In this document: in pieces, positions 1 through 64,000 of the stretch
Layout: each line of letters begins with the position of its first letter
How positions within the stretch are numbered: the stretch's first letter is position 1
Assembly (NCBI GenBank): GCA_022567305.1
Contig: JADFHF010000003.1
Coordinates: forward strand, 1 to 64,000
Direction of reading: 5' to 3'
From: Bacteroidota bacterium
GTDB taxonomy: Bacteria; Bacteroidota; Rhodothermia; Rhodothermales; UBA10348
DNA: 64,000 nt
Made by a program: the position numbers and the translations under genes
The notes under the pieces: model-generated
Databases searched by the model: none
Seen by the model: the letters and a program-made list of their open reading frames with translations, nothing else
Told to the model about the DNA's origin: nothing

Positions 1-1
1 C

Positions 2-295
2 GAGACGACCTACGAGACGCTGGCAAAATTATTCTTTGAGACCCACGATCCGACACAAATTAACAGACAGGGTCCGGACGTCGGAGATCAATACCGGTCT
101 GAGATTTTCTACGCTGATGACCATCAGAAAGAAATAGCACTCCGTTTGATCCAAGAGCTAAAAGCAAAAGGATACCCGATCGCGACGAAGGTTACGGAGG
201 CTGCCACTTTTTGGCCCGCAGAAGAGAATCACCAGGATTACTACGACAAAAACGGCCAGTTACCGTATTGTCATGTCTACACGCCCCGATTCTAG
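2..295 (+). CDS. msrA: Peptide methionine sulfoxide reductase MsrA, C-terminal part (5' end outside window)
   Basis: The window opens inside this gene and keeps its last 97 residues. MsrA reduces methionine-S-sulfoxide in oxidised proteins using thioredoxin. The visible part carries the family signature GDQYRSEIFY, with the tyrosine and aspartate that bind the sulfoxide, then KVTEAATFWPAEENHQDYY and a C-terminal LPYC, whose cysteine is a candidate resolving cysteine. The catalytic GCFWG motif and the start lie upstream of base 1. The stop TAG is at 293-295, next to the stop of the convergent FG-GAP gene. The identification is firm from the conserved C-terminal block alone. Confidence 0.93.
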   Translation, partial: ETTYETLAKLFFETHDPTQINRQGPDVGDQYRSEIFYADDHQKEIALRLIQELKAKGYPIATKVTEAATFWPAEENHQDYYDKNGQLPYCHVYTPRF

Positions 296-1489
296 CTAGT
301 TAATTTTGACCACGTAGGCGTTTCCCGGTGCCATGTCCGGAGTCTGTCCGATGAGAGCGGTTCTGTCGTCGAGGTCTATCGACGATCCGAAGGCTACGTC
401 ACCCAGGTCGATGATGTGCTTCTGGTACCAGTCGTTGAGTTCGGGCTCACGCTCGAAGACGTAGACGACCCGGTCGATATTGAATTTCATTTGCAGCTGT
501 TCATCGAATCCCACGACCAGGGCGTGATCTCCGCGTAGCGAGACCATCGAACCGAACCCCCCCTGACTGTATTTGGCCGCTGGTTTCAGCGTTTTTCGGG
601 CCTTCCATTGACCGTCTGATGATTGTTCAAAAATGCGGGCGCGGCCGGTATTTCGAGGCCCAGCCCGGCTTTCACCGACGATAATTCGATCGCCGTCAAC
701 GTCAACGGAAATAAAGAAGTCCAGAATGCCCCTAATCACACCGGTTTCTGACCAAACTCCCGTTTGTGGGTCTCGGTCGAAGATATAGACTGACCCGGGT
801 TTCTCGGCCAGGTATGTTGACGCCGACACGATCGCCCGATCCCCGCTCAGCGCTCCGGACGTGCCGAATACCCCAGCCTCGGTCCCGAGACTACCCGTCA
901 AACGTTCTTTCAGGATCCACGACGTACCCGAATACTCGTAAATATAGGCCGCCCCATTGTACGCGTGATTTTTCGAATCCCCACTCGTGGTAATGAGAAG
1001 GCGATCATGATCAAGTGAAATAGAAGCAGCAAAGGCACCTTCCGGCTGTCCAGGGAGTTGACGGAGCTTTGCTGTCTGCACCCATGATCCGCCAACGGTC
1101 TCTCGTTCAAAGATGTAAACCGTGTTGGACTTAACCCCTGAAAAAAAGGGCATGTAGGCAACGATGGCTGCGCGATTTCCGCTGATCGCAACGGCTTTAC
1201 CAAAGAAGAGTCCGTCCTTGCAATCATCGGGCATCAAGCGAGCGACTTCACTCCAGTGGCTGGACGAATCCATTTCATAAACGAATGCTGCGCCCGAGTT
1301 CTGTCCACATTCGCTGTGACCACTTGCACCGACAATCGCGAGCGAATCGTGGATTGCGACCGATGTCCCGAAATAATTTCCGGCCGTCGTGTCCGACGGG
1401 GAGAGGCGAATTATCTGTCCACGCGATTCGGATGCTAACATCAGACTCAGTCCAATGACTGCGCATGCAACGGGTTTGATTCTATTCAC
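296..1489 (-). CDS. Secreted FG-GAP / integrin-alpha-like beta-propeller protein
   Basis: An exported protein of about 397 residues made almost wholly of FG-GAP-type repeats, predicted to fold as a seven-bladed propeller. Repeated blocks have the form FGxSVAI.GDRAIVGA followed by GxAYIYE; examples are GNYFGTSVAIHDSLAIVGAS, FGKAVAISGNRAAIVAY and FGSSIDLDDRTALIGQ. I place the start at the GTG at 1489 because it puts a normal signal peptide at the very N-terminus (basic NRIKP, hydrophobic VACAVIGLSLMLA, then a small-residue cleavage region). An ATG at 1561 would add 24 charged residues before it. Neither start has a clear ribosome binding site. No type IX C-terminal sorting domain is visible, since the last blade ends at the stop. 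Its role (adhesion, ligand binding) is unknown. Confidence 0.8.
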   Translation of the reverse strand: MNRIKPVACAVIGLSLMLASESRGQIIRLSPSDTTAGNYFGTSVAIHDSLAIVGASGHSECGQNSGAAFVYEMDSSSHWSEVARLMPDDCKDGLFFGKAVAISGNRAAIVAYMPFFSGVKSNTVYIFERETVGGSWVQTAKLRQLPGQPEGAFAASISLDHDRLLITTSGDSKNHAYNGAAYIYEYSGTSWILKERLTGSLGTEAGVFGTSGALSGDRAIVSASTYLAEKPGSVYIFDRDPQTGVWSETGVIRGILDFFISVDVDGDRIIVGESRAGPRNTGRARIFEQSSDGQWKARKTLKPAAKYSQGGFGSMVSLRGDHALVVGFDEQLQMKFNIDRVVYVFEREPELNDWYQKHIIDLGDVAFGSSIDLDDRTALIGQTPDMAPGNAYVVKIN

Positions 1490-1631
1490 GTTTCTACAGG
1501 CCGCTAATACAGACCGTTGGTACAGGTCGTCATTAATATTCGATTCTCTCCGAGAGACCATACTTTCAAGAACAAACGATGTGCCGAGTCGATTTTAAAG
1601 GGTTCTGGCCGTTCGATTCGATCTGAGCGTC

Positions 1632-1658
1632 CAAAAATTGTAGTCTACGTTCTACAAT
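1632..1658 (-). terminator. Rho-independent terminator candidate after the ABC-F gene
   Basis: Read on the minus strand, a 7-bp stem (ATTGTAG pairing with CTACAAT, loop of 8) is followed directly by TTTTT. It starts about 30 bases past the stop of the ABC-F ATPase and ends before the FG-GAP gene, so it would separate the two. The stem is AU-rich and weak, and an operator for the FG-GAP gene is the alternative reading. Confidence 0.5.
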
Positions 1659-1690
1659 GAGTGTTCAAACCAGTTACAGGTTACGGTGTA

Positions 1691-3652
1691 CTATCGATTT
1701 TCTAGTTCCTGTCCAACGGACGCCCATTGCTCCAGTAATACGACCAGTTCCGCCTGCACCTCGCTGAGCTTCTGGGTGACTTCCCGACCGCGCTTCGGAT
1801 CATTAAAAAGAACGGGATCGGCTAGCTCATTCTCTAGATCTGATTTCTCAAACTCTTTTTGAATGATTTTCGCTTCCGTTTCCTGATGCATCCGATTGAG
1901 CTGAAAGTCATTTAGTCTCGAATAATCCGGGTGTCCGGATGGTATTGATTTTTCTTTTCTCTTCTTTCTTTCTTCCGCTTCCTTCCGTTTTTGATCTTTT
2001 GTCTTCGGTCCACCCGTTCGTTCGGCTTTCGGACCAGGATCCTCGACGGTACCGTTGCTTCTCGTGTCTTTCAACTGACTCGCGGTACCGTGTTCGACCT
2101 GCCAGAGATAATCCGAATAATTGCCGTGAAACTCCCTGACAGTTCCGTCTTCAACGCGCCAGACTTTTTTCGCAATTTGGTCCAGAAAGTGACGATCATG
2201 TGAGACCACGACGTACGTACCCGTATACTGCTGTAGCGCCTCTACGAGCACTTGCCGCGACAGGATGTCAAGATGGTTCGTGGGTTCATCCAGGACCAGA
2301 AAATTGGCCGGAGAGACGAGAGTTTTCGCGAGCGCTAATCGACTTCGTTCACCGCCAGATAAGACGGACACGGGTTTAAACACGTCATCACCTACAAACA
2401 GAAAAGCACCAAGAAGCGATCGGATCCACGTTTCAGTTTGTCCAACGGCGGTTTCCTGAAGCACCTCGTATACATTTCGATTGACCGGTAAGGTCTCTGC
2501 CTGATTCTGAGCAAAAAAGGACAGGGTCACCTTCGAGCCTAGATTTCGTTCGCCGTCAAAGGGTTCGGCGCCTAGCATGATTCGTGCAAGGGTTGATTTG
2601 CCTGCGCCGTTTTGTCCGATCAGAGCGATTCGATCTCCACGCTCAACTTGGAGTGGTCCCGCGTCTGAAAACACCTCAACGCGGCCGCCATCACCGTCAT
2701 AGGTCTTCGAAAACAAAGACAATTCGAACACAGACCGGTTTGACCTCGGCGGTTCAGGAAATCGAAAAGCGATGCTTGCCTCATCAGATGCCGGGGCTGG
2801 GACACGGTCCAGACTTTCGAGCATCTTGACCCGGCTCTGCACCTGTCGGGCCTTCGAGGCCTTGGCTCGGAACCGCTCGATGAATCGTTCGGTGTCGGAT
2901 ATCATCTTCTGCTGATTCTCCCAGGTGGCACACTGGGTTGCCCGACGTTCCTGTCTTTCGGTAAGATAATATTCGTAGTTGCCCGCGTATTCGGTGAGTA
3001 TTCCGCCGCTCAGTTCGGCGATCGACGTCACCATTCGATCCAGGAAATAGCGATCGTGCGACACGATGACCACACTTCCCCGAAACGATTTTAAATACCC
3101 TTCGAACCAATCAATGCTATCAATGTCAAGGTGATTGGTGGGCTCATCCAGAAGCAGAACGTCGGGGTCACTGAGAAGCAGTTTTGCCAGCGCTGCCCGC
3201 ATCCGCCATCCCCCCGAAAAACTAGTAATCGGTCGATTCAACTCGTCATTCGCGAATCCGAGTCCGGTAAGAATGGTCTCCGTCCGTGGCTTGACCAGGT
3301 GAGACTCGTGTTGCACAAGTCGGTCGTGGACGTGATTCAGATCAGACAGAAGTTTCTCATATTCGGGGTCGTTGTGATTCTGAAAAGACTCGATATCGCG
3401 TATCAGTCTTTCTTCCTCCGAATGCAGAGAAGACACGTCTCGAAACGCCAATAGGGCTTCTTCCAAAACAGACCGGTCAGACGCTTCCTCCTGGGTCTCC
3501 TGTCGAAGGTATCCGATTCTAATCCCCGCTACGGAAACCGACCCCTCATCCGGATCCGATTCTCCCGAAATTATCCTGAGCAGCGTTGTTTTTCCGGCAC
3601 CATTCGGGCCGACCAATCCGATCCGTTTGGTTCCGCTTACGGTCCAGGACAC
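1691..3652 (-). CDS. ABC-F family ATPase (ribosome-associated, no membrane domain)
   Basis: A soluble protein with two ATP-binding cassettes and no transmembrane segment. ABC-F proteins act on the ribosome as translation factors or antibiotic-protection factors. Cassette 1 has Walker A GPNGAGKTT at residues 15-23, signature SGGWRMRAALA and Walker B LLLDEPTNHLD. Next comes a charged linker (the P-site tRNA interaction motif region), then cassette 2 with GQNGAGKST, LSGGERSRLALA and LVLDEPTNHLD. A basic coiled-coil tail ends in QELENR, as in the Uup/YheS-like groups. The GTG at 3652 is the only ATG, GTG or TTG usable as a start, yet the reading frame stays open upstream. There it encodes a typical ABC-F beginning (IVQLHNISIAFSGVSVLRN, 3653-3709), so the true start may be a non-standard codon such as the ATC at 3709. 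The glycosylphosphotransferase lies upstream on the same strand. Confidence 0.93.
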   Translation of the reverse strand: MSWTVSGTKRIGLVGPNGAGKTTLLRIISGESDPDEGSVSVAGIRIGYLRQETQEEASDRSVLEEALLAFRDVSSLHSEEERLIRDIESFQNHNDPEYEKLLSDLNHVHDRLVQHESHLVKPRTETILTGLGFANDELNRPITSFSGGWRMRAALAKLLLSDPDVLLLDEPTNHLDIDSIDWFEGYLKSFRGSVVIVSHDRYFLDRMVTSIAELSGGILTEYAGNYEYYLTERQERRATQCATWENQQKMISDTERFIERFRAKASKARQVQSRVKMLESLDRVPAPASDEASIAFRFPEPPRSNRSVFELSLFSKTYDGDGGRVEVFSDAGPLQVERGDRIALIGQNGAGKSTLARIMLGAEPFDGERNLGSKVTLSFFAQNQAETLPVNRNVYEVLQETAVGQTETWIRSLLGAFLFVGDDVFKPVSVLSGGERSRLALAKTLVSPANFLVLDEPTNHLDILSRQVLVEALQQYTGTYVVVSHDRHFLDQIAKKVWRVEDGTVREFHGNYSDYLWQVEHGTASQLKDTRSNGTVEDPGPKAERTGGPKTKDQKRKEAEERKKRKEKSIPSGHPDYSRLNDFQLNRMHQETEAKIIQKEFEKSDLENELADPVLFNDPKRGREVTQKLSEVQAELVVLLEQWASVGQELENR

Positions 3653-3768
3653 GTTTCGTAAGACAGAAACACCGCTGAAGGCGATGGATATGTTATGTAG
3701 CTGTACGATCTTTTCTTGTTCGGAATAAGTTCTGGGGATAATGAGAGTCTGGGAAAAAGCGGGTCGCG

Positions 3769-5178
3769 TTAGTACGCGTTATCGCTGACGAACCCTCTTC
3801 CGAGCGTCATGAGCATGATCTTCAAATCGAGTCGGAGCGACCAGTTTCGAATGTAGTAGATGTCAAATTCGATTCGCTTTGAGATGGATGTATTTCCTCG
3901 CCATCCGTTGACTTGAGCCCATCCCGTAATTCCGGCTTTCATCTTGTGTCGAAGCATGTACTGGGGTACCCGGTTGCGAAAGTCATCGATGAAAACAGGC
4001 CTTTCGGGTCTCGGCCCAACAATGGACATGTCGCCTTTTAGCACATTGATGAACTGGGGAAGCTCATCCAGGGATGTTCTTCTCAGTAATGAACCGACTT
4101 TGGTCGCCCGGTCTTCATCTTGTTTAGCCCATACGGCGCCGGTCTCCTTCTCGGCATCTACCGGCATGGATCTGAACTTCAGCATTTCGAATTTCTTCCC
4201 GTTCAATCCCATTCGTGTCTGGCGGTAATAGATGGGTCCGGACGAGGACAGTTTTACGGCGAGGGCGATCACAATCAGCAGTGGAAAAAGAAAGATTAAG
4301 ATCAATCCCGAGAACACGATATCGACCAGCCGCTTTACGGCGCGGTTGAACTCGAACGGGGTCTCGTCGACGAGATGAATGACCGGTAAGCCGTCGATGT
4401 CTGAAACCCGACCATTCATCATGTCGAATTGAAAAAGATCGGGTACCAGGCAGACATGAGCGAGGCGTGTCGAGGCTTCGTTAACGATGCGCTGAATTTT
4501 GTCAGAGGCCGCGATCGGGAGGGCGATGTATACATAGTCGACGGGGCTCGTTGAATTTTCTGCTTCGTCCAGGATGTTCGCGAGCTGATCGGTGTTTCCG
4601 AGCCACTCGGGGAAATCCGTTCTAAAATCATCCAGAAATCCGATCGTCTCAAAGCCCATCCACGGATACTGCTCGAAGGCAGTTCGCAGCCGCTCTCCAA
4701 CTTTTCCTGCGCCAATGATCAAAACGCGTCTTATGTATTTACCTCGACGCCGTCCTCGTTTGATAACGAGATATAACAGGGCTCTTAGAAGCACCATCAT
4801 GGTCGGTGTATAGAGGCCAAACAAAACCATGTGGACTCTCGAGAAATTGAATGCCGCGTAAAACGAAAGCGATGCCGTGACGGCCAAAATCCCTATCAGA
4901 ATGGCCTTTGAAACGGCGTAGATCAGGCTTGAGAGGCGCTGAGCCCGGTCGGGAACGTAAAGACCCGAAGCCCAGAACACTCCCATCGACAAAATGAGCA
5001 CCCAGGGAAGAAACTCCATGTACGCAGACAGGGGCAGCCATTCGGGCAGCGTCAGAAAATTGATCGCCGGGAAAAGTTCGAAACGTGTGTAGTAGGCGAG
5101 GATCCACGCGACGGCAATGATGCCGGCGTCCAAGAAGAACAGCAAGCGCTGGAAAAGACGACTCTGCTCCTGAAGCAT
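3769..5178 (-). CDS. Polyprenyl glycosylphosphotransferase (WcaJ/ExoY-type initiating sugar transferase)
   Basis: An integral membrane enzyme that moves a sugar-1-phosphate from a nucleotide sugar to undecaprenyl phosphate, the first step of exopolysaccharide or O-antigen assembly. About 469 residues, the usual full length. Four to five N-terminal membrane segments (roughly residues 12-135) precede a Rossmann-like CoA-binding-type domain (VLIIGAGKVGERLRTAF). The C-terminal catalytic domain carries a re-entrant helix (DIVFSGLILIFLFPLL), MLKFRSM, RRTSLDELPQFINVLKGDMSIVGPRPE and GITGWAQVNG. All the expected catalytic-region motifs are present. The ATG at 5178 has GGAAT just upstream. It reads away from the cyclic-nucleotide-binding gene, with a shared 200-bp promoter region. 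The sugar cannot be told from sequence. Confidence 0.94.
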   Translation of the reverse strand: MLQEQSRLFQRLLFFLDAGIIAVAWILAYYTRFELFPAINFLTLPEWLPLSAYMEFLPWVLILSMGVFWASGLYVPDRAQRLSSLIYAVSKAILIGILAVTASLSFYAAFNFSRVHMVLFGLYTPTMMVLLRALLYLVIKRGRRRGKYIRRVLIIGAGKVGERLRTAFEQYPWMGFETIGFLDDFRTDFPEWLGNTDQLANILDEAENSTSPVDYVYIALPIAASDKIQRIVNEASTRLAHVCLVPDLFQFDMMNGRVSDIDGLPVIHLVDETPFEFNRAVKRLVDIVFSGLILIFLFPLLIVIALAVKLSSSGPIYYRQTRMGLNGKKFEMLKFRSMPVDAEKETGAVWAKQDEDRATKVGSLLRRTSLDELPQFINVLKGDMSIVGPRPERPVFIDDFRNRVPQYMLRHKMKAGITGWAQVNGWRGNTSISKRIEFDIYYIRNWSLRLDLKIMLMTLGRGFVSDNAY

Positions 5179-5396
5179 GATTCCGTTAAGGCATTGTCAA
5201 AATGTCGCGCAATAGCTGTCAAATGCAGGAGCGATCGAGGGTCGTCTGATCAGAAGAGGTCGGGATCAAATGTACGCCAAAAGATACCAATTCAGGCATG
5301 AAAGACCCCCCATCCATTCTAGATCGGTTCTGAATCTATTCCGAATCGATTGTAAATCTGTGACAGAATCTGCATTTTATGTCTGAGGTAACCCGG

Positions 5397-5900
5397 ATGA
5401 GTGGATTTTGGTCGAACATATTCTCACGCAACCCGAAGAAAGAATCAACGCTGGACTTACTCGAAACGATACCGGTTTTCGAGGAATTAAATTCACGAGA
5501 GCTCCGGGCCGTCGAAAGAATCCTGTACCGACGTACATTTTCCCCGGGGGAAATTATTTTTCGGCAGGGCGATCCCGGCGTGGGCATGTATATCCTGGGC
5601 GAGGGCGAGGTGGAAATTCGATCGGAGCCCGATCAGACCGTGCTTACAACACTTGGGGTGGGTTCCTTTTTTGGAGAAGTGTCGCTTCTGAACGAGGTGC
5701 CCCGGTCCGCTACGGCCGCAGCGAGCACCGAATGTGTCCTTTGGGGATTTTTCCGGCCTGAACTCATGGACTTGATCGAACGCTGGCCAAAGCTCGGTGT
5801 CAAAATCCTCCTTCATCTTGCTCAAATCGCCGGGAAACGCCTGGTAGCCGTGGACGTCGAGCTGCGTGACATGAGAACTCGTGATTCGGAGGGACGATGA
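5397..5900 (+). CDS. Stand-alone cyclic nucleotide-binding domain protein
   Basis: About 167 residues holding one cNMP-binding (Crp-like effector) domain and nothing else: there is no helix-turn-helix, kinase or channel. The phosphate-binding cassette is complete (FGEVSLLNEVPRSATAAA), including the glutamate and arginine that contact cAMP or cGMP, so ligand binding is likely. An amphipathic tail follows. I prefer the ATG at 5397, which has GAGG eight bases upstream; an ATG at 5379 in the same frame would add six residues. Its stop overlaps the start of the AI-2E family gene as ATGA, so the two are translationally coupled. I infer that it senses a nucleotide for that membrane protein. Confidence 0.88.
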   Translation: MSGFWSNIFSRNPKKESTLDLLETIPVFEELNSRELRAVERILYRRTFSPGEIIFRQGDPGVGMYILGEGEVEIRSEPDQTVLTTLGVGSFFGEVSLLNEVPRSATAAASTECVLWGFFRPELMDLIERWPKLGVKILLHLAQIAGKRLVAVDVELRDMRTRDSEGR

Positions 5901-6952
5901 GGTCGATAGAGAGCACGAGCAGTGCACCTCGTTGGGGGATCCGGGTTATCGGAGTGGGTTCTGCAGCCCTCATTCTGATTCTGGCCGTTCTATTGCCGGG
6001 CCTCGTCGCGCTGTTAATACTGGGAGCGCTGATTGCTTATTTGCTCGATCCAACCGTTCAGCGACTGGAACGTCGGGGCTTCAACCGAACTGCGGCCGCC
6101 TCCATGGTCTTCGCCGGCTTGAGTCTACTCGTGATTTCCGCACTCATCGTTCTCGTACCCGCCGCCGTAACTCAATTTGAGGAGCTTCTATCGATGGATG
6201 TCTCTCGAGCGACAGCGACGTTTGAGTCGGTGAATTTGAGAATCAATGGCTGGATCGGAAAGTTGGGACTCGAGGAAGTAGACCTGTTGGAATCGCTTCT
6301 TTCGTACCTGGGTGAACGAATCCCAAGCATGATTGCCGTCCTTCCGGATGCACTGTCGTTCATCGGGAATCTGGCGTTATTCCCATTCATCGTTTTTTTC
6401 CTGCTGAAGGATGGCAGGATGCTGAAAAAGACCATGCTCCTGCTAATTCCAAATCATTATTTCGAGTTTACCCTCGGCTTGCTGTTCAAAATGGACGTTC
6501 AGTTGGGAAACTACCTACGGGGTCAGCTCGTCGAGGCGTTCGTTGTCGGAGTTCTTTCGATCGCCGCCCTCTGGATTCTAGATGTCCCGTATTTTCTTCC
6601 TGTGGGAATTTTTGCCGGAGCGGCAAACGTCGTTCCGTATCTGGGGCCGTCGACTGGAGCCATCACCGCGGTGATCGTTGTCCTCGTGAGCGGCGGATCC
6701 CCGGCCACAGCTGTTCTCATCGTCGTGCTGTTTATTCTGATTCAGCTCCTCGATAACGGGATTGTTCAACCGCTGGTGATCTCGAGGAAAATCAAAATGC
6801 ACCCATTGTTAATTGTCGTATCCGTCGTGGCTGGCGGTCAGCTGTTTGGATTTCTGGGTTTGTTGTTGGCCGTACCGGTCATGGCTATCCTGAAAGTTTT
6901 CGTCGTGGAATCGATCCGGTATTCGAGACGATACCGATTTCAACCTGGGTAA
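5897..6952 (+). CDS. AI-2E family (PerM-type) membrane transporter
   Basis: A 351-residue polytopic inner-membrane protein of the AI-2E/UPF0118 family. Members export autoinducer-2 or other small solutes, or act as Na+/H+ antiporters. Paired N-terminal helices (about 13-45 and 65-90) are followed by a soluble stretch rich in L and E. The conserved C-terminal half contains PFIVFFLLKDG, GNYLRGQLVEAFVVG, FAGAANVVPYLGPSTGAI and the QLLDNGIVQPLVISRKIKMHPL block that defines the family. The start ATG is inside the stop of the upstream cNMP-binding gene (ATGA), with GGAGGGACG before it. It ends seven bases from the convergent nadC gene. The substrate is unknown. Confidence 0.92.
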   Translation: MRSIESTSSAPRWGIRVIGVGSAALILILAVLLPGLVALLILGALIAYLLDPTVQRLERRGFNRTAAASMVFAGLSLLVISALIVLVPAAVTQFEELLSMDVSRATATFESVNLRINGWIGKLGLEEVDLLESLLSYLGERIPSMIAVLPDALSFIGNLALFPFIVFFLLKDGRMLKKTMLLLIPNHYFEFTLGLLFKMDVQLGNYLRGQLVEAFVVGVLSIAALWILDVPYFLPVGIFAGAANVVPYLGPSTGAITAVIVVLVSGGSPATAVLIVVLFILIQLLDNGIVQPLVISRKIKMHPLLIVVSVVAGGQLFGFLGLLLAVPVMAILKVFVVESIRYSRRYRFQPG

Positions 6953-6959
6953 CCGGCCA

Positions 6960-7877
6960 TCAGGATCGGAGAAGAAGTGAAAGATCGAGCGCCGTTACGG
7001 AATGCGTGAGAGCGCCTGACGAGATGAAGTCCACTCCGGTCGAAGCAATCGATCGGACGGTCTCAAGGGATACGTTTCCCGATGCTTCGGTCTGAAAACG
7101 CCCGTCGATCAGGTTCACGGCGGTCGTCAACCGCGATGTATCAATCTGCCCGTCGGCACCGTCGGCAACCATATTGTCCAGCAAAATGCGGTCTACTCGG
7201 CCAACAGCAAGAATATCACGGACCTGGTCCAGTGTTGTGGCCTCGATTTCTATCTCCAACTTCGGCCTGTTCGAATTAGCTTGTTTCACGGCCTCGATGG
7301 CCTCCTCGATACCTCCGGCGGCGGAAATGTGATTGTCCTTGATCAGAATCATGTCGAACAGGCCCATTCTGTGATTCTGACCTCCCCCGAGACGCACGGC
7401 CCATTTGTCCAATACTCGAAGACCAGGGGCCGTTTTTCGGGTATCGAGAATAACAGCGCCACTGCCCTCGATCGCGGCAACGTATCTGGCGGTTTCTGTG
7501 GCAATCCCGCTCATTCGCTGGAGAAAATTCAACGCCAATCGCTCAGCAGTCAGAATGGCTCTTGCCGGCCCATTGATGACGCCAAATTCCTGACCCACTT
7601 CGATCGGAGAGCCGTCTCCTAGTTGCCAATCCAGCGAAATCGACGGGTCCACTTGCTCGAATACGCGCGTTGCGACTTCAAGTCCTGCAAGAATCCCTGA
7701 CCCCTTCGACAGAAACTGGCCCTCCGCGGACTGGTCCGATTCTATGATGAGTTCCGACGTGATATCACCCGTTCCAACATCCTCCAGGAGGCAGCGTTGG
7801 ATAAGCAGGTCCAACACATCCTGGCTAAGAAATTCGCTAAGAAACTCTGGAAGATTCGATCCGACCATGGGTGACAT
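6960..7877 (-). CDS. nadC: Nicotinate-nucleotide pyrophosphorylase (quinolinate phosphoribosyltransferase)
   Basis: Converts quinolinate and PRPP to nicotinate mononucleotide, the last committed step of de novo NAD synthesis. Family blocks are all present: LLEDVGTGDITSELI, ERLALNFLQRMSGIAT, the PRPP and quinolinate pocket DTRKTAPGLRVLDKWAVRLGGGQNHR, DMILIKDNHI, EIEIEATTLDQV and ILLDNMV, ending in the DFISSGALTHS barrel closure. I place the start at the ATG at 7877. An in-frame TTG at 7901 directly follows the thioesterase stop, and a further ATG at 7868 has a better-spaced AAGGAG. It is the last gene of a minus-strand run with accA and the thioesterase. nadA and nadB are not in the window. 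Confidence 0.95.
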   Translation of the reverse strand: MSPMVGSNLPEFLSEFLSQDVLDLLIQRCLLEDVGTGDITSELIIESDQSAEGQFLSKGSGILAGLEVATRVFEQVDPSISLDWQLGDGSPIEVGQEFGVINGPARAILTAERLALNFLQRMSGIATETARYVAAIEGSGAVILDTRKTAPGLRVLDKWAVRLGGGQNHRMGLFDMILIKDNHISAAGGIEEAIEAVKQANSNRPKLEIEIEATTLDQVRDILAVGRVDRILLDNMVADGADGQIDTSRLTTAVNLIDGRFQTEASGNVSLETVRSIASTGVDFISSGALTHSVTALDLSLLLRS

Positions 7878-7901
7878 GTACTCCTTGGGCGAAGGCCTCA
7901 A

Positions 7902-8327
7902 TCAGGCGTTCTCACCAGATACAAATTCATTGAGGAGCGAGACGATGCGTTCCGGGGCTCGAATCGGTCGACGCGCCTTCCGATCAAAAAAGCAAAGCGT
8001 AACGTGACCCGTCACCAACAGGTCCTTTTCACCTTTCCGAACCACCTCGTAGTCGAAAGTCACGCGAGTCGCAGATTCTGAGAGCGTCAAACGAGTTCGA
8101 ATCTCAAGAAGGTCGTCATATTTCGCTGGATGCCGGTAAGAAATAGCGAGATCCACAACGGGCATGAACAGGCCGTCGTCCTCCAACGATTTGTACGGCA
8201 ATCCGGCCTTTCTAAGCGCTTCGGTTCTGGCAACTTCGAAGTAATCCAAATAGTGAGCGTGATATACGATACCCATCGGGTCGGCCTCTCGATATCGCAC
8301 GCGGTGTTCAAATAGAAACTGAGCCAT
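7902..8327 (-). CDS. Hot-dog acyl-CoA thioesterase (YbgC / 4-hydroxybenzoyl-CoA thioesterase family)
   Basis: A 141-residue single hot-dog domain that hydrolyses acyl-CoA or aryl-CoA thioesters in the cytoplasm. The family active-site stretch RVRYREADPMGIVYHAHYLDYFEVARTEALR is near the N-terminus and holds the catalytic aspartate; the long central helix and four beta strands follow. It begins 23 bases after accA and is immediately followed by nadC. Clustering with accA suggests a role in acyl-CoA or fatty-acid housekeeping. No Tol-Pal genes are nearby, which would have pointed to the classic ybgC role. Substrate unknown. Confidence 0.92.
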   Translation of the reverse strand: MAQFLFEHRVRYREADPMGIVYHAHYLDYFEVARTEALRKAGLPYKSLEDDGLFMPVVDLAISYRHPAKYDDLLEIRTRLTLSESATRVTFDYEVVRKGEKDLLVTGHVTLCFFDRKARRPIRAPERIVSLLNEFVSGENA

Positions 8328-8350
8328 CTTGCCCTACGAAGATTTTCAGT

Positions 8351-9346
8351 TCACTCTTCCGCGAAGGCGCCCATGGCATCGAACTTTTCGAGTCGGGTCT
8401 TGAGCAGCTTCTTCGACGTCATCTTTTCGAGGCTCTTCAAATGACGAGCAATCACCTTTCCTAAACCCTCATACATGGCTTCCGGGTTATTATGCGCCCC
8501 TCCGGTGGGTTCGGGTATGATCTCATCAATGATGCCCACTTCCATGAGGTCAGGAGCGGTTAGCTTTAAAGCGCGGGCCGCTTCTTCCTTGAAGTCCCAT
8601 GATCTCCACAAAATGGATGAACAACTTTCAGGAGATATTACAGAATACCATGCGTTCTCCAACATCAAGATCCGATCTCCGACTCCGATCCCCAGTGCGC
8701 CACCGGAAGCTCCTTCCCCGATAATGACCACGACAATGGGTACCGGAAGTCGGGCCATTTCGAACAGATTGGTCGCAATCGCCTGGGCCTGCCCTCTTTC
8801 TTCAGCCTCGATCCCGGGGTACGCTCCCGGAGTATCCAGCAGTGTGATTATGGGCTTGTTGTATTTGGCAGCCAGTTTCATCAAGCGTAGCGCTTTTCGA
8901 TACCCTTCAGGGTTGGGCATGCCGAATCGTCGATACTTCCGGCTCTTCGTATCCCGGCCTTTCTGATGGCCCAAAATGAGAACGCTTCGATCGCGATATC
9001 CGTATCGCTCACCTAGAAATGTAGCAAACCCTGCTACGATGGCGGGATCATCGCCGAACAGTCGGTCTCCGTGCATTTCTACAAAGCCGTCCGTCAGTGC
9101 TTCGATATGATCCAATGTGTAGGGACGCTGCGGGTGTCTGGCGATCAGTACGCGCTGCCACCGCGTCAGATTCTCATAGATCGATGACCGTAGCGACTTA
9201 ACTCTTTCCTCCAGTTCCGAGATACTGGCTTCTAGCTCCGGAGCCGGGTCTTCCGAACCGAGTTTGCGCATTTCCTCGAGTTTCGTTTCGAGGTCATGGA
9301 GAGGCTTCTCAAATTCTAGAAGGTGGGTGGTATTGGCGGTTGCCAT
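8351..9346 (-). CDS. accA: Acetyl-CoA carboxylase carboxyltransferase subunit alpha
   Basis: With AccD it forms the carboxyltransferase that makes malonyl-CoA for fatty-acid synthesis. The 331-residue length is normal for the family. An N-terminal coiled coil ([18 protein letters not shown]...ELEERVKSL) is followed by the crotonase-like core: [70 protein letters not shown] and the oxyanion region [15 protein letters not shown]. The ATG at 9346 is 35 bases past the stop of the glycosyltransferase fusion gene. accD, accB and accC are not in the window, as is common when accA stands alone. Confidence 0.97.
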
Positions 9347-9381
9347 ACCCTACGCGGGTTGGTGAGTGAGGATGATCTGCG

Positions 9382-11451
9382 TCAACCCAATCCTTTTTCA
9401 TCGCGAAGTGATCGAATCATGATATCCGCGTCCAGGCCTGGTGATTGGTGGGTGACGTAGAACCAGTATGCACGGGTTAGGTCGTCGTTGTCCAACTCCC
9501 TAATCGTTAACGTGTTCGTGATTGAAAATACGCCCTTTTGAAGTCTCCACGTGCCCGGAATCAGAGGGAAATGCTCTTCTGAGCACCCGACCCATGACAT
9601 TCGACCGAATAATACTGCCGGTATCCATCGCAGTTTCCGAAGCGACGCTGCAATCGGTAGACGCGCAAGAGAGAGAAAAATGGGCGAAAATGGAAGGAGT
9701 ACGATAGCACCAAGACAAACCATAATGTCGTAGGCACGCTGCGCCCTGCGAGTTCTCAGAACAACGACTTCGGGCAATTCTGCCAGGGTGGCTCCCATTG
9801 AAAGTTGACTGACAGAGGATTTGCCAATCACCTGATCGCTTCCTTCGTGAAGCATCCGAAACTGGACCTTCAGATCCTGCAGTTCCTGCATGGTTTTGAA
9901 GATCAGTTGGTTCGACAAACTATGCGCAGCGAAGACCACATCATGGATCCCGCGAAGGCGAATTACGTCGCGCAACTGATTGAGTCGCCCGATCTGAAAA
10001 GGATGGGTTTGCTCGGTTCCGTTTTGACCGTCGGTGCCGGTCACGAATCCTTCCAACGTGAACAGCGGTCTTGGGTGCGACTCGACCATCTGAGCGAGTC
10101 GGCGGGCTTCTTCGGCGTCTCCAACCAGGACCGCTTTCCGAAGACCGAGTCGGTTCAGGTTCCAGATGCCCCGCCATATCGACAATAATGCGGCGGCAAG
10201 AGGAAGACTTAAAACGATCACGATCCGTGAAAACCCGATGGCTGGAATGAAATATGAGGCCGACGCGACCACGAAAAACCCAACCGTAATTCCCAGAAAA
10301 ACGGGACGAAGGGGTACGCTCGGTGATCGTCTGTATCCTCCGGCAATCCATATGCTGATCACGGTTCCTATGGCATAGCCTGGAGCAACGGTACCGTAAA
10401 AAAGAATTGAGAGTTGGCCGCCCACCCAGATCCATCGAAGCAGGGCAACGGCGCTTACCGTCAAATACACGACACCGAAGTCCAGAAGCGGAGAAGTAAT
10501 GCCACTTAGACTGGATCTGAAAAGGCTCAATCCAGCGCGGACAATAATTCCTGCACGAAGTACAAATCGGAGAAACCGGGATTGACTGGGATCGAGGTGT
10601 TTCTCGATGAAAAGAAGCATCGCCCCGTAAAAAAGACGAACGTAGAGCAGCTCACCCATCTTGGTAGATGCACCTTTATAGTGAATAATCTGCGTCTCGG
10701 GGTAATAGTAAATTTTCCAGCCGGCCTTCTGGATACGGTAGCACAGATCCAGGTCTTCGCCGTACATGAAAAAATCCTCGTCAAAGAGACCCGCGCCGGG
10801 TTTTTCCTTCGAATTTTGGTCCTGGTTGAGCGCGTCCACACGCAGCATCATGCACGATCCACTGAGCGCATCTACCTCTGCGGTCTGATCGGTTGGCAAA
10901 TACGTCATGTTATACCTGCCAAATCGTCGCGACCTTGGGAAAAGGCGACTCAGGCCGGTCAATCGGTAAAATGCAACGTCAGGAGTGGGGAAGGATCTTC
11001 GACTTTCTCGAGCGAATGATCCATCCGGATTCAAGATTTGACAACCGACCGCGCCGGCTTCAGGATGTTGATCCATGAATGACACGAGTCGGGAGAGCGT
11101 GTCCTCCTGGACGATCGTATCGGGATTAAGAATGAGCAGATGTCGACCACGAGCCTGACGAATGGCCACGTTATTTGCACGGCTGAATCCGGTGTTTTCC
11201 CGATTCGTGATGAGTGTAACGTTCGGGAAACTGTTCCGAACCATTTCGACCGATCCGTCGGCCGAATTGTTGTCCACTACAATAATTTCGGTGGACAGAG
11301 TCTCGCTCGCTGCAATGACACTCTTGAGAGCCTGTTCGAGAAAATCGCGCACATTGTAGTTCACAATAATGACGCTTACGTCGATCGGTTCGACGTGCGA
11401 ATCCAGCGATTCGAATAGATCAGGGCTGGTCTGTGTGTGCCTGTGCTCCAT
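9382..11451 (-). CDS. GT2 glycosyltransferase fused to a degenerate polyprenyl glycosylphosphotransferase
   Basis: About 689 residues in two parts. Residues ~25-310 are a GT-A family 2 glycosyltransferase of the rhamnosyltransferase (WbbL-like) kind: VSVIIVNYNVRDFLEQAL, VVDNNSADGS, NTGFSRANN, LILNPDTI as the metal-binding region, and the acceptor loop FDEDFFMYGEDLDLCYR. Residues ~345-450 form four membrane helices, then comes a Rossmann-like domain (KAVLVGDAEEARRLAQ). The end is laid out like a sugar-phosphate transferase, but the catalytic motifs are lost: RMSWVGCSEE stands where DMSIVGPRPE is expected, and KFRSM and LDELPQ are absent. I use the ATG at 11451; a TTG at 11523 is in frame. The C-terminal half is probably a membrane scaffold rather than an enzyme. 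Confidence 0.87.
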   Translation of the reverse strand: MEHRHTQTSPDLFESLDSHVEPIDVSVIIVNYNVRDFLEQALKSVIAASETLSTEIIVVDNNSADGSVEMVRNSFPNVTLITNRENTGFSRANNVAIRQARGRHLLILNPDTIVQEDTLSRLVSFMDQHPEAGAVGCQILNPDGSFARESRRSFPTPDVAFYRLTGLSRLFPRSRRFGRYNMTYLPTDQTAEVDALSGSCMMLRVDALNQDQNSKEKPGAGLFDEDFFMYGEDLDLCYRIQKAGWKIYYYPETQIIHYKGASTKMGELLYVRLFYGAMLLFIEKHLDPSQSRFLRFVLRAGIIVRAGLSLFRSSLSGITSPLLDFGVVYLTVSAVALLRWIWVGGQLSILFYGTVAPGYAIGTVISIWIAGGYRRSPSVPLRPVFLGITVGFFVVASASYFIPAIGFSRIVIVLSLPLAAALLSIWRGIWNLNRLGLRKAVLVGDAEEARRLAQMVESHPRPLFTLEGFVTGTDGQNGTEQTHPFQIGRLNQLRDVIRLRGIHDVVFAAHSLSNQLIFKTMQELQDLKVQFRMLHEGSDQVIGKSSVSQLSMGATLAELPEVVVLRTRRAQRAYDIMVCLGAIVLLPFSPIFLSLARLPIAASLRKLRWIPAVLFGRMSWVGCSEEHFPLIPGTWRLQKGVFSITNTLTIRELDNDDLTRAYWFYVTHQSPGLDADIMIRSLRDEKGLG

Positions 11452-11574
11452 GGATTGTAAAGATACGACGTGAGCCCAGTCGCGCGATAGCAGCCTGAAA
11501 TGATCCGTATCGGCAGTGGTCAATGAGAATCCTATCTTCCGGTCCTCATTCTCGTCTGGAGCCTGAACAAATCC

Positions 11575-12972
11575 ATGGGCAACACCCTACAACGAAGTCA
11601 ATCGTACCCGCAAGAAATTCGGGCCATGGTAGCTCTGGCCGGTCCGGTTGTGATTACACAGCTGGCCCACATCTCGCTGGGTTTTGTGGACACCGTGATG
11701 GTCGGCCGACTTGGATCCGATTTTCTCGCAGGCGTAGCCCTCGGTAATACGATGTTTTACACCGCCACGATTTTCTGTATGGGAATTGTCATGGCGGTTG
11801 GACCTATGGTTTCGCAGGCCTTCGGGGCAGGACATGACGATCCGATCGGTCGCAGCGTACGACAGGGAATGTGGCTAGCCGCGGCCTTGACTATCCCCGC
11901 ATTCTTATTCCTATGGAATGCGGCTCCGATTCTAAGAATGTTGGGCCAATCCGCGCCAACGATTGAACTTTCAGCTGCGTATTTGAGGGCCATCAGTTGG
12001 GGCATTTTCCCATTTCTTGGTTTCTCGGCCCTAAGAGGATTCAATGAAGCCGTCTCGAATCCCCGTCCGGTGACCGTGATTGCACTTTTCGGTGTAGTCA
12101 TGAACGTCGGCGCCAACTACGTCCTTATGTTCGGAAAACTTGGTTTTCCGGCAATGGGACTCGTTGGAACGGGTTGGGCGAGTTCTTTTGTATTCTGGTT
12201 CATCTTTCTCGGGCTTATTCTTTACTCGGCTGTCAAGCGGTCCTTCTCGCGATACGGCATCTTTTCGAAGCTGGGAAGGCCGGATCCGCACTATTTCAAA
12301 GAGCTTTTCAGGATAGGATGGCCGATCGGGGCTTCAATGGGCGTTGAAATGAGCCTCTTCATGATCGCTGTAATGATGATGGGATGGATTGGCACCGCGC
12401 AGCTTGCTGCCCATCAAGTCGCCATTCAATGCGCGGCATTTACATTTATGGTCCCACTCGGGATTGGCATGGCGTCTTCGGTGAGAGTGGGACAGGCGGT
12501 GGGAGCCAACGATCGAGACGGTATAGTGCGCTCCGGTGTGGTTGGCATCGGATTGTCGGTGGCGTTCATGACCGCTGCAGCTGTCTTGTTCTGGACAGCC
12601 CCCCGATTCGTCATTTCACTTTATCTGGACCTCGGGTCGACTGACAACGCACCCGTGATAGAAATCGCCGTCTCGCTTCTTGGAATCGCCGCCGTGTTTC
12701 AGGTATTTGACGGAATACAGGTTTCTGCGATGGGGGCCCTTCGAGGATTGAAGGACACGAGGACCCCCATGATGCTCGCGATGGTGGCCTACTGGCCTGT
12801 AGGATTGACCGCGGCTTTCGGGCTGGCATTTGTTTTAAACCTGGGAGAAGTCGGTCTCTGGTGGGGTCTGGTTTCGGGACTCGGATGTGCCTCTATCCTT
12901 CTGACCATCCGGTTTTTTAGACAAACTGCTCCGGATAAATTTGGACCGGCTATTGTTTTGCCGGATGATTAG
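11575..12972 (+). CDS. MATE family efflux transporter (NorM-like)
   Basis: A 465-residue twelve-helix exporter that expels cationic drugs or metabolites in exchange for Na+ or H+. The N-terminal family block is clear: ALAGPVVITQLAHISLGFVDTVMVGRLGSDFLAGVALG. It recurs in the second half (IGWPIGASMGVEMSLFMIAVMMMGWIGTAQLAAHQVAIQ), as expected from the internal duplication. The ATG at 11575 is about 125 bases from the start of the divergent glycosyltransferase gene, so the two probably share a promoter region. Substrate not predictable. Confidence 0.94.
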   Translation: MGNTLQRSQSYPQEIRAMVALAGPVVITQLAHISLGFVDTVMVGRLGSDFLAGVALGNTMFYTATIFCMGIVMAVGPMVSQAFGAGHDDPIGRSVRQGMWLAAALTIPAFLFLWNAAPILRMLGQSAPTIELSAAYLRAISWGIFPFLGFSALRGFNEAVSNPRPVTVIALFGVVMNVGANYVLMFGKLGFPAMGLVGTGWASSFVFWFIFLGLILYSAVKRSFSRYGIFSKLGRPDPHYFKELFRIGWPIGASMGVEMSLFMIAVMMMGWIGTAQLAAHQVAIQCAAFTFMVPLGIGMASSVRVGQAVGANDRDGIVRSGVVGIGLSVAFMTAAAVLFWTAPRFVISLYLDLGSTDNAPVIEIAVSLLGIAAVFQVFDGIQVSAMGALRGLKDTRTPMMLAMVAYWPVGLTAAFGLAFVLNLGEVGLWWGLVSGLGCASILLTIRFFRQTAPDKFGPAIVLPDD

Positions 12973-13148
12973 CCAATAGATAGTCTGCCTAAAGTATTTA
13001 TTTTCAACCTACTAGATAAAACCACCGGTGCGCTCTATTAGAATTAATTTCAATCACCCGCATCTGGCTTTGAGTTATCATTCGCTCTTAAGTTATGCGC
13101 GTGGATCGCATCCAGTCACCTAACGAACATTCCCGCAGCTGCTACTGA

Positions 13149-13796
13149 ATGCCGCAGATATTTCCCAGGCGAGCCAATTATCTACCCGCGATTTCACTTA
13201 TTGCCTCTCTGGGTGGAGGAGTGTTCGCACTTGTATTTCTCTGGTACTACTTCGTCCCCTCGTATACCGACGTGGGCTATATGCCCGATCAACCCGTTGA
13301 CTACAGCCATCGTTTGCATGCAGGTCAACTCGGGCTCGACTGCCGGTACTGCCATACGAATGTCGAATCGACCGCGCATTCCAATATTCCGGCGACTCAG
13401 ACGTGCATGAATTGTCACGCGCAAATCAAGACCGAGTCACTCCCACTGGTCGGTGTTCGCGAAAGTTGGGCGACTGGAAATTCGATTGAATGGGTCAGGG
13501 TTCACAAACTGCCCGACTATGCACACTTCAGTCATTCAATTCACATTAATAATGGTGTGGGCTGTGAGACTTGTCATGGGCGCGTTGACCAAATGGAGCA
13601 GGTCCGCCAGGAGAAGACGCTCTCGATGCGATGGTGCCTGGATTGTCATAGAGCCCCCGAACAGCACCTGAGACCGATTTCAGAAATCACAACCATGGGG
13701 TACGAACAACCCATTGACTTTCTTGAACGAAATCTCTCTCGCGTGAGAGAAGAGAATATTCGTCCGCCCACCAACTGTTCAGCCTGTCATTACTGA
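13149..13796 (+). CDS. actA: Alternative complex III subunit ActA, pentaheme cytochrome c
   Basis: A membrane-anchored periplasmic cytochrome with five c-type heme sites: CRYCH, CMNCH, CETCH, CLDCH and CSACH, the last only one residue from the C-terminus. A hydrophobic segment at residues ~14-36 (ISLIASLGGGVFALVFLWYYFV) anchors it. In alternative complex III this subunit takes electrons from the iron-sulfur chain of ActB and passes them on to cytochrome c acceptors. 215 residues and five hemes match Rhodothermus-type ActA. It is the first gene of the respiratory operon; the stop is six bases before the first possible actB start. The 176 bases upstream must hold the operon promoter, though I see no motif I would call with confidence. 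Confidence 0.96.
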   Translation: MPQIFPRRANYLPAISLIASLGGGVFALVFLWYYFVPSYTDVGYMPDQPVDYSHRLHAGQLGLDCRYCHTNVESTAHSNIPATQTCMNCHAQIKTESLPLVGVRESWATGNSIEWVRVHKLPDYAHFSHSIHINNGVGCETCHGRVDQMEQVRQEKTLSMRWCLDCHRAPEQHLRPISEITTMGYEQPIDFLERNLSRVREENIRPPTNCSACHY

Positions 13797-13802
13797 GAAT
13801 CG

Positions 13803-16800
13803 ATGCACACCCACATCGGAAACCATACAGACAAAAGAGAAATCGACGCTTCGGAGATTTTTCAGGAGCGGGACACGATGATTGAACTACCTGTTCTTCC
13901 TGTCGTGGATTCAGCAACGGGGTCAAGGGGGCATCGATCCGCTGACTCGTCCGGTCCCGTATACTGGCGGAGCGATGCCCAGAGATCGGGGAGTTCCGAA
14001 TACGATCATTTTACACGCGGAGAATTTCTTCCCGGCGCGGATGAAGCACCCACCGGAGCATCCCGGCGCCAATTTTTACAGATCATGGGCGCTTCGATGG
14101 CGCTCGCGGGTTTGACAGCCTGTCGACGACCCGTCGAAAACATTCTTCCTTTCGCGCAGAAACCGGAAGACATGCTTCCGGGGGTTCCCGTGAATTATGC
14201 TACGGCCATGCCGTTTCGAGGGATTCTAAGAGCGCTACTGGTCGAAAGCTCGGATGGTCGTCCAACGAAAATCGAGGGGAATCCGGACCACCCGGACAGC
14301 GAGGGGACATCCAGTATCTTTGAGCAGGCTTCGCTTCTGAATCTTTATGATCCCGACCGCTCTCAGGTCGTTTTGAAGAGCGGTGCCCGAACCAGTTGGA
14401 GCGAGTTCGCATCCTTTGCGAGCGGGCTTTCAGCCAGCACGCGCCTCGCCGTGATCAGCGCCCCCGGAACGTCACAGACCCTGGCCGATTTGCGCGACCA
14501 GCTTCGAGACAGATTCTCCGCGCTTCGATGGGTCGAGTATTCGTCAACGGGCGACGATCGTGCCATTGCGACGTCAGAAGCCTTGTTTGGTCAGTCGCTC
14601 AGGCCCCGGTATAACCTATCTGCAGCGAAAGCGATTGTCAGTCTGGACGCGGATTTCCTAGGCGCAACGGATCGAGACATGCTCGCGCACACGGCCGGTT
14701 TTTCCGACGGGCGGAATATCGATCGTAGTGGGGAGTCGAGTCGCCTCTACGTAATCGAGAGTCGCTATTCGATTACCGGGGGGATGGCAGACAACCGTCT
14801 CAGACTTCGTCCATCCGAAATCCCAGCGTTCGCGGCTGCACTGTCGACGGCGTTGGGTATCCATGTCGCCGGAGGCGAAGCATTCGAGGACCACGAATAC
14901 ATCCTGGCGATCTCTCACGACCTGCAAGAAGCCGGTGCCTCCGGGTTGGTCATCCCGGGAGAATATCAGAGCTCGGATGTTCATGCGATTGCCGCCGGCC
15001 TGAATGATCTCCTCGGAGCCGTCGGAACAACGGTTTCGTATCTAGACACGCAGGAAAACAGCGCCTCCTCGCGTCTCTCGAATTTGCAGGATCTCGTCGG
15101 CGACATGAATGCGGGCCAAGTCGACGTTCTCATGGTACTCGGTTGCAATCCCGTTTACGATGCACCGGCGGATTTGAATTTTGCTCAGGCTGTGTCCAAT
15201 GTCCCGGAATCGATTCATGTAGGTCTTCTCGTGGATGAAACCGCAACGGTTTCGTCCTGGCACATTCCCGGGACACATTTTCTTGAAGCGTGGGGCGATG
15301 GTCGGGCAGCCGACGGCACCCGTTCCGTCATTCAGCCATTGATTGCGCCTCTCTACGAGGACGCTCATTCTGACCTGGAAATACTCGGCCTCCTGGCCAC
15401 GCAGAAGGACAGCTCCGGGTATGATCTGGTCCGATCGACATGGCAAGCCTTCATCACCGACCATTTCGAGACGACCTGGACTCGCGTTCTCCACGACGGA
15501 TTCCTTTCAAACAGTCAATTCCGGTCCGTTCGACCCATTTTGAGCCAGTCGGCTTTGCCGTCTGCGGTTTCAAGCTCTGAGGATTCCGGAATTGAAGTCA
15601 TCTTTCATCTGGATGGGACGGTTCTGGATGGATCCTATGCCAACAACGCCTGGATGCAGGAACTGCCGGATGCAACGACGAAAGTCGTCTGGGACAACGT
15701 GGCCGTCATGAGTCCGACTACGGCGGAATCGCTCGGCGTCAAGACGAAATTGAAAAAAGGCCGTTACTTTACTGATCGGGTTTCTATTACGATTGACGGT
15801 CGATCCGCGGACCTTCCAGTTTGGGTTCAACCGGGCGTCGCAGACGACACGATCGGTCTGACACTTGGATATGGCAGAACGATTGGGTCCACCCGACCTG
15901 AGCGCAAGACGAATTTTTTCGATCTGGACGACTACACGGATGTGTATGGAAAAGGCGCGATCGGCTCGGGCGTCGGCGTGAACGTCGCGGTTCTGAGAAC
16001 AACCGCCTCATTTACGATGGCTTCGAGGGCTCAGGTCGTCCGCTCGGATTCGAGATACCTGGTGGTCTCAACGCAGGATCACGGGGCGCTTCCGGTGGAA
16101 GGATTCGAAGTCGAACGGCGCGGTTTATTCCGTTCAGCCACGGTGGAGGAGTTTGCCGAGAACCCGGATTTCGTAAAGGAAATGGAGCCCGAACCTCTCC
16201 GCGAGGCGTGGGAAGACTATCCGACACTCTGGCAGAAGAATCATCCGACAACGACAGAAGAATTCCAGGACAACGACTACTATCAGCATCAGTGGGGGAT
16301 GGTCATTGACCTGAACTCGTGTACGGGATGCAACGCATGCATAGTCGCCTGTCAGGCAGAAAACAACATTCCGGTGGTTGGGAAGGAGGAAGTCAGCCGG
16401 GGCCGAGAACTGCACTGGATTCGAATGGATCGGTACTTCGTATCCGGAGACGACGGGACCTACGACGAGCCACGAATGGTCGTCCAGCCGATCCCCTGCA
16501 TGCACTGTGAAAACGCCCCGTGCGAGCAGGTTTGTCCGGTTGCAGCCACCGTTCATTCGCCCGATGGAACGAATCAGATGGTCTACAATCGGTGTATTGG
16601 AACTCGATATTGCGCCAATAACTGTCCGTACAAGGTTCGGCGATTCAATTTTTACAATTGGACGAAGACGCTCCCCACATCTGTCCAGATGGCACACAAT
16701 CCGAATGTCACCGTGCGGTCGCGTGGTGTGATGGAGAAATGCTCGTACTGCATTCAGCGCATTCGAGAAGTGAACAAGAAAATGAGCATTGAAAAGCGGG

Positions 16801-17015
16801 CCATGGAGCTTGACGAAGTCCAGACCGCCTGCCAGCAATCCTGTCCCGCAAAAGCCATTTCATTTGGTGACCTCGCCAGGGCGGACAGTGAAGTGAATAA
16901 AAAGAAACGGAGTCGGCGCAGATACGAATTACTGGCAGAACTCAATGTTCTCCCCCGCACAAGCTATCTGGCGCGTGTCCTCAATCCTAACCCCAGCCTT
17001 GGACACGGCTCGTGA
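13803..17015 (+). CDS. actB: Alternative complex III subunit ActB, molybdopterin-oxidoreductase-like iron-sulfur protein
   Basis: A fusion of a large domain related to molybdopterin oxidoreductases (which in ACIII binds no molybdenum) with a four-cluster ferredoxin domain. A Tat-type stretch RRQFLQIMGASMALAGLTAC lies about residue 85, with the internal placement usual for ActB. The C-terminal third (about 830-1010) has the cluster-binding blocks CTGCNACIVAC, CMHCENAPCEQVCP, CIGTRYCANNCP, CSYC and CQQSCP. In the family these hold three [4Fe-4S] and one [3Fe-4S] cluster, linking the quinol site to ActA. An alternative ATG at 13878 has AGGAG nine bases before it and looks the better start; it would remove 25 residues. 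Confidence 0.96.
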   Translation: MHTHIGNHTDKREIDASEIFQERDTMIELPVLPVVDSATGSRGHRSADSSGPVYWRSDAQRSGSSEYDHFTRGEFLPGADEAPTGASRRQFLQIMGASMALAGLTACRRPVENILPFAQKPEDMLPGVPVNYATAMPFRGILRALLVESSDGRPTKIEGNPDHPDSEGTSSIFEQASLLNLYDPDRSQVVLKSGARTSWSEFASFASGLSASTRLAVISAPGTSQTLADLRDQLRDRFSALRWVEYSSTGDDRAIATSEALFGQSLRPRYNLSAAKAIVSLDADFLGATDRDMLAHTAGFSDGRNIDRSGESSRLYVIESRYSITGGMADNRLRLRPSEIPAFAAALSTALGIHVAGGEAFEDHEYILAISHDLQEAGASGLVIPGEYQSSDVHAIAAGLNDLLGAVGTTVSYLDTQENSASSRLSNLQDLVGDMNAGQVDVLMVLGCNPVYDAPADLNFAQAVSNVPESIHVGLLVDETATVSSWHIPGTHFLEAWGDGRAADGTRSVIQPLIAPLYEDAHSDLEILGLLATQKDSSGYDLVRSTWQAFITDHFETTWTRVLHDGFLSNSQFRSVRPILSQSALPSAVSSSEDSGIEVIFHLDGTVLDGSYANNAWMQELPDATTKVVWDNVAVMSPTTAESLGVKTKLKKGRYFTDRVSITIDGRSADLPVWVQPGVADDTIGLTLGYGRTIGSTRPERKTNFFDLDDYTDVYGKGAIGSGVGVNVAVLRTTASFTMASRAQVVRSDSRYLVVSTQDHGALPVEGFEVERRGLFRSATVEEFAENPDFVKEMEPEPLREAWEDYPTLWQKNHPTTTEEFQDNDYYQHQWGMVIDLNSCTGCNACIVACQAENNIPVVGKEEVSRGRELHWIRMDRYFVSGDDGTYDEPRMVVQPIPCMHCENAPCEQVCPVAATVHSPDGTNQMVYNRCIGTRYCANNCPYKVRRFNFYNWTKTLPTSVQMAHNPNVTVRSRGVMEKCSYCIQRIREVNKKMSIEKRAMELDEVQTACQQSCPAKAISFGDLARADSEVNKKKRSRRRYELLAELNVLPRTSYLARVLNPNPSLGHGS

Positions 17016-17064
17016 TGGCTTCAATCCGTAACGACTCCACTTTCGAACTCAACCCTTTTCGCCC

Positions 17065-18540
17065 GTGAACACGGCCAACACGGACATAGCTCCAACGAGC
17101 GACGTGGATTATCACGTGGACGATCCTCTGGTTCAGGGAAATCCTACGTTCCACGAGATCACCGAGCTGGTGTCCTACCACACAGAGAAAAAGACGCCTC
17201 TGGCTTGGTGGGGGGCTTTTGGCATCGCGAGTGGGTTATTGATGGTCTTGCTCGTTATGGTCGCCTACCTGTTTTGGAATGGGATCGGCGTATGGGGACT
17301 GAATAATCCGGTAGGCTGGGGCTTCGCAATCGTAAACTTCGTTTTCTGGGTCGGAATTGGTCATGCCGGAACGCTTATCTCGGCCATTCTTTTCCTGTTC
17401 AGGCAAAAATGGAGAACGGCCATCAACCGTTCGGCAGAGGCCATGACACTTTTCGCCGTCATGTGTGCACTGATCTTTCCGACGATTCACGTTGGTCGTA
17501 TCTGGGCCATTTATTGGACCCTACCGTATCCGAATCAGATGGCCATGTGGCCGCAGTTCAAGAGCCCGCTGCTCTGGGACGTGTTTGCGGTCTCTGTTTA
17601 TTTCATGGTTTCTATCATGTTCTGGTACGTAGGGCTCATTCCTGATCTGGCGACGCTTCGAGATCGAGCGACCAGGAAGCTCCGTCAAAAAGTACTCGGT
17701 GTAATGGCCATGGGCTGGACCGGTGCAAACCGCCACTGGCGGAATTACGAAAAGGCCTATCTGTTGTTGGCGGCATTGGCGACACCCCTCGTGCTTTCGG
17801 TTCACTCCGTTGTTTCGTTTGATTTTGCGGTTTCGATTGTGCCCGGGTGGCATACCACGATTTTTCCACCGTATTTCGTTGCAGGAGCCATTTTCTCGGG
17901 CTTCGCGATGGTTATGACCCTGATGATTGTCGCTCGAAAGGTGTTCGGGCTTCAGAACATCATAACGGTCAATCATCTGGAGAAGATGAACCTGATCATC
18001 CTGCTTACCGGCTCGATGGTTGGATTTGCGTACATCACCGAGTTTTTTATCGCCTGGTATTCCGGTGTACTGTATGAGCAATATGCGTTTTCGAACCGGG
18101 CGTTTGGACCGTATGCGTGGGCGTACTGGATCATGATGTCGTGTAACCTCCTGTTCCCGCAGTTTTTCTGGTTCAAGCGGCTTAGAAGGAGCGTTCCGTT
18201 CATGTTCGTCATCTCCATATTGGTGAACGTCGGCATGTGGTTCGAACGATTCGTGATTGTGGTTATCTCGCTGCATCGTGATTACCTCCCGAGTGCCTGG
18301 GATTATTACTCCCCGACATTCGTGGACATTTTGACCCTTCTTGGATCATTTGGACTGTTTTTCACCATGTTTCTGCTCTTTCTGCGATTCTTCCCGATGG
18401 TCGCAGTTGCGGAGGTCAAGGCAATCCTGCCTCAGTCCGATCCACATTTTTACGATCACTCCGGGGATGGGCAGTTGGTAGATCATGATTTGGCTGTAAG
18501 TGGAGGAGAAGCTTCTGGTGAAAGAGCAGAAATAAACTGA
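17065..18540 (+). CDS. actC: Alternative complex III subunit ActC, NrfD-like quinol-binding membrane protein
   Basis: A 491-residue polytopic NrfD/PsrC-type protein with about ten membrane helices. The N-terminal cytoplasmic tail ([15 protein letters not shown]) is typical of ActC. The helices carry [42 protein letters not shown], the likely quinol-site region with its conserved histidine and aspartate or glutamate positions. In the complex it oxidises menaquinol and may couple to proton movement. The start is a GTG at 17065 with no clear ribosome binding site; in-frame GTGs at 17104 and 17116 are alternatives. Charged C-terminal tail. Confidence 0.95.
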
Positions 18541-18575
18541 GTACCATGAAACAGAATTTTTGCCTGTAACGGACC

Positions 18576-19181
18576 ATGCTGAAACAACTGATAGCAGATA
18601 TAAAGGCCTCGATGAGCATCTACGACTCGGAAAAGGATGAGTCTTATGGATTGTTGGCTGAGTTTCCGGATCCTGGTGCGCTCTATCATGCGGCTCATGG
18701 GGTTCGTGAAGGAGGATATCGCCGCTACGATACCTACAGTCCGTTCCCCATTCATGGAATGGATAAAGCGATGGGTATGGGCAATTCGAAAGTTGGATTT
18801 CTCACGCTCGGCGGTGGGGTCTTTGGATTTGCGCTGGCCTATTGGATGCAATGGTGGACCGGCCAGGTCGATTATCCGATCAACATCAGCGGCAAGCCAT
18901 TTTTCTCGATCGAGCCTTCGATTCCGATCATGTTTGAATTGACGGTGTTCTTTGCTGCGCTCGCGACGGTTGTCGGCATGCTTGCACTGAACGGATTGCC
19001 ACGGCCCTACAATCCGCTGTTCTATTCGAATTCATTCAAACGAGTTACGGACGACGCGTTTTTTATTCTCATCTCATCGAGCGACAGAAAATTCGACGCT
19101 GAAAAAACCGGTTCTTTCCTCACAGAACTCGGAGCAACCTCTATCGAGGAGATTCACGATCACGGAAGCGCAGACGCATGA
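18576..19181 (+). CDS. actD: Alternative complex III subunit ActD (DUF3341)
   Basis: A 201-residue membrane protein with two helices in the middle (about 69-90 and 118-140) and soluble ends. The family features are YGLLAEFPDPGALYHAAHGVREGGYRRYDTYSPFPIHGMDKAMGMG near the N-terminus and the GKPFFSIEPSIPIMFELTVFFAAL second helix. The C-terminus FLTELGATSIEEI is the typical ending that packs against other subunits. Structural role, no cofactor. The ATG at 18576 is the called start; an ATG at 18612 with AAGG in front is closer to where the family usually begins. The stop overlaps the actE start (ATGA). Confidence 0.94.
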   Translation: MLKQLIADIKASMSIYDSEKDESYGLLAEFPDPGALYHAAHGVREGGYRRYDTYSPFPIHGMDKAMGMGNSKVGFLTLGGGVFGFALAYWMQWWTGQVDYPINISGKPFFSIEPSIPIMFELTVFFAALATVVGMLALNGLPRPYNPLFYSNSFKRVTDDAFFILISSSDRKFDAEKTGSFLTELGATSIEEIHDHGSADA

Positions 19182-19795
19182 TGAACCCGATCCGAACTCA
19201 TATGACTTCAGTCGGACCAGGCCTCGTGTTTCTGATCCTGGCTTTGGCCGGCTGCCGAGGCACGTCGTCCAGTAAGCCGCCCATCCATATCAGCCCCAAT
19301 ATGGACATGCAGGAGAAATTTGAAGCACAGGAGCGCAATGCGTTTTTCGCAGACGAACGAGCCATGAGGCCTCCCGTGCGGGGTACGGTCGCGAGGGGTG
19401 GTCTCCGGGAAGACACTAAATACTATACCGGAAGGGCCGGGAATGGAACGTATATCACCCAGAACCCGGTTCAGATTGATGCCGCATTCATGGAGCGCGG
19501 TCGCGGCCGATACGAAATTTTCTGCTCCGTTTGTCACGGCTCAGCGGGGGATGGCCAGGGGATTATCATGACGGGAAATTATGGGTACGTACCTGCACCG
19601 ACCTACCATTCGGATGCGCTGCGAGCGCAAACGGATGGATATCTCTATGAAGTAATCACGAACGGTGTTCGAACGATGCCGTCGTATGCACAGCAAATCA
19701 GGGTAAGGGACCGTTGGGCCATCGTAGCCTATATCCGCGCCCTACAGCGGAGTCAGTACGCATCCGTTTCGGATGTCCCGGAAACAGAACGATAA
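19178..19795 (+). CDS. actE: Alternative complex III subunit ActE, monoheme cytochrome c lipoprotein
   Basis: A periplasmic lipoprotein with one c-type heme, CSVCH, at about residue 112 and a distal methionine candidate in VRTMPSYAQQI. The N-terminus has a lipoprotein signal with lipobox LAGC. About 80 residues of linker precede the heme domain, and the ending IVAYIRALQRSQ is the usual cytochrome c closing helix. In ACIII the ActE heme is thought to be an exit point for electrons. The start overlaps the actD stop. 205 residues. Confidence 0.94.
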   Translation: MMNPIRTHMTSVGPGLVFLILALAGCRGTSSSKPPIHISPNMDMQEKFEAQERNAFFADERAMRPPVRGTVARGGLREDTKYYTGRAGNGTYITQNPVQIDAAFMERGRGRYEIFCSVCHGSAGDGQGIIMTGNYGYVPAPTYHSDALRAQTDGYLYEVITNGVRTMPSYAQQIRVRDRWAIVAYIRALQRSQYASVSDVPETER

Positions 19796-19839
19796 CACGA
19801 AGCCGAATCACCCGATTTAGAACGAAAGATTTCAAACGA

Positions 19840-21099
19840 ATGTCCAATTTGATCAAGCAGAGAAACCCGATAGCCTGGCTGCTAGATCCAGTCGAGCCAA
19901 CGGCAGATCAAGCTGACGCGTCATATCGCTTCGACTGGTCGCCGACTGCGTGGTTGTTACCGATCGGTTTGGGCACGGCGGCACTCGTTGTTTCAGCCGT
20001 AGGATGGGCAACGGAAGCTCAGCAATTCTTTTTTTCCTATCTGGTCGGTTGGATATTTTGTGTCTCACTTGCGCTCGGGGGGCTGTTTTTCGTTCTGATC
20101 CAGCATCTGACACAAGCCCGTTGGAGCGTTGTTGTTCGTCGTATTCCCGAAGCCCTGATTTGGTCTTTCCCTGTTCTGGCGATCCTCGGAATCCCCCTCC
20201 TTTTTGGGCTACATGATCTGTATCACTGGACGCACGCAGATTTATTTGATCCGGCGAGTCCGTCGTATGATGCGGTTATTGCCGCAAAGGAATCTTACCT
20301 AAACATTCCATTCTTCCTGGGACGCGCAGCCTTTTATTTCTTGCTCTGGTCGACGATTTCGTACAAGCTCTACACGTTGAGCATTCGTCAGGACGTGGAT
20401 GGCGACCCCCAAATTCCTGCCCTCCAGCGGAAGACCAGTGCTTGGGGCCTCGTTCTTGTCTCTATCACAACCGCATTTAGCGGGTTCGATTTTCTGATGT
20501 CACTCGATCCACATTGGTTCTCAACCATTTTTGGTGTCTATTTCTTTGCCGGTTCTTTCATGTCGATCATGGCCTTTACGGCTCTGGTCGCCATGATTCT
20601 CCAGAAGGCCGGAATGCTTCAGGGTACGGTTACGACGGAGCATTATCAGGATCTGGGTAAATTCCTGTTCGGATTCGTGGTCTTCTGGGCGTATATCGCG
20701 TTCAGCCAGTACATGTTGATCTGGTACGCAAATATGCCGGAAGAGACCCTCTTTTATCGGCACCGACTCGAGAACGGTTGGGAGACGTACAGCGCCGTAC
20801 TACTCATTGCGCACTTTCTGATTCCGTTTATTGTTCTGATCTCCCGATCAGCCAAACGCTTCATTCCGGTGTTGGGGTTCATGTGTGTTTGGATGCTGGT
20901 CATGCACTGGTTCGATTTCTTCTGGTTGGCAATGCCGGTTCTTCATGAGCACCCCTCGTTCCACTTGTTGGATCTTTCGACCGCCGTTGGCCTGTTTGGG
21001 ATTGTTTCGGGTACCGTGTTGTACCGGTTGAGTCGCCATAGCCTCGTGCCTGAAAAGGATCCCAACCTTGGGAAGTCCTTGGCTTTCACAAATAGTTAG
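19840..21099 (+). CDS. actF: Alternative complex III subunit ActF, second NrfD-like membrane protein
   Basis: A 419-residue, roughly ten-helix membrane protein related to ActC and placed as in other ACIII operons. Recognisable parts are WLLPIGLGTAALVVSAVGW, YLVGWIFCVSLALGGLFFVLIQHLTQARWSVVVRRIPE and FSGFDFLMSLDPHWFSTIFGVYFFAGSF. A late block, VFWAYIAFSQYMLIWYANMPEE, is characteristic of this subunit. The start is the ATG at 19840. The open frame runs back to 19714 inside actE, but that extension is basic, not hydrophobic, and lacks a ribosome binding site. Confidence 0.95.
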   Translation: MSNLIKQRNPIAWLLDPVEPTADQADASYRFDWSPTAWLLPIGLGTAALVVSAVGWATEAQQFFFSYLVGWIFCVSLALGGLFFVLIQHLTQARWSVVVRRIPEALIWSFPVLAILGIPLLFGLHDLYHWTHADLFDPASPSYDAVIAAKESYLNIPFFLGRAAFYFLLWSTISYKLYTLSIRQDVDGDPQIPALQRKTSAWGLVLVSITTAFSGFDFLMSLDPHWFSTIFGVYFFAGSFMSIMAFTALVAMILQKAGMLQGTVTTEHYQDLGKFLFGFVVFWAYIAFSQYMLIWYANMPEETLFYRHRLENGWETYSAVLLIAHFLIPFIVLISRSAKRFIPVLGFMCVWMLVMHWFDFFWLAMPVLHEHPSFHLLDLSTAVGLFGIVSGTVLYRLSRHSLVPEKDPNLGKSLAFTNS

Positions 21100-21115
21100 T
21101 GTGAATACACAATCC

Positions 21116-21478
21116 ATGACCGATCATACCACAACAAATTACGAACAGGTCGAGCCGGAAGGGCTCAATAGCGGCGCGCTGGGCGTGATTGTCGTGGGTG
21201 GAATGATCCTGATTTTGTCGGCCATGTTTGTTGTCGTGTCGATCACCGAGTTGGTATTCCACGATGCCCTGGTGGAGTCAACGGGGATCACCGGGTACCC
21301 GACTCTTACTGAATCTCGAGAGAACGCGAGAAAGATTCTGTCCAGTTATGCACCCATCGATCGCGACGCCGGTATTTACCGGATTCCGATTGATCGTGCC
21401 ATGGACCTGATAGTTAGCGAGGCCCAACGGACTGCCGGAGGAGGCAGCGGATCGCAGAATGGATCGCCCAACCGATGA
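21116..21478 (+). CDS. Small single-helix membrane protein between ActF and Sco
   Basis: 120 residues with one membrane helix (about 23-45, LGVIVVGGMILILSAMFVVVSIT) and a short periplasmic domain. That domain contains YPTLTESRENARKILSSYAPIDRDAGIYRIPIDRAMDLIVSEA. The IDRDAGIYRIPIDRAMDLI block resembles small proteins found beside Sco and cytochrome oxidase genes in other bacteria, so a part in the oxidase/ACIII assembly is likely, though I know of no proven function. It could be a minor ACIII subunit. The ATG at 21116 is chosen over 21068. The stop overlaps the Sco start (ATGA), implying coupled translation. Confidence 0.85.
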   Translation: MTDHTTTNYEQVEPEGLNSGALGVIVVGGMILILSAMFVVVSITELVFHDALVESTGITGYPTLTESRENARKILSSYAPIDRDAGIYRIPIDRAMDLIVSEAQRTAGGGSGSQNGSPNR

Positions 21479-22347
21479 AAATGGTTCGCTACATATCGGC
21501 AGTTGTCTTGATCCTGGGATTCGGTGTTCTTGCTTTTGCAGACGCTGCGGCTCAGGTCACGCGCGAGGACGCCATACCGGACGTGTTCAGTGGGGTCGGA
21601 ATTACTGAGCGACTGGGCACTGGAATCCCGACCGATCTAACTTTCGTGAACGAATCGGGCGAAGAGGTGGCTCTCGCATCGTTTTTTGAATCGGATCGGC
21701 CCGTTATTCTGAATTTTGTTTATCACAACTGCCCGATGCTGTGCAGTCTACTCCTGGAGGGTTTCACGAAGTCACTTCGGGACATGGAGTGGACTCCGGG
21801 AAACGAATTTGATGTACTGACGGTCAGTTTTTCAGCGACGGAGACCGCCGATTTGGCCCGACGTCAAAAGGCACGCTACCTGGATATTCTGAACAAGCCG
21901 GATGCAACAAAGGGCTGGCATTTCCTGACCGGATCGGAAGAGAACATCTTCGCGCTGGCGGAAGCCACGGGTTTTGGATTCAAATGGATAGAAGAATCCA
22001 AGGAGTACGCGCACCCGACTGCACTGATTTTCTTGGATGAAGAAGGGACGATTACGCGATACATCCATGGCATGAATTATCCGCCGGGTGACGTGCGCAA
22101 AGCACTCGTCGAAGCGTCGGAAGGAAGGGTGGGCACCACGATCGATCGAATATTTCTGTATTGCTATCGATATGATGCCGATGCGAATTCCTACGTGCTG
22201 CAGGCCACGAAGCTGATGAGGCTGGGCGGACTGCTGACCCTACTGGTCGTTTGTGTTGGATTGCTGATCTTCTGGCGGCGCGAACGCCGACATCAAAGAG
22301 ATCGGATCTCCGGCACTGGAGAGAGTAACTCTCTAATTACTAACTGA
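21475..22347 (+). CDS. SCO1/SenC family copper chaperone for cytochrome oxidase
   Basis: A thioredoxin-fold protein that delivers copper to, or reduces the cysteines of, the CuA site of cytochrome c oxidase subunit II. After a signal sequence (about 1-24) the domain has NFVYHNCPMLCSLLLEG, whose CPMLC is the CxxxC copper motif. A downstream histidine in YAHPTALIFLDEEG is the third ligand. Unusually it ends with a C-terminal membrane helix (about 249-267, LGGLLTLLVVCVGLLIFW) and a basic tail, so it is anchored at that end. It directly precedes the CuA subunit gene, fitting its role. Confidence 0.94.
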   Translation: MKMVRYISAVVLILGFGVLAFADAAAQVTREDAIPDVFSGVGITERLGTGIPTDLTFVNESGEEVALASFFESDRPVILNFVYHNCPMLCSLLLEGFTKSLRDMEWTPGNEFDVLTVSFSATETADLARRQKARYLDILNKPDATKGWHFLTGSEENIFALAEATGFGFKWIEESKEYAHPTALIFLDEEGTITRYIHGMNYPPGDVRKALVEASEGRVGTTIDRIFLYCYRYDADANSYVLQATKLMRLGGLLTLLVVCVGLLIFWRRERRHQRDRISGTGESNSLITN

Positions 22348-22362
22348 AGGCAAACACTATAA

Positions 22363-23301
22363 ATGGGCGAGAACGGATCAGTATTCTTACCTGAGGCATC
22401 GTCGAGCTTTGCCAGCGAGGTCGATGCGCTGTTCAATTTCGTGCTGGCCGTCAGTACCGTCTTCTTCATTGCGGTCGTCGGAACGATGATTTATTTCGTC
22501 ATCCGATATCGCCGCCGTAGTCATTCATTTGTTCCCGCTCCCGGTAAAGACAGTAGACTGCTGGAACTGGTCTCCATCGTGTTTCCCACGATTCTGGTTC
22601 TCATTCTGTTTACGTGGGGATTCCAGGTGTTCATTACGCTCAGTACAGCCCCACCGGATTCTTATGAGATCAGGGTGCGTGGGAAGCAGTGGTTCTGGGA
22701 ATTCGAATATCCGAATGGAGTGGTTACGGTAAACGAGATGTACGTGCCTCTGAATAAGCCCGTAAGACTTAAAATGAGTGCTGAAGACGTCCTACACAGC
22801 TTTTTTGTGCCCGAATTCAGAGTCAAGCATGACGTGATTCCGAACCGGTATACGACCGTCTGGTTCGAAGCGACGAAAGCGGGCGAGTATCGGATCTATT
22901 GCACGGAATATTGCGGGACGCAGCATTCGGCGATGTTGGGGATGGTTCATGCGGTTCCGGAGGCCGAGTTCAATACGTGGCTCCAGAATCAGGATCAGGA
23001 CATACCGCTGTTGGACCTCGGGGAGAGGATCTTCAGCCAGTACGCTTGCAACGCTTGTCACGCGATCGACGGTACCCGTAAGATCGGACCGCAGCTGAAT
23101 GGACTCGCAGGTATAACACGTACGCTCGACGACGGAAGCACGGTTGTGGCTGATGACAGTTACATCCGCGAGTCAATTCTGGATCCGAATGCAAAGGTTG
23201 TAGATGGATTCGCGCCGGGACTAATGCCTGCCGCACTGGGTGCCTCTCTCACGCCCAGGCAGCTTGACGGATTGCTTGAATACATCAAGTCACTTGAGTA
23301 G
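22363..23301 (+). CDS. coxB: caa3-type cytochrome c oxidase subunit II with fused cytochrome c
   Basis: Two N-terminal helices (about 23-46 and 68-92) anchor a periplasmic CuA domain followed by a covalently joined cytochrome c domain, the mark of caa3 oxidases. The CuA ligands are visible as VLHSFFVPEF for the first histidine and as IYCTEYCGTQHSAMLGM for the two cysteines, the second histidine and the methionine. The tryptophan-rich KQWFWEFEY electron-entry stretch is present. The heme site is YACNACHAIDG with methionine in PGLMPAAL as the likely distal ligand. 312 residues. Start ATG at 22363. Confidence 0.97.
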   Translation: MGENGSVFLPEASSSFASEVDALFNFVLAVSTVFFIAVVGTMIYFVIRYRRRSHSFVPAPGKDSRLLELVSIVFPTILVLILFTWGFQVFITLSTAPPDSYEIRVRGKQWFWEFEYPNGVVTVNEMYVPLNKPVRLKMSAEDVLHSFFVPEFRVKHDVIPNRYTTVWFEATKAGEYRIYCTEYCGTQHSAMLGMVHAVPEAEFNTWLQNQDQDIPLLDLGERIFSQYACNACHAIDGTRKIGPQLNGLAGITRTLDDGSTVVADDSYIRESILDPNAKVVDGFAPGLMPAALGASLTPRQLDGLLEYIKSLE

Positions 23302-23377
23302 GCCCTCTGATGCAGCAAAAGAAGAAACGTGAACTGAGGCCGGGAACCCCACTGAACTTTGACCGAGTAGAGAATTG

Positions 23378-25063
23378 ATGAGTGCAGATGCATCGACATC
23401 GGTGAATTACCTGAACCACGATCGTTCGATCAAATCGTGGCTTCTTACGCTGGACCACAAGCGCATTGGCATTCTATATCTGGTTGTCATTTCTCTCGTC
23501 TTCCTGGGGGCCGGGATCCTGGCACTATTCATCCGGCTCGAGCAGATTGCTCCGGGTCAGGATATCATGGGTCCAGATGCCTACAACCAGATATTTACAA
23601 TCCATGGGGTGTTGATGGTCTTCGCATTCATCATTCCCGCTATCCCTGCTATTCTGGGTAATTTCGTGTTGCCCATGCAGTTAGGGGCCAAAGACGTCGC
23701 ATTTCCGCGCCTCAATCTCCTGAGTTTTTACTTGTACGTCGGGGGAGCACTCATCGTTCTCAGCGCGCTCCTGGTGGGTCGAATCGACGGCGGATGGACA
23801 TTTTATGCCCCCTATTCGATTCGTGTCGGCGATAGTATTCTATTCGTGACGATGGGGGTTTTCGTGATGGGGTTCTCGTCGATCTTGACGGGTGTGAACT
23901 TCATTGTTACGATCCATAAGATGAGAGCTCCAGGTCTTACGTGGAACCGGTTACCGCTCTTCGTCTGGAGTCTCTATTCGACGGCGATTGTTCAGGTTCT
24001 TGCCACACCCGTCATTGGCATTACCGTTCTCCTTCTGTTCCTCGAGCGGCTTCTCGGCATCGGTATCTTCGATCCGGCTCTCGGGGGCGACCCGGTCCTA
24101 TTTCAACACTTTTTCTGGTTCTATTCGCACCCGGCAGTCTATGTCATGATCTTGCCGGCCTTTGGAATCATATCTGAGCTGATTGGCACGTTCTCTCGTC
24201 ATCGCATATTCGGATACCGCTTTGTAGCGCTTTCTTCCATTGCGATTGCCTTTCTTGGAGCCCTGGTATGGGGGCATCACTTGTTTGTCGCCGGGCAGTC
24301 GGCGCTGGCATCGACCGTATTCTCGCTCCTAACGTTCCTAATTGGCATTCCGACCGGAGTAAAGGTGGTGAACTGGGTGGTGACCATGCACCAGGGTTCT
24401 ATTCAGCTTCGGACTCCGATGCTGTATGCCCTGATGTTTCTGATTCTGTTCAGCATCGGTGGTTTTACGGGAATCATGCTGGGCGTGCTGCCGATCGACA
24501 TCCACTTGCACGACACGTATTTCATCGTCGCCCACTTCCACTATGTCATGGTGGGCGGAAACGTAATTGCAGCACTCGGCGGTCTACACTACTGGTGGCC
24601 GAAAATCACCGGAAAGATATTTAATGAGACGCTCGGACGAATTGCGGCGGGCCTCATTTTCGTCGGTTTCAATCTGACCTTCTTCCCACAATTCATCACC
24701 GGGTCTCGTGGAATGCCGAGGCGTTATTACGATTACCCGGTCGAGTTCGAAAGTCTGAATCAACTTTCTACGTACGGGTCCTGGGTGTTGGCTGCCGGGA
24801 TGTTTTTGATCGCCGGGTATCTGCTGCACTCGTTGTTTAAAGGGAAAAAGGCGAGCGCCAATCCGTGGGGATCATTGACACTGGAGTGGACCCATACCAA
24901 TCGGCTTCCAATTCCGCACAATTTCGAGCGCACACCGATCGTCACCCGGGGTGCGTATGATTTCCATCTGGCGAAAGATCTGTTCAAGGATGAACCGAGC
25001 GGCAATGGAGTTGATTCGCATCAGGTACCGGACCTTGAACAAGAGGGTCGGCCAGAAGCCTAG
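23378..25063 (+). CDS. coxA: Cytochrome c oxidase subunit I, A2-type (YS motif)
   Basis: The twelve-helix catalytic subunit that reduces O2 at heme a3-CuB and pumps protons. Metal ligands are in [10 protein letters not shown] (low-spin heme), [14 protein letters not shown] (CuB histidine with the cross-linked tyrosine), [10 protein letters not shown] (two more CuB histidines) and [17 protein letters not shown] (heme ligands). Where most oxidases have GHPEVY, this one has YSHPAVY: the D-channel glutamate is replaced by alanine and preceded by Tyr-Ser, the A2 signature described in Rhodothermus marinus caa3. The start is the ATG at 23378; a TTG lies one codon upstream. 561 residues. Confidence 0.97.
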
Positions 25064-25098
25064 CGAGACAAAGATTGGTTCGGTAATACACACACATT

Positions 25099-25782
25099 AT
25101 GGCTGAAGCATCCACCGTAACCGCAGACCGACCCAAGCATCTGCACCCCCACTTCGTTTCGTCGGAACAGCAGTTCGATGCCGCGAAAATGGGAATGTGG
25201 TTATTCCTCGTGACGGAAATCCTTCTGTTCAGCGGGTTGTTCGTCGCCTATACGGTGTTCCGGATCTGGTATCCGGAAGTGTTTTCGCACTCGGCTGAAC
25301 TGCTGGACTGGCGCTTGGGCGGACTCAATACCATCGTGCTTCTGGCATCCTCGTTAACGGTCGCGATGGGGGTTCATTATGCTCAGACCAACGAAAGAAA
25401 GAAGCTTGTCCGGGCGCTGATCTTGACGATATGTTTCGCGGCCGTCTTTATGATCGTCAAGTATTTTGAGTATACCGGGAAATTTGCCCACGGAGTGTTT
25501 CCAGGAGTCAATTTCGATCCCCATGGAACGGCGGGTGGTCATGATTATGCCGCATACAACATTCCCTTTGCCGCCCAGTTTTTCAGTATTTATTTCGTGA
25601 TGACGGGCGTTCACGGCTTGCACGTGTTGATCGGCATCGGCCTGTTCTCGTGGATCGTGATCCGAGCCAACAAGGGGCATTTCAGCAGTGAGTATTACAC
25701 ACCGGTTGAAATCACGGGGCTGTATTGGCACCTCGTCGATATCATCTGGATATTCCTGTTCCCACTCCTGTATCTGATCTAA
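25099..25782 (+). CDS. coxC: Cytochrome c oxidase subunit III
   Basis: A 227-residue, five-helix form of subunit III, usual for caa3 oxidases. Family motifs are MWLFLVTEILLFSGLFVAYTVFRIWYPE, the conserved glutamate in IVKYFEYTGKF, FFSIYFVMTGVHGLHVLIGI, and YWHLVDIIWIFLFPLLYLI at the C-terminus. The subunit stabilises the catalytic core and its proton uptake. The ATG at 25099 is 35 bases after coxA. It is followed by subunit IV. Confidence 0.96.
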   Translation: MAEASTVTADRPKHLHPHFVSSEQQFDAAKMGMWLFLVTEILLFSGLFVAYTVFRIWYPEVFSHSAELLDWRLGGLNTIVLLASSLTVAMGVHYAQTNERKKLVRALILTICFAAVFMIVKYFEYTGKFAHGVFPGVNFDPHGTAGGHDYAAYNIPFAAQFFSIYFVMTGVHGLHVLIGIGLFSWIVIRANKGHFSSEYYTPVEITGLYWHLVDIIWIFLFPLLYLI

Positions 25783-25834
25783 TTGCTCAATACCCTCACC
25801 CGAGACAATCGACGCTAGACGAGTTTAACGCTTC

Positions 25835-26224
25835 ATGGCACACGCAGAACATCACATTACACCCAAGAAGACACTGATCCAGGTGTTCGTGGCTCTGATC
25901 ACGCTGACCGCGATCACCGTCTTTGCTGCGCAAATGGATCTCGGTCCACTGAATGTACCGATAGCCCTTTCGATCGCGATCGTCAAAGCGTCCCTGGTGG
26001 TCGTCATCTTTATGGCGCTCAAGCACGACAACCGGATGAATGCGGTCGTCTTTCTGGTTGGCGCTGTATTCGTTGTCGTATTTCTGGTGTTGACGCTGTT
26101 CGATACGGCCTATCGCGGCGACCTTCCGAATACGGTCGAGGGGACCATTATGGAAGAGCAGGCCGAGCAGGATGCCTTGCGGGCGAGAGATCCTGGGCCT
26201 ACACCCGTACCTCCCAGTCAATAG
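25835..26224 (+). CDS. Cytochrome c oxidase subunit IV (prokaryotic caa3 type)
   Basis: 129 residues with three membrane helices: LIQVFVALITLTAITVFAA, VPIALSIAIVKASLVVVIFMALKHDN and FLVGAVFVVVFLVLTLFD. The KASLVVVIFMALKHD block is the family signature of bacterial subunit IV. The C-terminal 35 residues are hydrophilic and proline-rich. It is the last gene of the ACIII-caa3 run, ending 30 bases before the convergent nucleosidase gene. Position and length fit; it has a structural role in the oxidase. Confidence 0.92.
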   Translation: MAHAEHHITPKKTLIQVFVALITLTAITVFAAQMDLGPLNVPIALSIAIVKASLVVVIFMALKHDNRMNAVVFLVGAVFVVVFLVLTLFDTAYRGDLPNTVEGTIMEEQAEQDALRARDPGPTPVPPSQ

Positions 26225-26253
26225 CGACTCGCCACGGGACGTTTCGAGCTGGA

Positions 26254-26868
26254 TCAGTCGGTCGTCAGCAACTCTTGAACGCGATTGTTCAGAAATATCG
26301 CCATCTTATCGTACGATGTGGCCAGCGTTTTTCGCAGGTTTTTATCCTCAACGCCCATATGTCCGGAGACGATCTTGACGATGTGACACGGAACACCGTG
26401 GGTTGCTGCCACATAGGCTACGGCATACCCCGTCATGTCACTCATATCCGCAATTCGCTGCCAGTAGCTGAGCTCTGTTGCTCCCTGAACGGTATGATCC
26501 TGCGTAACAAGCGTGTACTGCGGTACATCATCAAAGGGAACGGTCAGTGGCATTCGGGGATAGGTGGGAGCCGCGAGTTCGATCCGGTCACCCTCAAACA
26601 CCTGAGAGGCGGCTACGATGGTACCCAATTTGATTTCATCGGTGAGCGCAGTGCACGTTCCCACGTGGATGATTTTGCTGAGCTTTTGTTGATGAAGTAG
26701 CCGTTCCGTTCTAAGGGTGGCTTTGATCTTACCGATACCGACGATGGTAACAAGGCAGCAGTCGTCATGTTGGGAATCACTCTCGGACAGGCCATCGAAA
26801 CGGCCTCTTTCATACTTTTGCAGAAACGGTTGTGCCTCGGCCAGAGTCGCAAATACAATCCCTAGCAT
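26254..26868 (-). CDS. Nucleosidase/phosphorylase family protein (MTA/SAH nucleosidase-like) with altered catalytic residues
   Basis: A 204-residue member of the PNP/UDP phosphorylase superfamily closest in layout to 5'-methylthioadenosine/S-adenosylhomocysteine nucleosidase. Shared parts are IVFATLAEAQPFL (Glu11 matching the water-activating Glu12 of E. coli MTAN), IIHVGTCTALTDEIKLGTIV and ADMSDMTGYAVAYVAATHGVP. By hand alignment, however, the ribose-binding Glu174 of MTAN is Thr146 here and the acid Asp197 is Gly169 (KIVSGHMG). Activity may therefore be changed or lost. It is divergent from metF, which suggests a link to methionine and S-adenosylmethionine turnover. Futalosine hydrolase is another possible relative. 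Confidence 0.8.
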   Translation of the reverse strand: MLGIVFATLAEAQPFLQKYERGRFDGLSESDSQHDDCCLVTIVGIGKIKATLRTERLLHQQKLSKIIHVGTCTALTDEIKLGTIVAASQVFEGDRIELAAPTYPRMPLTVPFDDVPQYTLVTQDHTVQGATELSYWQRIADMSDMTGYAVAYVAATHGVPCHIVKIVSGHMGVEDKNLRKTLATSYDKMAIFLNNRVQELLTTD

Positions 26869-26909
26869 GGGTGAGCAATGTTATTGGATGATGGGTTATC
26901 TTTTCAAAA

Positions 26910-26926
26910 TGTCCGGACTTCGGACA
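26910..26926. promoter_or_regulatory. Hairpin in the nucleosidase-metF divergent promoter region
   Basis: TGTCCG and CGGACA form a 6-bp stem with a 5-base loop, about 60 bases ahead of metF and 40 bases ahead of the nucleosidase start. It could be an operator or a leader hairpin. I see no match to a known SAM or SAH riboswitch in the 119-base gap. Confidence 0.3.
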
Positions 26927-26987
26927 GATATACCGGGGTTTCCTGCTTTAGGAATCGGGAGCGGATCAGCTGAATTTACGAGATGGG

Positions 26988-27944
26988 ATGAAAATTACCG
27001 AACTGCTAGAACAGGCAACTTCACCTCAGATTTCCTACGAGATCATTCCACCCAAAAGAGGTGGATCCATTCGCGATGTCTTCGAGTTGGTGGAAGATCT
27101 TGTAGAATTTGATCCCACGTATATCGACGTCACATCTCATTCGGCGCAAGTATACTACGAGGAGCTCCCGGACGGAACGTGGAGGCGCCGCGTGAATCGC
27201 AAGCGCCCTGGTACGCTCGGCATGTGTGCGGCCATCAAAAGTCATTTTGCAATAGAGACCGTGCCGCATCTGCTGTGCAAAGGGTTTACGAGAGAGGAGA
27301 GCGAGGATGCTATGATCGAGCTCAACTATCTGGGCCTTCAGAATGTGATGGCGCTGCGAGGAGACGACAGCGGGTACATGAAGCCGATTCGCGACGACCG
27401 CACGGTCAACGAGTATGCCGTAGATCTTGTCCGGCAGATCGTGGATATGAATGAGGGCCGCTATCTCGAAGATCTGTTGGACGCTTCATCGGCGGACTTT
27501 TGTATTGGTGTAGCCGGATATCCGGAACGCCATTTCGAGGCGCCCAACATGAAACGTGATATTCAGTATCTCAAACAGAAAGTCGACGCGGGTGCGCACT
27601 ACGTCACGACCCAAATGTATTTCGATAACACCGACTTCTTCAATTTTGTCGAGCTCTGTCGGGAGGCCGGGATCACCGTACCCATTATCCCGGGATTAAA
27701 AATTCTGACCAATAAGCGTCAACTTCACTCGCTTCCGAGCCGGTTTTTCGTACAAATTCCCGAAGCGCTGGCGACGGAGGTGGAAGACGCAAACGATGAA
27801 CATGTCGTTGATATTGGAATCGAGTGGGCTGTTCGCCAGTGCGAAGAGTTGCTGAATGCCGGTATCAACCATCTACACTTTTACATCCTGCTCAAGCCGA
27901 ATGTCGTTACGCGCGTAGTAGGGCAGCTGCGGAAAATGGCCTGA
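26988..27944 (+). CDS. metF: Methylenetetrahydrofolate reductase
   Basis: An FAD-dependent (beta/alpha)8 barrel that reduces 5,10-methylene-THF to 5-methyl-THF for methionine synthesis. 318 residues. Recognisable are SYEIIPPKRGG (with the catalytic Glu), YIDVTSHSA, HLLCKGFTREESEDAMIELNYLGLQNVMALRGDD, GVAGYPERHFEAPN and YVTTQMYFDNTDFFNFVE, ending with the barrel closure LHFYILLKPNVV. It is longer in the NVMALRGDD-GVAGYPE segment than E. coli MetF, as in Bacteroidota forms. Divergent from the nucleosidase and convergent with ybeY, with two bases between the stops. Confidence 0.96.
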   Translation: MKITELLEQATSPQISYEIIPPKRGGSIRDVFELVEDLVEFDPTYIDVTSHSAQVYYEELPDGTWRRRVNRKRPGTLGMCAAIKSHFAIETVPHLLCKGFTREESEDAMIELNYLGLQNVMALRGDDSGYMKPIRDDRTVNEYAVDLVRQIVDMNEGRYLEDLLDASSADFCIGVAGYPERHFEAPNMKRDIQYLKQKVDAGAHYVTTQMYFDNTDFFNFVELCREAGITVPIIPGLKILTNKRQLHSLPSRFFVQIPEALATEVEDANDEHVVDIGIEWAVRQCEELLNAGINHLHFYILLKPNVVTRVVGQLRKMA

Positions 27945-27946
27945 TA

Positions 27947-28372
27947 TTACGCGTCCATCTCCAGATACCTGGATTCAAGATGGTGCATGGCCTGTTTTTT
28001 TTCCAGGGTTTCGTCTTGGTGACCGGCAAGATGAAGCAGTCCGTGAACCACATATCGCTGAATCTCTTTCTCGAGCGTTGATCCGAACTCGGAATGCCGT
28101 TCGGCCGCCGTTTCTACGTCCACGTAGACTTCTCCTTCAATTCCCTCGTCAGACTGGTTGAGCAGAAATGACAGGACATCCGTGTCAAATTCGTGATTCA
28201 AAAAGTCTCGATTCAACCCGCTCATACGATGGTGGCGGGTCAGAATGATACCGACTTCCACCCACCGAGTATTCTCGGACACGAGCACAAGCTCGGCCAG
28301 GCGCGTCAGCCTGGCAAGATCAATAAGCTCTGCATCGGCAGGAAAATCGAAAGAGACAAGAATTTCTGACAC
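27947..28372 (-). CDS. ybeY: Endoribonuclease YbeY (16S rRNA maturation)
   Basis: A 141-residue zinc-dependent RNase needed for 16S rRNA 3'-end processing and ribosome quality control. The metal site HGLLHLAGHQDE (the HGxLHLxGxDH-type motif) is at about residue 110. The upstream conserved part LNRDFLNHEFDTDVLSFLL matches the family. The last metal ligand region is GHQDE rather than GYDH, which is seen in Bacteroidota. It is adjacent to an unknown gene on the same strand. Confidence 0.93.
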   Translation of the reverse strand: MSEILVSFDFPADAELIDLARLTRLAELVLVSENTRWVEVGIILTRHHRMSGLNRDFLNHEFDTDVLSFLLNQSDEGIEGEVYVDVETAAERHSEFGSTLEKEIQRYVVHGLLHLAGHQDETLEKKQAMHHLESRYLEMDA

Positions 28373-28398
28373 GGTTTGAAAGAATGGCGGGCGTCTAT

Positions 28399-28854
28399 TT
28401 ATCCGAGATCGTCAAATAGATCTTCGGTTACCGAGAGGGCCACACTGCTCATAATGAGCTCCGGAGGAAGCTGGGTGAAATCTGTGGAGAGCAAGCGCAT
28501 GTCCACATTGGCGTAAAGAGAACATCCAACATCCCGTTCTACCACAAGGCCGTTCGCGCCGTGTCCGGACCTGGCCACGAAGATGACCTCGCCGAGCTCC
28601 CGACTGGCTAGAAATCCAGTACACCCTTGCAGTTGTAGAAACGAGCTGGGCGCGTAAACAGAAATAAGATTCGAAGTTCCTTCCTCTTCAATTTCCTCGG
28701 GCACAGGAAGGGCTGGATGAATCTCAAGAGAAAGGCGTCGGCCCGTTTCATCGTTCTGTAGTTCGAATCGGAAGAGTCGGCCGTCATTCTTCGATTTGAC
28801 CTGTAAAACGGTCTCAATTCGTTCGATATCGGAATCAGAAAATGAATATGCCAT
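28399..28854 (-). CDS. Uncharacterised protein upstream of ybeY
   Basis: About 151 residues, soluble, mixed alpha/beta, with no signal or membrane segment. I do not recognise a family. Visible features are an acidic patch (VPEEIEEEG), a single-domain beta-rich centre (SNLISVYAPSSFLQLQG, GEVIFVARSG) and an acidic ending, SVTEDLFDDLG. The start ATG at 28854 has AGGA directly against it; an upstream in-frame start at 28944 would add 30 basic residues of low plausibility. It probably shares a transcript with ybeY, whose start is 26 bases downstream. Confidence 0.65.
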   Translation of the reverse strand: MAYSFSDSDIERIETVLQVKSKNDGRLFRFELQNDETGRRLSLEIHPALPVPEEIEEEGTSNLISVYAPSSFLQLQGCTGFLASRELGEVIFVARSGHGANGLVVERDVGCSLYANVDMRLLSTDFTQLPPELIMSSVALSVTEDLFDDLG

Positions 28855-28957
28855 TCCTAAATGTTCGGCGTTTTTCCGAAAGATTCGTCGCTTGAAATCG
28901 GAAGATAGACTCCGGCAAGATAGCCGTGATCCCACGAAAAACAAAGAATGAGGGCGG

Positions 28958-29029
28958 TTTTGAACACGATTCTGAACACCGTTTTGAACAAGATCATGAA
29001 CACAGTTCTGAACAAGATTCTGAACAAGA
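28958..29029. repeat. Six 12-bp tandem repeats (minisatellite)
   Basis: Six in-phase units of 12 bases follow one another exactly: TTTTGAACACGA, TTCTGAACACCG, TTTTGAACAAGA, TCATGAACACAG, TTCTGAACAAGA, TTCTGAACAAGA. TGAACA is constant in all six; the last two units are identical. They lie in the divergent gap between the 28399-28854 gene and the DUF423 gene. Because the period is a multiple of three, the frames through it encode four-residue repeats, but no credible gene covers it. Confidence 0.9.
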
Positions 29030-29135
29030 TTGCCTGGGGATAATCAAGGCTTACCATTCAACCCCTACGCCTCGGATGAGTATGTTTTGTCGATTACGCA
29101 AGTTCGAAGCTGAATTTTACTAGGACGTACCTGAA

Positions 29136-29516
29136 ATGAATATGAATCGCAATTTCGTGACCATCGGTGCCGTTGCCGGAGCGATCGGTGTCGGACTAGG
29201 CGCTTTTGGCGCGCACTCACTGAGCGATCTCCTGGCTCCCGACCGTTTTGAAGTTTATCAAACGGGCGTCGAATATCTGACTCTGCACGCCATCATGCTT
29301 TTTATTACGGGATGGGTCAATCATCAGAGAAACGAAAGGATGTTTATGTACTCGGGATTTGGATTTATCCTGGGAATGATCCTGTTCAGCGGAAGTCTCG
29401 TGGTCCTGGCGGTCGCGAATGTTCGCATCATGGGCGCTGTAGCACCCATAGGCGGACTCTGTTTTATTGTTGGCTGGTTGCTCCTCGGATGGGGAGCATT
29501 CAGGTCGATCCGTTGA
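29136..29516 (+). CDS. DUF423 family small membrane protein (YgdD-like)
   Basis: 126 residues with four membrane helices. Family hallmarks are GAIGVGLGAFGAHSL near the N-terminus, then YQTGVEYLTLHAIMLFI, FILGMILFSGSLVVLAV and APIGGLCFIVGWLLLGWGAF. DUF423 proteins are widespread inner-membrane proteins without an assigned function. The ATG at 29136 follows the minisatellite by about 100 bases. Its stop abuts the stop of the convergent gene at 29517. Confidence 0.93.
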   Translation: MNMNRNFVTIGAVAGAIGVGLGAFGAHSLSDLLAPDRFEVYQTGVEYLTLHAIMLFITGWVNHQRNERMFMYSGFGFILGMILFSGSLVVLAVANVRIMGAVAPIGGLCFIVGWLLLGWGAFRSIR

Positions 29517-29876
29517 CTAAGGCGCTTCGTCTTCCTCGAACAGCAGCGTGATACTGGGCAGGAGATTGTGCTCTCGCGCGAGCGTCATGATGGCCACGGC
29601 ACCTTCTTCTGCTGAATTGTAGCTACTGATTTCTCGACTGTCCACGGCGAGAGCATATCCAATATCGTCGAGCTGACCGGGCTTATAGTCCTCCCATTCT
29701 GTCGCCTCCTCGATCACAAAAACGCCATCCTCCGGTGCGTATGACGCAATGAATCGCTCTCGCGCAGCATCCTGGTCAATCAGGCTGAGGTTTCCCAGCG
29801 CTTCATATTCGCCGTCGTAAAAGAGCGTCTCGCCGATCAGGCGCAACGTGAAGTCATTCAGGCTGAACACTCCCAT
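29517..29876 (-). CDS. Uncharacterised small acidic protein downstream of lipB
   Basis: 119 residues, strongly acidic, with no membrane segment. I recognise no family. It starts MGVFSLNDFTLRLIGETLFYDGEYEAL and ends LLFEEDEAP. The start at 29876 is chosen because the open frame further upstream overlaps lipB and encodes a basic, unrelated stretch. It lies 67 bases beyond the lipB stop on the same strand and is probably co-transcribed. Confidence 0.7.
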   Translation of the reverse strand: MGVFSLNDFTLRLIGETLFYDGEYEALGNLSLIDQDAARERFIASYAPEDGVFVIEEATEWEDYKPGQLDDIGYALAVDSREISSYNSAEEGAVAIMTLAREHNLLPSITLLFEEDEAP

Positions 29877-29943
29877 CGCTGGTCTGCGTTTATTCGGATA
29901 TTTCCCTCGACGGGTTTGGGCTGGAAAGCCCTCTGAGCCGCCA

Positions 29944-30699
29944 CTACACCCATTCGTCGGCAAGATACGTCTCAACCCATCTATCCGCTTCCTCGTCTGC
30001 AACCTGCTCGATCTCCACATCGAAAACGTCCCCGAAGTGGCCGATCAGTGTATTCATCACGGCGGCTTCATCGATGGCGCGCCCTAATTCAGCGGCCATG
30101 GACGTTACGTCTCTGTCCGAGATACCACAAGGCACAATGGCATCGTAGCGTTCGAGTTCGGTATTGAGATTGAAAGCAAACCCGTGCATGGTGACCCATC
30201 GACTGCATCGTATGCCCATGGCCGAGATTTTTCGTTCTGTTCCGCGGTGGTTGCGATCTACCCAGACGCCGGTACGACCATCGACCCGGCCAGCCTCGAG
30301 TGAGTACGATGCGCACGTCCTGATAATGACCTCTTCCAACTCTCGCAGATATCGATGAACGTCCGTATAAAACCGGTCCAGATCGAGTATGGGATAGCCA
30401 ACCAGTTGTCCGGGCCCGTGATACGTAATATCTCCGCCACGATCAATTTGGAAGAAGGTGGCGCCTTGTTCATCCAGGTCTTTTTCATGAATCAGGAGAT
30501 TGGCCCGGTTTCCGCTTTTTCCCAGAGTATAAACTGGAGGATGTTCACTCAGAAGCAGGACATGGGGGATGGCCCTGGGGTGATCGCTGCGTTTCTCCCG
30601 GACGAGTCGAGACTGGAGAGCGCGTTGTAGATCCCAGAGGGGTGCATAAGGGCGGTTTCCTAACCGGCAAACCACAACTTTTTGCCTTGGTTCAGACAT
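29944..30699 (-). CDS. lipB: Octanoyl-[acyl carrier protein]:protein octanoyltransferase
   Basis: Transfers octanoate from acyl carrier protein to lipoyl domains, the first step of lipoate synthesis. About 251 residues. Family signatures are LSEHPPVYTLGKSG, DRGGDITYHGPGQLVGYPILDL, GVWVD, RKISAMGIRCSRWVTMHGFAFN (catalytic lysine) and PCGISDRDVTS (catalytic cysteine). The start is the ATG at 30699; a TTG at 30714 is in frame. It follows sprA on the same strand with 88 bases between. lipA is not in the window. Confidence 0.95.
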   Translation of the reverse strand: MSEPRQKVVVCRLGNRPYAPLWDLQRALQSRLVREKRSDHPRAIPHVLLLSEHPPVYTLGKSGNRANLLIHEKDLDEQGATFFQIDRGGDITYHGPGQLVGYPILDLDRFYTDVHRYLRELEEVIIRTCASYSLEAGRVDGRTGVWVDRNHRGTERKISAMGIRCSRWVTMHGFAFNLNTELERYDAIVPCGISDRDVTSMAAELGRAIDEAAVMNTLIGHFGDVFDVEIEQVADEEADRWVETYLADEWV

Positions 30700-30787
30700 G
30701 ACGCAATCGCTCAATCATTTCAGAAAACAACTCAGAAGACCATCTCAAAGACATTCCAAAGACTCAGATGTACGATTCCGGTAATTC

Positions 30788-33700
30788 CTAGTTCGCGATG
30801 CTCACGCGAATGTTAAAGTTTCCCTGAATATTGGTAGCGGAGGGTTGGCGGCTGTCTTCGCTATCGAATTTCTCGTATTTGAGTTCGAAATTAGCCGAAA
30901 CGCGGTTGCTGAATTGATATCCAATTCGAGGGCTGATCGTCGTACGTGTGTGGGCTGAAATGACTGAAATGTTGTCTCCACGCAGTGCATCTCCAGCGAC
31001 AAACTCGGGATTCGTGACCGCAGACTCCAGGGCTCGTCGAAGTCTGAGTCGTCGGTCGACGGTACTGGACCGGGCAATCGTGATGCTGAGACTGACCCGA
31101 TTCTGCAAGGTCTTGCCAAGGAATGGGATTTTCAATCCGGATTTCTGCCACGAACCGGTCAGCGAAATCTCGTTGGTTTTATTCTCGCTCACCTCGTAAT
31201 TACTGGTGCTAAGCGAGTATGAGTTACTCTTGTTCCACTGGATATTCGTCTGGATCTGACCCTTCCAGTTGATGTCGAGTCCCAACGCAGGTGAGTAGCG
31301 CTCATTGACACGGATATTTCCGGTCTGAAACTCCTTGATGTTAAACTGAATGGTCTTCGGCCCCAGAATGATGGTCTGGATCGAATCCTGGCCACCGAAT
31401 TGGGTATTCGTGCTGAAATCAGCGCTGTAGTCGGCGCTGTATCCATGGCGCACCGTCACGTTTCGGACGATAGACTTGATGAGCGGCCAGTCTCCAATTC
31501 CAGAGTAGGTAATCGTCCAATTCGGACGTGGAAAGGGAAGTAGGTTCCTGGAATCCAACGTCGCCTGGCCGTTAATGAACGCTCTTCGAAAGTCTTCTGA
31601 AACAGATTCGTTGGTCAGTACAATTCTTCCATCCGAATTGGCGTCTCCGATCGTTGTAGGATCTTCTTCGGGACTGGCACGCAGATCGTCCTGATATGTC
31701 TTTAGCTGTGACTTGAACATGTCCAGATATGACACGCCAAATGCCCAAACAGACGCATTGTTGGTACCAGATTGCGTACGGGTCGGTTCGATACCGATGG
31801 GCGTGTTGGTATCGTCGAAGACCGGTCTGAACGTGACGGTTTCGTTGTCCTCGTAGTCCAGATTCCAGTTCAGGTTTATCTGCAATTTTTGAGATGGATT
31901 GAGCGCGGTTCTCGCCTGGAACCTGTTGCCGTTGGAAAGCACATCCGACACCTGAAGCGAGGGATCCAGAATGCGTTGATCCAAGTCGATCGTTCGTTTG
32001 AAACCAAATCGATATGCTGGCGAGGGTCCTTTTCCTTTATAGGCATCGAAAATCGAGAAGGGGGAATCGACGGCAGCTAGATTGCCCATACTGTCAACGA
32101 TCGGAGTTCCGACGTTGGATGAAGCCGACCCACGAGTGGCATCATACGTGATCGTGAAGTCTCGAATGCCGGTGATGGCAAGGATAAACTGTCTTCCGAG
32201 CGCCGCGAAATTGGGTAGTGGTAGTCGAAATCCGCCCCCGGAATCCTCGTCTACCGTTTCTGTTTCGTCACGAGGGAGTTCCTCTTCTTCTTCTTCTAGT
32301 TGCTCGTCTAGGGTTCTCACCGGCTGTCTGGGTCTGGCTGCAGGTCTTGCTCGTACCCCTGCGCGAGAAACACGCTTCTCGTTCTCGTAGTCGCGCTGTT
32401 TTTCTTCGAGAGATCGATAGAATCCGAATTTGCGCCATAATTCCTGAATTTTAAGTGATACCCCGCCTCGAATACCCACGTTATTCTGGACCGATGCTCC
32501 GGTCGGGCGGCCTACGGGCCCGTTCGACCAACTGTACTGTGCACGATAGGAAATATCCTGGATTCGAAACCAGTCGAGTGCCTTCACATTTGCAAACCTC
32601 GGTGCAAAAGATCCGGTAAATGTTTGATCGTGTCTTTCGGCCCGGATCCCACCGCTTCCCGAGAAGAAATCCGTCAGGACATTATTGGCCGGTCGAATCT
32701 GGAGTCTCGTCAGTTGACTTGCGTCGGCTGCTTCTTCTGCGCTAAGTAATCCCTGATTGATCACGTCTGAAATAGTGAGGCCTATGAACGTTGTATCGGA
32801 TGTGACTACGCTGTAGAGCGTGTCGACACCCACCGCATTCAGGCTCTGAGTTGTATTGATATCGAATGACAGACTGAGAAATCCAAACGGATTGTATTGA
32901 AGATTGAAACTTCGCGCGTGCGTGAACGCATGCTTTTCGCGTAGCGGGAAACGCACACTCAGGGGAACTCTGGACGTATCCCCCGGAGCCAGGTTCGGAC
33001 GCTCTTTCGTTTGCGAGAAGTTGCGGGAGAAATTCGCAGAAGTGGAAATCGATTGAGGGACATAGTTGAACTGAAGATCACCCAGGGCGCCTAGAACGGG
33101 TACGGAATCCAAGAACCAGAACGGACGAACCGTGTGCGGTCTTCGCGTAGCAAATCGGTAACTCAAGGACGACAACCACCGCCATGAATCACTGAGTGAT
33201 TGAGAAGGGCTGCGAGAATCAGTTTGTGAACGCGAATAGTTAAAACCGATCCCGTCGATGGTATTTCGTAGGATAGGAGAGCGGGAATTGGATTTGCTCA
33301 CGCGGGCTGAGAAGGACCGCGTTGACGAGAACGTCTGGGCTGAAAGTATTGCTTCCGCTCTACGGTCTGCCTTCTCTGCCTCATCCAGATCTTCCCTTTC
33401 ATCGATCTGAGCGATAATTTCTTTGAGCCGGATGTCTCCTCGTGTTGGAGAGAATCGAGGCGTCGACGTACTAGACTGAATCTGAAACGAAACGGGAATA
33501 TTCCATCCAAACCGCTCGGGTATCAGTTTGTCGGCGCTTATTTCCGTGGTTACGCTCCAGTTGTCCAGGCTATTCTGTTTGCGTTCACCGAGGCTGCTGG
33601 ATAGTGAGCCAAACCCATCCGTTTGGGATTGGATGTTCGCCTTGATTCGCCCGAGGTCAGCCAGTTTGATATCCGCGTTAGCCACCGCGGCCCATCCATT

Positions 33701-36700
33701 GGTTTCATCATATCCGGCAACGCGAAGCTCATTCACCCAAATCGTAATATCCTCTAGAATGTTTTCGAAAGAAGTGTCCGTCGAGTCGGCTGGATTTCGA
33801 ATACCGATAACAATGCTATTTATCCTGTCGAGTGACGGCGTTCCGCGAATGCCAAGTCGCGTACCAGGAGGCGCGAATGATTCTGCATCGGGTACGTCAG
33901 GGGCCACGAGCGTGCCGTCAACCACGTTGTAAAACACACTGTCCGTAGGAAAGACGAGCCGGTCGCGCGAAACCTTCAACTGATTGAATGCTGCCAGCCG
34001 AATGTTGACCGAATTCAGGTCCTGAAAGACGCCCCCGAACTCCGTGTTTGTTTTCCATAGCTGATCCGACGATCCGGCGGTCTCGCTGCTCGGTGTAAGA
34101 GGTTGCTCGTATTCGTAGTAGTCCGACGACTCGTTCGATCCAAATCGTATGAATAACTTTGCCTTTTGCCGTCCCTCTTCTATGGGAAGCGTAGACAGGT
34201 CCGTTCCGTCCATGGTTTGACCATGCATGTGGACGAACATCCGGACATTGGAGTATTTAAGGAGATCGAGACCCTGATTCTGTGTCTTGAAAATAGCCCG
34301 CTGGCGTCCGGGCTCAAGGTTTTCCACGCGAATGACGAGAGACTGCTCGCGGGATTTTTGAACGCCACCGATCCCTGTTCTGGTCTGACTTACAACAGCG
34401 CCGATGGGTGAAACATACAGGCCCGCATTTTCATCGTCGTTGATGCTGGAAATGGTTAGGCGTGTATCACTCCGTTCAGCCTCAAAGTCTGTCTCTCGTT
34501 CTTTGGCCACCCGTTCGGACTTTTGCCACTGACTGCCAACCAGTTCCAGCGAGGCGAATCTCATCGTAATAGGCGCCAGGTGACCTGTCGTCCACAGGCG
34601 GATGGATTCGACGAGGCTGAAATCCTGGATGTCGCCGACCTTGCGCATGAAGTTTTGAACCGGTATGCGAATCTGGTACCAACCCGTCCCGATTCCCACC
34701 TCGTTGGTGACTTCTCCAATCACGTAATCGTCTACCAACTCCGGTTTTGCCAAAGAATCCAGGACCACCTTGCTCAGCGGTACTTCGTATTGGAAGTAGC
34801 TGTTGTCGATATCGACCGTAGAGTTGAGGTTGCGATCCTCCGAATCAGGAAAACGAGAGTTTCCTCGGGGTAGAGACGAATTGGTCGCCAATTCCGTCTG
34901 TCCCTTAAAGCTATTGAGTTCCAGTCCTGCGAAATACCTCGAGAACCGCTGCTGAAACGTAGCAGGTGTCGGGAAAAAATTGGGATTATCGAAAAATTGG
35001 GAATTGCCAAAGTAGTGGTAATCGTCACCTGACGGATCTGCAAAAGCCTTCGCTGTTTCAGCCCGATAGCGTGCATCTGATGAGCCCGTGTCGAGAGCGG
35101 CGAGAAAATCTCGAAAGTGTTCCTGCTCTGTAGCAAATGGCGGATAATCGCCGCCGTACGAGGCCAGTCCGTCAATTCCAAGGTCCTCTGTCCGCTTGGT
35201 CGCGTCGTCGATGTCAACAACGCTATTCTGCGTTGAGTTAGGTGTGCGTCCCCAAGTCAGAATAGTCGACTCAGTGATTTCAGACATCGACAAGCCGTCC
35301 TCGTTATTTAGCTTTTCGTCGGGCAAAATGTCTTCCGAAATCGAACCCAAATCGATGAACAACTTGGCATCTCTACCTGCATCGCGAGCTGCGTTTTCGG
35401 GGAAAGGTCGAAACACAAACTCGACGAAGTCGATGTTTTTCAGACTAAAATCGGTAAAGCCTTCTGGTAGACGCTGCGACATTCCCCCCCAGGCTGATTT
35501 GGGATCGGCCAAGAAGCCACCCAGATCCCGGGTATAATTGTACGGGCCTCTCTCGTATGGGGAGAAGTACATGTCGAACGTCTCGATGGTCGGGTCGATC
35601 TCGGCACTGACGTCGCGGTTCGGAAAGATTTCCTCGGTCCGGAAGATCTTGATGGATTCGGGTTCACATACGGCGCAGACCGTCGCAGGAATTTCATTCA
35701 GGATGTTTGCATTGATTCGGTACCAGCCAAACGTTCCTCGCCAGTTCGTGCGGAGTGAATCACCCTCAGAACCCGGAAAAATACCCAGTTTGTCTACGAT
35801 TCCGATGGAGTCGGGAGCCGACGCGATCGACCACGTTCCCGGCTGCATCAATGCGAAAGTGTTTTCAAACCCTTCAAAATCGTCTATGTACGACGTTCCG
35901 CGGAGCTCATCGCGCGAAAAGTCTCGACCGCTCTGCTTCAACTCCCGGCGGGTTCTTGCGAACGCAATGGTTTCAATGTGATTCGGGCGGAGCTGAGCGA
36001 ATTCACCGGTCAGCGAGATGGAGCTCGGTTCTCTCGTCTGAAGGAGGGGGACAAAATCGATGGCCTGCGTCAGCCATCGTGACTCCAGTCGGATGGATCC
36101 ATCCACCCCCCAAATCGTGTTGGAAATGGGTTCTTCTCCAATACGGTATTTGTCGATCGGAGACTTTTGATTCATTTTCATGAGTGTGGCACCGAACGAG
36201 AACCGTTCGTCCGGACTATAATCCATTCTCATACCCAGAAGCGTCTTCTTCTGGAGATTAAAAAGCGAGTTCTGCTCGTAGTCGATCGACAGTTCTCGAC
36301 CCGGAATTAGAAAGGCAGGATTCGTAATCGTCAGAGTTCCGCCCGAATAATCGACGACAAAATCGGTGTTCTCCTGGAGGGGTGTTCCCCCTGACGTGAC
36401 TCGGACCGACCCCGGAATCAGACCGGCGTAGGCCTGGAGGTTATAATATTCCTTAACGGTACCTTTGGACGCGCCGCGAATCTGAAACACGTCGTGTTGA
36501 GAATCACGCCGTGCATTGGCCTTTTTTTGTTGATACAGGGCTTCATAGACATACAGATTCTTCAGCGTTGCCGCATCTTCTGGGGCAAGGGTTTCATTAT
36601 CAATCAGGGTTGCAATATGACTCCCGAAAGGCTCTAACACGGGGAAGATTAGCTCTCCGGAGGCCGGTTTAATGGTGTAGTTAACCAAGAAATCGAACAG

Positions 36701-38728
36701 GTCGTCTGGAGAAAGTCCTTGATCTTCGTTCACCCGATCCAGCCCCAAAATCTGCAGTAGTGTCCGAGAACCGCCTACCCCCGGCAGTGTTTTGGATGCC
36801 GTTTTTCCAGGAGGCTCGTAGTAGATCTGCAGCTCAAAGTCTGCACCGCTAATTCCTCGCGCCGGGAGATTGTAGATGTTGCGCATCTCCAGATACCATG
36901 CCGCTGGATCGAATCCTGATTCTGGTGCCGGTTGACGGAGCTGAACAGGTCGGAGAAGTTTAAGAACCAGTTTGTCTTCAGATTGGCCACCGTCTGACCC
37001 ACCGGTGTCGGTCGAAAAGTCGCCGACTTGAAACGTCTGTCCGTTTGCCCTGAATCGGAACGAAACTGCAAGCGCCTCGCTTTCCTGGAGTCGCTGGTTT
37101 AGAGACACGTATCCGAGGACCGGGTCGAAATCATAATCCCTACCGCTTTCAAGTCGCTTGTACTTTCCAATCTGATAATCAGAAGCTGTCAATCCTTTAT
37201 TCGATTCCAGATAGGAACCCGGGGAAGCATCTCCGTTTCTGAGCTTTGAGTCGATTTCACCCCCGTTGGTATCGTCATACTGATCCAATGCTGGATTGGG
37301 TAGCACCTGAGTCGTGTATCCGGCGGCGAAAGCAAGGAGGTCCGTGGATTCTGCAAGGTCGACGACGGCCACGACTTGACGAACATTCAATTCCTCCGGA
37401 CGCGTGGGTTGCAAGCGCCAGATCTCGATTTCCGTAATACGTTCGAAGCCTTGTGAGAGTCGAATGGTTGGGGGATCCACGTGCGACGCCTCCCATCTAT
37501 TCCTGAAGTAGTAGGACAGAAAGAAGTGCGAAGCGTCGTCGTAATCGGTCGGTTTCAGGTCAAACGGAGTTGATTCCGAGCCCCCTTCGATTTCCAGGCT
37601 GCTCGTTTGCCCTTCTTGTTGACTGGCGACCATCGTGAAGTGAATCCCACCGATCTGAAGCTCACTCTTGAGACCAAACAGACTTTGGCCCCCACGAATC
37701 AGTGTTGAGGGCGTCTGAAGGAATACATTTCCAGCTTCAATTTTTTGAATAATCTCATCGTCGTATCCGGTATAGACGAGCTTCATCTGATTCTCGTAAT
37801 CAAACTGATTTTTTGAATCGTACTGAACATCGATGCGCAGCTTGTCTCCGATCGTACCCTGGATTCCAAGGCGTAAATCCTGCTTGAAATTGGGATCCAA
37901 TTGCGCCGGTTTGCCGGTTACGGAGACCTGCTGATCACTTTTTCGATAGTCGAATCCTGCAGTAATATCGGCTTGTCCGTTTATGCGAAGTTCCACGCCC
38001 GGAGTACCGAAGATGGTCGTGAAGGCGGATTGACGACCGCCCGGAACCACGATGCTGATTCCGAGACCGCCGCGACGCACCAGGGTTTGTTGGCGTGCAC
38101 GCTGAAGAACGATCTCCCGCCAGGCTGCTGTAACGTCGTTTCGGAGCCGCGCATTTCGGTAGGCCTCATAATCCAGTTTAACAGGATGACGGACATCCAC
38201 CTGACCGACCCGCTCATGACTCGTGTACATCTGGGCCAGGGTGTCATATTCGATGGTGTGTATCCAATACCTGCCCAACCGTGTAGAAAACGCTCGTTTT
38301 CGCCTTGGGAAAATGGAGGCGCTTTCAGCGTCTCTTCTTACGGGCGGGAAATATCTTCGAATCAAAACGGTGTCAATCGGAGCGAGTGTATCGGCCGCAA
38401 TCAAATTCAGTTGAACCAACAGCGAATCAATATGAGAGCGTACCGTCGAGAGTGAATCCAAGTCTTCTCCGACCTCCATAAGTGAGTCCAGGCGGAGACG
38501 GATGATCAGGAGGGAGTCAATTTGAACCGCCACAGTATCCGTATCTGCGGCAGATATATAGAAGGGGCCGTATGACCTCGAACCCACATGAGGATCCGTT
38601 GCAGCCGTACTAACCAGCACAGCTGAGATAACAAGAGCTGCGGCCACGATCGCAAACAAGCGCCTGGCTGGACGCGATTTAGGCGGTCCGGCACTGTCGG
38701 AAACTATTTTATGATTCGAGACAGACAC
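30788..38728 (-). CDS. sprA: SprA, outer-membrane translocon of the type IX secretion system
   Basis: A 2646-residue protein matching SprA of gliding Bacteroidota, a giant 36-stranded outer-membrane barrel through which T9SS cargo leaves the periplasm. An N-terminal hydrophobic segment (about 23-45) acts as export signal. A predicted coiled region with repeated DSL units follows (about 65-115). Regions typical of the family include VRHPVKLDYEAYR, a GSFSxxDGG-like plug region and the repeated DNFDIYFSPYERGPYN-like part seen here as FDMYFSPYERGPYNYTRDLGG. The rest is beta-rich up to the barrel end FNIRVSIAN. Other T9SS components are not in this window. Confidence 0.94.
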   Translation of the reverse strand: MSVSNHKIVSDSAGPPKSRPARRLFAIVAAALVISAVLVSTAATDPHVGSRSYGPFYISAADTDTVAVQIDSLLIIRLRLDSLMEVGEDLDSLSTVRSHIDSLLVQLNLIAADTLAPIDTVLIRRYFPPVRRDAESASIFPRRKRAFSTRLGRYWIHTIEYDTLAQMYTSHERVGQVDVRHPVKLDYEAYRNARLRNDVTAAWREIVLQRARQQTLVRRGGLGISIVVPGGRQSAFTTIFGTPGVELRINGQADITAGFDYRKSDQQVSVTGKPAQLDPNFKQDLRLGIQGTIGDKLRIDVQYDSKNQFDYENQMKLVYTGYDDEIIQKIEAGNVFLQTPSTLIRGGQSLFGLKSELQIGGIHFTMVASQQEGQTSSLEIEGGSESTPFDLKPTDYDDASHFFLSYYFRNRWEASHVDPPTIRLSQGFERITEIEIWRLQPTRPEELNVRQVVAVVDLAESTDLLAFAAGYTTQVLPNPALDQYDDTNGGEIDSKLRNGDASPGSYLESNKGLTASDYQIGKYKRLESGRDYDFDPVLGYVSLNQRLQESEALAVSFRFRANGQTFQVGDFSTDTGGSDGGQSEDKLVLKLLRPVQLRQPAPESGFDPAAWYLEMRNIYNLPARGISGADFELQIYYEPPGKTASKTLPGVGGSRTLLQILGLDRVNEDQGLSPDDLFDFLVNYTIKPASGELIFPVLEPFGSHIATLIDNETLAPEDAATLKNLYVYEALYQQKKANARRDSQHDVFQIRGASKGTVKEYYNLQAYAGLIPGSVRVTSGGTPLQENTDFVVDYSGGTLTITNPAFLIPGRELSIDYEQNSLFNLQKKTLLGMRMDYSPDERFSFGATLMKMNQKSPIDKYRIGEEPISNTIWGVDGSIRLESRWLTQAIDFVPLLQTREPSSISLTGEFAQLRPNHIETIAFARTRRELKQSGRDFSRDELRGTSYIDDFEGFENTFALMQPGTWSIASAPDSIGIVDKLGIFPGSEGDSLRTNWRGTFGWYRINANILNEIPATVCAVCEPESIKIFRTEEIFPNRDVSAEIDPTIETFDMYFSPYERGPYNYTRDLGGFLADPKSAWGGMSQRLPEGFTDFSLKNIDFVEFVFRPFPENAARDAGRDAKLFIDLGSISEDILPDEKLNNEDGLSMSEITESTILTWGRTPNSTQNSVVDIDDATKRTEDLGIDGLASYGGDYPPFATEQEHFRDFLAALDTGSSDARYRAETAKAFADPSGDDYHYFGNSQFFDNPNFFPTPATFQQRFSRYFAGLELNSFKGQTELATNSSLPRGNSRFPDSEDRNLNSTVDIDNSYFQYEVPLSKVVLDSLAKPELVDDYVIGEVTNEVGIGTGWYQIRIPVQNFMRKVGDIQDFSLVESIRLWTTGHLAPITMRFASLELVGSQWQKSERVAKERETDFEAERSDTRLTISSINDDENAGLYVSPIGAVVSQTRTGIGGVQKSREQSLVIRVENLEPGRQRAIFKTQNQGLDLLKYSNVRMFVHMHGQTMDGTDLSTLPIEEGRQKAKLFIRFGSNESSDYYEYEQPLTPSSETAGSSDQLWKTNTEFGGVFQDLNSVNIRLAAFNQLKVSRDRLVFPTDSVFYNVVDGTLVAPDVPDAESFAPPGTRLGIRGTPSLDRINSIVIGIRNPADSTDTSFENILEDITIWVNELRVAGYDETNGWAAVANADIKLADLGRIKANIQSQTDGFGSLSSSLGERKQNSLDNWSVTTEISADKLIPERFGWNIPVSFQIQSSTSTPRFSPTRGDIRLKEIIAQIDEREDLDEAEKADRRAEAILSAQTFSSTRSFSARVSKSNSRSPILRNTIDGIGFNYSRSQTDSRSPSQSLSDSWRWLSSLSYRFATRRPHTVRPFWFLDSVPVLGALGDLQFNYVPQSISTSANFSRNFSQTKERPNLAPGDTSRVPLSVRFPLREKHAFTHARSFNLQYNPFGFLSLSFDINTTQSLNAVGVDTLYSVVTSDTTFIGLTISDVINQGLLSAEEAADASQLTRLQIRPANNVLTDFFSGSGGIRAERHDQTFTGSFAPRFANVKALDWFRIQDISYRAQYSWSNGPVGRPTGASVQNNVGIRGGVSLKIQELWRKFGFYRSLEEKQRDYENEKRVSRAGVRARPAARPRQPVRTLDEQLEEEEEELPRDETETVDEDSGGGFRLPLPNFAALGRQFILAITGIRDFTITYDATRGSASSNVGTPIVDSMGNLAAVDSPFSIFDAYKGKGPSPAYRFGFKRTIDLDQRILDPSLQVSDVLSNGNRFQARTALNPSQKLQINLNWNLDYEDNETVTFRPVFDDTNTPIGIEPTRTQSGTNNASVWAFGVSYLDMFKSQLKTYQDDLRASPEEDPTTIGDANSDGRIVLTNESVSEDFRRAFINGQATLDSRNLLPFPRPNWTITYSGIGDWPLIKSIVRNVTVRHGYSADYSADFSTNTQFGGQDSIQTIILGPKTIQFNIKEFQTGNIRVNERYSPALGLDINWKGQIQTNIQWNKSNSYSLSTSNYEVSENKTNEISLTGSWQKSGLKIPFLGKTLQNRVSLSITIARSSTVDRRLRLRRALESAVTNPEFVAGDALRGDNISVISAHTRTTISPRIGYQFSNRVSANFELKYEKFDSEDSRQPSATNIQGNFNIRVSIAN

Positions 38729-39157
38729 GAATAGAACGTACGCTTACCCCTCTGAAGACCGTTTTTCAGAGTCTTCAGACCCGTGAGTCTACTTTATGAA
38801 AAGAAAAAAGACTGGTAGCGAGATGTGCCTATATGCGCGGAATGGAGTGGTTCTAGGGCGTTCTAAACTGCCGGGTAGTGAGGGCGTGCCGGTTATGAGT
38901 TATTCAGAGTGAAGTATGTGAGGTGCAGTGTGCTCGATGCAATGTGCAATAAGTATCGTCCAGAATAGAATTCCGCCTAAACTCTGTCGAGCCAAAAGCA
39001 AAAGCCCCAGCATTTCTACCTCAATCGGTCTGACACGGCCTCTAAATTTCGATTCCCAGTACAAGAATACCGTAGTTTTGTTCTGATTCGGGCATAGTTG
39101 GCTGTATGGAATCGATCGACTACCCGTTCAACATTTGCATCAAATATCCCTCTTAAT
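38729..39157. other. Gene-free interval upstream of sprA
   Basis: About 430 bases between the divergent sprA and SnoaL-like lipoprotein genes. It holds the inverted repeat at 38751-38779 and presumably both promoters. I see no further open frame with coding character, no tRNA and no other clear structure. Confidence 0.6.
38751..38779. promoter_or_regulatory. Inverted repeat 22 bases upstream of sprA
   Basis: TCTGAAGAC and GTCTTCAGA form a perfect 9-bp stem with an 11-base loop. It lies in the leader or promoter of sprA (start at 38728). On the sprA strand no T-run follows, so it is more likely an operator or 5'-leader hairpin than a terminator. Confidence 0.5.
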
Positions 39158-39664
39158 ATGCAGTGCTTTTGTATTTCTCCCAAGTCAAATCCGGGTAGTC
39201 ATTTCCTCCTTTTTATTCCAATCATTCTGGGACTGATCGTTTTAGGTTGTCAGACCCCCAATGAGGCCGGAATGATGGATCGCGACGCCGAGGAAAAAGC
39301 CATTCTTGATCTTCTTATGACCCAGCAAGAAGATTGGAATAACGGCGATATTGCCGCCTTTATGACCGGTTACGTTGAAACCGAATCACTGCGGTTTGCA
39401 TCCGGAGGAGCCTATCGCCTTGGGTGGCAGGCTACGATAGATCGATACTATGCGACCTACCCGGACCGTGATGCTATGGGGGAATTAACATTTTCCGAAC
39501 TGGACGTAGAGATTCTGTCGAATGAGTGGGCTACGGCCTTTGGACGATGGAATCTGCAGCGAGGAGGGGATTACGAAGATATCGGCGGTCTCTTCACGCT
39601 CCTACTCGTGCGGACGGACGAAGGCTGGCTGGTCAAGTACGACCACACTTCACAAGCCTCATAA
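39158..39664 (+). CDS. SnoaL-like / DUF4440 lipoprotein
   Basis: A secreted lipoprotein of about 168 residues. The signal peptide ends in the lipobox VLGC. The mature part is a nuclear-transport-factor-2-like cone fold: AILDLLMTQQEDWNNGDIAAFMTGYVETESLRFASGG...YATYPDRDAMGELTF, and it ends GLFTLLLVRTDEGWLVKYDHTS. Such domains bind small hydrophobic ligands or act as enzymes, and the function here is unknown. The start ATG at 39158 gives a normal signal; a TTG at 39098 would add 20 residues. A similar lipoprotein gene is at 58609. The pfk gene starts 11 bases downstream. Confidence 0.85.
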   Translation: MQCFCISPKSNPGSHFLLFIPIILGLIVLGCQTPNEAGMMDRDAEEKAILDLLMTQQEDWNNGDIAAFMTGYVETESLRFASGGAYRLGWQATIDRYYATYPDRDAMGELTFSELDVEILSNEWATAFGRWNLQRGGDYEDIGGLFTLLLVRTDEGWLVKYDHTSQAS

Positions 39665-39674
39665 CACGATTCGA

Positions 39675-40874
39675 ATGGCGAAGGCGAAAGGAACGATCGG
39701 AATACTCACCGGCGGCGGGGACGTGCCGGGACTTAATCCGGCCATCCGGGCGGTGACGATCCGGGCGATTCGAGAAGGCTATCGAGTGTTAGGAATCCGA
39801 CGAGGCTGGGCGGGTCTCGTTGATCTCGTCCGTGACAAAGAGGCGGACAACTCAGAAAACGTTCAGGTATTGACCGAGGAAGTGGTGAACCGGGCCGGAC
39901 GAACCGGCGGTACGTTCATCCATTCATCTCGAACTCGACCCAGCCATCTTCCGAAAATGGTCCTTCCGGCGCACCTGGTGGATACGTACACGGAAGAAAT
40001 CAACGATGTGACACCGGAAATCCTTAAAAATATTGAGTTTCTGGGACTGAACTATCTCATACCCATCGGTGGAGACGACACGTTGAGCTACGGTCACCGA
40101 CTCCATGAGGAAGGGGTAAAAGTCGTGGCGATTCCGAAAACGATGGACAACGATGTACCCGGAACGGACTACTGCATCGGGTTCGGGACCTGCGTGACTC
40201 GAACCATCGAGTTCACACACACCCTTCGCACGGCCGCCGGTTCAAACGAGCGATTTCTGGTGATCGAAGTATTTGGACGTTACGCGGGATTTACGGCCTT
40301 ACTTCCAACCATGGCCGGTGCTGCGGACCGGTGTATTATTCCCGAGAATCCGTTTGACTCCGAGCACCTGACTGAGTTGTTGGTCCATGATCGAAACAGG
40401 AATCCATCCAAGTACGCTGTCGTACTTGTCTCTGAAGGGGCGACTATGGTGCACGAGGACAGCTTCACATACAAGAGTGAAGAAAAAGATCAGTATGGGC
40501 ACAAGAAATTGGGAGGAATAGGGGATCGCGTGGCTCAGGATCTAAAAAAATATTCACCCAAATTCGATAACGGTCGCCGAACGAATGTCGTCAGTCAGCG
40601 ACTGGGATATCTAGTCCGCTGCGGTAATCCGGATGCAATGGATTCGATCGTTCCGATGGCGTTTGGAAATTTGGCGCTGGATTTAATCCTGGAGCAATCA
40701 TTCGGTCGTTTGGTGAGCCTTAGAAAGGGTAAGTATGACAATGTGCCCATCGAACTCGTGACCGGTAAGAAGAAAGTTGTCGATGTAGGTAAATACTACA
40801 ATACGGATCGGCTGCGACCATTCTACAAGTCATTCCGCGACAAGCCCACTTTCATCATGACCAGTGACGACTAG
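39675..40874 (+). CDS. 6-phosphofructokinase with pyrophosphate-type signature
   Basis: 399 residues of the PfkA family, phosphorylating fructose-6-phosphate at C1. Family blocks are ILTGGGDVPGLNPAIRA, IPIGGDDTLSYG, IPKTMDNDVPGTDYCIGFGT and EVFGRYAGFTALLPTMAGAADRCIIPE. At the two positions that decide the phosphoryl donor, E. coli PfkA has Gly104 and Gly124 (GGDGS, PGTIDND). Here they are Asp135 and Lys155, the pair found in PPi-dependent, reversible enzymes. I therefore predict PPi use. The ATG at 39675 is well inside the open frame, which runs back into the lipoprotein gene. Its stop shares CTAG with the convergent permease stop. Confidence 0.92.
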   Translation: MAKAKGTIGILTGGGDVPGLNPAIRAVTIRAIREGYRVLGIRRGWAGLVDLVRDKEADNSENVQVLTEEVVNRAGRTGGTFIHSSRTRPSHLPKMVLPAHLVDTYTEEINDVTPEILKNIEFLGLNYLIPIGGDDTLSYGHRLHEEGVKVVAIPKTMDNDVPGTDYCIGFGTCVTRTIEFTHTLRTAAGSNERFLVIEVFGRYAGFTALLPTMAGAADRCIIPENPFDSEHLTELLVHDRNRNPSKYAVVLVSEGATMVHEDSFTYKSEEKDQYGHKKLGGIGDRVAQDLKKYSPKFDNGRRTNVVSQRLGYLVRCGNPDAMDSIVPMAFGNLALDLILEQSFGRLVSLRKGKYDNVPIELVTGKKKVVDVGKYYNTDRLRPFYKSFRDKPTFIMTSDD

Positions 40875-42565
40875 ACGGGCGCTACGGAGGGTTGGGTCTT
40901 ACCAGGGCTTCTCCTGATGACGAGCGTCGAAAGCCCGATCAGGAACATCAAGAAAACGCTGTACGCGGCCGCGGCACCAAAGTCGTACAGACGAAGCTGG
41001 GATAGGATCTCAACGCTGATGGGTCGGTTCTGAAAGACGTACAGCATGATGGATGAGACAAATTCGCCAAGCGCCGTCACGAACGTCAACAGGGCTCCGG
41101 CTGTAATTCCCGGCGCGATTGATGGGAGAACCACCCGTCTGAGGGTCTGAAGGCGAGAAGCGCCCAGGTCGGTTGAAGCCTCCGACATTCGGTCATCGTA
41201 CGATTCCAGAGCGGCGAGTGTCGATCGGAATACCAGCGGAATATGGCGAATGAAATAGGCAAGCGGCAGCATCCAAAAACTACCAACCAGGACGTTCCCC
41301 AACGTCAAAGCGGACGGTTGGTTGAACGTTACGATCAGATTGAGCGCGATGACCGTACCCGGGATGGCGAAAGGCAGAATGGCCAAACCACGGAGCACGC
41401 CTCTTCCCGGGAGCCGACCCTTGGCCAAAACAAGAGCGGCCATCACGCCGAATAGAATATTTCCTGTGGTCGCGATTGCAGCCATCTGAAGGCTGTTGAT
41501 AATGGGTTCAAAGACATCCGACTGTGAAACGAGATTTGCGTAATTGGCCCACGTGTACTCCTGAGGAAAGACTTGATACGTCCAACTTCCTTCTTTCACA
41601 AAAGAGATGAGGACGATGGTAGCGATAGGAAGGAGTAGGAGCGTCAGCAATACCATGCCGACGGTCAGCGCAAGAAATCGGCCCCACCCGGACTGAATGG
41701 GTACAGCCAATGGCGCCGCCCCTTTTGAGGCGGTCGTCGACGGTTTGGACCGCGATCTGAATTCGATCAGGATGAGGAAGATCAGACAAATGGCCGTCAG
41801 GATTATGGAGATCGTCGCGGCGGCCTCCAGATTGCCATTGGTCTTATAGTTGTAGATCTGAAGCGTCAAGAAATTTTTGGACCCCGCAAACAAAAGTGGC
41901 GCAGTGAACGAGGCCATCGAGATCATAAATACCAGAAGCGAGGAGCTCACGATCGCGCCTCTGAGCTGCGGCAGAATGATCTGAAAGAATGTGCGTACCT
42001 GGCCAGCGCCAGTATCGTACGATGCTTCTACCAGGCTGCGATCGACGTTTCTAAGGGATGCCGAACAGAAGAGGTAAAAGAAGACATACATCGAATAGAC
42101 GTGCACGGTTAAGACGGCCCAGAGTCCGTTGAAGGAAAACGGGATCGTCTCCAGGTTGAACAGCAGTTGGATGCTCCTAGGCAGGATGCCACTTTCACCA
42201 TACAAAAACAGGAAGGCCAGGACACCGACCAGTGGCGGCAGCGCCAGCGGAAGCGCAGCCAGGCCCATGAGGAGCTTTTTGAACCTGAATTCGAACCGAA
42301 AGAACAGATAAGCGAGCGACGTACCGACGACGGCCGAGCCCATGACCGTCCAAAGGGAAATCCAAACCGAGTTGCTCAGGGCCCGGACATTGGCCGATCG
42401 AACGGAAGAGAATAGCTCTGCAATGGCGGATATTTTGAAGCCTTCACTTAAGAGTTGTAGGCTCGGATACACCACATATCCTCCGAGGACCACGATCACC
42501 ACCCCAAAGAGCACCCATGCGACGGTCGGGGAGAACCAGAGAGACTGTCGAGTGGGCTGAATCAT
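40871..42565 (-). CDS. Fused two-domain ABC transporter permease (FbpB/ThiP-like)
   Basis: 564 residues with about twelve membrane helices, a tandem of two binding-protein-dependent permease domains. Each half has the EAA loop that docks the ATPase: EASYDTGAGQVRTFFQIILPQLRGA in the first and EASTDLGASRLQTLRRVVLPSIAPGITAG in the second. This architecture is used for ferric iron, thiamine, sulfate-type or polyamine uptake. No ATPase or solute-binding gene is adjacent, so the rest of the transporter must be elsewhere. Same strand as recR, starting 45 bases after it. The stop overlaps the pfk stop. Confidence 0.92.
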   Translation of the reverse strand: MIQPTRQSLWFSPTVAWVLFGVVIVVLGGYVVYPSLQLLSEGFKISAIAELFSSVRSANVRALSNSVWISLWTVMGSAVVGTSLAYLFFRFEFRFKKLLMGLAALPLALPPLVGVLAFLFLYGESGILPRSIQLLFNLETIPFSFNGLWAVLTVHVYSMYVFFYLFCSASLRNVDRSLVEASYDTGAGQVRTFFQIILPQLRGAIVSSSLLVFMISMASFTAPLLFAGSKNFLTLQIYNYKTNGNLEAAATISIILTAICLIFLILIEFRSRSKPSTTASKGAAPLAVPIQSGWGRFLALTVGMVLLTLLLLPIATIVLISFVKEGSWTYQVFPQEYTWANYANLVSQSDVFEPIINSLQMAAIATTGNILFGVMAALVLAKGRLPGRGVLRGLAILPFAIPGTVIALNLIVTFNQPSALTLGNVLVGSFWMLPLAYFIRHIPLVFRSTLAALESYDDRMSEASTDLGASRLQTLRRVVLPSIAPGITAGALLTFVTALGEFVSSIMLYVFQNRPISVEILSQLRLYDFGAAAAYSVFLMFLIGLSTLVIRRSPGKTQPSVAPV

Positions 42566-42610
42566 GTCTACGTCAGAAAGCGAGGGTCGTTACCCGTGGC
42601 CACGCATCGT

Positions 42611-43240
42611 CTAAAGCTCGACACGACTTTCAATGGCCCTTGACAGAGTGGCTTCGTCGGTGAATTCGAGAGTGCTTCCAATCGGGATCCCGCGAGCGAG
42701 TCTGGAGATCTTGACGTGAAACGGTGCCAGGAGCTGAGAGATGTAGTATGCCGTCGTATCACCCTCAACACTCGGATTTACAGCGAGGATAATTTCTTGA
42801 ACGGCGGTCGTGGATTCGCCGGATTCTCCGTTGACGGATGGGCTCAGCCGTTTGACCAGCTCTCTGATGCGAAGGTCATCCGGGCCGATTCCATCTAGCG
42901 GAGAAATCACACCGCCGAGCACGTGGTAGACGCCTCTGTACATATGCGTACGCTCGATGGCGACGACGTCGCCGGGTTCTTCCACAACGCAGATAAGAGC
43001 GTGATCGCGTCTGTCCGACAGGCAAATGGGACAAGGGTCGTCATCCGTTACGTTGAAGCACGTTGAGCAGAAAATGACCCGCTCTTTTACTGCGATCAGG
43101 GCGTCTGCAATCTGTCTGACGTCGTCAGATGACATCTTCAAAATGAACGAGACCAGTCGTTGCGCAGTTTTTCTTCCAATTGTGGGCAATTTGGAGAGCT
43201 GCTCAACAAGCGTTTCGACTGATTCGGAAGTGAAATGCAT
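42611..43240 (-). CDS. recR: Recombination mediator protein RecR
   Basis: 209 residues. RecR works with RecO (and RecF) to load RecA on gapped DNA. It has the N-terminal helix-hairpin-helix ([16 protein letters not shown]), a four-cysteine zinc finger ([17 protein letters not shown]) and a Toprim domain ([17 protein letters not shown]...[21 protein letters not shown]). The end [28 protein letters not shown] is the Walker-B-like C-terminal family block. Order dnaX-ybaB-recR is the widely conserved replication/repair set. Confidence 0.97.
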
Positions 43241-43250
43241 AGGTTTTCAA

Positions 43251-43589
43251 TTAAAGGCCAAAGCGACTGGGGTCCATTCCCGGTGGTAAAAAGCTACCCG
43301 CCGCCCGGGCCATCTCGCCTTTTGCCACGTTGGCTGCTTCGTCGAGCGCCTTATTTATACCAGCAATTATGAGATCCTCAAGCAGTTCAACATCGTTCGG
43401 ATCAATCACTTCCTTTTCGATCGAGATCGCTGTAATTCGTTGTTGGCCATTTGCTGTGACCTTTACCATGCCTCCGCCGGCCTCTGCAGTGACCACGTGT
43501 TTGGCTAACTCTTCCTGCGCTTCGGACATCTTCTTCTGCAGGTCCACCATCTTGCCGAACATGTCGGCCATATTCATCTCATCTGCCAT
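43251..43589 (-). CDS. YbaB/EbfC family nucleoid-associated protein
   Basis: 112 residues, a small dimeric DNA-binding protein that coats the nucleoid. Visible features are the N-terminal helix FGKMVDLQKKMSEAQEELA, the conserved VTAEAGGGMVKVTANGQQRITAISIEKEVI, and the C-terminal helix with FLPPGMDPSRFGL. I chose the ATG at 43589 (MADEMNM); upstream codons to 43628 are unlikely to be translated. Set between dnaX and recR, ten bases before recR. Confidence 0.94.
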   Translation of the reverse strand: MADEMNMADMFGKMVDLQKKMSEAQEELAKHVVTAEAGGGMVKVTANGQQRITAISIEKEVIDPNDVELLEDLIIAGINKALDEAANVAKGEMARAAGSFLPPGMDPSRFGL

Positions 43590-43649
43590 CTTAATACACT
43601 TTATATAGAAAAAGCCAAGGTGCCGCATCGAATCAGATCGAGCGAACCA

Positions 43650-45659
43650 CTACCATACGATTTCACCGCCAAAACGCTCCACCAGAGACTGCACTGCGGG
43701 GTTTTCTTCACATTTTATTTTGAGAAACCCACGTGCGTCAAATTCAGAACCGTTCGAGGAGTCTGAATCACGGGCGATATCTTCACGGACTACGAACTGG
43801 AGATCGCTGATTTCAGTCGAGGCCGCCACGGCGAGATGTTTTGACAGTCGGGTTTTTTCGCCTCTCAATATTCGTTCGTGAAACACATCGGGAACGCCGA
43901 TCTCGATCAGGCCGCCCAGAACGGTAATCACTTTCGTATGGCGAAGAAGAGACCCGAGTCTGATCTGTGTCTCCATCGTATCGGTAATCACCTGCGCCCA
44001 GGCATCGGCGATCGGTTCAGCAACTTCAACCGCAACTTCAACCGAAGCCTCCGCAACTAGTATGGCCACCGTACTATCTGAGTCAACTAGTGCGGACTCC
44101 GTACTAACTGTGTTTTTCGATTTTGGGTTGGGGCGCTTCAGTGCCGGAGCGTCAAACGGCAGGCCGAGTGTGGTTGTATCAACTTGGACTGACGCGGGTT
44201 TGTGTGACGGAGTTGGAGAACTGACGGCCGGCTCGGGTGACGCGGATGCTGGCTCGGGTGACGCGGATGCTGGCTCGGGTGACTCGGGCGCTGGCTCGGG
44301 TGACACGGATGCTGGCTCGGGTGACTCGGATGCCGAATCGGTATCTTTCGAGAGCGCAGGTTTTTCCTTGGGCTCCGCTTGCTCGGGTTTTTCTGGAATA
44401 TTTTCTGGGACTGCCGGCTCAAACGCCTCCGGTTTCGCATTCTTTTTCGCCGACTTTGGATCCTGGCCCGAGGGCTGTAGCGCAGAAGGATCACGAACAA
44501 GGGCTTCGAGCTTTTCGATTTTTTCGAGCGCTGTCTTGATGTCCACCGCGGATGGCAGACTCGCCATCTTCAGCAGGGCCATTTCCAGGCGTAATCGGGG
44601 CTGACGCGTATTTTTCAGCGAGTCCGCTGTTTCTCCGACAATATGCACGTATCTGAGGAGCACAGATTCAGTAAATCGTTTTGACTCCGTCTCGTATCTA
44701 TCCTGAATCTGAGCGGTCGCTTCTAAAAGCGTTCGATCACCGACGGTTTTGATAACGAGTAAATTTCGAAAGTGCTCGGCGAGGCCATCCAAAAACTCCT
44801 GAAGGTCGTATCCGGACTGAACAATCTGCTCAACGATTCGAATCATTCGACCCACGTCGTTCTTCTCTGCGGCGTCGGATACGTCGAAATACAAATCGGC
44901 GTCAACGACTCCAAGCGCCTTGATAAGCTCGTCGTAGACCAATTCCGTCCCGCAGAGCGAAACTGCCTGATCGAAAACGGACATTGCATCCCGCAGAGCG
45001 CCGTCGCCCCTTCGGGCAATAAGCATTAGGGAGGCCTCGTCTGAGGAGATCTTTTCTTCTTTGCAAATCTGTTTGAGGCGAGCAATGATCTCCGGGATGG
45101 CGATTCGCCTGAAATCGAACCGCTGGCATCTGGACTGAATGGTGGGGAGAACCTTGTGCGGCTCCGTGGTTGCAAATATGAATGATACATACGGTGGTGG
45201 CTCTTCGAGCGTCTTCAGAAGCGCATTGAAGGCCGATGTCGTAAGCATGTGGACTTCATCGATGATGTAGACTTTCATCTTGGCGCCCTGGGGCGGAATG
45301 CGCACCGAGTCGCGCAAGTCGCGGGCGTCATCCACCTTGTTGTATGACGCCGCGTCTATTTCGATGATATTAAGGTTGCGGCCCTCTTCAAACGACTTGC
45401 AGGATTCGCACGTTCGGCATGGTTCGGCGTTATCCTCCCGCTCATCAAGCGGAGTTGTGCAATTGATGGCTTTCGCCAGAATCCGTGCAGCCGTTGTTTT
45501 TCCAACGCCCCTGGGTCCCGTGAACATGTAGGCGTGTGCGAGCCGGTCGAGTCGGATGGCATTCTTGAGCGTCTCGGAGACGTGCTCCTGCGAGACGATT
45601 TCACCAAAAAGCTGGGGACGATATTTCCGCGCCGTTACGAGGTAGGTCTGCTTGCTCAT
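43650..45659 (-). CDS. dnaX: DNA polymerase III subunits gamma/tau
   Basis: 669 residues. The clamp-loader ATPase has Walker A GPRGVGKTT (48-56), a four-cysteine zinc module (NC...PCRTCESC), the Walker B region IIDEVHMLTTSAFNALLKTLEEPP and sensor/lid domains through about residue 370. A low-complexity linker (about 385-500) contains five seven-residue repeats of the form SPEPASA. The final ~120 residues (WAQVITDTMETQIRLGSLLRH to the end) are a tau-type C-terminal domain. The start ATG at 45659 replaces a TTG two codons upstream. No clear slippage site for gamma production was noticed. Confidence 0.96.
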   Translation of the reverse strand: MSKQTYLVTARKYRPQLFGEIVSQEHVSETLKNAIRLDRLAHAYMFTGPRGVGKTTAARILAKAINCTTPLDEREDNAEPCRTCESCKSFEEGRNLNIIEIDAASYNKVDDARDLRDSVRIPPQGAKMKVYIIDEVHMLTTSAFNALLKTLEEPPPYVSFIFATTEPHKVLPTIQSRCQRFDFRRIAIPEIIARLKQICKEEKISSDEASLMLIARRGDGALRDAMSVFDQAVSLCGTELVYDELIKALGVVDADLYFDVSDAAEKNDVGRMIRIVEQIVQSGYDLQEFLDGLAEHFRNLLVIKTVGDRTLLEATAQIQDRYETESKRFTESVLLRYVHIVGETADSLKNTRQPRLRLEMALLKMASLPSAVDIKTALEKIEKLEALVRDPSALQPSGQDPKSAKKNAKPEAFEPAVPENIPEKPEQAEPKEKPALSKDTDSASESPEPASVSPEPAPESPEPASASPEPASASPEPAVSSPTPSHKPASVQVDTTTLGLPFDAPALKRPNPKSKNTVSTESALVDSDSTVAILVAEASVEVAVEVAEPIADAWAQVITDTMETQIRLGSLLRHTKVITVLGGLIEIGVPDVFHERILRGEKTRLSKHLAVAASTEISDLQFVVREDIARDSDSSNGSEFDARGFLKIKCEENPAVQSLVERFGGEIVW
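44230..44334. repeat. Five 21-bp tandem repeats inside dnaX
   Basis: Five consecutive 21-base units starting GGCTCGGGTGAC differ at only a few bases. On the dnaX strand they encode a seven-residue repeat close to SPEPASA in the linker between the ATPase core and the tau C-terminal domain. Length variation between strains is expected at such a site. Confidence 0.92.
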
Positions 45660-45858
45660 GTACAATTGTCAGACAGGAAAAAGGGGATGATTTACGCGCT
45701 CAAATGAGCCATCCAACATACCCTCTTAACGGAATGAGTGCAAGCTCGCGTTCGAGTTGTGTATCAGAAATTTCGAATGGCGGATTCGGTGACCATAGAC
45801 GGATCTGCACGCCTTCAAGTGACCGAACAAGAGGAGAATGAAAAAGAAACCGTTCAGC

Positions 45859-46185
45859 TCAGACCCCGACCGCTCGAAGCGCCGCGCCGGTGATCGACCG
45901 AACGATCGCAGCCCGAAATTCGTCGATTCGGGCTAGCGCCAGGCCGGCAGCTTTTAGCGTTTCCATTTCGATTACAGAAATGCGAGAATCTACCAACCAT
46001 TCGTATTCCTGTGACGAAATAGTGCCCGCAGCCAGCATCGCATTCCATCTGGCAAGATCTTGACTGGATTTTCGGAGGGCATCTCGAGCAGAATCCAATA
46101 TCACTTCTCGCATCGAAGGCAAGTTCTCTCGGATCTGGTCAGCGAGGATGGACATGACCTCATCTAAAAACGATTGGTCGCTCAC
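45859..46185 (-). CDS. Uncharacterised helical protein (four-gene cluster)
   Basis: 108 residues, predicted almost wholly helical and cytosolic. Sequence runs from FLDEVMSILADQIRENLPSMREVILDSARDAL through the middle TISSQEYEWLVDSRISVIEMETLKAAGLALARIDEFR. I do not recognise a named family, although the pattern (a 'tissqEyewLv' turn, then a long helix with ALKxAGLA) gives the impression of a conserved small protein. It is the last gene of a minus-strand cluster with two lipoproteins and a small membrane protein. A gap of about 200 bases separates it from dnaX. Confidence 0.75.
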   Translation of the reverse strand: MSDQSFLDEVMSILADQIRENLPSMREVILDSARDALRKSSQDLARWNAMLAAGTISSQEYEWLVDSRISVIEMETLKAAGLALARIDEFRAAIVRSITGAALRAVGV

Positions 46186-46203
46186 GGGTACACCTTCTGG
46201 GTT

Positions 46204-46632
46204 TTAATCACTAAACCGGATCTTACCACTTTCAAGGCCGATAACGGTATCGAAAGCATCGGCGATCAGGAGTTGCGATTGCTGGATGAACGGGTAACTC
46301 AACTGCCGCTCCGATTCCCACCGGAAAAGAAAACCACCGATCAAGTTTCTGTCGGGATCGAGAAGAATCTCCCACTGTTTTGTTGAGTGTTCGTTACGAG
46401 GTCTCCCTTTTGCAAATTCATATGCTTTCTCAAGATCTATCTTGAGTTTTTCAACATGTTTCAGATGGTCCAAGAACGGGTTCTCTGCTCGATCCATCAA
46501 CGAAAGTGATTCGACTTTGAGCTCCGTCGCGTACCGATATGCTTGTTGGCTGAACGGGGCAATACTTGGCGCGCAAGACGCCACGGCGCAGCCAAACAGG
46601 ATCGCAAGGATCGTCTTGTACAAGACTTTCAT
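46204..46632 (-). CDS. Uncharacterised lipoprotein (four-gene cluster)
   Basis: 142 residues with a lipoprotein signal (MKVLYKTILAILFGCAVASC, lipobox VASC). The mature part is mainly helical, starting PFSQQAYRYATELKVESLSLMDRA; the region HLKHVEKLKIDLEKAYEFAKGRP suggests a two-helix hairpin. No family recognised. It lies between a second lipoprotein and the 108-residue helical gene, all on one strand, 18 bases before the latter. Confidence 0.78.
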   Translation of the reverse strand: MKVLYKTILAILFGCAVASCAPSIAPFSQQAYRYATELKVESLSLMDRAENPFLDHLKHVEKLKIDLEKAYEFAKGRPRNEHSTKQWEILLDPDRNLIGGFLFRWESERQLSYPFIQQSQLLIADAFDTVIGLESGKIRFSD

Positions 46633-46768
46633 GCTGATTTTCGAATTTCGAACCGCATCCCGGTGCAGTCCGAAAAAGAGAGAGTCGCTTCCCTAACGGA
46701 AACGAAAAAGGAGCGTCCAGTACGACGGATTCGAGGTACTATCAGAAAAAAACGAAAGACGGTGACGC

Positions 46769-47287
46769 CTACCGATGTAGCGCCAACGCGATTTCCTGCC
46801 CGCCGTAATGAAGAATCAGATCCTGATTCTCTTTCGGTACGCTGGTGAGGTCGAACTCGGCATGGTAAACGTATACACAGGCCGTGGTAGGATCGGCCAG
46901 TACAGGAATCTGCCGGGCGCCAAACCATTCCAAGACGGGCAAGCAAACCGGCCCCTCCAGTCTTGCATATTTGGCGCTTACGGGTGCTGCCTGTCCATGC
47001 GTGAGTGTTAACGATTGGGCTTGACTGGGACGGAGAAACGGACGGTCCTCACCCGGTCGGATATTCGGATCTTCATCCAGTTCCAGTTCTACGATGGCAT
47101 GAATTCCTGTTGCGCAGGAGTCCACCGCGAGCCAGGCCGTATCGGGAAGTTCGACTTCGAAGAGCGGTTTGAACTCGCGATGGTCAAAATGAGTGACACG
47201 CGAGGCGCTGCAGCCTGCGAATATGATGGGCAGGCCGACAACGAGGAAAAAAATGCAGATCCTACTATTAGGCCGGAGCCGTAACAT
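46769..47287 (-). CDS. Uncharacterised lipoprotein with paired cysteines (four-gene cluster)
   Basis: 172 residues. The signal peptide ends with lipobox FAGC. The mature part contains three further cysteines (VDSCATG, GPVCLPV, TTACVYV) and is predicted beta-rich: LFEVELPDTAWLAVDSC, HAIVELELDEDPNI, DLILHYGGQEIALAL. I recognise no family. Its first codons overlap the 3' end of the small membrane protein gene by 20 bases in another frame, suggesting coupled expression. Confidence 0.78.
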   Translation of the reverse strand: MLRLRPNSRICIFFLVVGLPIIFAGCSASRVTHFDHREFKPLFEVELPDTAWLAVDSCATGIHAIVELELDEDPNIRPGEDRPFLRPSQAQSLTLTHGQAAPVSAKYARLEGPVCLPVLEWFGARQIPVLADPTTACVYVYHAEFDLTSVPKENQDLILHYGGQEIALALHR

Positions 47288-47510
47288 CCAAAAACAAGTT
47301 TCCGAGTCCCGCGAATACCGACGACAGTTCAGTGATACCGGACTCCAACAGTGCGGAGATTAAATCCGATGTAGCCATCGCCATAACGACAACGACGAAG
47401 ACTACGCCCATGTATAGAGACTCGGCGATCGTGAAAAGAAGGAATTTTCTGAGGGGCTCAGGAAGACCCGCCACATCTAAATGTGGCCATGGAGAATAAT
47501 CGACTGGCAT
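47268..47510 (-). CDS. Small membrane protein (four-gene cluster)
   Basis: 80 residues with a strong hydrophobic helix (about 27-47, LFTIAESLYMGVVFVVVVMAMA) and a weaker second one towards the C-terminus (LSSVFAGLGNLFLDV). No family recognised. It is the first gene of the minus-strand cluster and lies about 150 bases from the divergent dinB. It is too short for a transporter; a membrane anchor or small partner protein is more likely. Confidence 0.72.
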   Translation of the reverse strand: MPVDYSPWPHLDVAGLPEPLRKFLLFTIAESLYMGVVFVVVVMAMATSDLISALLESGITELSSVFAGLGNLFLDVTAPA

Positions 47511-47662
47511 GAAGTATCCCGATGAGTGGTTGCGCCTGGGTTACATGCATTTCCTCCCCCGAGATTGCTATTTTCCTCCTGTCCACATTAATAGGGAATT
47601 CGTAGGCGCAAATCAAGCGATATTATTGCTGGGAAAGGGTGAATAAGAACCATAACTGATTC

Positions 47663-48757
47663 GTGCGTAAGATCTTACACATAGACATGGATGCGTTCTA
47701 CGCTTCAGTAGAACAGCGCGACAACCCTGAGCTTAAAGGCAAGCCGGTGGCCGTCGGTGGCACTTCAAAACGGGGCGTCGTGGCAGCCGCCAGCTATGAA
47801 GCGCGAGCTTGCGGAGTTCGATCGGCGATGCCGTCATCCGTGGCGGCGAGAAAATGTCCGGATCTGATTTTCGTAAAGACCCGATTTGATGTCTATAAGG
47901 CGGTGTCGAAAGAGCTCCGAGGCATCTTTAAGCGATATACGGATCTGGTCGAACCACTCTCCTTGGATGAGGCGTATTTGGATGTATCGGAGCCCAAGAT
48001 ATCTGCGGGGTCCGCAACGTCGATCGCTCGTGAGATCAAAAAGGCCATTCTTAGAGAGACCGAGTTAACAGCCTCCGCCGGCGTCTCGTTTAATAAGTTT
48101 CTGGCGAAACTGGGATCGGACTTTCAAAAACCGGACGGACTTACGGTGATTACCCCTGCGAACGCGTCAGCCTTCATCGAGCGGCTCCCCATCGAAAAAT
48201 TCTACGGGATCGGTCCGGTCACCGCGGGGCGCATGCACGACATCGGAGTTCAGACCGGTAGAGATCTTTTACGACTCTCAGAAGATGAATTGGCTGCGAG
48301 GTTCGGCAAGTCGGGGCGGTACTACTATAAAATGGCCAGGTGCGAAGACGATCGCGAGGTGAAACCGAGCCGTGAACGCAAGTCCGTAGGCGCCGAACGC
48401 ACTTTCGAAGAGGATATTTCCGATGTCGGAGAGCTTCTCAGTCGGTTGGATCGGATTGCAGATAGCGTCGCAGAGCGGCTCGCACAATCCGGAGTTGCCG
48501 GGCATACGGTGACGCTCAAAATCAAGTATCACGACTTCGAAGTGAATACGAGACAGATGACGTCGAAACACCCGGTAGGCAGTCGGGAAGAATTGATCGA
48601 ACTTGGAGATCTTCTGCTCCGCAATTCACCAGCACCACCGAAGCGACCTGTTCGACTTCTCGGTCTCAGCGTCTCTAAACTGTGCCCGATTAGTGGTGGG
48701 CCGGCTGAAGAACAGTTGGCTTTGGACTTTAGGACTGACGCCGGAGCAATCGGTTGA
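47663..48757 (+). CDS. dinB: DNA polymerase IV (Y-family translesion polymerase)
   Basis: 364 residues. It copies across damaged bases with low fidelity. Family motifs are HIDMDAFYASVEQRDNPELKGKPVAVGG with catalytic Asp residues, SYEARACGVRSAMPS, LVEPLSLDEAYLDVS with the second catalytic Asp-Glu pair, and FNKFLAKLGSDFQKPDGLTVI. A helix-hairpin-helix (FYGIGPVTAGRMHDIGVQTGRDLL) and the little-finger domain follow. There is no obvious clamp-binding peptide at the C-terminus. The start is a GTG at 47663. I did not find an SOS-type operator that I could name. Confidence 0.96.
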   Translation: MRKILHIDMDAFYASVEQRDNPELKGKPVAVGGTSKRGVVAAASYEARACGVRSAMPSSVAARKCPDLIFVKTRFDVYKAVSKELRGIFKRYTDLVEPLSLDEAYLDVSEPKISAGSATSIAREIKKAILRETELTASAGVSFNKFLAKLGSDFQKPDGLTVITPANASAFIERLPIEKFYGIGPVTAGRMHDIGVQTGRDLLRLSEDELAARFGKSGRYYYKMARCEDDREVKPSRERKSVGAERTFEEDISDVGELLSRLDRIADSVAERLAQSGVAGHTVTLKIKYHDFEVNTRQMTSKHPVGSREELIELGDLLLRNSPAPPKRPVRLLGLSVSKLCPISGGPAEEQLALDFRTDAGAIG

Positions 48758-48994
48758 TTCGGCTTCCCATCTCAATCCGCTCACGGTCAAATGAACGAAG
48801 AGGCGCAGGGCGGGTAAAGATGTGATGACGAAAAGTGGGCTGGAATGTCAAAACTAGTTGATGCTTTTTTCTGCCGATCCCGTACCATGAAACAACCATC
48901 GCTGATTGAATCGGGTTTCTAAACCGGTACCTTTGAGGCCAAGCTCAACTTCATTCTGATCATTGGTTCTTTCGGACGTCCATTTGAGACCACG

Positions 48995-49651
48995 GTGAAA
49001 GTCCTCTCCCGAGAAGAAGCCCGACACGTTTACAATCGCCTCGGCAAACGGCTGGATTCCCAGTCGTTTTACGAAAACCGTGCGTTGGAACTCATCATCA
49101 AGCATGGCCAATTCAGTAGGGCACAGCACGTGTTCGAATTCGGTTGTGGGACCGGACGTTTCGCTCTCAAGCTTTTCTCCGAGCACGTTCCCGGGGCTGC
49201 CGTCTACCATGGGGTCGATCTCAGTCCAACTATGGTAGGTCTCGCCAGAGATCGGCTTGCTGAGTTCGGTTCCCGGGCCAAGGTCAGCCTGAGCGACGGC
49301 AGTCCGCCAGTGCAGGAGCTTTCCGAGTACTACAGTCACTTCGTCTCTACTTTCGTGTTGGATTTGCTGTCCAAGGAGGACATCGCCCTTATTCTTCGGG
49401 AGGCCCACCGCATGCTGAAACCAGGAGGACTCTTATGTCTATCGAGTCTTTCTGCGGGGTCGGGAACCGCGTCGCGTCTGGTTGCCCGACTCTGGACGGC
49501 AGCTCACGTTTTAAGTCCCGCGCTTGTGGGTGGTTGCCGGCCGATTGAGCTTGCAGGCGTTCTTGCACCCTCCGAGTGGAGGCTGCGTTTTCATACCCAC
49601 GTGTCTCCCTTTGCCATTCCTTTGGAGGTGGTCGTCGCAGAACGCCTGTAA
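48995..49651 (+). CDS. Class I SAM-dependent methyltransferase
   Basis: 218 residues with a standard Rossmann methyltransferase fold. Motif I is HVFEFGCGTGRFA; the acidic residue of motif II is YHGVDLSPTMVGLARDRL; motif III region is KVSLSDGSPPVQEL. The post-core segment EAHRMLKPGGLLCLSSLS is typical of small-molecule methyltransferases of the UbiE/type 11 group. No specific substrate can be inferred. The start is a GTG at 48995. A long open frame on the other strand across the same DNA is a shadow. Confidence 0.9.
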   Translation: MKVLSREEARHVYNRLGKRLDSQSFYENRALELIIKHGQFSRAQHVFEFGCGTGRFALKLFSEHVPGAAVYHGVDLSPTMVGLARDRLAEFGSRAKVSLSDGSPPVQELSEYYSHFVSTFVLDLLSKEDIALILREAHRMLKPGGLLCLSSLSAGSGTASRLVARLWTAAHVLSPALVGGCRPIELAGVLAPSEWRLRFHTHVSPFAIPLEVVVAERL

Positions 49652-49856
49652 CGAGGGTACCCTCTCACCCGTTATCCATCATACCCCGGTAACTCACAGT
49701 ACGTGGTCCGGGGTTTGGATCAGGTTGCTATGACTCTAGCAAATTGTGATCCACCGGCACACGTATCTTGAAAAGATCCCCGTCGCTAACAATCCAGCGG
49801 GAGTGATCGCTTGTCCTAGACCCCCCCCTTTTTTCCCATTACCTGCTTTGCCTGCA

Positions 49857-51167
49857 ATGAAACCACTATCAAAAATCTCCGGGCTACTATTGGTTTTTTC
49901 CGTTGTCTTATTCAGCGCCTGTGAGTCCTACGACACCGAAGAATCCGAAGAGGCCCTGATCGAGCGCGCTCGAGGCATCCATGAACGGGTGATTACGCTC
50001 GATACCCACAATGATATCCGAACGTCGAACTTCACGGAAGAGCGCAATTACACGATGGATCTGCCCACCCAGGTCAACATTCCCAAGATGATCGAAGGCG
50101 GACTCGACGTGTCCTGGATGGTAGTATTTGTAGGTCAAGATACGCTCACGGCGGCAGGATTTGCCCAGGCTACAGCAGACGCGATGGCCAAGTTTACCGC
50201 GATCCACTGGCTGGCAGAGGAGAAGGCACCCGATCAAATCGAAATCGCGTACACGTCCGACGACGTGCGAAGGATTGTTTCGGAAGGAAAACGTGTCGCG
50301 ATGATCGCGATTGAAAATGCCTACCAGGTTGGGCTCGATCTCGGCAATATTAAAAGATTCCAGGAGCTCGGCGGACGGTATATGTCGCTGTCACATAACG
50401 GTCACAGCCAGTTTTCCGATTCCAATACCGGTGAACGCGACGATATTTGGTGGTACCACGGACTCAGCGAACTTGGCAAAGAGGCGGTCGCCGAAATGAA
50501 CAAGTGGGGGATTATGATCGATCTTTCCCATCCGTCGAAAGAGTCCAACATGCAGGTTCTGAAACGGTCGAGAGCGCCGGTCATGGCGTCCCACTCAGCA
50601 GCTCGAGCCATGAACGACGTGAGTCGCAACATGGACGATGAGCAGCTGATGGCGCTCAAAGAAAATGGCGGTGTCATCCAGACGGTCGCCTTTCGGAGTT
50701 ACGTAAATAGCGAGAAAAGCCGCGCCTATCGTGCCGCCCAGGATTCGATTCGGCAGGAAATCGCTGCCTTAATGGGCGTCGAGCTCGTCGCGAATCGTCG
50801 CGCGCTGTTTCAGATGTCTCAAGAGGACCGTGATGCGTATGCGGAACGAGTCGCTCCGGTGAACGAGGCGCTGGAGACGCGCCTTCAGGAAATCGACGCC
50901 AAACCGGTTGACGTCGCTGATTTCGTCGACCATATCGACTATCTCGTGGATCTGATCGGAATCGATCACGTCGGGATCAGCTCTGATTTTGATGGCGGCG
51001 GCGGGGTCTATGGATGGGCCGATGCGTCTGAGACCTTCAATGTGACGGTGGAGCTCGTGCGTCGAGGATACACTGAAAAGGAAATTGGCCAGATATGGAG
51101 CGGAAACCTACTGCGCGTGTTGGACGAGGTTCAACGCATCGCCGCCGAAATTCAGGCGGAAGGATGA
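49857..51167 (+). CDS. Secreted membrane dipeptidase (peptidase family M19)
   Basis: A lipoprotein of about 436 residues that hydrolyses dipeptides with a binuclear zinc centre. The signal ends at lipobox FSAC. Zinc ligands are in ITLDTHNDIRT (HxD), AIENAYQVG (bridging Glu), MSLSHNGHSQFSDS and MIDLSHPS. The active-site end is DHVGISSDFDGGGG, with the proton-relay aspartate. Length fits the renal-dipeptidase-like group. The start ATG at 49857 gives a proper signal peptide; the open frame upstream to 49746 is not needed. An amino-acid permease follows 86 bases later, so peptide scavenging may be coordinated. Confidence 0.95.
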   Translation: MKPLSKISGLLLVFSVVLFSACESYDTEESEEALIERARGIHERVITLDTHNDIRTSNFTEERNYTMDLPTQVNIPKMIEGGLDVSWMVVFVGQDTLTAAGFAQATADAMAKFTAIHWLAEEKAPDQIEIAYTSDDVRRIVSEGKRVAMIAIENAYQVGLDLGNIKRFQELGGRYMSLSHNGHSQFSDSNTGERDDIWWYHGLSELGKEAVAEMNKWGIMIDLSHPSKESNMQVLKRSRAPVMASHSAARAMNDVSRNMDDEQLMALKENGGVIQTVAFRSYVNSEKSRAYRAAQDSIRQEIAALMGVELVANRRALFQMSQEDRDAYAERVAPVNEALETRLQEIDAKPVDVADFVDHIDYLVDLIGIDHVGISSDFDGGGGVYGWADASETFNVTVELVRRGYTEKEIGQIWSGNLLRVLDEVQRIAAEIQAEG

Positions 51168-51253
51168 ACATGTACGGGGCATCGTCGAGCGACAGTTTAC
51201 CACGCATCATCCTGGATCTCCGGTCGCTTTACGTACGCTGACTCCGTTCCTTT

Positions 51254-52693
51254 ATGACCCAAGGCACATCAAATACCAGCTCGCGCCACCTTGTCCGCGG
51301 GCTCACACTCATTCCGGCAGCGGCTCTCATTGTCACCAATGTGATCGGCTCGGGCGTTTTCCTGAAGGCCCGAGTCATGACTTGCAACGTGGGCACCCCG
51401 AGCATGGTGATTCTTGCATACGTGGTTGCGGGCATCTTTACGCTCGCCGGAGCGCTTACGTTTGCCGAACTCAGTACGGTCATGCCGCGCGCTGGCGGCC
51501 AATACAATTTCATCGGAGCCGCCTTTGGTCGGGTGTGGGCGTTTCTGTTCGGCTGGATGGCCACCTTTATCGACGGCGCCGGTAGCATGGCCGCACTGGC
51601 TATCGTGTTTGCCATTTTCTTCAATGATCTCATTGGCGGAGCGCTCTCGAGCACGAATGCTCAGATGATCAGCGTAGGCATCCTGATCGTCGCCATGGCA
51701 CTGAACTTTGCCTCTGCTCGTTCAAACGGAATATTTGCATCGGTCGTAACCGCACTGAAAATCGCACTTGTCGTCGGGATTGCACTTGGCGCGTTCATTT
51801 TGTCCGACGGTATGTGGGGTCACTACGCGCAGAGCGGTGCGGCTGGGACGTGCGAGGGTGTCGCACCGGGAGTACGACTCGGATTTGCCGGATTCGGCGC
51901 AGCCGTTGTCGGAGCTCTTTGGAGTTACAACGGATGGGCGATTGCTTCGCTGGTAGCGGAAGAAGTGAAAGACCCGGGAAAGACACTGCCGAGAGCATTG
52001 ATCGGAGGATCGATCTTACTGATCGGATTATATGTCCTCATCAATGCCGCCTATTTTTATGTTTTGACGCCGGAGACCGTCGCGAGTGTTTCGGAATCGT
52101 CCTCGGTCGCCGGAGAAGTAGTCGCCAGATTTCTTGGAGCGGCCGCCGCCACAGTGATGGCAGTCGGGCTGATGATTTCGTCATTCGGAGCCCTTCACTC
52201 AACAGCACTCAGCAACGCACGACTCCCATTTGCTTTGGCCCGAGATGGCCTGCTTCCCCATAGGCTTTCCATCATAACGAAGCGGAGCCATATTCCGGCG
52301 AACGCAGTGATCCTGCTATCGGTGTGCGCGATCATCTATGCCCTATCCGGTACTTTCGATCTACTGACCGACCTTATTGTGTTCGGACTCCTAATCTTTA
52401 ATGGATTGGGGGTCGCGGCCGTATTCGTTCTTCGAAAAAGAATGCCGGATGTGGCGCGTCCCTTCAAAGTACCGGGTTATCCGGTAGTACCTGCTCTTTT
52501 CCTTCTGGCCACGATTTACCTGATGATCAATACGCTTGTAACCACTCCGGGAAGGGCCCTGATTGGTCTAGCAATTATTGCCGCCGGGCTCCCGGTATAT
52601 TTCTATTACTCCCGAAAAATTGGACCATCTCGGCCAGAAGATTTCCTCGGCGATGGTGGAGGTAGCCTTAATGAGGACCGTGAACAAGCGTAG
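51254..52693 (+). CDS. APC-family amino acid permease
   Basis: 479 residues with twelve predicted helices. Helix 1 has the unwound substrate-binding motif NVIGSGVFLKA. Helix 3 to 6 features include AGGQYNFIGAAFGRVWAFLFGWM and ALWSYNGWAIASLVAEEVKDPGKTLPRALIG, the LAT/YbgF-type signature. The end is charged. It probably imports amino acids as a secondary transporter. It sits behind the secreted dipeptidase gene on the same strand, which suggests uptake of dipeptide hydrolysis products. Confidence 0.93.
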   Translation: MTQGTSNTSSRHLVRGLTLIPAAALIVTNVIGSGVFLKARVMTCNVGTPSMVILAYVVAGIFTLAGALTFAELSTVMPRAGGQYNFIGAAFGRVWAFLFGWMATFIDGAGSMAALAIVFAIFFNDLIGGALSSTNAQMISVGILIVAMALNFASARSNGIFASVVTALKIALVVGIALGAFILSDGMWGHYAQSGAAGTCEGVAPGVRLGFAGFGAAVVGALWSYNGWAIASLVAEEVKDPGKTLPRALIGGSILLIGLYVLINAAYFYVLTPETVASVSESSSVAGEVVARFLGAAAATVMAVGLMISSFGALHSTALSNARLPFALARDGLLPHRLSIITKRSHIPANAVILLSVCAIIYALSGTFDLLTDLIVFGLLIFNGLGVAAVFVLRKRMPDVARPFKVPGYPVVPALFLLATIYLMINTLVTTPGRALIGLAIIAAGLPVYFYYSRKIGPSRPEDFLGDGGGSLNEDREQA

Positions 52694-52774
52694 TCCAGGC
52701 TGGATGTTCGGCCTTGAATTGTTTTAATTCAAAGATTCGGATATACTCCCCCAACCCAGAACCATCGAAAAACG

Positions 52775-53278
52775 ATGGTTGGCAAGAAACTTTTTCATCA
52801 CACCATGACCGCCGAGCTCGGCCGCGGCGGCATGGGCATGGTTTATAAGGCAACGGGTACGAAGCTGAATCGAGACGTGGGTCTTAAAGTACTTCCGGCG
52901 GCTGCGCTTGCGAGTGTGGAAGATCGGGCCCGCTTTAATCGAGAAGGCCAGGCAGCGGCGCAGCTTCATCATCCGAACACTGCAACCGTTTTGGGGATCG
53001 AGGAAGCAATACCCGCTGACGAAGACGGTCATGAAATAGGCGGATTGGACGGCTCAAGGCCTTTCATCGCCATGGAATACACCGATGGCGAAAGCTCCAT
53101 GACTAGGCAAAAAAAGGGTCCCCTTCCAGTGACAGAACCAGTGAATATTGCGGCGATGAATCAAGATCCCGTGTTACAGGTAACTATTCAACGAAATGTA
53201 AAGGAGTTTATTAGTCTCTATCCCGGACCGAGAATTATGAACGGTATTACCCGCAAACGACTTCATGCGACTGTATAA
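52775..53278 (+). pseudogene. Remnant of a bacterial Ser/Thr protein kinase gene
   Basis: The first ~126 residues match the N-lobe of Rhodothermia-type Pkn kinases: glycine loop ELGRGGMGMVYKA (15-26), catalytic-lysine strand VGLKVL (Lys38, normally VALK), helix C REGQAAAQLHHPN, and hinge FIAMEYTDGES (97-107). After GPLPVTEPVNIA the homology stops. The catalytic HRD, DFG and whole C-lobe are missing, replaced by about 40 unrelated residues. It is therefore a truncated, non-catalytic remnant, probably from an internal deletion joining kinase sequence to the following gene. The reading frame is still open and overlaps the next gene by 14 bases. Confidence 0.85.
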
Positions 53279-54137
53279 CGAAAAGGAAATAGGGGCCATC
53301 CTCAAAAGGACGGCAGAATTGTCGAAAGACGCTGATGTCGAGAATTCGGACGGGCTTTCGCTAGAGGAACTCAAGCAACTCGCGTCAGAAGCGGGTCTGG
53401 ATCCGGAATTGGTTGTACGCGCCGCGAACGAATTCTCAGTTGGCAGTTCCAAGCCTGAGAAGGGTAACTTTTTTGGTGGCCCTCTGTCCCATTCGCGTGA
53501 GATTGAACTGGATGTTGAAGTAGACCACGATACATGGGAAAGCATGCTTCCGGTCATTCGCGAACACTTCAAAGATCCTGGAATTGTGCAAAATAGAGCC
53601 GGGGCTTTCGAGTGGACCCGTAACCGGTGGGACGACGGTACAAAGGGCCATGTATCCGTCCAAAAGATCAAAGGTGGGAGTAGACTTCATGTCTTTTGGA
53701 GCGAGACTGCCTTAGGGGGACTCCTCTTCGGCCCGACCTTCCTGTCGCTCTTTTTCGCTCCCATGATTCTCTTTAAAAAAATGGGTCTCGGTCTGGAAGG
53801 AATCCCTATCTGGGCGCTTATTGTGGCTACATTTTTCTTTCTCGGGCGATTCGGCGTGATGAGCATTAAGAAACGTAACGTTCTAAAAATTGACGAGCTC
53901 GGCAAGAAACTAGCCCAGATTGCTCGGCGAGGAATTGTCTCGGAGCACTCCCGTCTTAAAATCACGACCGCGGGCGAAAAACTGGATCGATCTTCGGAAT
54001 CAGAGCTTGATTCCACGCGGCAACCTGTTCCTACCAAGACCACGGAACGGGCAGGGCCCTCGATCGACATTCCAGACGATGAGTTCGAAGATCGGAACGA
54101 GTCCGGAGATTCAACTCCAGAGAGGGAATTGTCATAA
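53265..54137 (+). CDS. Two-helix membrane protein with N-terminal helical domain
   Basis: 290 residues. The N-terminus YNEKEIGAILKRTAELSKD...GLSLEELKQLASEAGLDPELVVRAANEF forms a small helical domain that I believe recurs in Rhodothermales membrane proteins. A central beta-rich region (REIELDVEVDHDTWESMLPVIREHF) leads to two membrane helices (about 146-167 and 177-198). A hydrophilic, serine-rich tail is likely cytosolic. No named function. It directly follows the kinase remnant, and such domains can occur next to kinase genes, so it may once have been a target or partner. Confidence 0.82.
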   Translation: MRLYNEKEIGAILKRTAELSKDADVENSDGLSLEELKQLASEAGLDPELVVRAANEFSVGSSKPEKGNFFGGPLSHSREIELDVEVDHDTWESMLPVIREHFKDPGIVQNRAGAFEWTRNRWDDGTKGHVSVQKIKGGSRLHVFWSETALGGLLFGPTFLSLFFAPMILFKKMGLGLEGIPIWALIVATFFFLGRFGVMSIKKRNVLKIDELGKKLAQIARRGIVSEHSRLKITTAGEKLDRSSESELDSTRQPVPTKTTERAGPSIDIPDDEFEDRNESGDSTPERELS

Positions 54138-54300
54138 TCAATTTCAGACGGCTGAGTCCGGGGTAAGATCGTTGCCTCGATGACCGATGTGTACGAGCTT
54201 ATCCTTACCCTTCACGTTTAAACGATCGAACACCTGGATACACTCAAAGGCGACTCAACATCGTAGCGTTCATGCAAGCTGATTTATAAAGGCCTGGAAA

Positions 54301-54567
54301 ATGATATCTCCCGAAGGACCGAGACCACGTGTAGCTGTTTTGAGCTTCATACTCGGCATATTGAGTACACCGCCGTTTCCGTTCAGTGTACTGACTGGTA
54401 TACCGGCGATTCTTTACGGGCGAAAAGCCCTCCATCTCATACGGACTGGGCCGCAGCCGTATCGGGGATTGGCGCTGGCCCGGATTGGAGTGGCCCTCGG
54501 TTATTTCAGTATGGTGATTATCCTGCTACTGATCGTCCTGATTCTAACCGGTGTGTTGAAACCGTGA
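54301..54567 (+). CDS. DUF4190-like small membrane protein
   Basis: 88 residues with two membrane helices. FILGILSTPPFPFSVLTGIPAILYGRKAL and GLALARIGVALGYFSMVIILLLIVLIL match the DUF4190 layout, in which a helix pair flanks a loop with GRxAL and a GxxLAxxGxxLGY motif. Function unknown. The start ATG is at 54301; no strong ribosome binding site. Confidence 0.82.
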   Translation: MISPEGPRPRVAVLSFILGILSTPPFPFSVLTGIPAILYGRKALHLIRTGPQPYRGLALARIGVALGYFSMVIILLLIVLILTGVLKP

Positions 54568-54704
54568 TCCTGTCGTTTGCGGACTTGACGGTCGCCCGAC
54601 GTCTCGCACTTTTTCTCCTTGATTCAATTCTCAGGCCTCAAAAAATAACACATAAGTTCAAGATCGCATTGTTGTTGAGAAGTGGAACTTGTATTTCTCA
54701 ATAT

Positions 54705-54720
54705 GAGTAGTATATTACTC
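54705..54720. promoter_or_regulatory. Operator-like imperfect palindrome upstream of the XRE operon
   Basis: GAGTA and TACTC arms around six AT-rich bases, 39 bases before the first codon of the membrane protein gene. A second imperfect hairpin (ACAAC...CACA with TGTGGTTGT, 54732-54757) reaches into the first codons. The XRE-type regulator in the same operon is the obvious candidate to bind here. Confidence 0.4.
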
Positions 54721-54758
54721 TATATGAAACGACAACTACACACATCAATGTGGTTGTT

Positions 54759-55247
54759 ATGGAAAACCCGAACACGTTCACAGAACCTGTCTTCGAGCCG
54801 GATGATGCCGAATCCAGGAGCGAGACGAATCAGCGCCTCATGGCGTTCGGCGGCGCCGTCGGTGCCATTCCGCTTGTTTTGCAACATATAATCATAGAGG
54901 TGCATCTTCACGGGTGGCCATCGATCGCCCTCACGATTACATCTCTTCTGGGATGGGCGGCGTTTGGCCTTGGAGTGCTTCGCAACCGCAAGCTGCGTAA
55001 AACGCCTGAGGGTAAAGCCTTTTTTGAACAAGCACATAAAGACGAGCGCCCAATCGCCATGCGAGCTCAGGCGTTCACGTTCGGATTTGCGTTCATGCTG
55101 GGTGCACCGATTGTACTCCTGGTTCTGTGGACCGTATTCGGCCATACTGATGCGGGGCTTCTCTCCATTCCGGTCGCGGCCTCCTCGACGGTTGCCGCAG
55201 GCGTGACGGGAGCCGTTGTTCGTTTCCAGACCCTTACGAGCCGATGA
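54759..55247 (+). CDS. Four-helix membrane protein co-expressed with an XRE regulator
   Basis: About 162 residues with two pairs of membrane helices: LMAFGGAVGAIPLVLQHIIIEV and WPSIALTITSLLGWAAFGLGVL, then AFTFGFAFMLGAPIVLLVLWTVFG and LLSIPVAASSTVAAGVTGAVV. I know no named function. The layout (membrane protein followed by a short XRE regulator with overlapping stop and start) recurs in many bacteria. The ATG at 54759 is three codons inside an alternative GTG at 54750. The stop overlaps the regulator start (ATGA). Confidence 0.82.
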   Translation: MENPNTFTEPVFEPDDAESRSETNQRLMAFGGAVGAIPLVLQHIIIEVHLHGWPSIALTITSLLGWAAFGLGVLRNRKLRKTPEGKAFFEQAHKDERPIAMRAQAFTFGFAFMLGAPIVLLVLWTVFGHTDAGLLSIPVAASSTVAAGVTGAVVRFQTLTSR

Positions 55248-55480
55248 CCGAACATGCCACTCACCGACTCGTGAACAAGCTCAAGGTGCACCGGGCCATG
55301 CTCGACCTGACCCAGGGCGAATTAGCCGCGCTCGTGGGTGTAACTCGAAAGAGTGTCAACAGTATTGAGAACGGACACGTTGTGCCCTCGACCGAGCTGG
55401 CGCTTCGGATGGCGCATGCGCTTGAATGCACGGTGGAAGGCCTATTTCAACTACCACAGAATCCACGGGAAGAAAAATGA
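55244..55480 (+). CDS. Short XRE/Cro-type transcriptional regulator
   Basis: 78 residues, one helix-turn-helix domain and almost nothing else: LKVHRAMLDLTQGELAALVGVTRKSVNSIENGHVVPSTELALRMAHALECTVEGLFQL. This is the compact form seen with small membrane proteins. It is coupled to genes on both sides: its start overlaps the membrane protein stop, and its stop overlaps the aminotransferase start. It probably regulates its own operon through the palindrome near 54705-54720. Confidence 0.93.
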   Translation: MTEHATHRLVNKLKVHRAMLDLTQGELAALVGVTRKSVNSIENGHVVPSTELALRMAHALECTVEGLFQLPQNPREEK

Positions 55481-56616
55481 TCGAAGCGCTCATCGACCGT
55501 TCCCAGTATTCGACTCTCACGGATTGTATCTATTTAAATCAGGCTTCTCTAGGTCTTATCGGCCAGCCTGCGGTGCGGGCCATGCACGATTTCCTGGACG
55601 ATATCGCCCGGCATGGAAATCTTAAAATGACCGACGAAGATGAGGTTGGGTTCTTCGAATCGCTCCGCGTGCGAGGGGCCAGAATTCTTAACTGTGAAAC
55701 CGACCGTCTGGCCATTCTGGCCAGCGCCAGTGAATTACTTGGCCAACTCCCCTTCTTGATCCCGCCGAAATCCGGCGGAAAAATTATCGCCGTGTCGACG
55801 GATTTTCCTGCTGTTACGCGACCGTGGATTCGATACGAAGCCGACAGCGACTGCGTGCTTTGTTATGTCGATGATATTGCAACAGAAAATCTAACCGATG
55901 CGCTTATCGATGCCATCGATGAGCGTACAAGCGTCGTAGCAGTCAGTCTCGTTCAGTTTTCGACAGGATCCCTGGTCGATATCCCCCGGTTGCGCGAAGC
56001 AACAGCACGCGTCAACGCCCGTCTCGTCGTTGACGTTACTCAGGCAGCTGGTATTCTGAAAATAGATTCGCAGAAATGGGCGGCCGATGTTGTCGTCACG
56101 AGCGGGTACAAGTGGTTGGGGGGTCACGGTGGTGTGGCACTTGCCGCTGTGTCTTCGAAACTGCTCGAATGTGCACCGCTGCTTCCCGGGTGGATGGGCA
56201 CTTCCGAGCCGTTTAATTTTAACACCAAACAATTGTCGTTCGCTAAGAGCGCCCATCGCTTTACCCAGTCGACGATGGCCTATTTATCGATAGTCGGTCT
56301 TACTGCTTCGTTGGATAACCTATTGTCTCTTGGCGAAAGCCAACTCGAAGCTCATTCACGGAGTCTTTCTTTACGGTTGATCGAAGGCGCTCGTCCGCAT
56401 GGATGGACTCCGTTTCGCAAGATGGAGGATCCATCGGCTTCGCCACACATCGTCGCAATAGCGCATCCGACACGAAGCCTAGATTCAGCCATGGAAGCAC
56501 TGCGCAAAAAGGGTATCGTCTGTGGAGAGCGCAATGGCCGACTCAGATTTTCTCTTGCTCCTTTTAATGACAGTGACGACGTTGACGCGGTAGTAGACAT
56601 ATTGGCCAGTGCTTAG
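55477..56616 (+). CDS. Class V aminotransferase-fold PLP enzyme (cytosolic)
   Basis: 379 residues of the cysteine desulfurase/selenocysteine lyase-like fold type I group. The PLP lysine is in VVTSGYKWLGGHGG, the ring-stacking and aspartate region is VVDVTQAAG, and the N-terminal part begins IYLNQASLGLIGQPAV. There is no signal peptide. The reaction cannot be assigned. Relatives include lyases, epimerases and kynureninase-like enzymes. The start at 55477 overlaps the regulator stop with GGGAAGAAAA in front. A second, Tat-exported class V enzyme lies at 60766. Confidence 0.88.
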   Translation: MIEALIDRSQYSTLTDCIYLNQASLGLIGQPAVRAMHDFLDDIARHGNLKMTDEDEVGFFESLRVRGARILNCETDRLAILASASELLGQLPFLIPPKSGGKIIAVSTDFPAVTRPWIRYEADSDCVLCYVDDIATENLTDALIDAIDERTSVVAVSLVQFSTGSLVDIPRLREATARVNARLVVDVTQAAGILKIDSQKWAADVVVTSGYKWLGGHGGVALAAVSSKLLECAPLLPGWMGTSEPFNFNTKQLSFAKSAHRFTQSTMAYLSIVGLTASLDNLLSLGESQLEAHSRSLSLRLIEGARPHGWTPFRKMEDPSASPHIVAIAHPTRSLDSAMEALRKKGIVCGERNGRLRFSLAPFNDSDDVDAVVDILASA

Positions 56617-56684
56617 TTGGCCCTGCTCATTTTACCGTTGCTGCTACGTATTATGGATTTCACGCTCACCAATCCACCGGCGCC

Positions 56685-57698
56685 ATGCATTCCCTTCGTC
56701 ATTCATTCCTGATTTTGATTGCCTGTCTCGTTTCGATTCCCTCGTTCGCTCAGCAGGTTAGCCTATTTCGTCCGGTCGCAACGTATTCCATCGTGGCTCG
56801 TGACTCGCTCACTGGCCAAATGGGAGTCGCCGTTCAGTCCCATTGGTTCTCTGTCGGCCCGATTGTGCCATGGGCACGGGCCGGTGTGGGTGCGGTGGCC
56901 ACTCAGTCTTTTATTGAACCGGCGTATGGACCTCTCGGGCTGGATTTGATGGCGACGGGTCGGTCAGCTCCCGACGCTCTGAAAGCGTTGACGTCAACCG
57001 ATGAGGGAGAAGCCGTCCGCCAGGTAGCCATGGTCGACGCGCGAGGACGCGTTGCCGCACATACAGGCAGTCGGGCCATCTTTGCAGCCGGCCATCAGAC
57101 GGGATCTCAATATTCCGTGCAGGCCAATATGATGGAACACGACACCGTATGGTCGGCCATGGCGGTGGCCTACGAATCGGCAGAAGGTGATCTCGCAGAG
57201 CGGTTGCTTGCGGCGCTAGATGCGGCACAAGCTGAAGGCGGGGATATTCGTGGCAAGCAATCGGCCGCGATTCTCATTGTCCCCGCCGAGGCGTCGAATA
57301 ATCCCTGGAACGACGTGATCTTTAATCTGCGCATCGAAGACCATCCGGAACCACTTAAGGAATTACGTAGACTCGTGAAGTTGCAACGAGCCTACAACGC
57401 GATGAACGCCGGCGACGGATACATGACAACGAATGACATCGAAGCAGCGCTCGCAGAATATGACTTTGCCCTTTCACTTTTACCCGATGAAGCCACGAAC
57501 GGAGAGGCGGCATTCTGGGTAGGGATAACGCTCGTTGAGGCCGGCGACGAACTTGGAGCGCTCCCATATCTCCAGCGGGCGTATCGGCAAGATATTCGGT
57601 GGGCGGAGTTGCTTGTCAGGTTGCCTGCGTCGGAACTCCTGCCGAACGATGAAGCGTTAGTCGAGAGACTTGTTGCGGGCATGAAGTCGTCCAACTAA
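56685..57698 (+). CDS. Secreted DUF1028 family protein
   Basis: 337 residues. A signal peptide (about 1-23, ending SFAQ) is followed by the DUF1028 domain, an Ntn-hydrolase-like fold: TYSIVARDSLTGQMGVAVQSHWFSVGPIVPWARAGVGAVATQSF. It continues with YGPLGLDLMATGRSAPDAL, RQVAMVDARGRVAAHTG and the FNLRIEDHPEPLKELRRL end. The last 100 residues (AYNAMNAGDGYMTTNDIEAALAEYDFAL...AAFWVGITLVEAGDELGALPYL) look like two helical TPR-type repeats. Family function unknown; peptidoglycan-related roles have been suggested. Confidence 0.92.
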   Translation: MHSLRHSFLILIACLVSIPSFAQQVSLFRPVATYSIVARDSLTGQMGVAVQSHWFSVGPIVPWARAGVGAVATQSFIEPAYGPLGLDLMATGRSAPDALKALTSTDEGEAVRQVAMVDARGRVAAHTGSRAIFAAGHQTGSQYSVQANMMEHDTVWSAMAVAYESAEGDLAERLLAALDAAQAEGGDIRGKQSAAILIVPAEASNNPWNDVIFNLRIEDHPEPLKELRRLVKLQRAYNAMNAGDGYMTTNDIEAALAEYDFALSLLPDEATNGEAAFWVGITLVEAGDELGALPYLQRAYRQDIRWAELLVRLPASELLPNDEALVERLVAGMKSSN

Positions 57699-57799
57699 CG
57701 GTTCGAGGATCTGCGCATGCAACGTGCACGCCGAAACGCTCGTTAGGCCGCCATCTTTCGATTCAAATTAATTGATCAAACTGAGCAATGATTGATGCG

Positions 57800-57823
57800 A
57801 TCGTACTACTACAATAGTACGAT
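57800..57823. promoter_or_regulatory. Operator-like inverted repeat, distal copy
   Basis: Perfect 9-bp arms ATCGTACTA and TAGTACGAT around CTACAA. Its near-copy starts 33 bases further on. Both lie in the promoter region of the SRPBCC gene, spaced about three helical turns apart, so a dimeric repressor or activator bound to one DNA face is likely. Confidence 0.65.
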
Positions 57824-57832
57824 AAATGTTTA

Positions 57833-57856
57833 ATCGTACGACTATAATAGAACGAA
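57833..57856. promoter_or_regulatory. Operator-like inverted repeat, proximal copy
   Basis: Matches the copy at 57800-57823 at 20 of 24 positions (starts ATCGTACGACTA, ends AATAGAACGAA). Its own arms pair imperfectly. It ends 13 bases before the SRPBCC start codon and would overlap the ribosome binding site AAAGAGAAG. Confidence 0.6.
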
Positions 57857-57869
57857 AGAGAAGCTAGCG

Positions 57870-58298
57870 ATGAATGAAGATCACGTAGTCCGGAAAACCA
57901 TTCGAATCGAGGCCGATATCGACAAAGTTTGGGACGCGCTTACAAATCCTGAGATTACGAAGAAATACTTTTTCAACTGCGAGGCGATATCGGATTGGGA
58001 AGTGGGAAGCCGGTTAGATTTTCAAACCAAGGTTGAAGGCGAAGACACGGTGGTTGTGACCGGAATCATCACGGCAATTGAACCGAATTCCGTACTCGAG
58101 CACACGTGCTACATGCCCGAATTCGAAAACGACCCGTCGAAGCACACGGACGTGACGTACAAGTTCGAATCCGAGAATGGATCAACCGTAATTTCGGTTT
58201 CGCAAGGCCCATTCGAAGACGAAGAAAAAAGGAAACATACCAACTTCAGTTGGGACACCGTTCTCAGCGGGCTTAAAAAGGTGCTGGAAGAAGGGTAG
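57870..58298 (+). CDS. SRPBCC domain protein (AHSA1-like)
   Basis: 142 residues, a single START/Bet v1-type helix-grip domain that binds hydrophobic ligands or, in AHSA1 proteins, stimulates a chaperone. The opening VRKTIRIEADIDKVWDALTNPEITKKYFF and the closing NFSWDTVLSGLKKVLEE are typical. In many bacteria such genes are paired with an ArsR-type repressor gene, but none is next to it here. Two tandem operator-like sites lie just upstream. The start ATG at 57870 has GAGAAG six bases before it. Confidence 0.92.
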   Translation: MNEDHVVRKTIRIEADIDKVWDALTNPEITKKYFFNCEAISDWEVGSRLDFQTKVEGEDTVVVTGIITAIEPNSVLEHTCYMPEFENDPSKHTDVTYKFESENGSTVISVSQGPFEDEEKRKHTNFSWDTVLSGLKKVLEEG

Positions 58299-58608
58299 TC
58301 GTTATTCAAGAGAAAGAATTAGGATTCCGATCAAGTGTGACACGCTTTCCGGCCACGACGATGACCGTATGATGCCTGGCGGACCAGGTCACTCGTCTAT
58401 CCGAACGCGAAAAGCACTTCCTGCCGTTTTCTTTCGGGATTGAACTCTAGGAGTTACGTCCGAAACTTGCCGCGGTCAGGTCGCGCTCGCGGGTCGCCGC
58501 TTGCCAATTTCCTCTCGTTTGGGTAAATAGAGACTTGAATGTACCCAATCCCACCAATCTGCCGCAAACGCGGACCGTTTTGCGGCTTACTCCTCGTGAG
58601 GTTTTTAA
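58299..58608. other. Gene-free interval upstream of the second SnoaL-like lipoprotein
   Basis: 310 bases with no credible coding frame. The only structure I can point to is the inverted repeat at 58561-58586, near the downstream gene. The rest shows no repeat, tRNA or terminator that I can support. Confidence 0.6.
58561..58586. promoter_or_regulatory. Inverted repeat 23 bases before a lipoprotein gene
   Basis: GCCGCAAA and TTTGCGGC form an 8-bp perfect stem with a 10-base loop. It is followed by a GAGG ribosome binding site seven bases before ATG 58609. It could be an operator or a leader hairpin controlling that lipoprotein. Confidence 0.45.
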
Positions 58609-59115
58609 ATGAAACACATATTCTTCCAAAAACACGGTTTCCATTCGGGAATCCACGTTGCACTTCTTCTGGCCCTATTTTTGTTTATCGGCTGTCAGGC
58701 GCCCGCCGTCGAAAGTTTTACGGAAGCAGATAGCGCTGCAATCACAGAATCTGTCGAGAACTGGCAGGCGGCAGTGCTAGATGGCAGATGGAGTGATGTG
58801 GTGGCGAACTATTCAGAAGATGCCATATTAATGCCACCCAATCAGCCTGACGTGGTCAGTCGAGCAAGCATCCAAGCTTGGTTTGAGGCATTTCCTCCAA
58901 TCAATGACATACAGCTCCAAAATCTGGAGATTGACGGTGACGGAGATATGGCGTACGTGTACGGATCCTTCGAAATGACGTTTACACCGGAAGGCATGGA
59001 TCCCGTTTCTGATTCAGGCACTTTCCTCGAGGTCAGGCGGCATCAAGCGGATGGAAGCTGGCTTATTACAAGAGACATGTTCAATTCCTCACTGCCGCTG
59101 CCGATGCCTGAATAA
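58609..59115 (+). CDS. SnoaL-like / DUF4440 lipoprotein (second)
   Basis: 168 residues. Lipobox FIGC follows a long basic N-region. The mature domain is NTF2-like: DSAAITESVENWQAAVLDGRWSDVVANYSEDAILMPPNQPDVVSRASIQAWFEAFPPI, then DIQLQNLEIDGDGDMAYVYGSFEMTF and the closing SWLITRDMFNSSLP. It resembles the lipoprotein at 39158 in length, lipobox and fold but is not a close copy. The GAGG at 58599-58602 is well placed for the ATG. Function unknown. Confidence 0.9.
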   Translation: MKHIFFQKHGFHSGIHVALLLALFLFIGCQAPAVESFTEADSAAITESVENWQAAVLDGRWSDVVANYSEDAILMPPNQPDVVSRASIQAWFEAFPPINDIQLQNLEIDGDGDMAYVYGSFEMTFTPEGMDPVSDSGTFLEVRRHQADGSWLITRDMFNSSLPLPMPE

Positions 59116-59557
59116 TTCCAAGCCCTCACGTATTCATCTGCGGAGTGAGATGAGCCTTTGCTTTGAACGGCAGAAGCGGAGACCGAGATGGTTGAGACGA
59201 TAACGATGAGTGCGGCTCTGGCCGGCTCCACGTTTTCGTTTCGATTGCAGGCTGAGTGTTCTCTGCCAATATGCTGGACATCACACATGCCTGATTGAGC
59301 TTAAAACTCCAGTCAGGCAATAGGCTTTACGGTATCCTTCGTTTCTTTTACCATACCGGTTCCGGAACTAGCGCTAGGTGGCAAATTTTACCAGTCATTG
59401 GGATTTGAACTGGCGTGGTTTTTTCCTGACGACGAACCAACGCACCAATCAGTCCGGGTCGTTCACGCGAGGAGTACGCGCCTGCGATCAGAGTTTCTGG
59501 CGCCTCCTTCAGAGAGCGCGGCTAGAGCATGGTGCTGGCGAGACAGGCCTGGAACCG
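59116..59557. other. Gene-free interval between convergent genes
   Basis: About 440 bases between the stops of the SnoaL-like lipoprotein and the esterase. Short open frames run through it, but none has coding character, a ribosome binding site or a recognisable product. It contains a candidate two-way hairpin (59289-59318). Confidence 0.55.
59289..59318. terminator. Possible bidirectional terminator hairpin
   Basis: GCCTGA and TCAGGC form a 6-bp stem, with GAG and CTC able to extend it further in. It lies between two convergent genes, as expected for a shared terminator, but no T-run follows on either strand. Confidence 0.3.
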
Positions 59558-60499
59558 TTACCATTCAACGAGGGATGCAGACGGCTTACGCCTCGGCTCA
59601 TCGGCGTAAATGCCTGCGATTCCCTTCATAAATGCGGCAGGGAAAACGCCTTCGTGCTGCTCTCCGTCCAGGACGTCCAAAAAAAGCTTCAGATTGGGGC
59701 GTCTTTGATTACGCAACGTATTGGTCAGGACGTAGAGATCGGTTACCAGGCCCAGCTTTTCTTCGGCGTCTCCGACTGCGAAGTAAGCCCTTGTTTCAAC
59801 GGGATACGTCAGATCGGCGGACGCTCGTGTCATTCTCATTACATATCGGTCGCGCCGTTCGTAGAGCCAATCGTCCCACCAGATGGACGGGCTGATGATG
59901 ATATATCGATTGAATAAACCGGGTTTCGTGAGCAGAGCATGTACGGCGGCCAGGCCGCCCATAGATTTTCCGATCAATACGCGGTCACCTGGATCCACAT
60001 CAAATCGATCTTCCACAAAGGGAATGATCTGCTTCTGAAGTGTCTCGAGAAAAGCGTCGGTACCCCCAGAACCAACATAGTCGACAGGATTTGACGCCAG
60101 GAAATGAGTCGAATCAGGGGGCGTGAAGAAGGTCGGAGTATAGTCCCGAGTGCGGTTTTCCTCTTTCGTTATTCCGTCCGCTTCACTCTGATATCCGATG
60201 CCCACGAAATAGGCTGCCGGGATGTAGTTGAAATACTCGTAGTTGTACGACATCGCAGCTGCAGGGACGAAATTTCTCAGAGCATCCAAGAAGTAGAATA
60301 CCGACGGTTTTTCTCCCGGGCCGGGTTCTCTGAGAGGCGGTCGAACATAGAGACGGTATTCTATACCATTTGATGACGTGGACAGGTCATATACCTGAAC
60401 CTCGTACGGGTATTCAAAGAACACAGCTTCAATCTCCTGGGCGAGCGCCTGGGTGCTCGCAAGCTTTAATAGGAATACTAAAATGATCTGCGGTTTCAT
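59558..60499 (-). CDS. Secreted alpha/beta-hydrolase, esterase D/Fes-like (putative esterase PF00756-type)
   Basis: 313 residues. A signal peptide (about 1-20, ending ALAQ) precedes an esterase of the enterochelin esterase/S-formylglutathione-hydrolase-like group. The nucleophile elbow is VLIGKSMGGLAAVHAL (GxSxGG). The upstream block FYFLDALRNFVPAAAMSYNYEYF and the sequence IISPSIWWDD after the elbow fit the family, as does the HEGVFPAAFMKGI end with the catalytic histidine. Likely periplasmic or secreted. Substrate unknown; no siderophore genes nearby. Confidence 0.92.
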   Translation of the reverse strand: MKPQIILVFLLKLASTQALAQEIEAVFFEYPYEVQVYDLSTSSNGIEYRLYVRPPLREPGPGEKPSVFYFLDALRNFVPAAAMSYNYEYFNYIPAAYFVGIGYQSEADGITKEENRTRDYTPTFFTPPDSTHFLASNPVDYVGSGGTDAFLETLQKQIIPFVEDRFDVDPGDRVLIGKSMGGLAAVHALLTKPGLFNRYIIISPSIWWDDWLYERRDRYVMRMTRASADLTYPVETRAYFAVGDAEEKLGLVTDLYVLTNTLRNQRRPNLKLFLDVLDGEQHEGVFPAAFMKGIAGIYADEPRRKPSASLVEW

Positions 60500-60765
60500 T
60501 GGGTTCGATTTCTTTGGAGCGAATAGTCCTCTGTAGACACTTCTTTATGAATTTTGGATTACGCGAGCGCCGGATTACTCGACGGATTCTGCCCTGACAA
60601 ATGTATCTGGTTGCTCTTCTTCGGCCATGGAGATACTTTGCCCTTCCTGGACCCGGAGGGTAAACATCTTGCGCCACTACCCATGCATAATTTGGACCCC
60701 GCGGGGCCCCCGATGCAAACGGACTGAACGACCCACCGCGTTCGAATCCAAACAGTGAGAACAAA

Positions 60766-62085
60766 ATGAACCAGCTATCTACGAACACTCTGAAACCGTC
60801 AACTTCGAGTCGCCGACGCTTCATGCGTCGTCTCGCTGGCGGTGTGGCTGCCGTCTCTCTTTATCCCTCCATGGACGCGGTCGCATCACAGGCCCAGTTC
60901 CTCTCTAAAGCCAGGGAGTCTACGACCGCCGTTTCGGTGGATGAGTCGTTTTGGCAACTTGTCAAAGAACAGTTCACGATAAACCCTCGGCTTACGGTTT
61001 TAAATGCGGCAAACCTCTGCCCGTCTCCACATACGGTCCGAGAACGCCTTTTTCAGCTCAGCGATGATCTAAATCGCGACGTATCCTTCCAGAATCGCAG
61101 CAAATTCGGAGAGCTTCGGGAAGAAGCTCGCCGAAAGATCGCTGATTACATGGGAGCATCGGAGGACGAAATAGCGATTGTCCGTAACACAAGTGAGGCC
61201 AACAGCATTATCGTCGGAGGTTTTGATCACGCTGCCGGCGATGAAGTGATTGTGTTCGATCAGAATCATCCTACCAACAGTGTTGCCTGGGATGTGAGCG
61301 CGAGTAGGTACGGATTCAGCGTCAAACGCATCGGAATTCCCAGCCCACCCGAGAGCGTCGATGCTGTTCTTGAAGCGTTTCGTTCCGCGATATCTTCCAA
61401 AACCAGGGTGTTGGCCTTTTCAGAGGTTTCAAATACATCTGGGGTCAGAATTCCAGCGAGGCAATTATGCACGATGGCTCGCGAAAGAGGGATCTATACC
61501 CACATCGATGGAGCCCAAACGTTTGGAGCATTGGCAGTAAATCTCCATGAAATGGGATGTGACTCGTATGCGGCAAGCGCACACAAATGGTTCGTTGGGC
61601 CAAAAGAAGCGGGTATTCTCTATGTTCGCACGGATCGTATCGATGAAATTTGGCCGGGTGTCGTCGGTATCGGTTGGGGAAGCGAAGCTGAAACCGCTGC
61701 CGTAGGCGCTCGAAAATTCGAAACTCTCGGACAGCGCGACGATGCGGCAATCGCCGCGTTCGGGACGACCGTAGATTTCCTGAATCTAGTTGGCCGTGAG
61801 AAAATCGAAGCACGCGTTTTTGAATTGGCTGCCACGCTGAAGAGCGGTCTGGCCGAGATTCCAGGTATCACGCTTCGTACATCGATGGATCCCGAGCTGA
61901 GTGCCGGTGTCTGCATTTCAAAGCTCGAAGGCGCGGATTCACGCTCGGTCTTCAGTAATCTTTACGAAAAGCACGGCATCGTTGGGGCACCAACTGGCGG
62001 GCTACGCCTCTGCCCCCACATTTATACGACCATGGCGGATATTGAGAAGACGATCTCGGCCGTAAGAACAGAAATGCAAGCGTAA
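60766..62085 (+). CDS. Tat-exported class V aminotransferase-fold PLP enzyme (isopenicillin-N-epimerase-like)
   Basis: 439 residues. The N-terminus carries [21 protein letters not shown], a twin-arginine signal. The mature part is a class V PLP enzyme with [28 protein letters not shown], the Asp motif [12 protein letters not shown] and the PLP lysine in [19 protein letters not shown] protein that binds PLP in the cytosol and is then exported folded fits Tat use. The closest named relatives are isopenicillin N epimerase and cysteine desulfurase-like proteins. Substrate not assignable. Confidence 0.92.
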
Positions 62086-62215
62086 ATCAACCATTGCCCT
62101 GCTCAATTCTCTTGCCCTAAGTGTTCGATTCCACCGAATACGACGCGACGCCCGCGTGCGGAGGGCCGCGCCGAAAACAGCGATCCTTGAATTCGATGTT
62201 CTCGTTGGGTGGTGT

Positions 62216-62635
62216 TTATCCGAAACGGGCGTCGATGGCTCTACGAATTTGTTCAAGGCTTTGACCCTCCTTAAAACGACCATACACCAGCTTTGCCTCG
62301 CGCTGACAAATCTCACACCCGCGAGCCAGGCCATCGGAATAATAGCAGGTCAGGAGTGAACGGTAATTGGGTCGTACCGCACAGCCACAATTGCAGCCAA
62401 TACCGTCGGCGATCTCGGGTATTTCACGAATCTTGTCGTACGTCTCCAGGATCTTCTCGGACCATCCTTTGAGTTGCTCTCTAGTCATCACCTTTGAAGC
62501 ATCAATTCCCGGACGGGGATCTGGATGCGGCTCAGGCCGGCGAAATCGATTTGGTACGAGCGCGTAGAGTCCGGAAAGGGCCCCACCTGCAAACATCGAA
62601 ATGAATGTGCGGCGTGATTGAGATTGTTCTGCCAT
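62216..62635 (-). CDS. Tat-exported cysteine-rich protein (PCYCGC-motif-like)
   Basis: 139 residues. N-terminal Tat-type signal SRRTFISMFAGGALSGLYALVP. The mature part has two cysteine clusters: IGCNCGCAVRPNYRSLLTC and GLARGCEICQREAKL, with helices on both sides. The layout resembles the PCYCGC-motif family, small secreted proteins of unknown function thought to bind metal. The first cluster reads CNCGC instead of CYCGC. It ends 130 bases from the Tat-exported PLP enzyme (convergent). Confidence 0.85.
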   Translation of the reverse strand: MAEQSQSRRTFISMFAGGALSGLYALVPNRFRRPEPHPDPRPGIDASKVMTREQLKGWSEKILETYDKIREIPEIADGIGCNCGCAVRPNYRSLLTCYYSDGLARGCEICQREAKLVYGRFKEGQSLEQIRRAIDARFG

Positions 62636-62784
62636 GGTCTGGCCGTCTTGATTCCTCTGGTCAGTAGCCGAAATTATACCAAAATACCGAATTTCAGCGG
62701 AAGTTCTTCAATCGACCGTTCAAGGCGGACCTCGAAACGAGGAGTAAAAGCGTGTTGGGATAGCTCAATCGGTATACGGTAACC

Positions 62785-63132
62785 CTAAGCTGTTTTTATG
62801 GAGCTGGGCGTTCTTTGATTTCTCCTGCGTGGTCGCGCTTTACGATCCTGAACTTCTAGAGACATGCTGGCTCTTTTCTCAATCCAGCTCGACAAGAAAT
62901 GAAGCGTGGCGCGATGCTCGTAGACATTGTCCTGCTCTTTATAGAAACTGCGTCGAAGCTGCCGGGACGCGAAGTCCTGGAGTTTTTTTAGTTCGGTCTC
63001 GGTAAGAATCTCGAGAGCAACTTCTCGCCCGCTACCCGATTGCACAACAAAAGGTCTATTACGACTGATGTCGACGAAAAACTCTCGTCTGGAGAAATTG
63101 GTTAAGGGACTCTGTGTCTTTACGCCGCTCAT
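62785..63132 (-). CDS. Uncharacterised small basic protein
   Basis: 115 residues with no signal or membrane helix. The N-terminal two-thirds (FVVQSGSGREVALEILTETELKKLQDFASRQL) look folded, alpha/beta; the last 25 residues are very basic (KARPRRRNQR), suggesting nucleic acid or phosphate contact. No family recognised. The upstream region is AT-rich and carries a perfect palindrome at 63182-63203, which may control it. Start ATG 63132 with no clear ribosome binding site. Confidence 0.6.
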   Translation of the reverse strand: MSGVKTQSPLTNFSRREFFVDISRNRPFVVQSGSGREVALEILTETELKKLQDFASRQLRRSFYKEQDNVYEHRATLHFLSSWIEKRASMSLEVQDRKARPRRRNQRTPSSIKTA

Positions 63133-63181
63133 TGATTTATTTCTACTAGTTGACTGACCCTTTCATCATGATATGAATGGG

Positions 63182-63203
63182 GTATGACATAGATATGTCA
63201 TAC
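63182..63203. promoter_or_regulatory. Perfect 22-bp palindrome upstream of an orphan gene
   Basis: Two perfect 10-bp arms, GTATGACATA and TATGTCATAC, with GA between. It lies 50 bases before the start of the 62785-63132 gene in an AT-rich gap. No T-run follows, so it is more likely a binding site for a dimeric regulator than a terminator. Confidence 0.7.
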
Positions 63204-63358
63204 TTAAATCATCCAAAATCATTCTTTTTTCAATGAATGGGTCATTCCCCTATCTAGTAGAGCGAAATATGCCTCAGTTTGTTACATCCCATTCTGAATG
63301 GACGATAAGTTCCGGGCGTGAGAGGTGAATTTCGGGTCGTCGGCGGGCCTACTTTCGG

Positions 63359-63595
63359 CTAAGGTAGGTCCCGTATAGCGCCGTCATCGCGACCCTTGCC
63401 ATTCTTCCCCACAACGATACGGGGAGCAGATTCGTTATTTGTCCTCCAAAGATTCATGACCTGAAGAAAAGCCCTGCCGTAGGAATCCCGGTCCTCGAGC
63501 GGGCGCTGTTTGGCGCTTTCAGTTCCAACCGCACCCGGAATCAGTTCTTCGTAATCGTAGAGTACGGCCGTGCTGAACACATTCTTCAGCTTCAT
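63359..63595 (-). CDS. Uncharacterised short protein
   Basis: 78 residues, soluble. It starts MKLKNVFSTAVLYDYEELIPG and has a charged tail. The GGGAGA nine bases before the ATG at 63595 supports translation. No family recognised. It lies downstream of the partial gene at the right edge on the same strand, 86 bases after its stop. Confidence 0.6.
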   Translation of the reverse strand: MKLKNVFSTAVLYDYEELIPGAVGTESAKQRPLEDRDSYGRAFLQVMNLWRTNNESAPRIVVGKNGKGRDDGAIRDLP

Positions 63596-63681
63596 GAATC
63601 CGTTCTCCCGGGAGAAAAAGGGGTCGTCTGACGTGAGAGTGTATTATTTTTTCAGCCTCTCGTCTGACATATCAGCCTCTT

Positions 63682-63999
63682 TTAGTGGTGCCGCGTTCGG
63701 CAACTAATGGGTTCGAGAGTATTTCGATCAAATCCCGGGACCTGATTAAAATCACCTACAATCCCTATTACGCGATCCGGAGACCGGAACTCTGCATCAA
63801 ACATCCTGAAGCTCGGAAGATATACCGCATATGCGTTTCGATCTGAACCGTCACTCAGAATAGAGAATTCGTCATTCTGGAGTGATACCGCCGTTTCCCC
63901 ACACTCGAATGTGAGTTTATTCCCCCGAAAGCGACCGGCCTTACTCGCCAGGTCCAGAGGCTGAGTGCCCACCAGAAAGAGGCCTTGTTGATCTACCCA
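63682..63999 (-). CDS. Uncharacterised protein, C-terminal part (5' end outside window)
   Basis: The minus-strand frame is open to the right edge of the window and encodes about 105 residues up to the stop TAA at 63682-63684. The visible part runs WVDQQGLFLVGTQPLDLASKAG, then GNKLTFECGETAVSL and AYAVYLPSFRMFDAEF. It looks like a compact beta-rich domain, with no membrane segment. No family recognised. A GTG at 63972 could be an internal start, but continuous in-frame sequence to the edge argues that the gene begins outside. Confidence 0.6.
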   Translation of the reverse strand, partial: WVDQQGLFLVGTQPLDLASKAGRFRGNKLTFECGETAVSLQNDEFSILSDGSDRNAYAVYLPSFRMFDAEFRSPDRVIGIVGDFNQVPGFDRNTLEPISCRTRHH

Positions 64000-64000
64000 C

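What the first reader, a model, noticed from the sequence alone, without database searches (positions are those of the whole stretch)
45859..47510. Four-gene cluster of unknown small envelope proteins
A small membrane protein, two lipoproteins (one with three cysteines besides the lipid anchor) and a helical cytosolic protein are encoded in tight order on one strand, divergent from dinB. None resembles a family I can name. Together they could form a trans-envelope complex with parts in the cytosol, inner membrane and lipoprotein layer.
Basis: partly seen in the sequence, partly recalled or inferred. Interest (0 to 1): 0.6.

Follow-up and report, generated by a model that had tools for sequence, protein, structure and literature searches.

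The report
Conserved lipoprotein-helical protein gene pair
Two of the four genes form a small, never-separated gene pair (a membrane-anchored lipoprotein and a helical partner) that is fixed beside dinB and dnaX in this bacterial family and elsewhere sits beside cell-wall- and membrane-cutting enzymes in prophages and phage-tail clusters, while the other two genes are newcomers found only in this genome.

Summary
The four ORFs are real, but they are not one four-gene unit. The lipoprotein of 142 aa (LIPO) and the helical protein of 108 aa (HEL) form a strict two-gene module. Both genes were found in 87 of 88 loci examined, always LIPO then HEL on one strand; the other locus had lost LIPO. In the genome's own family, a Rhodothermales lineage, LIPO is in 25 of 27 genomes and HEL in 26 of 27; the pair lies between divergent dinB and dnaX wherever the contig shows both flanks. 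The small membrane protein (TM80) and the cysteine-bearing lipoprotein (lipo172) were found only in this genome (lipo172 in 1 of 114 order genomes; TM80 has one weak positional match), and a terminator-like hairpin separates them from the pair. Outside the family the pair recurs beside a phage-type endolysin in 24 IMG/VR contigs, DUF5675 plus a holin in a provirus, amidases, patatins and once a Cas10 locus. LIPO is predicted to be a lipid-anchored helical bundle. It matches PADLOC's "Csx23" model (E=1e-11) but lacks the features of the characterised Vibrio Csx23. Best reading: an uncharacterised envelope module that works with lytic enzymes. Mechanism unproven.

The parts
46204..46632 (-). LIPO: lipoprotein of 142 aa (lipobox, Cys20 invariant), first gene of the conserved pair; predicted helical bundle
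   Evidence: 23-member alignment, 16 invariant columns; AF2 mean pLDDT 93.8; 87/87 loci paired with HEL; PADLOC Csx23 model E=1.2e-11
45859..46185 (-). HEL: 108-aa soluble helical protein, second gene of the conserved pair; weak SHOCT-like central segment
   Evidence: 26/27 family genomes; AF2, four helices, mean pLDDT 82.9; SHOCT best E=1e-4 in other members, 0.12 in this one, below Pfam's cut-off
46769..47287 (-). lipo172: orphan lipoprotein of 172 aa with three cysteines besides the lipid anchor; not part of the conserved module
   Evidence: 1/27 family genomes; 1/114 order genomes; nothing in IMG/VR scan, plasmids, PDB
47268..47510 (-). TM80: small protein with one transmembrane segment, overlaps lipo172 by 20 bp; restricted to this genome, possibly with a positional counterpart in one sister genus
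   Evidence: (E=0.078 match G004:C14:180760-180918, just upstream of LIPO there)
46757..46770 (-). terminator-like hairpin with T-run directly after lipo172, between the orphan pair and LIPO-HEL
   Evidence: consensus match only; 5 such sites found, 2.4 expected in shuffles
47663..48757 (+). dinB (context): divergent neighbour of the pair throughout the family
43650..45665 (-). dnaX (context): downstream neighbour of HEL throughout the family, followed by ybaB and recR

Best explanation
The cluster is two things side by side. (1) LIPO-HEL is a conserved two-gene module: LIPO is a lipid-anchored helical bundle outside the inner membrane, HEL a small helical, partly SHOCT-like protein inside the cell. 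I propose that the pair acts at the envelope together with enzymes that cut the wall or the membrane lipids (endolysins, amidases, patatins), either assisting or restraining them, and that it moves with prophages, phage-tail clusters and conflict loci. In this Rhodothermales family it has become a vertically kept single-copy gene pair at one chromosomal site (dinB || LIPO-HEL - dnaX - ybaB - recR). (2) TM80 and lipo172 are a lineage-specific pair inserted between dinB and LIPO. Shown: the pairing, order, distribution, neighbours, orphan status. Inferred from sequence or model: the lipid anchor, the fold, HEL's cytosolic place. Inferred from neighbours only: the link to lytic enzymes and the function. 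My confidence is about 0.95 in the anatomy and about 0.3 in the mechanism; the figure given is for the whole statement.
For: Pairing: 87 of 88 loci carry both genes, all 87 LIPO then HEL on one strand; the set includes loci from searches in two other phyla. Residency: LIPO 25/27 and HEL 26/27 family genomes, between dinB and dnaX wherever both flanks are on the contig, and family LIPOs are monophyletic (support 0.94). Lytic neighbours: Peptidase_M15 endolysin directly upstream in 24 IMG/VR contigs with tail sheath, baseplate-like and holin genes; Phage_holin_4_1 and DUF5675 in a provirus; Patatin and Amidase_2; Hydrolase_2. Of 54 patatins in 22 pair-bearing genomes 5 lie within 3 kb of the pair against 0.1 expected, and of 6 DUF5675 genes 2 against 0.01. 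Fold: top viral matches to the LIPO model are phage proteins, two named 'Lipoprotein', best E=8.7e-4, TM 0.68/0.72.
Against: The enzyme families were picked after seeing the neighbours, so the enrichment figures are optimistic, and independent lineages are few (three for patatin, two for DUF5675). Many copies, including the window's, have no lytic gene adjacent, and stable residency in the family does not look like a dedicated lysis gene. The phage-tail evidence comes from one flavobacterial-type clade plus one provirus. One family genome keeps HEL without LIPO. LIPO and HEL are predicted on opposite sides of the membrane with no bridging segment, and no interaction was tested.
Confidence: 0.4

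Rival explanations
1. LIPO-HEL is a housekeeping envelope-maintenance pair (for example stress sensing coupled to an inner-leaflet partner, like PspA-type systems), and its presence in prophages, tail clusters and defence islands is recruitment of a host gene.
For: Fixed single-copy site in the family and vertical LIPO tree. In one relative the pair is followed by a CesT_Tir-like and a PspA/IM30 gene, an arrangement whose CesT/Tir-PspA dyad is described in PMC11237479, where SHOCT-like domains are proposed to anchor proteins to the inner leaflet. Weak structural resemblance of LIPO to periplasmic sensor bundles such as NarX and McpN, TM 0.5-0.7, not significant.
Against: Patchy distribution in the phylum (27/297 genomes) and frequent mobile contexts are unusual for a housekeeping function; the PspA context was seen once.
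Confidence: 0.3
2. LIPO-HEL is a defence or counter-defence module, with LIPO a type III CRISPR-associated protein of the Csx23 kind.
For: PADLOC Csx23 model matches LIPO at E=1.2e-11 (window) to 8.8e-22 (L075) over nearly the whole length. In one relative the pair lies upstream of Cas10/Csm1; in another beside a SIR2-domain gene.
Against: No cas gene was seen beside the pair in the other neighbourhoods read. The characterised Vibrio Csx23 has two N-terminal transmembrane helices and a cytoplasmic cA4-binding beta-grasp-like domain (PMC11014256); LIPO has one signal segment with lipobox and is all-helical.
Confidence: 0.15
3. All four genes form one lineage-specific operon making a trans-envelope complex.
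For: Same strand, short spacing, all look like small envelope proteins.
Against: Two genes are found nowhere else while two are widely conserved as a pair; 136 bp and a terminator-like hairpin separate them.
Confidence: 0.08

Closest known systems
PADLOC model PDLC01072 'Csx23' (unknown function)
   Same: Profile match to LIPO over nearly the full length: window E=1.2e-11, L125 1.9e-10, L075 8.8e-22; one relative sits next to Cas10/Csm1.
   Different: No cas genes among the window neighbours read; the obligatory HEL partner is not part of the model; most copies of the pair are not beside type III CRISPR.
Vibrio cholerae Csx23 (cA4-activated membrane effector, PMC11014256)
   Same: Shares only the name given by PADLOC; both are membrane-attached and small.
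   Different: Two transmembrane helices plus a cytoplasmic cA4-binding beta-grasp-like domain against a lipobox signal and an all-helical bundle; no sequence match of LIPO profiles to any PDB chain.
Lipoproteins of uncultured Caudovirales phages (A0A6J7WI42, A0A6J5KVH2, A0A6J5LUS3)
   Same: Best matches to the LIPO model in the viral library, TM 0.56-0.72, length 127-134 aa, two named lipoprotein.
   Different: Only the first is below E=0.001; their function and neighbours are unknown to me; no PHROG family matches LIPO.
Two-component spanins (i-spanin and o-spanin lipoprotein)
   Same: A lipoprotein gene next to an endolysin gene in tail and provirus clusters.
   Different: HEL has no transmembrane segment, LIPO is a large helical bundle, and the genes are consecutive, not nested.

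Membership tests
Csx23 (PADLOC PDLC01072) | match to the PADLOC profile | tested here: met
   window LIPO E=1.2e-11, profile 27-137 of 143
Csx23 (Vibrio, characterised) | N-terminal domain with two transmembrane helices | tested here: not met
   one hydrophobic segment (residues 7-25) ending at the lipobox; invariant Cys20 in 23 relatives
Csx23 (Vibrio, characterised) | cytoplasmic beta-grasp-like cA4-binding domain | tested here: not met
   all-helical model, mean pLDDT 93.8, no strands; no PDB sequence match. cA4 binding itself not tested
Csx23 | linkage to type III CRISPR loci | tested here: inconclusive
   Cas10/Csm1 downstream in L143; not seen in the other neighbourhoods read, where cas genes were not searched for by profile; the window was not scanned for cas genes
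Two-component spanin | inner-membrane subunit with N-terminal transmembrane segment | tested here: not met
   HEL highest 19-residue hydropathy 1.13
Two-component spanin | outer-membrane lipoprotein subunit | tested here: inconclusive
   lipobox present; outer- versus inner-membrane sorting not testable here
SHOCT domain protein (HEL) | score over the Pfam SHOCT cut-off (27 bits) | tested here: not met
   window 12.6 bits; best other member E=1e-4, seen in 2 of 18
Phage lysis cassette | adjacent endolysin and holin | tested here: not met
   window neighbours are dinB and dnaX; met in flavobacterial-type tail clusters and one provirus

The most novel reading that the evidence does not exclude
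LIPO-HEL is an unrecognised, widely travelling envelope-conflict module, shared by flavobacterial-type phage-tail clusters, prophages and defence loci and domesticated as a core gene pair in Rhodothermales, in which a periplasmic helical-bundle lipoprotein and an inner partner control when wall or membrane enzymes act.
Probability: 0.3. Interest if true: 0.7.

Novelty: new variant of a known kind. Interest (0 to 1): 0.5.

Why it matters
A two-gene unit that stays together through at least Bacteroidota-type genomes, sampled genomes of two further phyla and predicted proviruses is likely to do something the two proteins do jointly, yet neither half has a described function and HEL has no family model in any library searched. 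If it controls lysis or envelope damage, it would add a component to the poorly known lysis machinery of Bacteroidota phages and tail-like particles. It may also show that PADLOC's 'Csx23' label covers proteins unlike the characterised Vibrio effector, which matters for automated defence-system calls.

Tried and rejected
A single conserved four-gene cluster: rejected. SOS regulation through a shared LexA-like box upstream of dinB: no common palindrome found in family upstream regions; this does not exclude an unusual box. Pfam, NCBIfam and PHROG assignment of LIPO or HEL: none at useful scores. PDB fold search for both models: nothing at E<=0.001. Isolate phage and plasmid collections with window or relative proteins: no match, so the viral link rests on IMG/VR contigs and on context. 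Viral scans with A3 and A4 failed because the alignments had no conserved stretch. LIPO-HEL as spanin: HEL lacks a transmembrane segment. Amphipathic C-terminal helix of HEL as membrane anchor: moments low to moderate and not consistent. Literature searches returned no paper I recognised as describing this pair, but the library is open-access only.

Full report
Observation. The four ORFs are present on the minus strand between dinB and dnaX. TM80 and lipo172 overlap by 20 bp; LIPO and HEL are 18 bp apart; 136 bp lie between the two pairs, with a terminator-like hairpin directly after lipo172 (consensus match only). In-frame codon scores exceed the other five frames for all four, least clearly for lipo172.

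The four genes have two histories. In the 27 genomes of the same family, HEL is found in 26 and LIPO in 25. In the retrieved family neighbourhoods the pair lies beside dinB on one side and dnaX on the other, with dnaX followed by ybaB and recR, wherever the contig reaches those genes; a few contigs end first (L032 lacks dnaX, L034 lacks dinB). From the dinB start to the first matched LIPO position is 62-248 bp in the relatives measured, 482 bp in G004, and about 1 kb in the window. Lipo172 is in 1 of 27 family genomes and 1 of 114 order genomes, with nothing in the IMG/VR scan, plasmids or PDB. TM80 has only two hits near E=0.08-0.1 in the family; one of them, in G004, lies just upstream of LIPO and encodes a similar small membrane protein, so TM80 may be slightly older than lipo172.

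LIPO-HEL is a strict pair. A search with the LIPO alignment found 34 loci in the GTDB contigs, titled Rhodothermales, Balneolaceae, Salinibacter, Ignavibacteriaceae and others, with a few titled Deltaproteobacteria, Desulfonema and Methylococcaceae. HEL is in 27 of 297 sampled genomes of the phylum, and in 3 of 399 and 5 of 297 sampled genomes of two other phyla. Across the 88 loci put together, 87 have both genes, always LIPO then HEL on the same strand. The exception, L055, keeps HEL and has lost LIPO. One further HEL fragment, L145, stands alone and was not in that set. Pairwise distances of the two proteins correlate at 0.87, which shared descent alone could also give. Family LIPOs are monophyletic with support 0.94; the shorter HEL alignment does not recover the family as a clade.

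Predicted structure. LIPO gives a confident all-helical model, mean pLDDT 93.8; HEL four helices, mean pLDDT 82.9. No PDB structure matches either at E<=0.001. In the viral library the three best LIPO matches are uncultured Caudovirales phage proteins, two named 'Lipoprotein'; only the first is below 0.001. HEL has a weak SHOCT-like stretch, below the Pfam cut-off in this member.

Neighbours outside the family. In 24 IMG/VR contigs of one flavobacterial-type clade (the host name is my reading; the records name none), and in related genomes, the order is Peptidase_M15 endolysin, LIPO, HEL, then baseplate-like and fibre genes, with tail sheath upstream and holin downstream (the sheath, tube and holin were checked by profile in L153 only). 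Head genes were not seen in the flanks read, so tail-only particle or prophage is not settled. A provirus contig has Phage_holin_4_1, DUF5675, a lipoprotein, then the pair. Two genomes of one family of the same class have Patatin before and an Amidase_2-type gene after the pair; L075 has Patatin after and DUF5675 before the pair; L143 has Hydrolase_2 after the pair and Cas10/Csm1 further on. L124 has umuC, L110 a SIR2-domain gene, L078 CesT_Tir and PspA. Five of 54 patatins and two of six DUF5675 genes in 22 pair-bearing genomes lie within 3 kb of the pair, against 0.1 and 0.01 expected. These families were chosen after the neighbours were seen, so the figures overstate the case; by lineage there are three patatin and two DUF5675 associations.

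Relation to known families. PADLOC's Csx23 model matches LIPO at E=1.2e-11 and L075's LIPO at 8.8e-22. The characterised Vibrio Csx23 has two transmembrane helices and a cA4-binding beta-grasp-like domain (PMC11014256), features LIPO does not show. I could not scan the Vibrio protein with the PADLOC model, so whether one name covers two families is open. The pair is therefore not filed as Csx23.

Verdict. Ordinary in one respect, since two genes are lineage-restricted and two are conserved hypotheticals, but the obligatory pairing, the fixed site in one family and the lytic and phage contexts elsewhere make LIPO-HEL worth testing. The function is inferred from neighbours only.

Noticed in passing
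L030:4973-5155 (own genome, contig C93): Second, degraded LIPO copy: in-frame TAG, then fused to what reads like the C-terminal part of an IS110-type transposase (read by eye, no profile search). No HEL follows it.
   Followed up: partly
L055 (G019): HEL kept between dinB and dnaX while LIPO is absent; no remnant seen in the three forward frames of the short interval examined.
   Followed up: partly
L143:8573-14510: LIPO-HEL, then a cell-wall Hydrolase_2 gene, an unidentified gene and Cas10/Csm1, so a type III CRISPR locus follows the pair.
   Followed up: partly
L144:7436-8829: An unassigned 179-aa protein with an apparent membrane segment is encoded between LIPO and HEL; it looks SLATT-like by eye but has no Pfam match.
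   Followed up: partly
L110:4749-13798: Pair flanked by what reads like a type IIG restriction gene upstream and a SIR2-domain gene plus a HerA-like ATPase downstream: a defence-island setting (only SIR2 confirmed by Pfam).
   Followed up: partly
L124:126-2666: Pair convergent with umuC (Pfam-confirmed) and a umuD-like gene, a second case of a Y-family polymerase neighbour.
   Followed up: partly
window 44138-44500, within dnaX: dnaX carries a repetitive proline- and serine-rich linker (SPEPA-type repeats).
   Followed up: no
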